Source of the DNA: Nitrospiria bacterium
Lineage (GTDB): Bacteria > Nitrospirota > RBG-16-64-22
NCBI GenBank assembly: GCA_919903025.1
Contig: CAKKSE010000071.1
Span: forward strand, 1-32,649
Direction: 5' to 3'
DNA: 32,649 nucleotides
The notes below the pieces were generated by a model. It had not been told where the DNA came from, ran no database searches, and was given only the letters and a program-made list of their open reading frames with translations. Below are positions 1 through 32,649 of this stretch, one piece after another. The first letter of the stretch is position 1, and each line of letters opens with the position of its first letter. The position numbers and the translations under genes were made by a program.

Positions 1-1
1 C

Positions 2-556
2 GTCCGCCTCGTCACGGGGCCGGTGAGTCTTCCCGCGCCTCAAGGGGCCGAAGTCGCGCGGGTCGAAACGGGAGCGGAGATGGCGGAAGCGGTTGACCGC
101 GCGATCGGGGCGTCGACCGTCCTCGTCATGTCGGCGGCCGTCTCCGACTGGCGCCCGGAATCGCCCTCCGGCCGAAAGATTAAGAAAGACGCCGCTCCCC
201 CGCGGATAGACCTCGTTCAGAATCCGGACATCCTCGAAGCGGCCTGCCGGAACAAGGGGGACAGGATCGTGATCGGGTTCGCCGCCGAGACGGACGATCT
301 GCTCGCGCACGCAAGGGAAAAGCTCGCGCGCAAGGGAGTCGATCTCCTGGTCGCCAACGACGTCGCCTCTCCCGATTCCGGATTCGACGTGGAGACGAAC
401 CGGGCGGTCTTCCTCATGGCCGACGGGTCCGAGGAATCACTGCCTCTCATGACCAAGGACCGTCTAGCCGATCTTATCCTGGACCGTGTCCGCGCGATCC
501 GCCGGAAGGGGGAGACGAGCCCCGTGGGTGCCGGCGATCTTTTTGAAAATCAATAG
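2..556 (+). CDS. coaBC: CoaBC C-terminal part (phosphopantothenate-cysteine ligase), 5' truncated
   Basis: This is the last ~184 residues of the bifunctional coenzyme A enzyme, whose CoaB half joins cysteine to 4'-phosphopantothenate using CTP. The reading frame is open from base 2, so the gene begins outside the window; the internal GTG at 23 is not the true start. Visible CoaB signatures are a GPV-L-P segment followed by V-ETGAEM, the KIKKD stretch leading to an N-P-D-I-L motif, GFAAET, and the K-GVDLLVAND block with the conserved lysine region. The tail after the FDVETNRAVFL strand is of normal length. The N-terminal CoaC decarboxylase domain is presumed upstream but cannot be seen. About 18 bp after the stop lies a promoter-like sequence, so the next gene probably starts a new unit. 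Confidence 0.93.
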   Translation, partial: VRLVTGPVSLPAPQGAEVARVETGAEMAEAVDRAIGASTVLVMSAAVSDWRPESPSGRKIKKDAAPPRIDLVQNPDILEAACRNKGDRIVIGFAAETDDLLAHAREKLARKGVDLLVANDVASPDSGFDVETNRAVFLMADGSEESLPLMTKDRLADLILDRVRAIRRKGETSPVGAGDLFENQ

Positions 557-574
557 GATAGCAGGCCATTCCGC

Positions 575-602
575 TTGACTTTCCGCAACTCCCTGGTAAC
601 AT
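575..602 (+). promoter_or_regulatory. Sigma70-type promoter candidate ahead of the TPR/roadblock/aroQ genes
   Basis: TTGACT at 575-580 (5 of 6 consensus) and TAACAT at 597-602 (4 of 6) are 16 bp apart. The site lies just after coaBC and would give an untranslated leader of about 105 bases before the ATG at 716. This is seen in sequence only. Confidence 0.45.
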
Positions 603-715
603 AAAAACTATCGATAGCGTCGGGTCTTCCCAGGTCTCCCTCCAAACGGAAGGCCGTGGGCCACAAAACGGGCCAAGGAAGGTGTTCGGCCCACGAGAGG
701 CAACCCGAGGAAGGT

Positions 716-1981
716 ATGGCGATCGACCCGCAGAAGTCCAGGGCGTCCTCGGCTGAGATTCAGAAACTCTCCGAGCGCATCGGCCGCGATCCCGGCTCCA
801 GGCTGTTCGTCCCCCTCGCGGAGGAGTATCGAAAGCTCGGACAACTCGACCGCGCGATTGAGACGCTCCGAGGCGGATTGAAGATCGTCCCGAACTACAC
901 CACGGCCCGCGTCGCCCTGGGGCGCCTCCTTCTCGAAAAGGGGGCGCTGGCCGAAGCCAGAGAGGAGTTCGAGGCCGTCCTTCTGGACGCGCCAGAGAAC
1001 CTCCTGGCCAACAAGAAACTGGCGGAAGTCTACCGGGCGCTCGGCATGAACGCGGAGGCTCTCAAGGTCTACCGGCGCTTGGCCGCTCTGGACCCGTTCG
1101 ACAACGAGTCCCAGGCGGCCCTCAAGACCCTGGAGCCCGTCGTCTCGAAGGAAGAGCCCGCCGCAAGGACCCCCGAGCCGGGGCCTTCCGCACCTCCCGC
1201 CGAGAAGCCCGTCGAAAAGGAAGAGGAGTACCTCGGGAGTCCTCTCGAGGAGATATTCCTCCAGCCTGCCGAAATCGCGCCGGAGGCTGAAACCCGGCAG
1301 ATCGAGCCGCCGGTCGCGGGAACGGCGATTCCTGAACCTGCCCCTCCAGCGGATCTCTTTGGGGGGGAAGAAGAGCCCGTCCTTATCCTCGAAGAACCTG
1401 AATTCGTACAACCCGCTCCCTCTGCGCCGCCTGAGACGCCTCCCGGCATCACGCCGGCGCCTGCAGAGGCGCACATCGAGCCTGAGGCCCCGGCGGAGGA
1501 AGAGATCTTCGAGATCGCCATCGAGGAGGAAGAAGAGCCTCAGGCGGTTCCGCCGGCGCCCGAGGCCGCGGTCCCGTCCGAGCCACTCGATCTCGATCTG
1601 GCCGCCGAGCGGGCCGTTCTCGAAGGCCGGTACGAAGAGGCCCGGGAACTTCTCGAACGATCCCTTGGCCGGGATCCTCGGAACGACCGCGTGCGGGGGA
1701 GACTGGAGGACCTCCGCTTCCTGATGGAACTGGAGTCACGGGCTTCGGCGCGCGTACCCGAAGCGCAACGGCCGCCGGAAGCGCCCGCCGCTCTGGGCGT
1801 GATCGAACAAATCGTGTCCGCCGCCGGAATCATCGAACTGGAGCCGGAAGCGCCCGAGGTTATTGCTCCTCCGGCGAGGCCGCCGGCCGCTGCCGGGGAA
1901 GAGACCCATCAGGCCGAGGCGATCGCAAAACTCGAATCCTGGCTGAACGCGGTCAGACGGGCGAAGGAGGCGAGAAGATGA
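716..1981 (+). CDS. TPR protein with long acidic proline-rich linker
   Basis: A 421-residue protein of unknown specific role. Residues ~29-130 contain about three tetratricopeptide repeats (for example FVPLAEEYRKLGQLDRAIET and the next A-LGRLLLEKGALAEAREEF unit), which normally act as protein-protein scaffolds. Residues ~140-310 are low complexity, rich in Pro, Glu and Ala. A further TPR-like helix pair (LEGRYEEARELLERSLGRDP) follows near residue 305, with a short charged C-terminal helix. I see no signal peptide, so it is probably cytosolic. I chose the ATG at 716 over the in-frame GTG at 656 because GAGGAAGG lies directly before it and the TPR fold begins soon after. Its stop overlaps the start of the roadblock gene by 4 bp, which implies translational coupling and possibly a shared complex. 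Confidence 0.8.
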   Translation: MAIDPQKSRASSAEIQKLSERIGRDPGSRLFVPLAEEYRKLGQLDRAIETLRGGLKIVPNYTTARVALGRLLLEKGALAEAREEFEAVLLDAPENLLANKKLAEVYRALGMNAEALKVYRRLAALDPFDNESQAALKTLEPVVSKEEPAARTPEPGPSAPPAEKPVEKEEEYLGSPLEEIFLQPAEIAPEAETRQIEPPVAGTAIPEPAPPADLFGGEEEPVLILEEPEFVQPAPSAPPETPPGITPAPAEAHIEPEAPAEEEIFEIAIEEEEEPQAVPPAPEAAVPSEPLDLDLAAERAVLEGRYEEARELLERSLGRDPRNDRVRGRLEDLRFLMELESRASARVPEAQRPPEAPAALGVIEQIVSAAGIIELEPEAPEVIAPPARPPAAAGEETHQAEAIAKLESWLNAVRRAKEARR

Positions 1982-2334
1982 CTTTCGGCGCGATTCTCCA
2001 GGACGCCGTTTCGCAGGTGGACGGCGCCCTGGGCGCGATCATGCTCGACGGAGACGGGATCGCCGTGGATGAAGTCCGCGCCGATCCGAACCTTGACCTG
2101 GCGATCGTCGCCGCCGAGTACTCGACCATCCTGCGCGAAACCCAGCGCGCGGGGACCGAGACCGGCATCGGCCTTCCGGAGGAGATCACGGTCCGGTCGT
2201 CCCGAACCGTCCTCATCATCCGCCGGGCGGGGGACGGTTACTTCGTCGTCCTCGCGCTCTCGCCGGAGGCCAACTTCGGCAAGGGGCGGTTCGTCCTGAG
2301 GCGCACCGTGGCGCGACTGGAGGACGAGCTGTGA
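1978..2334 (+). CDS. Roadblock/LC7 domain protein
   Basis: A 118-residue single-domain protein with the roadblock/LC7 pattern: an N-terminal helix ([23 protein letters not shown]), a strand reading GIAVDEV, a long helix over [17 protein letters not shown], a strand with [12 protein letters not shown], and a final [22 protein letters not shown]. Relatives (MglB and similar) bind small Ras-like GTPases as activators or scaffolds, often in polarity or motility. No GTPase is next to it here; its partner by position is the TPR protein just upstream (4-bp overlap). It overlaps aroQ by 4 bp. The domain call is by fold pattern; the biological role is unknown. Confidence 0.75.
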
Positions 2335-2792
2335 GCCAGGCCGCGCGCCTGCTCGTCCTGCACGGGCCGAACCTCAACCTCCTCGGCACCCGCGAGCCGG
2401 GGATCTACGGAAGCGCGACGCTCGCCGAGATCGACGTCCGGATCCGCGAGGAATGCCAGGCGCTCGGCGCCGAGGTCCGCATCCTGCAATCGAACCACGA
2501 AGGCGCCCTCGTCGACGCCATCCAGGGCGCGCGCACGACCGCGGACGCGCTGGTCCTCAACGCCGCGGCGTATACGCATACCTCCGTCGCCATCCGGGAC
2601 GCCGTGGCGGCGCTTCAGGTCCCGGTCGTCGAGGTCCACCTCTCCAACATTTTCGCCCGCGAGCGGTTCCGCCGCCGGTCGCTCCTGTCGGACGTGGTCT
2701 CCGGCGTCATCACCGGCTTCGGCCCCGAGAGCTACGTCCTCGGCGTCCGGGCGGCCCTTTCTCTCCTCTCGCGTCCTCCCGCCGCCCGATAG
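2331..2792 (+). CDS. aroQ: Type II 3-dehydroquinate dehydratase
   Basis: Catalyses the third shikimate step, 3-dehydroquinate to 3-dehydroshikimate, as a cytosolic dodecamer in known members. The 153-residue length is typical. Family motifs are all present: [12 protein letters not shown] near residue 14, the GIYG segment carrying the catalytic tyrosine, [21 protein letters not shown] with the catalytic-histidine block, and the R-R-SLLSD region. It starts at GTG 2331, overlapping the roadblock stop. Gene order aroQ-efp-accB-accC recurs in several bacterial groups, which supports the call. The efp promoter lies just beyond its stop. Confidence 0.95.
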
Positions 2793-2807
2793 CGCGCGAC
2801 GAACCCG

Positions 2808-2836
2808 TTTACAGAAGGGCCGGTTCGTGCTATTCT
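2808..2836 (+). promoter_or_regulatory. Promoter candidate with extended -10, upstream of efp
   Basis: TTTACA at 2808-2813 (5 of 6) and TATTCT at 2831-2836 (4 of 6) are separated by exactly 17 bp. A TG dinucleotide one base before the -10 makes an extended -10 element. The predicted RNA start near 2843 leaves a ~47-base leader before efp. This would be the main promoter of the long efp-to-rlpA string. Confidence 0.5.
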
Positions 2837-2889
2837 CCCTGGCCTTCATTGAGGGCCAATCCTCTTTTCCGCTGGTCACTGACGGAGTG

Positions 2890-3465
2890 ATGCCCGTGTT
2901 GTCCACAAGCGAAATTCGAAACGGCGCCAAGATCGAGATCGACGGGGAGCCGTTCATCATCGTCGACTTTCAGCACGTCAAGCCCGGAAAGGGAGGCGGG
3001 TTCGTCCGCACGAAGATCAAGTCGCTCAAGAGCGGCAACGTCATCGACCGGACGTTCCGCACGGGCGAGAAGCTCGACACGCCGGACCTCGAAGAGAAAT
3101 CGATGCAGTTCCTCTACCAAGGCGAGGGACAGTACCACTTCATGGACACGGCCACGTACGAGCAGATTTTCCTGACGGCCGACCATCTTGGACAGTCCCG
3201 GGACTTCCTCAAGGAGAACATGGTCGTCAACATCCTCTTCCATAACGGCAGGGCGATCGGGGTGGATCTGCCCATCTTCGTGGAACTGGCGATCGCCGAG
3301 ACGGACCCCGGCATCAAGGGAGACACCGCGTCGGGCGGCGCGAAGCCGGCCATTCTCGAGTCCGGCGCCACGGTCCGCGTGCCGCTCTATCTGAACGTCG
3401 GCGACATCATCAAAGTTGACACCCGGACCGGCACGTACGTGGAGCGGGTCCGAGCGGCGGGGTGA
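2890..3465 (+). CDS. efp: Translation elongation factor P
   Basis: EF-P relieves ribosome stalling at consecutive prolines by entering the E site. The protein is ~191 residues, close to the usual 185-190. Conserved blocks are STSEIRNG, the exposed loop KPGKGGGF whose lysine sits where E. coli EF-P carries its modified Lys34, FRTGEKLDTPDLEEK, QYHFMD, and the C-terminal oligonucleotide-binding domain with DTRTGTYVERV. The start is uncertain by two codons. ATG 2890 has GGAG only 2 bases upstream. GTG 2896 has the same GGAG at a normal 8-base spacing and gives the more typical M-LSTSEIRNG start. No modification gene (epmA, epmB, earP or similar) is in this window. Confidence 0.95.
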   Translation: MPVLSTSEIRNGAKIEIDGEPFIIVDFQHVKPGKGGGFVRTKIKSLKSGNVIDRTFRTGEKLDTPDLEEKSMQFLYQGEGQYHFMDTATYEQIFLTADHLGQSRDFLKENMVVNILFHNGRAIGVDLPIFVELAIAETDPGIKGDTASGGAKPAILESGATVRVPLYLNVGDIIKVDTRTGTYVERVRAAG

Positions 3466-3467
3466 CG

Positions 3468-3941
3468 ATGAACCTGAAGGAAATCCGCGAGATCATAGAC
3501 CTCATCATCCGCACGGACGTCTCGGAGATCGAAATCGAGAAATCCGGCATCCGCGTTCGGGTCCGCCGCGGGGCGCTTCCCGCCGCGCCGCCGCCCGCCC
3601 ACGGGGCGGAGATGGTCGTCTCGGCGGCCGCCGCCGTCCCGATCTCGGCCCAGACGGCCGCCGGGGAGGCGAAACGCGACGAAGGGGTCCTGATCTGCGC
3701 GCCGATCGTCGGGACCTTTTACCGCTCTCCCGCGCCCGAGGCCAAACCGTACGTGGAAATCGGCGACGTCGTCAAGAAAGGCCAAGTCCTCGGGCTCATC
3801 GAAGCCATGAAGCTGATGAACGAGATCGAGTCCGAAGCCGACGGCCGGGTCGCGGAGATCCTCGCCGAGAACGCCAAGCCCGTCGAGTACGGCACGCCCC
3901 TCTTCCGCATCGAACCGGCAGCCCCGGCCGCGCGTGTTTAA
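3468..3941 (+). CDS. accB: Acetyl-CoA carboxylase biotin carboxyl carrier protein
   Basis: Carries the biotin that shuttles CO2 from AccC to the carboxyltransferase in the first step of fatty-acid synthesis. It is 157 residues long. The N-terminal helix reads LKEIREIIDLIIRTDVSEIEIE, followed by an Ala/Pro-rich linker at ~36-66 and the biotinyl domain (VGTFYRSPAPEAKPYVEIGD) with the E-A-M-K-L-M motif, placing the biotinylated lysine at residue 115. ATG 3468 is preferred; a GTG at 3462 overlapping the efp stop is in frame and adds only two residues. It overlaps accC by 8 bp. No accA or accD is present in the window. Confidence 0.95.
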   Translation: MNLKEIREIIDLIIRTDVSEIEIEKSGIRVRVRRGALPAAPPPAHGAEMVVSAAAAVPISAQTAAGEAKRDEGVLICAPIVGTFYRSPAPEAKPYVEIGDVVKKGQVLGLIEAMKLMNEIESEADGRVAEILAENAKPVEYGTPLFRIEPAAPAARV

Positions 3942-5277
3942 GAAAGTCCTGATCGCGAACCGCGGCGAGATCGCCGTTCGGATCATCCGGGCCTGCCGGG
4001 AACTGGGCATCAAGACGGTCGCCGTCTTTTCGAAGGCCGACGCTGATTCCCTCCACGTTCGCTACGCCGACGAAGCCTTCTGCATCGGCCCGGCCGACAG
4101 CGCATCTTCATACCGCAACATCGCCAACATTCTCTCCGCCGCCGAAATCACGGACGCCGAGGCGATCCATCCCGGCTACGGCTTTCTGGCCGAGGACGCC
4201 AACTTCGCCGAAGTCTGCTCGTCGGTCGGAATCCGGTTCATCGGACCGACGCCGGAAAACATCCGCCTGATGGGAGACAAGGCGCGGGCCCGCGAGGCCG
4301 CCCACCGCGCCGGCGTGCCGGTCCTTCCGGGCAGTCCCGGACCCCTCCGGGACGAGAAAGAGGCGCTCAAGCTGGCCCAGAAGATCGGGTTTCCCGTCAT
4401 CCTCAAGGCGGCGGCGGGCGGGGGAGGGCGGGGAATGCGCGTCATCCACACCGAGGCTTCCCTCGGAAACGCGTTCCACCAGGCCCAGTCCGAGGCCATG
4501 GCCTCGTTCGGCAGCGGGGAAATCTACATCGAGAAGTACGTCGTCGACCCGAGGCACATCGAGATCCAGGTGCTGGCCGACGAGCGGGGGGCCGCCGTTC
4601 ACCTGGGCGAGCGCGAATGCTCGATCCAGCGGCGCCACCAGAAGATCCTCGAGGAAGCGCCCTCCGCCGTCCTGACGGAAAAGATCCGCAAGCGGATGGG
4701 GGAGGCGGCGATCGACCTCGTCAAAGCGGCCCGGTACCGGAACGCCGGGACCGTGGAGTTCCTGATCGACAAGGACCTCAAGTTCTACTTCATCGAAATG
4801 AACACGCGGGTCCAGGTCGAGCACCCCGTCACCGAGGCGATCACCGGAATCGACATCGTCAAGGAGCAGATCCGGCTGGCCGCCGGCGATTCGCTCGACA
4901 TGAAACAGCGGGACATCCTGTTCGTCGGCCATGCCATCGAGTGCCGCATCAACGCGGAAGATCCCGACACGTTCCTCCCCTCGCCGGGCCGCGTCACCCG
5001 GTTTGACCTGCCGGGGGGGCCGGGGGTCCGGGTTGACACGGCCGTCTACGCGGGGTACACAATTCCTCCTCAATACGATTCGCTGGTCGCCAAGGTGATC
5101 GTCCACGGCAAGACCCGGGACGAGGCGATCGCCCGGATGGCACGGGCGCTCGACGAGAGCCGGATCGAGGAGATCAAGACGAACATCCCTCTCCAGAGGA
5201 AGATCATGGCCGATCCCGATTTCAAGCGGGGGAAGTACACGACCCACTTCCTCGAACGCTACGCGCCCGAGCCTTGA
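3934..5277 (+). CDS. accC: Acetyl-CoA carboxylase biotin carboxylase subunit
   Basis: ATP-dependent carboxylation of AccB-bound biotin. At 447 residues it matches the E. coli enzyme. The N-terminal IANRGEIAVRIIRACRELG is diagnostic. The ATP-grasp domain shows GDKARAREAA, the glycine-rich KAAAGGGGRGMR loop near residue 160, ECSIQRRHQKILEEAPS with the active-site Cys/His/Lys region, and E-M-N-T-R-V-Q-V-E-H-P-V-T-E, the metal- and biotin-contacting segment. The C-terminal domain with ECRINAEDP follows. It starts at GTG 3934, eight bases before accB ends, which is strong translational coupling expected for subunits made in a fixed ratio. Confidence 0.97.
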   Translation: MFKKVLIANRGEIAVRIIRACRELGIKTVAVFSKADADSLHVRYADEAFCIGPADSASSYRNIANILSAAEITDAEAIHPGYGFLAEDANFAEVCSSVGIRFIGPTPENIRLMGDKARAREAAHRAGVPVLPGSPGPLRDEKEALKLAQKIGFPVILKAAAGGGGRGMRVIHTEASLGNAFHQAQSEAMASFGSGEIYIEKYVVDPRHIEIQVLADERGAAVHLGERECSIQRRHQKILEEAPSAVLTEKIRKRMGEAAIDLVKAARYRNAGTVEFLIDKDLKFYFIEMNTRVQVEHPVTEAITGIDIVKEQIRLAAGDSLDMKQRDILFVGHAIECRINAEDPDTFLPSPGRVTRFDLPGGPGVRVDTAVYAGYTIPPQYDSLVAKVIVHGKTRDEAIARMARALDESRIEEIKTNIPLQRKIMADPDFKRGKYTTHFLERYAPEP

Positions 5278-5918
5278 GCCGCGCTTGCCCTGATCTCGTC
5301 GTCATCTTGGACGGAGTGCCGATCCGGAATCGGCCGGCGGCCGACTGGATATCCGACTTGGCGTCAGTCGGCGTCTCCGCCGTCCAGTTTCGCGCGCCGG
5401 GGATTTCCCGGAGGGAAAAATGGGTCCGATCCCGGCCGATGCGCGGGGCCGCCGGCCGGGCCGGCATCCGGTTCTTCGTAAACGACGACGCGGACCTGGC
5501 CCTCGCGCTTTCGGCCGACGGCGTCCACGTTGGCCAGACGGACCTTCCCGTGGCGTGCGTCCGAAAGGCGGTCGGGCCCGGGCTCATGATCGGGGTTTCC
5601 GCTCGGACGCCCGATGAAGCCCTCCGGGCCGAACGGGAAGGGGCGGACTATCTCGGCGCGGGGGCGGTCTTCCCGACCTTCTCCAAACCGGGAGCGCCGG
5701 CCATCGGTACGAATGGACTGGCGGCGGTCCGTTCGGCGGTCCGGATTCCCGTCCTGGCCATCGGGGGAATCACGCCGGAGACGGCGCTTCAAGCCCTCGA
5801 CGCGGGCGCCGACGGCGTGGCCGTCATCTCGGCCGTCGTGAACGCGGACGATCCAGGCGCGGCCGCGGCTGCCTTGATTCGCGTTCTCCGGAGCGCCCGC
5901 CCGGGCGGATTGACCTAA
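5274..5918 (+). CDS. ThiE/TenI-family thiamine phosphate synthase-like protein
   Basis: A 214-residue TIM-barrel protein of the thiamine phosphate synthase (ThiE) and TenI group. ThiE joins HMP-PP with thiazole phosphate. Family marks are VQFR, FVNDDADLALALSADGVHVGQ, GVSARTPDEA, GADYLGAGAVFPTFSKPG, IGGITPETA and the closing GADGVAVISAV. One key point differs: the usual Q-x-R-E-K phosphate-binding strand reads QFRAPG, so the lysine that contacts HMP-PP in ThiE is replaced. It may therefore be a diverged ThiE, a TenI-like thiazole tautomerase or a paralogue. It starts with TTG 5274 (TTGA overlap with accC); GTG 5316 is an alternative. No other thiamine gene lies nearby. The symbol is left blank for these reasons. 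Confidence 0.75.
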   Translation: MSRACPDLVVILDGVPIRNRPAADWISDLASVGVSAVQFRAPGISRREKWVRSRPMRGAAGRAGIRFFVNDDADLALALSADGVHVGQTDLPVACVRKAVGPGLMIGVSARTPDEALRAEREGADYLGAGAVFPTFSKPGAPAIGTNGLAAVRSAVRIPVLAIGGITPETALQALDAGADGVAVISAVVNADDPGAAAAALIRVLRSARPGGLT

Positions 5919-5928
5919 GGGGGTTGCC

Positions 5929-7062
5929 ATGAATCGATCGCTTTCCCGGGCCATCGTTCCGATCGCTCTGCTCCTCCCGGCGCTTTGGCTCCCCGGGTGC
6001 GGCGGAAAAGATGAGGCCGTCATTACGGTCGGCGTGGCGGGCCCGATGACGGGCGACCAGAGCAAAATGGGGCAGGACTTCCGGAACGGCGTCGAGTTGG
6101 CCGTGGAGGAGTGGAATGGCCGCGGCGGCGTGCTCGGCAAAAAGATCCGGATCGACGTCAACGACGATCAGCACGATCCAAAGCAGGCCGTCGCCGTGGC
6201 GAACAAGATGGTCAACAAGGGCGTCGTCGGCGTGATCGGACATTTCAATTCGAGCTGTTCCATCCCCGCGTCGGACATCTACGCGAAGGCCGGCGTTCCC
6301 ATGATCACCCCGGCATCCACCAACCCGAAGCTGACGGAAAAGGGGCATCCGACCGTCTTCCGCGTCTGCGGGCGGGACGACCAGCAGGGGAAGGTGGCAG
6401 CCGATTTCGTCGCGAACGTCCTCAAGTCGAAACGCGTGGCGGTCCTCCACGATAAGACCGAGTACGGCCAGGGGCTCGCCGACGAGTTCCGGAAATCGCT
6501 CGGAACCCGCGCCGAGGTCACAGCCTACGAGGCGGTCATCCAGGGCGACAAGGACTTCAAGGCCGTCCTCACGAAGGTGAAGCGGGCCGATCCCGACCTC
6601 CTCTATTTCGGCGGCGTCTATCCTGAGGCCGGTCTCCTCGTCCGCCAAGCCCGCGAGCTGGGAATCACAGCCCCGCTCTTCTCCGGCGACGGGACGATCG
6701 ACACCAAGTTCATCGAGATCGCCGGCCCCGCGGCCGAGGGGACGTACCTCACCTTCTCGCCAGACCCGGAGAAAGTCCCGACCGCGAAGTTGTTCCTCGA
6801 CGCCTACCGCAGGAAATACGGCCCGCACGGCCCGTATTCGATCTACGCGTACGACGCGGCCAACATCCTCCTCGCGGCGATCCGGGACGCCGGGACGACC
6901 GACGGACGCGCCGTCTCGAAGAAGATCCGAGACTCGTCGTTCCGCGGCGCGCTCGGTGAAATCGCGTTCGATCCGAAGGGCGATGTTAGGACGGCCCCTT
7001 ACGTCGTCTGGATCACCCGCGGCGGGAAGTTCGAGGAGATCGCCTCCAAACCGGCACCCTGA
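5929..7062 (+). CDS. livJ: Branched-chain amino-acid type ABC transporter substrate-binding lipoprotein
   Basis: The periplasmic receptor of the HAAT (LivJ/LivK) importer family. The 377 residues open with a lipoprotein signal: a positively charged start, a hydrophobic core, then the lipobox L-P-G-C with the acylated cysteine at residue 24. The mature part has the class I periplasmic-binding fold: GVAGPMTGDQSKMGQDFRNGVELAVEEWN, then D-QHDPKQAVAVANKMV, GVIGHFNSSCSIPASDIYAKAGVPMITPASTNP, and YFGGVYPEAGLLVRQARELG. A good ribosome site (AAGGGGG) precedes the ATG. The full importer follows directly, so ligand capture for LivHMGF is the likely role. The ligand (Leu/Ile/Val, another amino acid, or an amide) cannot be told from sequence. 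Confidence 0.92.
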   Translation: MNRSLSRAIVPIALLLPALWLPGCGGKDEAVITVGVAGPMTGDQSKMGQDFRNGVELAVEEWNGRGGVLGKKIRIDVNDDQHDPKQAVAVANKMVNKGVVGVIGHFNSSCSIPASDIYAKAGVPMITPASTNPKLTEKGHPTVFRVCGRDDQQGKVAADFVANVLKSKRVAVLHDKTEYGQGLADEFRKSLGTRAEVTAYEAVIQGDKDFKAVLTKVKRADPDLLYFGGVYPEAGLLVRQARELGITAPLFSGDGTIDTKFIEIAGPAAEGTYLTFSPDPEKVPTAKLFLDAYRRKYGPHGPYSIYAYDAANILLAAIRDAGTTDGRAVSKKIRDSSFRGALGEIAFDPKGDVRTAPYVVWITRGGKFEEIASKPAP

Positions 7063-7078
7063 CAAGGATGGTGGCGGC

Positions 7079-7987
7079 GTGCTCGTCCAGCAGATCATCA
7101 ACGGCCTGACGCTCGGGTCCGTCTACGCCCTGATCGCCCTGGGCTACACGATGGTCTACGGGATCATCAAGCTCATCAACTTCGCCCACGGCGAGATCTA
7201 CATGATCGGCGCCTACGCCGGGATCGTCTCCATGGGGCTTCTGACCCTCCTCGGCGTCCCGCCCTCCCTTCTTCCGGTCTCCATCCTCGTCTCGTTCCTC
7301 GCCGCTGGCGTCGTCAGCGCCGCTTACGGCGTCACGGTCGAACGGCTGGCGTACCGGCCCCTTCGCCAGGCGCCCCGTCTCTCGCCCCTCATCAGCGCCG
7401 TCGGGGTCTCCATTTTCCTCCAGAACTTCGTCATGCTGTCCCAGGGAGCGGGCGACCTGGTCTTTCCGATCACCTTTCCCTTGGAAGGGATCTCCTTTCT
7501 CGGCGCCCGGATCACCACCCTTCAGATCTTCATCCTGGCGGCGTCGGTCCTGCTCATGGCGGCGCTGACCATGTTCATCAACCGGACCCGGATGGGAACG
7601 GCCATGCGCGCCACGTCACAGGACCGCGTGATGGCCGGGCTGGTGGGGATCAACGTAGACCGGGTGATCGCCGTGACGTTCGCAATCGGGTCGTTGCTCG
7701 CCGCCGTCGCGGGCGTCCTGGTGGGGGTCTACTACGGCCTTGTCAACTTCTCGATCGGCTACGTGGCGGGTCTCAAGGCCTTCACGGCGGCCGTCCTGGG
7801 GGGGATCGGCAGTGTCCCCGGGGCCATGCTCGGGGGCGTCCTCCTGGGCCTTCTCGAAGCGCTCGGCGCCGCCTATATATCGAGCGAATACAAGGACGCC
7901 TTCGCCTTCCTGGTCCTGATCGCCGTCCTGATCTTCAGGCCCCAGGGTCTCATGGGGAGCGCGGACGGCTCCGGAGAGAAGGTCTAG
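7079..7987 (+). CDS. livH: Branched-chain amino-acid type ABC transporter permease (LivH)
   Basis: Inner-membrane permease, 302 residues from GTG 7079, with about eight hydrophobic segments. It begins with the typical LivH block QQIINGLTLGSVYALIALGYTMVYGIIKLINFAHGE. It also has TRMGTAMRATSQD in the cytoplasmic coupling loop and GGIGSVPGAMLGGVLLGLLE near the end. An open frame runs back to 6956 inside livJ, but homology and AAGG at 7064-7067 support the later start. The stop directly abuts the livM ATG with no gap, consistent with heterodimer subunits made together. Confidence 0.93.
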   Translation: MLVQQIINGLTLGSVYALIALGYTMVYGIIKLINFAHGEIYMIGAYAGIVSMGLLTLLGVPPSLLPVSILVSFLAAGVVSAAYGVTVERLAYRPLRQAPRLSPLISAVGVSIFLQNFVMLSQGAGDLVFPITFPLEGISFLGARITTLQIFILAASVLLMAALTMFINRTRMGTAMRATSQDRVMAGLVGINVDRVIAVTFAIGSLLAAVAGVLVGVYYGLVNFSIGYVAGLKAFTAAVLGGIGSVPGAMLGGVLLGLLEALGAAYISSEYKDAFAFLVLIAVLIFRPQGLMGSADGSGEKV

Positions 7988-9142
7988 ATGCGCCGCGGAG
8001 GGAAGATTCCATCGACGTGGTTCCTCTGGGGCGGCTGGGTCGCCCTTCTGACCCTCCCGTTCGTCGGCGCGGCCTCCGCCGTTCAGATCGCTCTTGCCGT
8101 CGGGCTCGGGGGGATCGCCCTCCATGCGGCCCGCCGGGTGCCGCTCGATTCGCTCGCATCCGGAATCCGGCAAACCGCGTCCTCCGGATGGTCCATCGCT
8201 GGGCGTCACGCGGCGCTCCTTCTGGGGGCGGGACTTCTGGCCATGCTGACGCTCCCGCTCCACGCCAACAATTACGTCATCGACGTGGCGACAACGACGC
8301 TCATCTACGTCATCCTCGCCCTCGGCCTCAACCTGGTCGTGGGACAGACCGGCCTCCTGCACCTCGGATACGTCGCCTTCTACGGAATCGGCGCTTACAC
8401 GTACGCCCTCCTCTCCACCGGCGTTCATGCGTCGTTCTGGATCGGCCTTCCGGCCGCGATGCTCGCAGCCGCCCTCTTCGGCCTGGTCCTCGGGTTCCCC
8501 GTTCTCAGGCTCCGCGGAGACTATCTCGCGATCGTCACGCTCGGCTTCGGAGAGGTCACCCGTCTCGTCCTTCGCAACTGGGATGAGGTGACGAACGGGC
8601 CGAACGGCATCCTCGGGATCGCGCGGCCCTCCCTCGGCGGATGGGTCCTGGACACGCCGGCCTCCTTCTACTACTTGGTCCTCGTCCTTGCCCTCCTCGC
8701 GCTCTTCGCGATGCGGCGCATTTTCCAGTCCCGGATCGGACGGGCCTGGGTCGCGATCCGCGAGGACGAGCTGGCCGCCCGCACCGTCGGCATCGACGTG
8801 GCCCGCTACAAGCTCCTGGCCTTCGCCCTCGGGGCGGCGGTCGCGGGCCTTGGCGGTTCGGTCTTCGCCGCGAAAATGACGTTCGTCTCGCCCGAGAGCT
8901 TCACGTTCTTCGAGTCGGTCATCATCTTGTGCATGGTCGTTCTCGGGGGGATGGGGTCCCTCCCGGGCGTGGTCCTCGGCGCCGCCGTGATCACGATCCT
9001 GCCTGAGCTCCTGCGCGGCGTGTCCGACTACCGGATGCTGATCTTCGGAGCGGCCATGGTTCTCTTGATGGTCTTCCGGCCGCAGGGGCTGATCGGAAGC
9101 AGGAGCCTGGCCTACGAGTTCCGGCGCCCCCGGAGGCGATAG
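7988..9142 (+). CDS. livM: Branched-chain amino-acid type ABC transporter permease (LivM)
   Basis: The partner permease of LivH, 384 residues. After an N-terminal extension with two or three hydrophobic segments (residues ~15-95) comes the LivM core: YVILALGLNLVVGQTGLLHLGYVAFYGIGAYTYALL, then LRLRGDYLAIVTLGFGEVTRLVLRNWDEVTNGPNGI, a coupling loop RIGRAWVAIREDELAARTVGIDV, and VVLGGMGSLPGVVLGAAVITILPE. A strong GGAGAGAAGG ribosome site lies at the end of livH. It forms the membrane channel with LivH, powered by LivG and LivF. Confidence 0.94.
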   Translation: MRRGGKIPSTWFLWGGWVALLTLPFVGAASAVQIALAVGLGGIALHAARRVPLDSLASGIRQTASSGWSIAGRHAALLLGAGLLAMLTLPLHANNYVIDVATTTLIYVILALGLNLVVGQTGLLHLGYVAFYGIGAYTYALLSTGVHASFWIGLPAAMLAAALFGLVLGFPVLRLRGDYLAIVTLGFGEVTRLVLRNWDEVTNGPNGILGIARPSLGGWVLDTPASFYYLVLVLALLALFAMRRIFQSRIGRAWVAIREDELAARTVGIDVARYKLLAFALGAAVAGLGGSVFAAKMTFVSPESFTFFESVIILCMVVLGGMGSLPGVVLGAAVITILPELLRGVSDYRMLIFGAAMVLLMVFRPQGLIGSRSLAYEFRRPRRR

Positions 9143-9146
9143 GACG

Positions 9147-9917
9147 ATGTGGCTCCTCGAAGCCAGAGCCGTAACGCGCCTTTTCGGCGGTCTCCGAGCC
9201 GTCGACGGCGTCGATCTCTCCGTCGACGCCGGCAGGATCACGAGCGTGATCGGTCCGAACGGAGCCGGCAAGACGACCCTTTTCAATTGTCTTACGGGGA
9301 TTCTGCCAGTAACCGAAGGGACGATCTGGTTCGAGGGAAGGGACGCGACCCGCCTTCCCGCGCACAGGCGGACATCCCTCGGCTTCGCTAGGACATTCCA
9401 GAACATCCGCCTGTTCGGGGGGATGACCGTCCTGGAGAACGTCCTCGTCGGCTCCCACGCCCGAAACCGCCAGGGGCTGGCCTCGGCTCTCCTCCGCGGG
9501 CGGGCTTTCCGGGAAGAGGAGGAATCCGCCCTGACTCGAGCGTCCGAGATTCTGCATTTCCTCGATCTGGCGGAGGAAGCCGACAGGCCGGCCGCAGAGC
9601 TCCCTTACGGGCTCCAGCGGCGGCTCGAGATCGCCCGCGCTCTCGCGACCGAGCCCAAGATTCTTCTCCTGGACGAGCCCGCCGCCGGCATGAACCCCCA
9701 CGAGACGAATGAACTCATGGACCTTGTCCGCCGAATCCGCGGCGAGGGAATCACGGTCCTCCTGATCGAACACGACATGAAGCTCGTCATGGGCATCTCG
9801 GACCGTGTGGTCGTCCTGGACCACGGCGTGAAGATCGCCGAGGGAGCGCCCGAGGATATCCAGCGGGACCCGCGGGTCATCGAGGCCTACCTCGGAACGG
9901 AGCTTTCGCTTGCTTGA
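9147..9917 (+). CDS. livG: Branched-chain amino-acid type ABC transporter ATPase (LivG)
   Basis: Cytosolic ATPase, 256 residues. The Walker A reads GPNGAGKTT; the Q-loop region is ARTFQNIRLFGGMTVLENVLVG. The signature is the family-specific L-P-Y-G-L-Q-R-R-L-E-I-A-R-A-L rather than LSGGQ, which is normal for LivG. Walker B and the following D-loop read KILLLDEPAAGMNP, and the switch is LLIEHDM. The insertion between Q-loop and signature (residues ~90-140) is also usual for LivG. It overlaps livF by 8 bp. Confidence 0.95.
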   Translation: MWLLEARAVTRLFGGLRAVDGVDLSVDAGRITSVIGPNGAGKTTLFNCLTGILPVTEGTIWFEGRDATRLPAHRRTSLGFARTFQNIRLFGGMTVLENVLVGSHARNRQGLASALLRGRAFREEEESALTRASEILHFLDLAEEADRPAAELPYGLQRRLEIARALATEPKILLLDEPAAGMNPHETNELMDLVRRIRGEGITVLLIEHDMKLVMGISDRVVVLDHGVKIAEGAPEDIQRDPRVIEAYLGTELSLA

Positions 9918-10632
9918 GCTGGCCGACGTCGTCACGACCTACGGTTCGATCGAGGCGCTCAAGGGGATCACACTATCCGTCCCCGAAGGCGGGATCGTCT
10001 CCCTCATCGGAGCCAACGGGGCGGGAAAATCGACAACCCTCATGACGGTCTCCGGCGTCCATGAGCCGGTCAGCGGGGAGATCCGCTTCCGGGGGGAGCG
10101 GATCTCGGGTCTCAAGCCGCACGATATCGCCGCGCGCGGGATCGCCCACGTTCCGGAAGGGCGTCGGATTTTCCCCCGACTCTCCGTTCGCGAGAACCTG
10201 GAGATGGGCGCTTTTCTGCGGTCGGCATCATCCGACGACTGGGAACGGGTGTTCACGCTCTTCCCCGTGCTGAAGGAGCGGCTGGGCCAGCCGGGAGGAA
10301 CGCTCTCGGGGGGCGAGCAACAGATGCTCGCCATCGGAAGGGCCCTGATGGCGCGCCCCTCGCTGATCCTGCTCGACGAACCGTCCCTGGGGCTGGCCCC
10401 CATCCTTGTCTCTAAGATCTTCCGCCTGATCCGCGAAATCAATCAGGAGGGGCTGGCCGTCCTGCTCGTGGAGCAGAACGCCAAGGCCGCTCTTTCCCTC
10501 GCGAGCCGCGCCTACGTCCTCGAGACCGGCCGGATCGTGGCGTCCGGCCCGTCCGCCGACCTCGCAAACGACCCGGCCGTCCAGGAGGCGTACCTGGGGA
10601 TCAGGCCTAGCGGGCAGGGGTCAGCCGCGTGA
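9910..10632 (+). CDS. livF: Branched-chain amino-acid type ABC transporter ATPase (LivF)
   Basis: The second ATPase, 240 residues. It has the LivF opening LELADVVTTYGSIEALKGITLSVPEGGIVSLIGANGAGKSTT, GIAHVPEGRRIFPRLSVRENLEMGA, an LSGGEQQMLAIGRALM signature, LILLDEPSLGLAP, and LLVEQNAKAAL as the switch. The start is TTG 9910 inside livG. Together livJ-H-M-G-F form a complete importer. The 3' end overlaps queE by 4 bp, so transport and tRNA-modification genes are probably on one message. Confidence 0.95.
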   Translation: MLELADVVTTYGSIEALKGITLSVPEGGIVSLIGANGAGKSTTLMTVSGVHEPVSGEIRFRGERISGLKPHDIAARGIAHVPEGRRIFPRLSVRENLEMGAFLRSASSDDWERVFTLFPVLKERLGQPGGTLSGGEQQMLAIGRALMARPSLILLDEPSLGLAPILVSKIFRLIREINQEGLAVLLVEQNAKAALSLASRAYVLETGRIVASGPSADLANDPAVQEAYLGIRPSGQGSAA

Positions 10633-11261
10633 AAGTCACGGAGATCTTCCGTTCTATCCAGGGAGAATCGACGTTCGCCGGCCTCCCGTGCACGTTCGTG
10701 CGCCTGGCGGGATGCCCGCTCCGCTGTTCGTACTGCGACACAGCCTACGCCCACACCGGTGGACGCGACATGAGCGTCGCCGACGTCGTCGATCGGGTAG
10801 AGGGTCTCGGCGAGCGCCTGACCGAGGTGACGGGAGGAGAGCCGCTGGCCCAGGAGGAGGTGTACCCGCTGTTGTCGGCCCTTCTGGAGCGGGGGCACAT
10901 CGTCCTGCTCGAGACGAGCGGAGCTATTCCGACCGACCGGGTCGATCCTCGCGTCATCACGATTCTTGATGTCAAGTGTCCCGGGAGCGGGGAGGAGGGA
11001 ACGTTCATCGAAGGAAACCTCGACCGCCTGAGGCATCGCGACGAAGTGAAGTTCGTTCTCTCGGATCGCCGGGACTACGAATGGGCCCGGGAGTTCGTCC
11101 GGACGCGCCCCCGGCTGAAGGATCAGATCGTCATCTTCTCCCCGGTGAGAGGCGGCGTTTCCTGGACCGAGCTGGCCGAGTGGATTCTGGATGACCGCTT
11201 GAGCGTCCGGCTGGGACTTCAACTGCACAAGCTGATCTGGGGAGAGGTCCCCGGACGATGA
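10629..11261 (+). CDS. queE: 7-carboxy-7-deazaguanine synthase
   Basis: A radical SAM enzyme converting 6-carboxytetrahydropterin to 7-carboxy-7-deazaguanine in queuosine (preQ0) biosynthesis. It has 210 residues. It opens with EIFRSIQGEST and has the 4Fe-4S motif C29-x3-C33-x2-C36 in GCPLRCSYCD, TGGEPL, LETSG and DVKCPGSGE. It starts with GTG 10629 overlapping livF and overlaps queC by 4 bp. QueD and the nitrile reductase or preQ0-inserting genes are not in this window. Confidence 0.93.
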   Translation: MKVTEIFRSIQGESTFAGLPCTFVRLAGCPLRCSYCDTAYAHTGGRDMSVADVVDRVEGLGERLTEVTGGEPLAQEEVYPLLSALLERGHIVLLETSGAIPTDRVDPRVITILDVKCPGSGEEGTFIEGNLDRLRHRDEVKFVLSDRRDYEWAREFVRTRPRLKDQIVIFSPVRGGVSWTELAEWILDDRLSVRLGLQLHKLIWGEVPGR

Positions 11262-11959
11262 CACGGCCGGCCGTCGTCCTCCTGTCGGGCGGGCTCGATT
11301 CCGCCGTGACCATGGCCCTCGCGCGGGAAGCGGGCCGGCGCGTTCACGCCCTCACCATCCTGTACGGACAGCGGCACGCGTGGGAGGTCGAAGCGGCCAG
11401 GACGCTCGCTTCACGGCTCGGCGCCATGGAGCACCGGGTCCTTCCGCTGGACATCTCCTCCATCGCCGTAAGCGCCCTGACCGGGCACTCTCCCGTCCCG
11501 CGCGAGGCGGAGCCGCCCGTTACGGCCGAAAGGGAGCCGACGATCCCGCCGACGTATGTCCCGGCCCGGAACACGATCCTGCTCTCCCTGGCCCTGGCGT
11601 GGATCGAGTCGCTCGGCGGAGAGGAGATCTTCATCGGCGTCAACGCCGTCGACTACAGCGGGTACCCGGACTGCCGGCCCGAGTTTCTCGCGGCTTTCGA
11701 ATCGCTCGCCAACCTGGCGACGAAGGCCGGGGTCGAGGGAAAAGCGTCCTTCCGCGTCCGGGCCCCTCTCATCCAACTTTCGAAGGCGGAGATCATCCGT
11801 GAAGGACAACGTCTGGGGGTCGACTTCGCCCTGACGCACAGTTGCTACGACCCGCCCGGACCCGCGGCCGCCTGCGGATCGTGCGACTCGTGCCGGATCA
11901 GGCGGGAGGGATTCCGCCAGGCCGGAATTCCCGATCCCACGAGGTACGTCCATGCGTAG
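11258..11959 (+). CDS. queC: 7-cyano-7-deazaguanine synthase
   Basis: ATP-dependent conversion of 7-carboxy-7-deazaguanine to preQ0, the step after QueE. It has 233 residues. The PP-loop SGGLDS is at residues 10-15, followed by ILYGQRHAWEVEAA, YVPARNTILLSLALAWIE, IGVNAVDYSGYPDCRPEF, LSKAEIIREG, and a zinc site formed by the late cysteines in SCYDPP and CGSCDSC. It is coupled to queE (4-bp overlap) and overlaps rlpA by 8 bp. The fold and motifs are complete. Confidence 0.96.
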   Translation: MTRPAVVLLSGGLDSAVTMALAREAGRRVHALTILYGQRHAWEVEAARTLASRLGAMEHRVLPLDISSIAVSALTGHSPVPREAEPPVTAEREPTIPPTYVPARNTILLSLALAWIESLGGEEIFIGVNAVDYSGYPDCRPEFLAAFESLANLATKAGVEGKASFRVRAPLIQLSKAEIIREGQRLGVDFALTHSCYDPPGPAAACGSCDSCRIRREGFRQAGIPDPTRYVHA

Positions 11960-12623
11960 GACTCTGGATATCCGCTCTGCCAGGGCGGTCTTTGTGGTGC
12001 TGATTCTGGCTGGAATTCCGGCGTGCGGTCCAAAACTCATCCCGCCCGAGCGTCCGATGGCTCGCGTGGAGGCCGGTTACGTCGAAACCGGGACGGCCTC
12101 ATGGTACGGAAGCGATTTTCACGGCCGAAAGACCTCCTCGGGAGAGACCTACAACATGCACGATATGACCGCCGCGCACCGGACGCTTCCCTTTCAGACC
12201 GTCGTGCGGGTCGAGAACATGGCGACCGGCGGCCGCGCGAACGTCAGGATCAACGACAGGGGACCTTTCGTGGCCGGGCGGTTTCTGGATCTCTCGTACG
12301 GAGCCGCCAAGGCCCTGGAAATCGTGGGTCCGGGAACGGCCAGCGTCCGCTTGACCGTGATCGGCCTGGGACCGCCTTCGCCGGACGCCTTCTGGCTGCA
12401 GATCGGCGCATTCGCGGAAATCAGGAACGCCGAACGCCTCAAGGAAAGGATGATGAAACAGTTCCCCGGAACGATGGTTTTCGAACACACCGCCCGGGAG
12501 GGGATATACTACAGAGTAAGAGTCGGGATCTTTCGATCGGAGAACGAAGCCCGCGAGGCTTCGTCCCGGCTGGCGCGCGAGGGTTTTTCTCCTCTCCTGA
12601 TCCGGGCTGACAATGTTCCATGA
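11952..12623 (+). CDS. rlpA: RlpA-like septal-ring lipoprotein with SPOR domain
   Basis: RlpA proteins are outer-membrane lipoproteins that cleave naked glycan strands of peptidoglycan at division sites. The 223 residues show a signal peptide with lipobox G-I-P-A-C (Cys25). The double-psi beta-barrel follows at ~45-135 (GTASWYGSDFHGRKTSSGETYNM, then VRINDRGPFVAGRFLDLSYGAAKAL with the catalytic aspartate region). A SPOR domain lies at ~145-220 (FWLQIGAFAEIRNAERLKERM through YYRVRVGIFRSENEAREAS), which binds denuded septal glycan. It is the last gene of the long string, followed by a structured non-coding stretch. Confidence 0.92.
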   Translation: MRRTLDIRSARAVFVVLILAGIPACGPKLIPPERPMARVEAGYVETGTASWYGSDFHGRKTSSGETYNMHDMTAAHRTLPFQTVVRVENMATGGRANVRINDRGPFVAGRFLDLSYGAAKALEIVGPGTASVRLTVIGLGPPSPDAFWLQIGAFAEIRNAERLKERMMKQFPGTMVFEHTAREGIYYRVRVGIFRSENEAREASSRLAREGFSPLLIRADNVP

Positions 12624-12676
12624 TGAGGGTTCCGTGGCAAGGGAGTTGCTCCTTCTTATTGTCCGCCAGGAACGGA

Positions 12677-12725
12677 CCATTGGATCGAAAAAGGCCGGCG
12701 GCAAAACGGCTTGGTTTTTCAATGG
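12677..12725 (+). terminator. Imperfect hairpin after rlpA, possible terminator
   Basis: Nested complementary arms: CCATT 12677-12681 with AATGG 12721-12725, GAAAAA 12687-12692 with TTTTTC 12715-12720, and an inner GCCG/CGGC pair. The T-run lies in the descending arm four bases after the inner stem, so the structure can be read either as a weak intrinsic terminator or as a longer bulged hairpin. A second palindrome, CCATGG twice (12729-12734 and 12747-12752), follows. The 216 bp from 12624 to 12839 has no convincing gene. Confidence 0.35.
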
Positions 12726-12839
12726 CTTCCATGGGCTCGACAAAGACCATGGATCATGGGCCGTAACGCGCCACTGGAGAAATTCCGCAACACCGCTGTT
12801 GCAGGGATCGCGCACCGCAATCGTATAGGAGACAACAGG

Positions 12840-12974
12840 ATGTCGGACGTTCTCGAAATCTCAAGCTTCATTCTGGCCGGTGTTCTCGTTCTGGCCATCT
12901 CCTGGGCCCTTCGCGGCAAGTGGCGCCGGCTGGAAAACCGGCCCGCCGCGCCGGCCATCCGCCCTCGACGCTGA
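12840..12974 (+). CDS. 44-residue single-pass membrane peptide
   Basis: A short gene supported by a clear AGGAGA ribosome site 7 bases before the ATG. The product has a polar N-terminus (MSDVLEISS), one hydrophobic helix of about 20 residues (FILAGVLVLAISWALRG), and a basic tail (KWRRLEN...IRPRR), so it is probably anchored with the tail in the cytosol by the positive-inside rule. I do not recognise a family. It stands alone between rlpA and the Fe-S carrier gene, which has its own promoter. Confidence 0.55.
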   Translation: MSDVLEISSFILAGVLVLAISWALRGKWRRLENRPAAPAIRPRR

Positions 12975-12989
12975 TCCCGCCGAAACCGC

Positions 12990-13019
12990 TTTACAGCCGA
13001 AAACCGTATCAGTTATAAG
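12990..13019 (+). promoter_or_regulatory. Promoter candidate upstream of the A-type Fe-S carrier gene
   Basis: TTTACA at 12990-12995 (5 of 6) and TATAAG at 13014-13019 (5 of 6) are 18 bp apart. Two direct copies of AACCGTA (13002-13008 and 13020-13026) flank the -10 element and may be an operator. The leader to the ATG at 13115 would be about 90 bases. Confidence 0.45.
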
Positions 13020-13114
13020 AACCGTAAGGAATGTCGGGGATCCCCGGAGCCTGGACGGAGCGGGGACTATTTCTCTGCTTGAATCAACGACGCTTCAAAG
13101 AGGAGTGACTCGCC

Positions 13115-13435
13115 ATGATTACGGTTACCGATCGAGCGATTGAAGAGCTGAAGATCCTCCAGAAGGAAGAGGGGAAGGAAGGGTACGGCCTCCGGATGAC
13201 GATCGTGGGAGGCGGTTGCTCGGGATTTCAGTACAACATGGGGTTTGACGAGGCGCCCGAGGCAAACGACCACGTCGTCGAGACTGGGGACCTCAAGCTG
13301 TTCGTCGATCCGCAGAGCGCGTCATATCTCCGCGGCGTGGAGATCGACTACGTCGATGGGCTGGGAGGGGGCTTCAAGATCCAGAATCCCAACGCGAAGC
13401 ATACGTGCGGCTGTGGTTCGTCATTCGAAGCGTAG
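13115..13435 (+). CDS. A-type iron-sulfur carrier protein (IscA/ErpA family)
   Basis: A 106-residue HesB/IscA/ErpA-family protein that delivers Fe-S clusters to target enzymes. The three ligand cysteines are present: Cys35 in GGGCSGFQY and the C-x-C pair Cys98/Cys100 in TCGCGSSF. IDYVDGLGGGFKIQNPNAK is the typical preceding block. AGGAG lies ~11 bases upstream of the ATG. It is not beside isc or suf genes, so I do not choose between IscA, ErpA and SufA. Clients could include the five radical SAM enzymes encoded in this window (inference). Confidence 0.93.
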   Translation: MITVTDRAIEELKILQKEEGKEGYGLRMTIVGGGCSGFQYNMGFDEAPEANDHVVETGDLKLFVDPQSASYLRGVEIDYVDGLGGGFKIQNPNAKHTCGCGSSFEA

Positions 13436-13471
13436 CTTGGGACCCATGTCCCTGTGACGCTTGCCCCGATA

Positions 13472-13480
13472 TGGTATATT
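13472..13480 (+). promoter_or_regulatory. Extended -10 promoter candidate for the YtxH gene
   Basis: TGG directly followed by TATATT (5 of 6 to TATAAT) at 13472-13480 gives an extended -10; no good -35 is present. The implied leader is ~110 bases, ending in AAGGAGG before the ATG. Confidence 0.35.
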
Positions 13481-13596
13481 CTGAATGGCAGGCTGGCGGG
13501 AAGCGGCCTGTGTGAACGGGATGCCGGTCCCGATTTACATACAACGGCCACGGGTGGTTTGCGCCTGCGTTTTCCTTCCCCATAAGGAGGATCGCC

Positions 13597-13947
13597 ATGT
13601 CCGATGAACGAAGCGGTGGGGTCATCATTCCTCTCCTCCTGGGGGGGATCGTCGGGGCCGCGGTCGCGCTCCTGTATGCGCCGAAGAGCGGACGCGAAAC
13701 TCGGGAACAAATCGTCGATCTGGCCGATCTCGCCCGCCGGCGGTTCGTGGAAAAGGAGAGGGAAGTCGGCGACCGCATCGCCCAACTCGCCGACGAGATC
13801 AGCGACAAGGCCAACGAGTTGATCCAGGGCGGAAAGAGCATGGCCGACGAGAAGAAATCGCTGATCGTGGCGGCGATCCAAGCCGGGCGCAAGACGCTGG
13901 AGGAGGAACGGGCGCGCCTCGAAGCCGCCCGGGGCCAGCGGACCTGA
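13597..13947 (+). CDS. YtxH-like membrane-anchored protein
   Basis: A 116-residue protein with the YtxH pattern. After a short polar start come a glycine-rich hydrophobic helix (IIPLLLGGIVGAAVALLYAPKSGRETR, residues ~9-35) ending in the hallmark L-Y-A-P-K-S-G-R-E-T-R, and a long amphipathic, probably coiled-coil tail to the C-terminus. YtxH-type proteins are linked to stress responses in Firmicutes, but their function is poorly known elsewhere. The ribosome site AAGGAGG is excellent. The zinc-ribbon/TPR gene begins 11 bp after the stop, suggesting an operon. Confidence 0.82.
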   Translation: MSDERSGGVIIPLLLGGIVGAAVALLYAPKSGRETREQIVDLADLARRRFVEKEREVGDRIAQLADEISDKANELIQGGKSMADEKKSLIVAAIQAGRKTLEEERARLEAARGQRT

Positions 13948-13958
13948 CCCCCGATCCG

Positions 13959-15089
13959 GTGGGAATCGACCAAGCGACATACTGCCCCACGTGCCGCCTT
14001 CTCTTCGCGCGGGAGAAAAAGTTCTGCCGCATTTGCGGCCAGTCGCTGGCCGAGGCGCCCTCTCCGTCGCCCGTTGCTTCCTGCTCCGTCTGCGACCTCT
14101 CATATGCTTTTCCGGCCCTGACCTGCGTTCACTGTCAGGGAGATGTCCAGCCCGTGCCCGTTCCGGCCGCCGCGGAAATTGCCGAAGCCGCCGAGGCAAC
14201 CAGGGCGATGGAACTTCCCGCGGAGGCGCTTGCCGACCGGACGCCGGCCATTCCCTCCGTCACACCCTCCCTTCAGCCTGAGGCTGTTCCATCCGAGAGG
14301 CATCCAGCCGAGGAGGCTTCCGAGACCGTGATCATGCGGCGTCCGGAGGAAGCCACGGTCGTCATGCAGGCGAGACGGGATATCGAGAAACCTCCCGCGC
14401 CCGTGAGCCGGTCGGAGGAAGCGACCGTCCTGATTTCCCGGCCGACACCCCACACCGCGGAGCCCGCCCCTCAGCGGCGGGAGGAGGCCGGCGCGACTCG
14501 TATCATGGCGGCTCCGGCGGCGTCAGCCAAAGCGGGCTCCTTTCCCTGGAAGCTCGCCGTTGCGGGGGCCGGCGTGGTCGTCGTCCTCCTGGGCGGGGGA
14601 TGGTGGCTGGTTTCGTCCCGTCCGGCCAAGCCCCTGCCTGTCCCGTCGCCCCCTCCGGCCGAGGTCAAGCCAGTCCAGCCGTCTCCCGCGCCCGCCATCG
14701 CGCAGTCAAAGAACTTGGAGGAGGAGTACGAACGCCTCAACACCGAAGGCATCCGGCTGGCCCAAGAAGGAAAGATGGACGAGGCCCTGAGCGCGTTCAG
14801 AAGGGCCGTCAAGGTGAACCCGGACGGGTACAAGGCATACGTCAATATCGCCGTGGCATACCGGAAACTCGCCATGAACGCGGAAGCCAAGGAGGCGTAT
14901 CAGAAGGCGATCGAGATCAATCCGAAGAACGGAACACCATACAAGTACCTGGCGAATCTGTTCGAGGGCGAAGGCAACACGAGCGAAGCCCTTCGATTCT
15001 ATCAAGCCTATGTCGAGGTAGATCCCAATGCTCCGGATATTGAGTCGATTCGCAGTCGCATTCGAGCCCTTAAGGCGGCCGGCCGTTAG
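13959..15089 (+). CDS. Double zinc-ribbon, single-pass membrane TPR protein with repeated A-T-V motifs
   Basis: A 376-residue multi-domain protein. Residues 9-26 form a CxxC/CxxC zinc ribbon (C9, C12, C23, C26) and residues 42-59 a second (C42, C45, C56, C59). A disordered region follows with four similar short blocks: ETVIM 122-126, ATVVM 132-136, ATVLI 155-159 and ATRIM 179-183. A transmembrane helix spans ~198-219, then a proline-rich spacer and about three TPRs from ~245 to 370 (KNLEEEYERLNTEGIRLAQEGKMDEALSAFRRA and onward). Topology would put the ribbons in the cytosol and the TPRs outside. The Thr-containing repeats resemble sites read by FHA domains (inference). It starts at GTG 13959. 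No specific function is recognised. Confidence 0.75.
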   Translation: MGIDQATYCPTCRLLFAREKKFCRICGQSLAEAPSPSPVASCSVCDLSYAFPALTCVHCQGDVQPVPVPAAAEIAEAAEATRAMELPAEALADRTPAIPSVTPSLQPEAVPSERHPAEEASETVIMRRPEEATVVMQARRDIEKPPAPVSRSEEATVLISRPTPHTAEPAPQRREEAGATRIMAAPAASAKAGSFPWKLAVAGAGVVVVLLGGGWWLVSSRPAKPLPVPSPPPAEVKPVQPSPAPAIAQSKNLEEEYERLNTEGIRLAQEGKMDEALSAFRRAVKVNPDGYKAYVNIAVAYRKLAMNAEAKEAYQKAIEINPKNGTPYKYLANLFEGEGNTSEALRFYQAYVEVDPNAPDIESIRSRIRALKAAGR

Positions 15090-15537
15090 GACACGCCTGA
15101 TCCTCCTGCCGGTCCTCGTCGCCGCGCTCCTCGTCTCGTGCGCGGCGCCGCCCAAGCAGGAGCCTGCTCCGGCCCCAGCTCCGCCCCCCCCGCCCCCGAA
15201 GGCGGCGGCGCCCGCGCCTCCGCCGGAAGTCGTTCTGTACGTGACGTCCGCCCGCCTGAACCTTCGCGGCTGCCCGCTCACCAAGTGCGAAGTGCTTCGC
15301 GTCCTCACGCGAAACGAGAAGGTGGCCCTCGTGGGCGAGGAGGGAGCTTGGGCCCGAGTCAGGCCGATGGGCGGCGAGACGGACGGATGGGTCATGAGCC
15401 GGTTCCTTTCCAAGAACCCGGCAGCGGCCGGGCTTCGTCCCCGGAAACCCGTTCCGCCGTCGGCCCCGTCAGCCCCGCCTCCTCAGCAACAGCCGGCACC
15501 GCCTCCTGCGCCGATCGAGGAAGAGTTCGTCCGATGA
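15028..15537 (+). CDS. SH3b-domain lipoprotein with proline-rich linkers
   Basis: A 169-residue exported protein. The signal peptide ends in a lipobox L-V-S-C with Cys38. A Pro/Ala-rich spacer (residues ~41-67) precedes a bacterial SH3 domain (VLYVTSARLNLRGCPLTKCEVLRVLTRNEKVALVGEEGAWARVRPMGGETDGWVMSRFL), which typically binds peptidoglycan peptides. A second Pro-rich tail closes the protein. The ATG at 15028 lies 62 bp inside the previous gene, but no later start keeps the signal peptide. Its 4-bp overlap with the next gene indicates coupled expression, and together the three genes look like an envelope scaffold set. Confidence 0.75.
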   Translation: MLRILSRFAVAFEPLRRPAVRTRLILLPVLVAALLVSCAAPPKQEPAPAPAPPPPPPKAAAPAPPPEVVLYVTSARLNLRGCPLTKCEVLRVLTRNEKVALVGEEGAWARVRPMGGETDGWVMSRFLSKNPAAAGLRPRKPVPPSAPSAPPPQQQPAPPPAPIEEEFVR

Positions 15538-16364
15538 CGTCCGCGTCCCCACTGGTCGCAAGCATCTCCCGCGAACCTGTCGCCTGCTTCCGTTGCCAGG
15601 CCCTCGTTCCGTCACCGGCTGTCTATTGCGACATGTGCGGTTTGCGCCTTACAGCGCAAGGAGACACCCCTGCGATTCAGGAACAAAAGGGGACCGGGGA
15701 AGATTTCCTGGCCAGCGCGGTGCCGCCGCCGGCAGTCGAGACGAGCGGGTCGGAAGAGACACGGCCTTCGGCCGAAGCGCCGTCCGTGCCAGGGGACGCA
15801 GTCCGGATCACCGTCGCCCAGCCGCACGGAGATCGGGACGCCGAAGCCGAGAAACATGACGACGAACCCGGCCTCGAGCAATACGCGAGGGCTCAGGCCC
15901 TGTTTCTCTTGACCCCGGACGGACGCCTGGAGGAGCGCACATCCATCCTCAAGGATGCGCTGGCCGCGGGACTGATTCCCGTTCATGCCGGCCAAGCCCG
16001 CATTCTGCTCGGCCTGGGAGAGAGCCGGCAGGGCCAGTTGAAGGAGGCACGGAAAGCCATCGAGGAAGGGATATCTATTCTATCGAGAGAGGACCCCGCT
16101 CTCATGAATCGGAACCTGATTCTCGACGCCCATAAGGAACTTGCCAAGCTTTACGAGTCGGCGGGGGACTTCGGCGCCGCTCTCAACCAGTGGGAAAAGG
16201 CTTTTCGGCTGAAGGGCCCTCACGCCGATATCCATCTGGGCCGGGCGAGCGTCTACAAGAAGATGAACCGGCCGGACATGGTCAAGATCGAGCTGGATCG
16301 GGCGACCGCGCTGATGGGGATCAACTGGGCCGCCGAGGACGAGAAGAAGCGGCACGAAACCTGA
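15534..16364 (+). CDS. Zinc-ribbon TPR protein
   Basis: A 276-residue protein starting at ATG 15534, which overlaps the SH3 gene stop. The longer open frame back to 15138 is an artefact of that gene. A single CxxC/CxxC ribbon lies at residues 18-35 (CFRC...CDMC), followed by a low-complexity acidic linker to ~105. The C-terminal half (~115-270) is helical with TPR-like pairs, such as AGQARILLGLGESRQGQLKEARKAIEEG and LAKLYESAGDFGAALNQWEKAFRLKGPHADIHLGRASVYKKM. No membrane segment is evident. It resembles a soluble relative of the 13959 gene and may act with it. It ends 9 bp before the stop of the convergent radical SAM gene. Confidence 0.72.
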   Translation: MTSASPLVASISREPVACFRCQALVPSPAVYCDMCGLRLTAQGDTPAIQEQKGTGEDFLASAVPPPAVETSGSEETRPSAEAPSVPGDAVRITVAQPHGDRDAEAEKHDDEPGLEQYARAQALFLLTPDGRLEERTSILKDALAAGLIPVHAGQARILLGLGESRQGQLKEARKAIEEGISILSREDPALMNRNLILDAHKELAKLYESAGDFGAALNQWEKAFRLKGPHADIHLGRASVYKKMNRPDMVKIELDRATALMGINWAAEDEKKRHET

Positions 16365-16373
16365 TGCCGGGAA

Positions 16374-17306
16374 TCAAGCCCCGAAGGTTTCCACTCGGAA
16401 GTCGGTCTCATTCCTCACGATCCGGGCGATGTCGTCCAGCCGGCCGGATGAAAGAGGAAGAAGGCTGGGATCGGCGGGCGGCCTGGAAATCGTGTAAATC
16501 TGAACGCGCGCGATATCGGCTTTTCGGTTCCGGAGGAACCGAAGGGATCGGACGTAAGCCTTAATCTCCGCCTCCGACGGCCCCCCTGCCTCCGTTCCGA
16601 AAAGGCACGTCTGGATCGTTACGGGAAGAATGCGGCTCGCCGAGACGACGCGGGACAGGTGAGCCGTCAGCGAGCGCCGTGTCCCGGTCGTTTCCCGGAA
16701 CGCCTTCTGAGTCCCCCAGTCGAGTTTGACCCATATCTCGTCGTGCCCTGGCCGAAGACGACCCAGCGCGCGCCCGACGGAAGGACGTGACAGTCCCGAA
16801 CCATTCGTGATAATGATGAGCTTCACGGACTCAAGGAGTCTATTGTCCAGAAGTTCGCGAAGAGCTTCGAGGACCTGGGCGAAGAGCGGCGACTGCGTGG
16901 GCTCGCCGTCCCCCGAAAGAGCGAGATCGTTGAGGCGGAGAAGAGATAAGGGGAGGGGGCCCCAACCGGCCTTGGCGGTGAGCGTTCCCTCCGCCCAGTC
17001 GTCTAGGATCGCGGACGCTTCGGCCATGATCGCGCCAACGTCGACCCTCGAAGGGGATCGAGGCCCCCGGCGATCGACTTGGCAGTAGCGGCAGGAGAAG
17101 TTGCACCGCGCGTCGGGGGAGAGGTTCACGCCCAGGGAAACGCCGCGCGCGCGCCGCGAAAGAACGGGATAGACGAACCTGAAACGCGCGTAGGCGCGGG
17201 GGTGGAGAGAGTGGCGGGTCCGCGCCTCTTTCCGTTCGAGGTCCGCGGTCTCGCGGGTGCCTGAATCAGCGGATGTCCGGTAGAATTGGGCGACGGTCAT
17301 CTTCAT
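16374..17306 (-). CDS. Radical SAM protein (COG0731-like)
   Basis: A 310-residue radical SAM enzyme. GVNLSPDARCNFSCRYCQVDR carries the 4Fe-4S cysteines C68-x3-C72-x2-C75; SGDGEPT is the SAM-binding GGE-like motif; IITNGSGL and VKLDWGT are further barrel strands. The opening V-LGVNL and the GDGEPT block resemble COG0731 proteins related to TYW1, but the bacterial substrate is unknown. The start is uncertain: ATG 17306 or ATG 17300, both without a Shine-Dalgarno sequence. A TAAACT hexamer lies 7 bases before ATG 17306, so a leaderless message is possible. It is divergent from the dihydrolipoyl dehydrogenase gene (54-bp gap). Confidence 0.82.
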   Translation of the reverse strand: MKMTVAQFYRTSADSGTRETADLERKEARTRHSLHPRAYARFRFVYPVLSRRARGVSLGVNLSPDARCNFSCRYCQVDRRGPRSPSRVDVGAIMAEASAILDDWAEGTLTAKAGWGPLPLSLLRLNDLALSGDGEPTQSPLFAQVLEALRELLDNRLLESVKLIIITNGSGLSRPSVGRALGRLRPGHDEIWVKLDWGTQKAFRETTGTRRSLTAHLSRVVSASRILPVTIQTCLFGTEAGGPSEAEIKAYVRSLRFLRNRKADIARVQIYTISRPPADPSLLPLSSGRLDDIARIVRNETDFRVETFGA

Positions 17307-17360
17307 GCTTAATAGTTTACACCGCGGGAACGCCAGGATCCAACGGGGGAATCAAATCTC

Positions 17361-18752
17361 ATGCCTCCACTGAAAATCGTCATCGTGGGTTCGGGTCCGG
17401 GGGGGTACGTGGCGGCTTTGAGGGCCGCCCGCCTCGGCGCGTCCGTGACGCTTGTCGAGAAGGAAAGACTTGGGGGGACGTGTCTCCAAAAGGGATGCAT
17501 CCCCACGAAAGCCCTCGCCGCTTCGGCCCGGATCGCGCGGAACGTCCGGCGGGCGGGCGAATTCGGCATCCGCCTCGCCGGGAAACCTGAAATCGATTTC
17601 GCGAGCATCCAGGAAAGGGCCAGAAAAGTCGTCGCGATCCAGGAAAAAGGTATTCGAAGCCTCCTTGAAAGCTGGGGTATCGAGATCGTCCAGGGAACGG
17701 CGCGGCTGGAGAAAAGCGGGACCGTCGCCGTCCAAAACGGGAGCGGGGAGCGGAAGATCTTTGCGGACAGGACCATTCTGGCGACCGGGTCGAAGCCGGC
17801 GGAGATCCCGGGGATCCCGATCGATGGCGAAAGGATCCTGGACAGCGACGCCCTGGTCTGGACGAACGGTCTTCCCGAACGCCTTCTTATTGTCGGCGGC
17901 GGCGTCATCGGGTGCGAGTTCGCCTCGATCTTTTCGGCGCTGGGAGTGAAGGTTCTCGTGGTCGAGGCGCTGGACCGCATCCTCGCGAATGAGGACGAGG
18001 AGATATCCGCCCTCCTCTCGAAGGAATTCAGGAAGCAGGGGATCGAGGTCGAGACCGGCACGGCCGTGAAAACCGCCAGCCGGGACGGCTCCGCCGTCCG
18101 CGTGGAATTCGGAGAAGGGCGAACGGAGACGTTCCAGGCTGTCGCCTTGACGGTGGGGCGAAGGCCAAGAACAGGCGGCCTTGGCCTCGAAGAAGCGGGT
18201 GTCCGTCTCGCGGCGCGGGGAGAGGTCGTCGTAGACGCATCGATGCGGACTTCGGCGGACGAGGTGTACGCCGTCGGGGACATGACCGGGGGTCTCCTCC
18301 TGGCCCACACGGCCTCTCACCAGGGGTTGGCCGCAGCCCATCACGCCGTAACAGAAAAGGGAGAGTACGATCCAAGTGTTGTTCCCTGGGCGGTATTTAC
18401 GTATCCAGAGATTGGGCGGGCCGGACTGACGGAACGCGAGGCTAAGGAGAAGTTCGGCGAGGTCCGGATCGGCCGGTTCCAATTCCGGGGGCTCGGAAAG
18501 GCTCATGCGATCGGCGAGATCAGCGGATTGGCCAAGATCGTGGCAACCGGGCAGGGACAGATCGTCGGGGCACACATAATCGGCGCCGAAGCCCCCGACA
18601 TCGTCCAGGAGCTGGCCCTTGCGATTGAAAAAAAGATGACGCTGGCAGACATTGCGGAAAGCATCCACATCCACCCAACGCTTTCAGAGATCGCAGGCGA
18701 GGCGGCGCTGTCTGGCCTGGGAATGGGAATCCACGAACCGCGGGCAAGGTAA
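17361..18752 (+). CDS. lpdA: Dihydrolipoyl dehydrogenase (E3)
   Basis: A flavin disulfide oxidoreductase that reoxidises dihydrolipoamide in 2-oxoacid dehydrogenase or glycine cleavage complexes. The 463 residues show the FAD dinucleotide motif GSGPGG (10-15) and the redox-active pair C41-x4-C46 in GGTCLQKGCIPTK. The NAD-binding GGGVIGCEFASIFSALG, VYAVGDMTGG, and the catalytic H438-x4-E443 in HPTLSE follow. All catalytic residues are present, so this is a genuine E3 and not a diverged relative. No E1, E2 or gcv genes are nearby. It is the last gene before the putative terminus site. Confidence 0.93.
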   Translation: MPPLKIVIVGSGPGGYVAALRAARLGASVTLVEKERLGGTCLQKGCIPTKALAASARIARNVRRAGEFGIRLAGKPEIDFASIQERARKVVAIQEKGIRSLLESWGIEIVQGTARLEKSGTVAVQNGSGERKIFADRTILATGSKPAEIPGIPIDGERILDSDALVWTNGLPERLLIVGGGVIGCEFASIFSALGVKVLVVEALDRILANEDEEISALLSKEFRKQGIEVETGTAVKTASRDGSAVRVEFGEGRTETFQAVALTVGRRPRTGGLGLEEAGVRLAARGEVVVDASMRTSADEVYAVGDMTGGLLLAHTASHQGLAAAHHAVTEKGEYDPSVVPWAVFTYPEIGRAGLTEREAKEKFGEVRIGRFQFRGLGKAHAIGEISGLAKIVATGQGQIVGAHIIGAEAPDIVQELALAIEKKMTLADIAESIHIHPTLSEIAGEAALSGLGMGIHEPRAR

Positions 18753-18773
18753 GATGTGGGATGGGGAAGGCCG

Positions 18774-18801
18774 GATTGCGCATATGCATATTATGTTAAA
18801 T
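18774..18801 (+). other. dif-like Xer recombination site, left copy
   Basis: The last 11 bases (18791-18801, TTATGTTAAAT) equal the XerD-binding half of E. coli dif, preceded by TGCATA where E. coli has TGTATA. The outer half reads GATTGCGCATA; allowing one missing base, its TGCGCATA aligns with the XerC half of E. coli dif. The XerC half is thus shifted, and this copy may be degenerate. Confidence 0.55.
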
Positions 18802-18839
18802 TGTCACGCCCATTTCGACAATTTAACATAATATGTATT
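18783..18839. repeat. Perfect 19-bp inverted repeat spanning the two dif-like sites
   Basis: The arm at 18787-18805 (CATATTATGTTAAATTGTC) is exactly complementary to 18817-18835, with an 11-base spacer at 18806-18816. Pairing continues outward to 18784/18838 with a single mismatch. The spacer and missing T-run argue against an intrinsic terminator. Confidence 0.9.
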
Positions 18840-18848
18840 ATCGGACAC
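18821..18848 (-). other. dif-like Xer recombination site, right copy (best match)
   Basis: Read on the minus strand it has the 28-bp dif plan: an 11-bp XerC-like arm GTGTCCGATAA, a 6-bp centre TACATA, and an 11-bp XerD arm TTATGTTAAAT. Compared with E. coli dif, the XerD arm is 11 of 11, the centre 4 of 6 and the XerC arm 6 of 11, the last including the conserved inner ATAA. The inner TTAT/ATAA symmetry around a 6-bp core is exactly that of XerCD sites. The site is intergenic and lies where the GC skew of sampled lines changes sign. Confidence 0.7.
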
Positions 18849-18986
18849 TTGCCACTCTTAGCACGTCATTCCCGCGAAAGCTGTGAAACATCACACTTTC
18901 CCTTAAAGGCCCATTACCTTGTATTTATCGTTAGGATTCAACGCGCAAGATATTGAGAAACAAGGCATTACTTTAGATCCGGCATT
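18849..18986. other. AT-rich non-coding island after the dif-like sites
   Basis: Bases 18781-18960 are only about 38% G+C by hand count, against 60-65% around. I see no gene here; a 66-codon frame (18756-18956) runs through the palindrome and is not credible. Bases 18864-18880 look like half of a CATTCCCGCGAAAG-type intergenic repeat, with its mirror arm missing. Confidence 0.5.
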
Positions 18987-18989
18987 GTG

Positions 18990-20321
18990 ATGCCCGCCGA
19001 CATTTCCTTCCTGCGGAAACCGCCGCCCGTATACTTGATCGGCGCCTCTCTTGTCATCCAGGATGCCCGAACCATCATTCCCTCCGGCGGATTACTCGTC
19101 CGAGACCGGATAGTTGAAGAAGTGTGTACTTTTAAAGCTTTACGGACAGAACATTCATCCTCATTCTATCGTTTTCTCCCGGATTCGATCATCCTTCCAG
19201 GCCTCGTAAACGCCCACGCCCACATCGAGCTATCATCGCTTGGTCCGCTGAACGGCTCTCAAAATGGCTTTGTCCCCTGGTTGATCGACCTCGTCCGCCG
19301 AAGAGCGTTGATTTCACCTGGAGCCCGTTCCGCCGGGTTCAGAATGGGGCTGAACAGCATCCTCGCTTCCGGAACGACATCAATCGGAGACATTGCCTCC
19401 TTCGGTTTTCCCGCGGAATCCCTTGATATCCCTGCCCGACGATCCTATCTCGCGCGTTCCGGTCTACGGACGCTCACGTTGATCGAGGCCCTCGGTCTCG
19501 ATCCGTCTCAGGCCCGGGACAGAGCGGCCGCTCTCGACAACCGCATTCAGGAAAACGCTCGCCCCGTTTCCCCATTCCGTCGTCTCCGGTTCGGCGTTTC
19601 GATCCACGCTCCCTATTCCGTTTCGGACGATCTCGCCTCCTCCGTGGCCCGCCTCGCCCGCCGCCGCTCACTTCCCATTGCCGCTCATCTTCTCGAAACC
19701 CCGTTCGAGCGGAACGTCCCCCGCCGCCGCCCGGCCTTCCGGGAATATTGCGCCGCCTTCGGCTGGGATCCGGCGTGGCTCGACGACCGCCCGTCTTCAC
19801 CCATCGAGTGGCTCGACCGCCATCATCTCCTCACCCCGAATACGCTCGCCATTCACGGCATCCATCTGAACCAACGCGAAATGACCGCGCTCGCTCGACG
19901 CAGGATATCCCTCGTCCTTTGCCCCAGGAGCAACTTGTACCTGCACGACAGACTTCCCCCCGTCCGCGAGCTCGTCGGGAGGGGCGTTCCGCTCGCAATC
20001 GGGACCGATTCCCTGGCCAGCAATTTCTCGCTCTCCCTCTGGGACGAGATCCGCGCCCTCCATGAACGATTTCCCGAAATCCCCCCTTCACGCCTTTTCG
20101 AGATCGCCACGGCGGGAGGCGCCGCGGCCCTGGGTTTGGCCGGCCGCGTCGGCGTTCTTCACGCCGGATACTGCGCGGACTTCACCGTTCTCCGCCCGCC
20201 CTTTCGCGTGGACACCGAGCGCCGCCTCTTCTATAATCTCATTCGTTCAGCGCAAGACGCCCACGTTCAAGGCGTGGTCACCGATGGACGCCTGCGCTTT
20301 CAGAGGACCATCCAGCCGTGA
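18990..20321 (+). CDS. Amidohydrolase, probable aminodeoxyfutalosine deaminase
   Basis: A ~443-residue amidohydrolase-superfamily enzyme of the cytosine deaminase/ATZ-TRZ type. Metal ligands are visible in NAHAHIELS, the SIHAPYS histidine block, HLLETPFE, and GTDSLASN with the catalytic aspartate; CPRSNLYLH is also typical. It overlaps mqnE by 4 bp and precedes mqnC, so deamination of 6-amino-6-deoxyfutalosine in menaquinone synthesis is the likely role; this is inferred from context. The start is unclear: GTG 18987 and ATG 18990 are adjacent and no Shine-Dalgarno is seen. The first ~50 codons are less GC-rich than the rest, blending into the AT-rich dif region. Confidence 0.8.
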   Translation: MPADISFLRKPPPVYLIGASLVIQDARTIIPSGGLLVRDRIVEEVCTFKALRTEHSSSFYRFLPDSIILPGLVNAHAHIELSSLGPLNGSQNGFVPWLIDLVRRRALISPGARSAGFRMGLNSILASGTTSIGDIASFGFPAESLDIPARRSYLARSGLRTLTLIEALGLDPSQARDRAAALDNRIQENARPVSPFRRLRFGVSIHAPYSVSDDLASSVARLARRRSLPIAAHLLETPFERNVPRRRPAFREYCAAFGWDPAWLDDRPSSPIEWLDRHHLLTPNTLAIHGIHLNQREMTALARRRISLVLCPRSNLYLHDRLPPVRELVGRGVPLAIGTDSLASNFSLSLWDEIRALHERFPEIPPSRLFEIATAGGAAALGLAGRVGVLHAGYCADFTVLRPPFRVDTERRLFYNLIRSAQDAHVQGVVTDGRLRFQRTIQP

Positions 20322-21403
20322 GCAGTTCCCCCGACATCCGCTCCATCGCCCGCAAGGTCGAAACCGGCTTGCGTTTGACCCCCGAGGATGCGATCACCCT
20401 CCTTTCCTCCAACGACCTCCTGGCTATCGGCCGGATCGCCGATGAAGCCGCCCGCCGCCGGAATGGCGGCCGCGCCTATTTCGTGCGGAACCGTCACATC
20501 AATCCCACCAACATCTGCGTCCACCGATGCACGTTCTGCTCCTACCGCCGCGGGCTCTTCGACGACGACGGCTACGCCCTCTCCCTCGAGCAGGTCGAAG
20601 CCAAGGCGCGCGATGCGGGTCCGGACGTGTTGGAGTTCCACGTGGTCGGCGGCCTCCATCCCAACCTTCCGTTCGACTACTATCTCGACGTCCTGAGGCG
20701 GCTCAAGCGCGTCCGTCCGGGCGTTCATCTCAAGGCCTTTACGGCCGTCGAGGTCGACTTTTTCTCCAAGATATCGCGCCTTCCGCTCGACGAAGTTCTC
20801 CGGCAGCTTAAGGACGCCGGGCTCGATTCCATGCCGGGCGGCGGCGCGGAAATCTTCGCCCCCGCCGTCCGTGAGAAGATCTGCGGCGAAAAGATCGGCG
20901 GAGATCGATGGATCGAGGTCATCGAAACGGCCCACCGCCTCGGGATCCCGTCAAACGCCACGATGCTCTACGGCCACCTCGAATCGAACGCCGACCGGGT
21001 CGATCACCTTCTGAAGCTCCGCGATCTCCAGGACCGCACGGGCGGCCTCCTGGCATTCATCCCGCTCGCCTATCATCCGGAGAACAACCGGCTGGGCCTC
21101 GCCCGACACACATCCGGACTCGACGACCTTCGCGTCCTGGCCGTCTCGCGGCTCTTCCTCGACAACGTGCCGCACATCAAGGCTTACTGGGTCATGCTGG
21201 GAGAGAAGATGGCCCAGGTCGCTCTTCGCTTCGGGGCGGACGACATCGATGGAACCGTCGTCGAGGAGAAGATCTACCACGCGGCCGGCGCCCGGAGCGC
21301 CCAGGAGATCCCCATCAGCCGTTTGATCCACCTGATCCGTTCCGCGGGCAGGATCCCCGTGGAGCGCGACACTCTCTACAATGAAATCCGCGTCTGGAAC
21401 TGA
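20318..21403 (+). CDS. mqnE: Aminofutalosine synthase
   Basis: A radical SAM enzyme that adds an adenosyl radical to 3-[(1-carboxyvinyl)oxy]benzoate to give aminofutalosine. It has 361 residues. The signature INPTNICVHRCTFCSYRR carries C67-x3-C71-x2-C74. EFHVVGGLHPNLPFDYY, LKAFTAVEVDFF and MPGGGAEIF are strongly MqnE-like and separate it from CofH and MqnC. It starts with GTG 20318 within the deaminase stop. Its 23-bp overlap with mqnC is long but both frames are intact. Confidence 0.92.
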   Translation: MSSSPDIRSIARKVETGLRLTPEDAITLLSSNDLLAIGRIADEAARRRNGGRAYFVRNRHINPTNICVHRCTFCSYRRGLFDDDGYALSLEQVEAKARDAGPDVLEFHVVGGLHPNLPFDYYLDVLRRLKRVRPGVHLKAFTAVEVDFFSKISRLPLDEVLRQLKDAGLDSMPGGGAEIFAPAVREKICGEKIGGDRWIEVIETAHRLGIPSNATMLYGHLESNADRVDHLLKLRDLQDRTGGLLAFIPLAYHPENNRLGLARHTSGLDDLRVLAVSRLFLDNVPHIKAYWVMLGEKMAQVALRFGADDIDGTVVEEKIYHAAGARSAQEIPISRLIHLIRSAGRIPVERDTLYNEIRVWN

Positions 21404-22469
21404 CTCAGCCCTCGAAGCGGTTCTCGACCGCGTTCGACAGGGAGACCGTCTCACATCCGACGAGGGACTGTTCATCCTACGCGAATGCGATCTGTTTTCT
21501 CTCGGCGAATTGGCCGCCGATGTCCGACGGCGCCTGCATCCGGAGCCGGTCGTCACATTCGTCATCGACCGAAACATCAACTACACGAACGTCTGCACAA
21601 CCGGCTGTGAGTTCTGCGCCTTCTACAGGGACCGCGCAGATCCGGACGCCTACGTCCTCCCGTGGGAACGGATCTCCACGAAGATCCGCGAGCTGGTCGA
21701 CGCCGGAGGGACGCAGGTCCTCCTTCAGGGCGGACACAACCCCGCCCTCAAGATCGACTACTTCGAGGATCTCTTCCGAAGGATCAAGGCGGAATTCCCC
21801 GTTCATTTGCACGCCCTTTCGCCGTCCGAAATCACTTATATATCAAGGATTTCGCGCCTGGATATCGACACGACGCTGGCTCGGCTCAAAGAGGCCGGTC
21901 TCGCCTCGATTCCCGGTGGTGGAGCCGAGATATTGAGCGACAGGGTCCGTGAGATCATCTCTCCTCGAAAGATCTCTTCGGACGAGTGGATCGGCGTCAT
22001 GCGGAGAGCCCACCTGGCCGGAATCCCGTCGTCCTCCACCATGATGTTCGGAAGCGTCGAGACGCACGAGGACATCGTCGAGCACCTGACCCGCCTTCGA
22101 AAGCTCCAGGACGAGACCGGCGGATTTACGGCCTTCATTCCATGGAGCTACCAACCGGTTTCGGGCTCCCTCGATCGCGACGAGGCCACGGCCCTCGACT
22201 ACTTGCGCATCGCGGCGTTCTCCCGCGTCTACCTCGACAACATCCCGAACATCCAGTCGTCGTGGGTCACCCAGGGCCCCAAGATCGGCCAGGTGGCCCT
22301 CTTCTTCGGCGTGAACGACATGGGCGGAACGATGATGGAAGAAAACGTGGTCTCAGCCGCCGGAACCTCCCATCGGATGACGATCGACGAAATGATCGAT
22401 CTCATTCGAGAAGCGGGATTCATGCCATGCCAGCGCAGCACCCTTTACGAAATCATGAAGCGATTCTGA
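21381..22469 (+). CDS. mqnC: Cyclic dehypoxanthine futalosine synthase
   Basis: A radical SAM enzyme converting dehypoxanthine futalosine to its cyclic form, a later futalosine-pathway step than MqnE. It has 362 residues. RNINYTNVCTTGCEFCAFYR holds C72-x3-C76-x2-C79. VLLQGGHNPALKIDYFEDLF, IPWSYQPVSG and SSWVTQGPKIGQVALFFG are characteristic MqnC blocks. The ATG at 21381 lies inside mqnE. With the deaminase and MqnE it forms a three-gene partial menaquinone operon. MqnA, MqnD and the hydrolase (MqnB) must be elsewhere. Confidence 0.93.
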   Translation: MKSASGTDSALEAVLDRVRQGDRLTSDEGLFILRECDLFSLGELAADVRRRLHPEPVVTFVIDRNINYTNVCTTGCEFCAFYRDRADPDAYVLPWERISTKIRELVDAGGTQVLLQGGHNPALKIDYFEDLFRRIKAEFPVHLHALSPSEITYISRISRLDIDTTLARLKEAGLASIPGGGAEILSDRVREIISPRKISSDEWIGVMRRAHLAGIPSSSTMMFGSVETHEDIVEHLTRLRKLQDETGGFTAFIPWSYQPVSGSLDRDEATALDYLRIAAFSRVYLDNIPNIQSSWVTQGPKIGQVALFFGVNDMGGTMMEENVVSAAGTSHRMTIDEMIDLIREAGFMPCQRSTLYEIMKRF

Positions 22470-22986
22470 TCTCGAGTTCCTTCGGCTCGCGCTATGCGGG
22501 ACATTCGTCTCTTTGCCGCTCCCGGATAGGATGATCGAGTCCCCACTCGGTTTTCAGTCCGGATTCCCTCGCACAAGAATCCAAAACTTTGTCCGCGATC
22601 CCCGCGAATTCCTCGAAAGGAGACCGTCCAAACCCTTCGAATCTTCGGCGAAAATCCGGCATTTTCACACAAACTGTGGATCACCTGTGGACTACGCTGT
22701 GGAACAACTCATTGCCGGGCTGGCTTTACGGAGGGCAAAGCGTTCTGCTCAAATAATAGGCACAACTTCGTCTTTATTATCCAGTAGTTACGCACCTAAT
22801 GGAGGTATTGGGATCAACAGGCGACGAACGATCCGGCGGGGCCTATGTTGGGACAATGTGTTCTGCCGATCACAATACCTGAGGGTTCTGCACAGAGAGA
22901 CCACAAGATGTAATCGTTTCCCCACGACTCCACTCCCCATCCTCCGAAGGGGACCTCATTTCCGTCTTCTCGCGGGGCCCGGAATC
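22470..22986. other. 517-bp non-coding stretch between convergent mqnC and miaB
   Basis: No credible protein or tRNA gene is seen. The one long frame (22513-23028) runs into miaB and has no recognisable protein pattern. G+C falls to roughly half in 22640-22920. The stretch holds the three TGTGGA repeats listed separately. No clear intrinsic terminator was found for either flanking gene. Confidence 0.6.
22675..22706 (+). repeat. Three DnaA-box-like repeats at helical spacing
   Basis: TGTGGATCA (22675-22683), TGTGGACTA (22686-22694) and TGTGGAACA (22698-22706) match the complement of the DnaA box TTATCCACA at 8, 7 and 7 of 9 bases. Their starts are 11 and 12 bp apart, about one helical turn. 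All have the same orientation. Confidence 0.45.
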
Positions 22987-24342
22987 TCAGTCCGCAACCA
23001 TCTCCCTCCCGCTTCGTCTGGCCGCTAACTCCCCGATTAGGGAATGATGGCCAGCCTTGCAAATGCGCACCTGCACCATCTCCCCCGCAAGGTTCCTCGA
23101 TCCGTCAAGATGGACCGCATGGTTGCCGGCCGTGCGGCCCATCAGCTTTCCATCCCCTTTCTTCCCCTCCCCCTCAACAAGCACGGAGACGATGCGGCCT
23201 ATCCAAGCCGAGTTCATCTCCAGAGATATCGGGTTCTGCATCGACAAGAGCTCCGCCAAGCGCTCTTCCTTAAGGCCTTCCGGAACGTGGCCGCTCAAAC
23301 GGAGGGCGGGTGTCCTGGCCCTGGAGGAATATTTGAACGCGAAAAGGTGATCGAACCGGATCTCTTTGAGAGCGCGGACCGACGCCTCGTGGTCCCGCGG
23401 GGTCTCCCCCGGGAATCCCGCGATCAGGTCCGTTGAAATCGTGATGTCAGGCACCTGAACGCGCAGGGACACGATCCATTCACGATACTCGTTGTAGGCG
23501 TAATCCCGCCTCATGAGCCGGAGAATCCGGTCGGAGCCCGACTGGAGCGGCAGGTGGATGTGCCGGGCAGCCTTCGGCAGGTCCCGAAAGCAGGAAACGA
23601 GCCGCGGCGTCAGGTCGGACGGGTGGGGGGAGACGAACCGTATCCGCGCAATTCCTTCGATGTCATGAAGCCGCTCAATGAGACCGGCCAAGTCGATCGC
23701 GGGATGCAGTCCCTTCCCGTACGAACTGACCGTCTGGCCCAGAAGCGTCACCTCCTTGTATCCGGCCGCGGCCAGATCCCTGACTTCGCGCTCAATCTCG
23801 TCGGGCGGCCGGCTGTGCTCGCGCCCGCGGAGCCGGGGAATGACGCAAAAGGCGCAGAAACGATCGCACCCGTGCATGATGGTCACGTGCGCCTGGAAGC
23901 GGCTTTGACGAATGGGGACCAGGCCGGCAAGACCGGCCTCCCCGAAAGCCGTCTCGACGGCGGGATGATCTTCCTGGGCTTCCCTCAGCAGACGCGGAAG
24001 ATCCCGCAGGTTGGTCGTGCCAAAGACGAAATCAACGTAAGGGGCCCGGGACTGGATCCGGGCCCCTTCTTGCTGGGCCACGCAACCGGCCACGCCGAGG
24101 AGAAACCCCGGCCGTGACTCCTTGATCTCCCGGAACCGCCCGAGATCGCTGTAGAACTTCTGCTCGGCCTTTTCCCGCACCGCGCAGGTATTCAGGATGA
24201 CGCAGTCGGCCGCCATCGGGTCATTGACCAGGGCGTATCCCTCCCGGGCCATCAGGCCGGCGATCCGCTCCGAATCGTGGACGTTCATCTGGCATCCGAA
24301 CGTGACGATGGCAACCGTAGATCTCGATGGCGTCTCCGGCAA
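22987..24342 (-). CDS. miaB: tRNA-2-methylthio-N6-dimethylallyladenosine synthase
   Basis: A methylthiotransferase modifying A37 of tRNAs that read UNN codons. It has 451 residues. The N-terminal domain carries the auxiliary-cluster cysteines C17 (TFGCQMN), C53 (NTCAVREKA) and C87 (GCVAQQ). The radical SAM site is C159-x3-C163-x2-C166 in MHGCDRFCAFCVIPRLRGREHSR, followed by GQTVSSYG, FVSPHPSDL, HLPLQSGSDRIL and DLIAGFPGET. A C-terminal TRAM-like domain follows. The start is TTG 24342, supported by GGAG at 24351-24354 at a normal spacing. One detail differs: the more usual GQNVNSY block reads GQTVSSY. Confidence 0.93.
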   Translation of the reverse strand: MPETPSRSTVAIVTFGCQMNVHDSERIAGLMAREGYALVNDPMAADCVILNTCAVREKAEQKFYSDLGRFREIKESRPGFLLGVAGCVAQQEGARIQSRAPYVDFVFGTTNLRDLPRLLREAQEDHPAVETAFGEAGLAGLVPIRQSRFQAHVTIMHGCDRFCAFCVIPRLRGREHSRPPDEIEREVRDLAAAGYKEVTLLGQTVSSYGKGLHPAIDLAGLIERLHDIEGIARIRFVSPHPSDLTPRLVSCFRDLPKAARHIHLPLQSGSDRILRLMRRDYAYNEYREWIVSLRVQVPDITISTDLIAGFPGETPRDHEASVRALKEIRFDHLFAFKYSSRARTPALRLSGHVPEGLKEERLAELLSMQNPISLEMNSAWIGRIVSVLVEGEGKKGDGKLMGRTAGNHAVHLDGSRNLAGEMVQVRICKAGHHSLIGELAARRSGREMVAD

Positions 24343-24473
24343 TGAATTTTCTCCAAGGTGGATGCTGCGTACCGTGTCCTTGTCCGGTCAAAGATTACTC
24401 TCAGTCATCCCATGGCGCAAGCCGAAGGGGATGCCCGATCAAACCGCCGCGTCACGTCGGTCCCAGTTTTACG

Positions 24474-26426
24474 CTAGTCGAACCTTTGGATCGTGCCATT
24501 ATGGTCCACGTGAACCGTTCGGAAATAGGGCGGATCGAGATATCCGGGACTCAGCGGGCCGCAGGCCGCCGTCTGGACCAGAAACGGCCTTTCATCGTCA
24601 AACCGGCTCCGAATGACGGTCCCCGAATACCTTCCGTAGTAGATCAGCATTCCTGGAGCCACCCTGAATTCCGCTTTCCGGTGCGCATGGCCCGACAAGA
24701 CGAGATCCACGACCGGTCCCGAGTAGGAGGGATCCGCCTCCTTTTCGCCCCGGCAAAGGTGAAGGAACTGACTCACGTAGTGGTTAATCGTCCCGTGATT
24801 GACGCCAATCCGCCCTTGTTCCAGCAACACCTCATCCTTTCCCGCCGGGATCGCCGGGGCTTCTTTCACGTTGACGGGCGGGGCGTGCAGGCAAATGAAA
24901 ATTCTTATCTTGCCCTTGCCCTCCGAACAGATCGCCGCGAGGACGCGCTCGAGCCAGACGATCTGACCGGGCGAATAGTATTCGTTGGCAGGATAGAACG
25001 CCATGCTGTCCGGCGCCCCTCCCAATAGGTTGTCTGGGATGCTCAGGCGGGCCATTTTCTTGTTTCCCCCGTCCCACAGGTATTGCCCCGTGAAGCAGTC
25101 CGGCCCCGTATCCATCATGACGAAGTAGTTCGATCCGTAAGACACAGCGTAATTGAAAAACGGGTTGATATTGAGAAAGTAATCGTGAAGGGCCCGCACC
25201 CCCGCCTCGATGGGGACGATCGCACGACTGACCATCTCCCTCACCCAGGCCGCGAGGGCCCGATTAACGACGTGATGGATCGCGCCCGCCAGGAAAGGCG
25301 CCGCGAGCACGACGGCGGCATCCCCAAATCCGGGGATCCACAGGCCGAGAACCGTCGAAACAACCGGGACCAGGACCCTCGCCTGCCACGTCTTGGAGTA
25401 AACAAGGATTCGCTTCGCCGCTGCGTGGAGCAGGTTCTCCTTCGAGATCGGAGAACCCTCCCGCACGATCCGCTCGAACACTTCGTTCCGCTTCGCTTCG
25501 AGACGTTCCACGGTGTCATGATACTCGAAGTCGAAATGACCGGCCTCTCCGTCGGTGAGCCCGAAGGTCGAGGCCGCGTCGGCCACGTCGTACGGATGAA
25601 ACCTCCAGTCATGGTTCCCCGTGGCGGTGAAAACGGGCACGCGGAGGCCCGTGTTGCCCCGGGCTCCTTCGCGGTATACGCCCGTCACGATTTCGGTAAA
25701 GACTTCCCAATTGTTGTCCGGCTCCAGGGCCCCGTCGCTCACGCCCTGGTTGACGAAATCCACCAGGTCCCCGCCCATGATGACGAAGTCGAGTTCTCCC
25801 CGGTCGGCCGTCTCGTTCGCCTTCCCGACGAACTCTCTTAGCCTGTCGTTGAAGTTGTTGAAACGGCCGACGGTTCCGACCGCCACGGCCACCTCGCTCT
25901 CGATCAGATCGTTCCGGCGGGCCAGGTGAAGGTCCACGAGATGAATGAACCGGACACCTCGGGATGGAGCCGGCGTCAAGCAGACCGCGTGCATTTTCCG
26001 CCGGGAGACCTGACCGTCGAGACATAGATCGTAAAGGGTGGGCCGAAATTCGTCTTTCACCTGTCTCAGGACTCGATCCGGGTGGGATGCGGAGAGCGAA
26101 AGGAGTACCTTGAAGACCTTGGCGTCGCCGCCCAAGACCTCAGCCAGGAGTTCCTGACTCACGATCTCCTGGGTCTCGCCGACGGAGGAGCAAATGAGAG
26201 GAATTCGGGGAATCTCACGAGCGTCCTCCCGGACAAGGGGGATCCTGCCCAGGCCCGGATCCCGGTTGGACGAAGACGGGACAAGGCTCCATTGCCCGAA
26301 AACCGCTTCCCTCGATGCGACGAGAGCGGAGATCGGGCTGCTTCCCTGCCCGGCCGCAAGGAATACGAACTGCGGACATCCCAGGCTTGGGCTGAGGACG
26401 ATCGGAAACTCGCCAGGATGAAGCAA
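24474..26426 (-). CDS. Large calcineurin-like metallophosphoesterase with hydrophobic insertion
   Basis: A 650-residue protein of unknown substrate. All metal-binding motifs of the family are visible in order: D165-x-H167 (VDLHL), G219-D220 (MGGDLVD), G270-N-H-D273 (ATGNHDW), H514 in CLHAPP and G579-H-A-H582. It is therefore likely an active dinuclear-metal phosphoesterase. Two parts are unusual: a ~155-residue N-terminal region without a known motif, and an insertion between the third and fourth motifs with a strongly hydrophobic stretch at ~352-386 that could sit in or on a membrane. The start is TTG 26426 with GGGGAAG upstream. It is last in a five-gene minus-strand run; a small hairpin (26437-26451) precedes its ribosome site. 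Confidence 0.78.
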   Translation of the reverse strand: MLHPGEFPIVLSPSLGCPQFVFLAAGQGSSPISALVASREAVFGQWSLVPSSSNRDPGLGRIPLVREDAREIPRIPLICSSVGETQEIVSQELLAEVLGGDAKVFKVLLSLSASHPDRVLRQVKDEFRPTLYDLCLDGQVSRRKMHAVCLTPAPSRGVRFIHLVDLHLARRNDLIESEVAVAVGTVGRFNNFNDRLREFVGKANETADRGELDFVIMGGDLVDFVNQGVSDGALEPDNNWEVFTEIVTGVYREGARGNTGLRVPVFTATGNHDWRFHPYDVADAASTFGLTDGEAGHFDFEYHDTVERLEAKRNEVFERIVREGSPISKENLLHAAAKRILVYSKTWQARVLVPVVSTVLGLWIPGFGDAAVVLAAPFLAGAIHHVVNRALAAWVREMVSRAIVPIEAGVRALHDYFLNINPFFNYAVSYGSNYFVMMDTGPDCFTGQYLWDGGNKKMARLSIPDNLLGGAPDSMAFYPANEYYSPGQIVWLERVLAAICSEGKGKIRIFICLHAPPVNVKEAPAIPAGKDEVLLEQGRIGVNHGTINHYVSQFLHLCRGEKEADPSYSGPVVDLVLSGHAHRKAEFRVAPGMLIYYGRYSGTVIRSRFDDERPFLVQTAACGPLSPGYLDPPYFRTVHVDHNGTIQRFD

Positions 26427-26453
26427 TCAATCTTCCCCGTCTGAAAGACGGCC

Positions 26454-26891
26454 CTACGCGATCGCCGCCACGATCACGCCGGCCGACAACACGATCAACA
26501 GCCCAATGGACATGAATCCCACGTCGCCGCTCTCCACGTCCCGCCTCGCCAGGAATGTGGTCTGACCCGCCGCGTACCAGGGGACGAACGCGAGGATGGC
26601 GAAGATCAAGTTAATCCATGCGCGGTCCGGATGTCTCGCGCCGGCATGAATCAAGACGAGGACCAGGATCAAGGCGGGAAGAATCGTCATCACGTTGACG
26701 ACGACGTGGACCCGCACGCTCTCGCCGCGTTCGATCATCAGGTACGCCTTGGCGAACTCGATCCCGAAGAACAGGACGGTCAGCACACCCATCGCGGCCA
26801 GGAGGTCCCCCTCGCCCAGGGCCAGCACGGATCCGATCCGCTCGAACGGTTCCCAAGACCCCCCTTCCAGGAGCTTCCGAGCGATCTCCAC
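26454..26891 (-). CDS. Small four-helix membrane protein
   Basis: A 145-residue protein with a polar N-terminal ~28 residues and four predicted membrane helices: LLAAMGVLTVLFFGIEFAKAYLMI, VHVVVNVMTILPALILVLVLI, WINLIFAILAFVPWYAAGQTTFL and GFMSIGLLIVLSAGVIVAAIA. No catalytic motif or family is recognised. The start GTG 26891 has a good GAGGGGGGA ribosome site. It lies 18 bp from the preceding gene and 27 bp from the phosphoesterase gene, so it is very likely co-transcribed and may anchor or partner one of them. Confidence 0.7.
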   Translation of the reverse strand: MEIARKLLEGGSWEPFERIGSVLALGEGDLLAAMGVLTVLFFGIEFAKAYLMIERGESVRVHVVVNVMTILPALILVLVLIHAGARHPDRAWINLIFAILAFVPWYAAGQTTFLARRDVESGDVGFMSIGLLIVLSAGVIVAAIA

Positions 26892-26909
26892 CGATCCCCC
26901 CTCAGTTTC

Positions 26910-28049
26910 TCAGGACCGCCGCGCGGCCAGGGCGGCACCGAATCTTTCAACGTCCGCCAGTTCGTCCTCGCCCAGGCCGTAGTGAGGCTGAAGGAGCCAT
27001 CTCAGCCAACGCGGACGGCCGGCTTCGCCCGTGGCCAGGTACGCCGCAAGGGTGAAAAGCCGCGACGGTTCGCGGCCGGCGTGCTCGTAGGCCCGGCTTC
27101 CGACGACGCGCGCGCCGAAGCGTTCGAGATGCCTGACCACCATCGCCTGGCTTCTCCGCCAAAGGCCGCGGCAGACGACCACCACTGCCGCGTCCCGGCC
27201 CTCGAAGAACGCCCGGTTCCCCTCGTCCTGGAACACCGCCTCCACCGGCGCCGAGACCCCGACGAACCACGTTTGAGCCTCGACGACGACAAGGTCGTAG
27301 TCGTGCACAGCCGGAAGGCGGAGGGGCTCGATCCGCGCGGGGCGCCGCAATATGGCCCGGCCCGCGATTCTCAGGAACTGTCCCAAGGACTGGAACGGAA
27401 ACGAGAAGAGGTCCAGCTCGATCGGCCGGATCTGAAAGGAATCCACGGCGTACCCGCCCGATTCCAGGCCCCTCTTCAGGAAGAAGACGCTCTGCCTTCC
27501 AGTGCCGCTGAGCGAGTAGAACAGGATCGCCGCACGTCTCGGTACGGGTCCGTTCCCTTCCCAGACCTCCCCGTCGTTCATCCGGGCGAGATCGGGAGCC
27601 TGGAGCTGGATGAGGTACAAGGCAAAAATGAAAGCAAAAACTCCGTCCCAGAGCCCCAAGAGAAGAAAGAACCCGTGCAGACCCGCGAAGACGTAATAGT
27701 AGACCGCCGTCAGAGAGAAAAACCCTTTTCCCACGATCCCGACCTTGAGCAGATCCCGGCTCCGCTGGGGGTCGCGATAGACGTAAAACGCGAGGAGACC
27801 ATTCGCAAACGAGAGCCCCGCCATCCAGACGAAGTACTGCGGGTCCAGCGGGAGCGGAATTCCCAACCGATCGAAGAGGGGCCGGTGGAAGAAGAGGAGC
27901 CCCAGGGTCCCACCGCAGTTGGCCAGCGCCGTCACGAGGCACGCCAGACGAAGCCATCGGCCCGGGATCGAAGGGATCCTCGATCCCTCGCACCCGCCGG
28001 GGCCGGGAGGCAGCCTTGGCCGCCAAGCGTCAGACGATCCGGAAGCCAT
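26910..28049 (-). CDS. Membrane-anchored flavodoxin-like protein
   Basis: A 379-residue protein from ATG 28049, chosen because GAGAGG lies 7 bases upstream; an in-frame start at 28076 would add nine residues. The N-terminal half (~30-150) has four hydrophobic helices: RLACLVTALANCGGTLGLLFF, YFVWMAGLSFANGLLAFYVY, VGIVGKGFFSLTAVYYYVFAG and FFLLLGLWDGVFAFIFALYLI. The C-terminal half begins RRAAILFYSLSGTGRQSV, which matches the flavodoxin FMN phosphate loop (S/T-x-S/T-G-x-x), followed by alternating strands such as YDLVVVEAQTWFVGVSAPV and DAAVVVVCRGLW. An electron-transfer role with the overlapping upstream GMC flavoenzyme is plausible but unproven. It overlaps that gene by 20 bp. Confidence 0.68.
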   Translation of the reverse strand: MASGSSDAWRPRLPPGPGGCEGSRIPSIPGRWLRLACLVTALANCGGTLGLLFFHRPLFDRLGIPLPLDPQYFVWMAGLSFANGLLAFYVYRDPQRSRDLLKVGIVGKGFFSLTAVYYYVFAGLHGFFLLLGLWDGVFAFIFALYLIQLQAPDLARMNDGEVWEGNGPVPRRAAILFYSLSGTGRQSVFFLKRGLESGGYAVDSFQIRPIELDLFSFPFQSLGQFLRIAGRAILRRPARIEPLRLPAVHDYDLVVVEAQTWFVGVSAPVEAVFQDEGNRAFFEGRDAAVVVVCRGLWRRSQAMVVRHLERFGARVVGSRAYEHAGREPSRLFTLAAYLATGEAGRPRWLRWLLQPHYGLGEDELADVERFGAALAARRS

Positions 28050-29688
28050 CGGCGATCCTCTCGGCGAGAGCGGCAATCGTCAGGGAGGGGTTGGGTCCCA
28101 CGGAAGTCGGAAGGATGCTGCCGTCCGCCACATAGAGACCGGGATGCCCAAAGACCTCACCCTCCGCGTTCACCACGCCGCGGTCAGGGGAATCCGCCAT
28201 CGTGCATCCTCCCAGGGGATGCACGGCGATGAGCTTGTCCATGTACGTGAGGGGATTGAGGACGAGCTTCCCGCCCAGCGCCGCCGCGATCTTCGCCGCC
28301 TCCCGTTCCTGTCTTTCAAAATGGAGGCGGCTTCCATCGATCCGCCACTTCACGACCGCCTCGCCCCGATCGTCAAGCTCGATCAAGCCGTCGGAGCGAT
28401 CGCGTCCCATCCCGAGAAGGACCATCATCCGCCTCATGTAGGCATCGTTGTCCAGCATGAGCGCCGCCTCGTCGCCGACGTTGACCTCGGGAGTCCCGCC
28501 GAGGAGCCTTCCCGCCCAGCCCTTGACGGCTCGAACGAGCCGGACGAGCGTTCGTGGCGAAGGGAGCTTCCCGACGGCGTACCATGCGATCAAGGGCGGG
28601 ATTCCCCCGTCCTCGATGACGATACTGTGCGAAAATCCGTCCGGGTAGGGGGAATAACGGAACTGGATGGCGTAGGTGATGGTCGGTCCTCGCGTCGGGT
28701 GGACTTCTTCCTTCGTTTCAACGACGGTCGCCTCGAGGTCGCCGTTGCCGCACCACCCCCGCCCCAGCGCGTCGCTGAGCCTGGGAAGCGATCCTTTCTT
28801 CTTGAGCCGTAGTAGGAGCCTCGTCGTCCCGATCGAGCCGCACGAGACGACGACTGCGCGCGCGCGTATTTCCCGGCCCGCCGCGATCCCCCGCTCTCGA
28901 GGATTCTTGTACGCGACGCGGTATCCCCCCCCGGGCAGGGGGACAATGTCGTCCACGTCCGCTTCCGTTCGGACCTCCGCCGGGACTCCTTTCTCTCCCA
29001 GCATGGCCCGATTGCGGGCCCTGGCGATGTAATTCAGGTTCAGCGTGCTCTTCGCCTGGATGTTGCAGCCAACGTTGCACTCCCCGCACTTGTTGCACCG
29101 CGACTGAACGACCCCGTGGCGGTTTCGGGATTGTTCGCCGGGAAACGCTCCCTTGAACCAGAGCGCGAGAGGTGGGAACGAGCCTGCGGGGTTACCTGTC
29201 GCTTCCCCATCCTTGGCCAGGCGGGCGGCAACTTCGTTGAGCAGCCGGGTCTTCGGTGTATCGCGATAGTACGGATCCGCGAACGGGTAGGGGGCCGCCT
29301 CCATCGTTTCGAGGACCCTACGGTAGTACGGCTCCAACGAGGCCCGGCTGATCCCTCGCGGCCAGCCTTGAAAGGAGTCCTCGTCCATCGGCATGAGAAC
29401 GCTCGAGTAGATCAGCGAACCGCCTCCCAGCCCGCTGGTCGTGACCGTCAGGACGTCGCTGTCGGGATGGGCCAGGACCTCGAAGAGGCCGAAAAGACCG
29501 TCCCCGGGGTCCCACAGCGCGCTCCGCATCTCCTCCATCGAGCGGGGAAACTCCCCGAAACCGTACTCCCTCCCCCTCTCGAGAAGGCAGACCCGATACC
29601 CCTTCTCGGCCAGGCGGCACGTCATGACCGATCCGCCGAAACCGGATCCGATCACCACAATGTCGGTGTCAAAGTTTCCCCCGTTCAT
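28030..29688 (-). CDS. GMC-family flavoprotein, cholesterol-oxidase-like
   Basis: A 552-residue FAD oxidoreductase. DIVVIGSGFGGSVMTCRLAEKG is the N-terminal nucleotide-binding fold (GxGxxG at 14-19) with LLERG at its end, and TSGLGGGSLIYSSVLM is the GMC substrate-domain block. HPLGGCTM at 490-497 and YVADGSILPTSVGPNPSLTIAALAERIA are C-terminal hallmarks of the cholesterol-oxidase branch. A cysteine cluster C198-x2-C201-x2-C204-x3-C208 precedes NAK/QAK-STL, as in ChoD-like enzymes. There is no signal peptide. The substrate is unknown; a sterol, hopanoid or other hydroxylated lipid would fit the family. It is translationally coupled to the flavodoxin-like gene. Confidence 0.85.
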   Translation of the reverse strand: MNGGNFDTDIVVIGSGFGGSVMTCRLAEKGYRVCLLERGREYGFGEFPRSMEEMRSALWDPGDGLFGLFEVLAHPDSDVLTVTTSGLGGGSLIYSSVLMPMDEDSFQGWPRGISRASLEPYYRRVLETMEAAPYPFADPYYRDTPKTRLLNEVAARLAKDGEATGNPAGSFPPLALWFKGAFPGEQSRNRHGVVQSRCNKCGECNVGCNIQAKSTLNLNYIARARNRAMLGEKGVPAEVRTEADVDDIVPLPGGGYRVAYKNPRERGIAAGREIRARAVVVSCGSIGTTRLLLRLKKKGSLPRLSDALGRGWCGNGDLEATVVETKEEVHPTRGPTITYAIQFRYSPYPDGFSHSIVIEDGGIPPLIAWYAVGKLPSPRTLVRLVRAVKGWAGRLLGGTPEVNVGDEAALMLDNDAYMRRMMVLLGMGRDRSDGLIELDDRGEAVVKWRIDGSRLHFERQEREAAKIAAALGGKLVLNPLTYMDKLIAVHPLGGCTMADSPDRGVVNAEGEVFGHPGLYVADGSILPTSVGPNPSLTIAALAERIADGFRIV

Positions 29689-29695
29689 TCGGATA

Positions 29696-30457
29696 CTACG
29701 AACCTCCGTTCGTAACCTCCAACAGCAACGGACTCAGCCCCAGCTCCTTACGGAGCCGAATCGCTTCCAGAAGGGCTCTCGACCTTGGTTTCGGGCCGCC
29801 CGCCTGGACGACGAAGTATCCCTGCCGGGTCTCGATGATCTCCGTGTTCGGCACCCGCAAACGGAGCCTTTCGCCTTCCTCCCTGGCCTTCGGAAGGGAG
29901 TCGGCTCTCGCCAGCACCACGTAGTAGAACGGCTCCTGAACCTGAATCCCGGGGTTGAACGCTATCCGGACGGCGACATGCGGACCCTCTTGCGCGTACG
30001 CCCGGGCGACCCCCAGACCCGGAGGGAACCAGCCCTCGTTGTTCTCCGAGCGCTTCTCACCCGGCGCCGTGCCCCCGCCGCGGATAATGGACACGCCCGA
30101 TGACTCGAGCAAGGCATTCGACAGATTCTCGGCGTCTCGGGCGACGCCGGAAGCGTTATAAGCGTTCAACGTGCCGCTCAAGAGAGCCGGGATTCCCAAG
30201 GCCGTCATGAACGTGTCCCTCGGCCTCGATGGGATCTTCCACTCGAAGATCATGATCACAAGACCGACGATCACGCCGAAAGCCAGGGCGAGAAACGCAA
30301 AATCAAGAGAAAAGTACCGAACGCTGCTTCCTTCGGTCGACGACGCGAGGGCCGCGATCAGCCTCGGGAGGACCATCGCCGTCAGGCCCGCCACCAACCC
30401 GATAAAGAACTTGAACGCAGGAGCGTCCATCTTCGCTTTTTGGGTTTCCTTGGGCAT
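29696..30457 (-). CDS. Membrane protein with SPOR-like C-terminal domain
   Basis: A 253-residue protein. There are two clear membrane helices at ~16-37 (FFIGLVAGLTAMVLPRLIAALA) and ~50-71 (LDFAFLALAFGVIVGLVIMIF), with a weaker hydrophobic patch at ~86-98. A ~75-residue linker follows. The C-terminal part (~178-250) has a strand-helix-strand pattern reading PFYYVVLARADSLPKAREEGERLRL then YFVVQAGGPKPRSRALLEAIRLRKELGLSPLLLEV, which resembles SPOR folds that bind denuded peptidoglycan. The similarity is by pattern only. GGGGAGGGGGAAG before the ATG is a strong ribosome site. It is the first gene of the minus-strand cluster, 7 bp from the GMC gene. Confidence 0.68.
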   Translation of the reverse strand: MPKETQKAKMDAPAFKFFIGLVAGLTAMVLPRLIAALASSTEGSSVRYFSLDFAFLALAFGVIVGLVIMIFEWKIPSRPRDTFMTALGIPALLSGTLNAYNASGVARDAENLSNALLESSGVSIIRGGGTAPGEKRSENNEGWFPPGLGVARAYAQEGPHVAVRIAFNPGIQVQEPFYYVVLARADSLPKAREEGERLRLRVPNTEIIETRQGYFVVQAGGPKPRSRALLEAIRLRKELGLSPLLLEVTNGGS

Positions 30458-30719
30458 GGCGGGCTTCCCCCTCCCCGGCTAAAACCCCAGGATGACTTGC
30501 CTGCTGGCAGAAACCGGAGGCAAGACGGATGCCGGGACCCGTGGGTCCTTCGGACGCCGGCCTATTCTCCGGAAAAGAATCGATGTTTCAAGGAGATCGA
30601 AACGGCTCTTCATGGCAAGCTGTCCTTTCGTTTGCACCGGGTGTTCCCGAATGAAGACAGCCTGAGCACTTTTGCAGACGGGGACGCGGGAGATTCCTCT
30701 TCTGCTATACTCCCCGGAG
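30458..30719. promoter_or_regulatory. Divergent 262-bp intergenic region
   Basis: It separates the minus-strand cluster from the plus-strand YkgJ-type gene, so it must hold both promoters. Features seen are a GGACCC/GGGTCC palindrome with a 2-base loop near 30535-30550, and TATACT at 30706-30711 placed 8 bases before the ATG at 30720. The latter would put the RNA start at or next to the start codon. Confidence 0.35.
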
Positions 30720-32270
30720 ATGCCCCCGTTCGACCCTCCTCAAATCCTCACGTCCGACGCCTGTCTCCCCTGCCCGGTTTGCTGCATCTTTGCGGACCGG
30801 TCCTCACCGTTCCGTCCCTTCTTCGCCGGACCAGAAATTGGCCGTCTCGCACCCGGCGAACCCGAACGGCTTCGTCTGTTCGGCACTCTTACACAATCTG
30901 TGGGTTCGCACGCGGAAGTGGTTCCGGACGGGTTGAACTTTCGCTGCCCCTTTCTCGATCCGGCTTCCCACGCCTGTACCATATTCGATCGAAGACCGCT
31001 CGACTGCCGGCTCTACCCTTTCATGATCGCGTACTCCTCGGACGTCGGCCGGATTAGTCTCGTTCTCGATCTCCATTGCCTGTCCCTCGTCGAAGGCGAC
31101 TCCCGCGTCCTCCCACACGCCCATCGGCTGGCGCTGTGGATCGAAGAAAACGCGGCAGCCATCGCGGCCCCGGACACAAGGGGCGTGATCGCCGCCCCCC
31201 AGGACAGCCATCATCCCCTCCTCCCGCTTCCCAGGCTCTCACGCCTTCTCCTCGGCCCCGGCGGCTGGAAGCACGTCCTTTCCGGGGACGCACAGCGTTT
31301 CCCGCCCTCGACCTCGTTCACCCGGGCCCTTTTTTCCCACTATCTCTGGCGCGACCGTATGAACCTGATCTGGAAACCCTTCAGGGAAGGACTCCTGCTC
31401 GCCGCTTTCGAGGGAAGCGGCTCCTTTATCCCCCGCCCTCCCCCAGGCGTGAATCTCACGCCGGCGGTTGTCCGGGAGATTGAAGCCGCTTGGGTTGATC
31501 TGCACGCCGGTCCGGCCGTTCCCCTTCGGATGGAAGGAGTCCTCGAGGAAGAGATCCCCGCTCTGCGCGCGGCCGGGTGGACGATCCGCCGGTCGGGGAC
31601 GGAGTACATTCATCCGACATCGGACGCGGCCGACCTGCGAGGGAACCGGTTCAAGGGGGAGAGAAACGCCGCGAACAAATTCGAGCGGCACTCGCGTCCC
31701 GCCCTGAGGGATCTCCGCTCCGGCGATATCCCGGCCGCCCTCGTTCTCTACTGGCGCTGGCTCGGGCGGAACCCCGAACGCCTCGTCGAGGGAAGCTTCC
31801 GCCGACTGCTGGCCGAGGATTCCCTGCTGGCCTACAAGAGGGCCCTTCACGAGGCTTCCGATCTCGGGATCATGGCTCTCGTTGCCGAGGCGGGCGGCAA
31901 GATCGCGGGAATCTCCCTGTCAGCGCGGATCGGGCCGGAGTTGGCCTGCATCTTCTTCGAGCTGGCCGACCCGGACCATCCCGGCGCCGCGCCGTTCCTG
32001 TTTCGAGCCGCGGCCCGGGTCCACCGGGGCGCTTCTCGCCTCTCCAGCATGGATGATTCCGGCCTGCCGGAGCTGGCCAGGGCCAAGGGCGCCGGTTCGC
32101 CCCAGCGGGTCCCTCTCTATCAGGCCCTATCAGGCCGCGCGGGAGAGACGGGAAAAAACACCGCCGAACTTGATTCGGCGGAAGAAATATGCGATAAGAC
32201 TGTCACGAATCACTCGAGTCTGCACCCTTACCCTTGCCAAGCGGCACAGCTGCGAGACGCCGGTTTATAA
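30720..32270 (+). CDS. Fusion: YkgJ-type cysteine-cluster domain plus DUF2156/GNAT-like domain
   Basis: A 516-residue two-part protein. The N-terminal ~110 residues have the CxxCxxCC motif C15-x2-C18-x2-C21-C22, then CPFLDPASHACTIFDRRPLDCRLYPF, the hallmark of YkgJ/UPF0153 proteins thought to bind zinc or an iron-sulfur cluster. The C-terminal part from ~255 has RFKGERNAANKFERH, LVEGSFRRLLAED, MALVAEAGGKIAGISLSA and SSMDDSGLPELARAKG. This matches the acyl-CoA/aminoacyl N-acyltransferase-like DUF2156 fold related to phosphatidylglycerol lysyltransferase catalytic domains. The last ~45 residues, after a 10-bp tandem duplication, look non-homologous. I start at ATG 30720, not the upstream frame. 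The function is unknown. Confidence 0.75.
   Translation: MPPFDPPQILTSDACLPCPVCCIFADRSSPFRPFFAGPEIGRLAPGEPERLRLFGTLTQSVGSHAEVVPDGLNFRCPFLDPASHACTIFDRRPLDCRLYPFMIAYSSDVGRISLVLDLHCLSLVEGDSRVLPHAHRLALWIEENAAAIAAPDTRGVIAAPQDSHHPLLPLPRLSRLLLGPGGWKHVLSGDAQRFPPSTSFTRALFSHYLWRDRMNLIWKPFREGLLLAAFEGSGSFIPRPPPGVNLTPAVVREIEAAWVDLHAGPAVPLRMEGVLEEEIPALRAAGWTIRRSGTEYIHPTSDAADLRGNRFKGERNAANKFERHSRPALRDLRSGDIPAALVLYWRWLGRNPERLVEGSFRRLLAEDSLLAYKRALHEASDLGIMALVAEAGGKIAGISLSARIGPELACIFFELADPDHPGAAPFLFRAAARVHRGASRLSSMDDSGLPELARAKGAGSPQRVPLYQALSGRAGETGKNTAELDSAEEICDKTVTNHSSLHPYPCQAAQLRDAGL
32117..32136 (+). repeat. 10-bp perfect tandem duplication near the end of the fusion gene
   Basis: CTATCAGGCC occurs twice back to back at 32117-32126 and 32127-32136. 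Ten bases is not a multiple of three, so one copy change shifts the frame. The protein after this point loses family resemblance. Confidence 0.9.
32152..32181 (-). terminator. Intrinsic terminator reading on the minus strand
   Basis: CCGCCGAA (32161-32168) and TTCGGCGG (32174-32181) form a perfect 8-bp stem with a 5-base loop. On the minus strand the stem is followed by TGTTTTTT (32160-32153). On the plus strand no T-run follows. No minus-strand gene is seen to its right within the window. Confidence 0.5.
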
Positions 32271-32285
32271 CCGAGAGCGGGGCGT

Positions 32286-32528
32286 GGATTTCCTCCAAGA
32301 CTTGCGGTACCATGGCTTTGGAGTGAGGAGAAAGTCCCCAAGGGGCGGCTTCTCGAGTTCGAGTACCCGAGACGGCCGGACCTCAAGGTGGCCAGAGCCC
32401 GCGCGATGAAGGAGACGCTTCGCGGCCTCTGGTTGTACCGGACCTTGGGGTGGGCGAAACGCCTCTTTGCGAGCTGGTACTTCACAAAACCCGGAAGCGC
32501 CATTAATAGGAGACAGCATAATGGATGA
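32286..32528 (+). pseudogene. Coding remnant without a start codon
   Basis: This frame encodes a protein-like segment of ~80 residues that includes EEKVPKGRLLEFEYPRRPD, then ARARAMKETLRGLWLYRTLGWAKRLFASWYFTKPGS. It has good amphipathic composition and normal codon use. No ATG, GTG or TTG lies near its beginning, and an in-frame stop at 32268-32270 closes it upstream. It looks like the 3' part of a gene whose 5' end is lost or frame-shifted. I cannot name the family. The tail overlaps the next gene by 8 bases. Confidence 0.45.
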
Positions 32529-32649
32529 AAGAGATGTTTACAAGGCCAAGGAGACAATGCAGTCTGCAATGAAGAAAATCCCCATGAGAGCGGCGCTGAT
32601 TATTGGAGCAATTCTGTTCTTTTTTCTGTTTTTAAATCCATGGGTTCAG
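32521..32649 (+). CDS. Start of a small membrane protein, truncated by the window end
   Basis: ATG 32521 follows AGGAG at a good distance. The 43 visible residues are a charged amphipathic start (MDERDVYKAKETMQSAMKKIPMR) followed by a strong hydrophobic helix (AALIIGAILFFFLFLNPWV). Base composition is clearly more AT-rich than the window average. The rest lies beyond the end. No family is recognised. Confidence 0.5.
   Translation, partial: MDERDVYKAKETMQSAMKKIPMRAALIIGAILFFFLFLNPWVQ

Follow-up and report, generated by a model that had tools for sequence, protein, structure and literature searches.

Does an inverted XerD half-site beside a dif sequence mark a native chromosomal dif with a duplicated arm, a second dif, or the scar of an element that exploits Xer recombination? 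The question is raised by an intergenic locus in a draft genome of a Nitrospiria bacterium, which was analysed within a window of 32,649 nucleotides (the whole stretch of DNA under study). The preliminary description of this DNA had reported two exact, facing XerD half-sites, and both were recovered: copies of TTATGTTAAAT, identical to the XerD arm of E. coli, lie at 18791-18801 (plus strand) and 18821-18831 (minus strand) with 19 bp between them, and no further match with two or fewer mismatches was found elsewhere in the 32-kb window. The right copy has the full dif geometry that had been assigned to it, with XerC arm, core and XerD arm all present in a complete 28-bp site (18821-18848, minus strand: GTGTCCGATAA-TACATA-TTATGTTAAAT). 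The surrounding inverted repeat (18784-18838) is real, but what had been called a perfect palindrome is a near-perfect hairpin, with 22-nt arms of which 21/22 positions pair (95% complementary) and an 11-nt loop. Folded as single-stranded DNA, the region formed one hairpin (z = -4.8 relative to shuffled sequences, 0/200 of which were equally stable). A search of the window for tRNAs and known RNA families returned none. The features of the locus are as follows.

18821..18848, minus strand: chromosomal dif, assigned from its sequence, its being the sole good match in the genome, the KOPS-like polarity and the skew
18838-18848, minus strand: XerC arm of dif, GTGTCCGATAA
18832-18837, minus strand: core of dif, TACATA
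18821-18831, minus strand: XerD arm of dif, TTATGTTAAAT
18785..18801, plus strand: mirror copy of the XerD half
18785-18790, plus strand: core-like TGCATA of the mirror, 5/6 identical to the dif core
18791-18801, plus strand: exact XerD arm of the mirror
18774..18784, plus strand: XerC-like flank of the left copy, GATTGCGCATA, not conserved in congeners and probably non-functional
18784..18805, plus strand: left arm of the inverted repeat, comprising the mirror half and the inner stem TGTC
18806..18816, no strand: loop separating the arms, ACGCCCATTTC
18817..18838, minus strand: right arm of the inverted repeat, comprising the inner stem GACA, the dif XerD arm and the core
17361..18752, plus strand: lpdA, dihydrolipoyl dehydrogenase, its 3' end abutting the mirror copy; the same neighbour is present in the congeners G001 and G002
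18987..20321, plus strand: on the XerC side of dif, an aminofutalosine deaminase-like gene, with mqnE and mqnC after it

The right copy is very probably the native dif, as judged from its uniqueness in the genome, the GC skew, the polarity of KOPS-like sequences, the pair of Xer proteins and the single dif of Nitrospirota. A search of the draft assembly (2.86 Mb, 230 contigs) detected the two copies at this locus and elsewhere just matches with three mismatches, in no excess over a control pattern; neither a motif repeated many times nor a better dif was found in it. Fifteen of the 18 KOPS-like octamers (GGGNAGGG) were oriented toward dif (p = 0.004), and GC skew in the window was positive at 16-19 kb and clearly negative rightward of dif, with the left half near zero. 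The genome encodes one XerC-like protein and one XerD that scores above the curated cut-off; additional Xer-like proteins were not matched in it. Occurrence once per genome, which had been proposed as a check, also held in relatives: a dif of the same pattern was detected in 241 of 341 sampled Nitrospirota genomes, nearly always as a single copy, and in a second sample 92 of the 93 related genomes having a dif had a single one. XerC and XerD would be expected to resolve chromosome dimers on the right copy, the ordinary dif of the cell. Like an ordinary chromosomal dif, it is a 28-bp site with an XerC arm, a 6-bp core and a canonical XerD arm, single, intergenic and located at a polarity switch; an ordinary dif stands alone, whereas here the XerD half is mirrored alongside, producing the 22-bp hairpin stem. 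A unique dif at the KOPS and skew switch accompanied by a mirrored XerD half supports the earlier suggestion of a native dif with a duplicated arm.

The left copy was compared with its counterparts in Nitrospirae NC_groundwater_891_Pr1_S2p5_65_34 (G001, contig JACPZO010000120) and Nitrospirae RBG_16_64_22 (G002, contig MHEK01000079). In each of the three genomes of the genus, the palindrome lies at the equivalent place beside lpdA, whose protein product is 85-86% identical in the two congeners. In G001 and G002 the XerD arm is TTATGTAAAAT in both copies of the pair, indicating that the change was mirrored. From core position 3 through inner position 4, all pairs were kept in 3/3 genomes, with double changes at XerD position 7 and at inner positions 1, 2 and 3, so the stem sequence differs while pairing stays. 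G001 and G002 do not share the XerC-like flank found at the left copy. Judged from the pairs kept in the congeners and the flank that they do not share, the mirror is the XerD half of dif, consisting of the 11-bp arm and the four inner bases of the core, with no conserved XerC arm, and a second functional dif at the left copy was ruled out. The left copy does align with E. coli dif minus one base, as had been pointed out, but because neither congener conserves its XerC-like part, the likeness to a whole E. coli dif is probably a coincidence. We infer that XerD could probably bind the mirror half, which should be unable to recombine since it has no XerC arm and differs at core positions 1-2. 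A genome of the same class (G003) carries a more distant, imperfect inverted half with 2/15 mismatches, 75 bp inside dif.

We then counted the arrangements of half-sites in 222 sampled dif loci (132 from Nitrospirota and 90 from Desulfobacterota), accepting an inverted XerD half with up to 2/15 mismatches within 250 bp. An inverted XerD half was present on the XerD side in 7/222 loci, which are not seven independent events, as three belong to one family. No locus had any other arrangement of the XerD half or any of the four arrangements of the XerC half (0/222), apart from one directly repeated whole dif. That exception, L297 (G010:C54:17951-18090), contains two whole difs, 117 bp apart and in direct orientation, the first of which adjoins an N gap; it is possibly an assembly artefact. 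No decayed mirror was found on the XerD side of the 222 loci, with nothing at 3 mismatches and the next matches having at least 4. Among 396 Nitrospirota genomes, the facing pair occurred in 7 and a direct-repeat pattern of equal information content in none, which ruled out direct repeats as an equally common arrangement. Given the seven inverted cases on the XerD side and the lack of other arrangements bar G010, the mirror is a real feature, specific to one half and one orientation, of a few percent of difs (~2-3% of those sampled). A chance inverted repeat in AT-rich intergenic DNA is very improbable as its origin: under a uniform expectation 0.05 cases would fall in 222 loci against the 7 seen, the palindrome is present in 3/3 congeners, and a reversed control pattern had no matches. 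Chance could account for a few looser matches (three or so, e.g. L092, L115 and L122) among the 29 loci of a wider survey.

In that survey, ~85,000 genomes were scanned for facing XerD arms, yielding 78 loci. Many of these had no XerC arm and were excluded as palindromes of another kind or accidental matches; the 29 loci analysed, including those fetched for Nitrospirota, had one copy with an XerC arm or a dif cut by a contig end. About 26-29 loci with dif plus mirror thus came from Nitrospirota, Desulfobacterota, Myxococcota, Calditrichota and a few other groups. At core positions 1 to 6, mirror and dif were identical in 3, 4, 19, 26, 26 and 29 of the 29 loci, identity at position 6 being imposed by the search pattern, and the step between positions 2 and 3 was significant (p = 0.0001, with rows that are not all independent). 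Identity to the XerC arm was near chance across 28-29 loci. The mirror thus usually stops in mid-core. Inner stems averaged 4.1 bp, compared with 0.4 bp in shuffled gaps, and the spacing ranged from 4 to 29 bp between lineages. Seven Desulfobacterota loci upstream of xseA, an exonuclease VII gene, retain the palindrome, with a spacing of 28-29 bp in 6/7, and long stems are kept while their sequences change, the neighbouring proteins being just 47-90% identical. Between L108 and L137, the spacer is inverted, with 7 differences in the forward comparison and 2 after reverse complementation.

Several further arrangements were encountered in the scan. Tandem repeats with units of ~23 to 93 bp that contain an inverted XerD half-site lie on the XerD side of dif in L093, L080, L126, L061 and L141; L093 has three inverted half-site copies in 23-bp steps. 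Two palindromic dif-like loci of the same MAG, nDJH13bin5 (L080 and L124), have the inner sequence TCCTTCAGA in common, for which an integration product and contamination are possible alternatives. Five loci of Oscillospiraceae/Eubacteriales type (L077, L083, L102, L105 and L127) consist of TTATGTAAACT, a mostly G+C-rich stem of ~19 nt and AGTTTACATAA without an XerC arm, and this element is a different recurrent palindrome. A further short palindrome, also conserved, was observed in Oscillospiraceae (L107, L112, L121 and L138); its arms are XerD-like and its flanks nearly constant.

The inverted pair resembles the CTX-phage attP1/attP2, in which two dif-related sequences in opposite orientation are able to fold back as a hairpin, and integration of that phage leaves a rebuilt dif beside dif-like sequences (PMC3089051). 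It could accordingly be the scar or attachment region of a mobile element, and contig ends at dif, or within a few dozen bases of it, may reflect strain-level insertions or rearrangements: contigs start at dif in G001 (C125, L061) and G002 (C79, L062), and two contigs of G120 (C28 and C61; L332 and L333) end there. In CTX attP, both inverted sites have XerC arms, the XerD arms are imperfect and the sites are ~90 bp apart (PMC3089051), whereas the site here is chromosomal, with perfect XerD arms 19 bp apart and no second XerC arm, and no phage genes adjoin the pair within the window. The mirror is without an XerC arm in essentially all loci, no decayed copies were found among the sampled loci, and only one of 19 matches on viral contigs (L164) is dif-like with a full XerC arm. 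In that case (L164:68-114), at the end of a viral contig with an SU10-like portal protein gene, a dif-like site faces an inverted XerD arm. The flanks here are lpdA and menaquinone genes, with the lpdA neighbour kept in the genus, and in three species the arms are free of decay. The suggestion of a CTX-like scar thus fared poorly; a mobile origin is unlikely, and an integrated element that has since been lost is formally conceivable.

Many loci, that of the window among them, have on their mirror side the end of a gene that reads toward the mirror, as would be seen if the hairpin were a transcription terminator that had recruited the XerD arm into its stem. This is quite unlikely, since no terminator-like site (a G+C-rich stem followed by a T run) was found at 18500-19200, stems of the xseA group are mostly AT-rich, and L085, L125, L136 and L290 have no gene reading toward the mirror side. 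Inclusion of the whole arm and the usual mid-core stop would also be left unexplained.

We consider an inverted duplication by template switching at dif, with arm identity maintained by further switching, to be the leading explanation, at a probability of roughly 0.45. Xer complexes and converging forks are to be expected at dif, and a switch of template during replication there would create an inverted duplicate of the XerD half that is cut off mid-core. Through further switching, one arm would be rewritten from the other, and selection would preserve dif itself; this would explain why a near-perfect palindrome persists. Tyrosine recombinases form transient covalent links with DNA at the edges of the dif core, and these links make dif a plausible hot spot for template switching. 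DNA-protein crosslinks are described as stimulating template switching in E. coli (PMC6357072). Template switching during replication makes inverted copies, homogenises imperfect arms and can invert a spacer (PMC8794818, PMC8604942). The locus resembles template-switch quasipalindromes in its inverted copy and its homogenised arms, and a spacer inversion was seen between two relatives of the wider set. The double changes at paired positions in the genus and in the xseA group are a sign of arm homogenisation, although selection on structure would look alike, and the one clear spacer inversion (L108/L137) lies outside the genus of the window, within which none was seen; it could alternatively have arisen by Xer-mediated inversion between the two halves. 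Unlike quasipalindromes in general, the mirror is found repeatedly at a single specific site across many lineages, and its boundary usually falls at the same point within the recombination core. This boundary in separate lineages, the placement on the XerD side alone and the survival in three congeners are not obviously predicted by switching alone. That the template switch was linked to Xer is inferred.

The same boundary, together with the restriction to the XerD side, the tandem multiplication and the retention in every congener, would also fit a selected accessory element, which we therefore keep as a serious rival and regard as possible. Here the mirror would be a second docking site for XerD, or a hairpin or cruciform presenting one, and it is likewise possible that its role would lie in XerD loading, in shaping the Xer synapse at dif or in marking the terminus, e.g. 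for SMC unloading. The mirrored unit is the arm plus inner core, which would correspond to the footprint of one recombinase by analogy with other tyrosine recombinases. Where present, the mirror is near-perfect, tracks changes in the XerD arm between species, usually ends short of a recombination-competent site and is sometimes tandemly multiplied; selection for more XerD sites would account for the tandem copies as well. XerD has a documented second role at the B. subtilis terminus, at XerD-specific sites (XDS) for SMC unloading (Karaboja 2021, as cited in PMC10945525 and PMC12322038). Like XDS, the mirror is an XerD half-site that lacks a full dif and lies in the terminus region, and XDS is the closest functional idea, although the mirror is inverted and directly attached to dif, and no scattered half-sites occur in the 32-kb window. 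Against an accessory role, the low proportion of difs with a mirror indicates that it is dispensable in most lineages, its spacing differs between lineages, there are no more XerD half-sites in the 32 kb around dif, and core position 3 changes in step with each lineage's own dif, as a binding site alone need not. That several lineages have evolved or kept a previously undescribed accessory dif element, modulating XerD loading, Xer synapsis or terminus handling, is somewhat unlikely. Template switching and an accessory role are not exclusive, as an accident could later have been retained for a function.

The open-access literature searched yielded no account of a mirrored or inverted XerD half beside dif (subscription papers lay outside the search). 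dif is among the most conserved single-copy sites in bacteria, and here exactly one recombinase half-site of it is recurrently mirrored, usually with an end inside the core. This points either to copying errors that Xer complexes provoke while the terminus is replicated or to the use of an additional XerD site by some lineages. Both readings can be tested in E. coli, whose XerD arm is identical.
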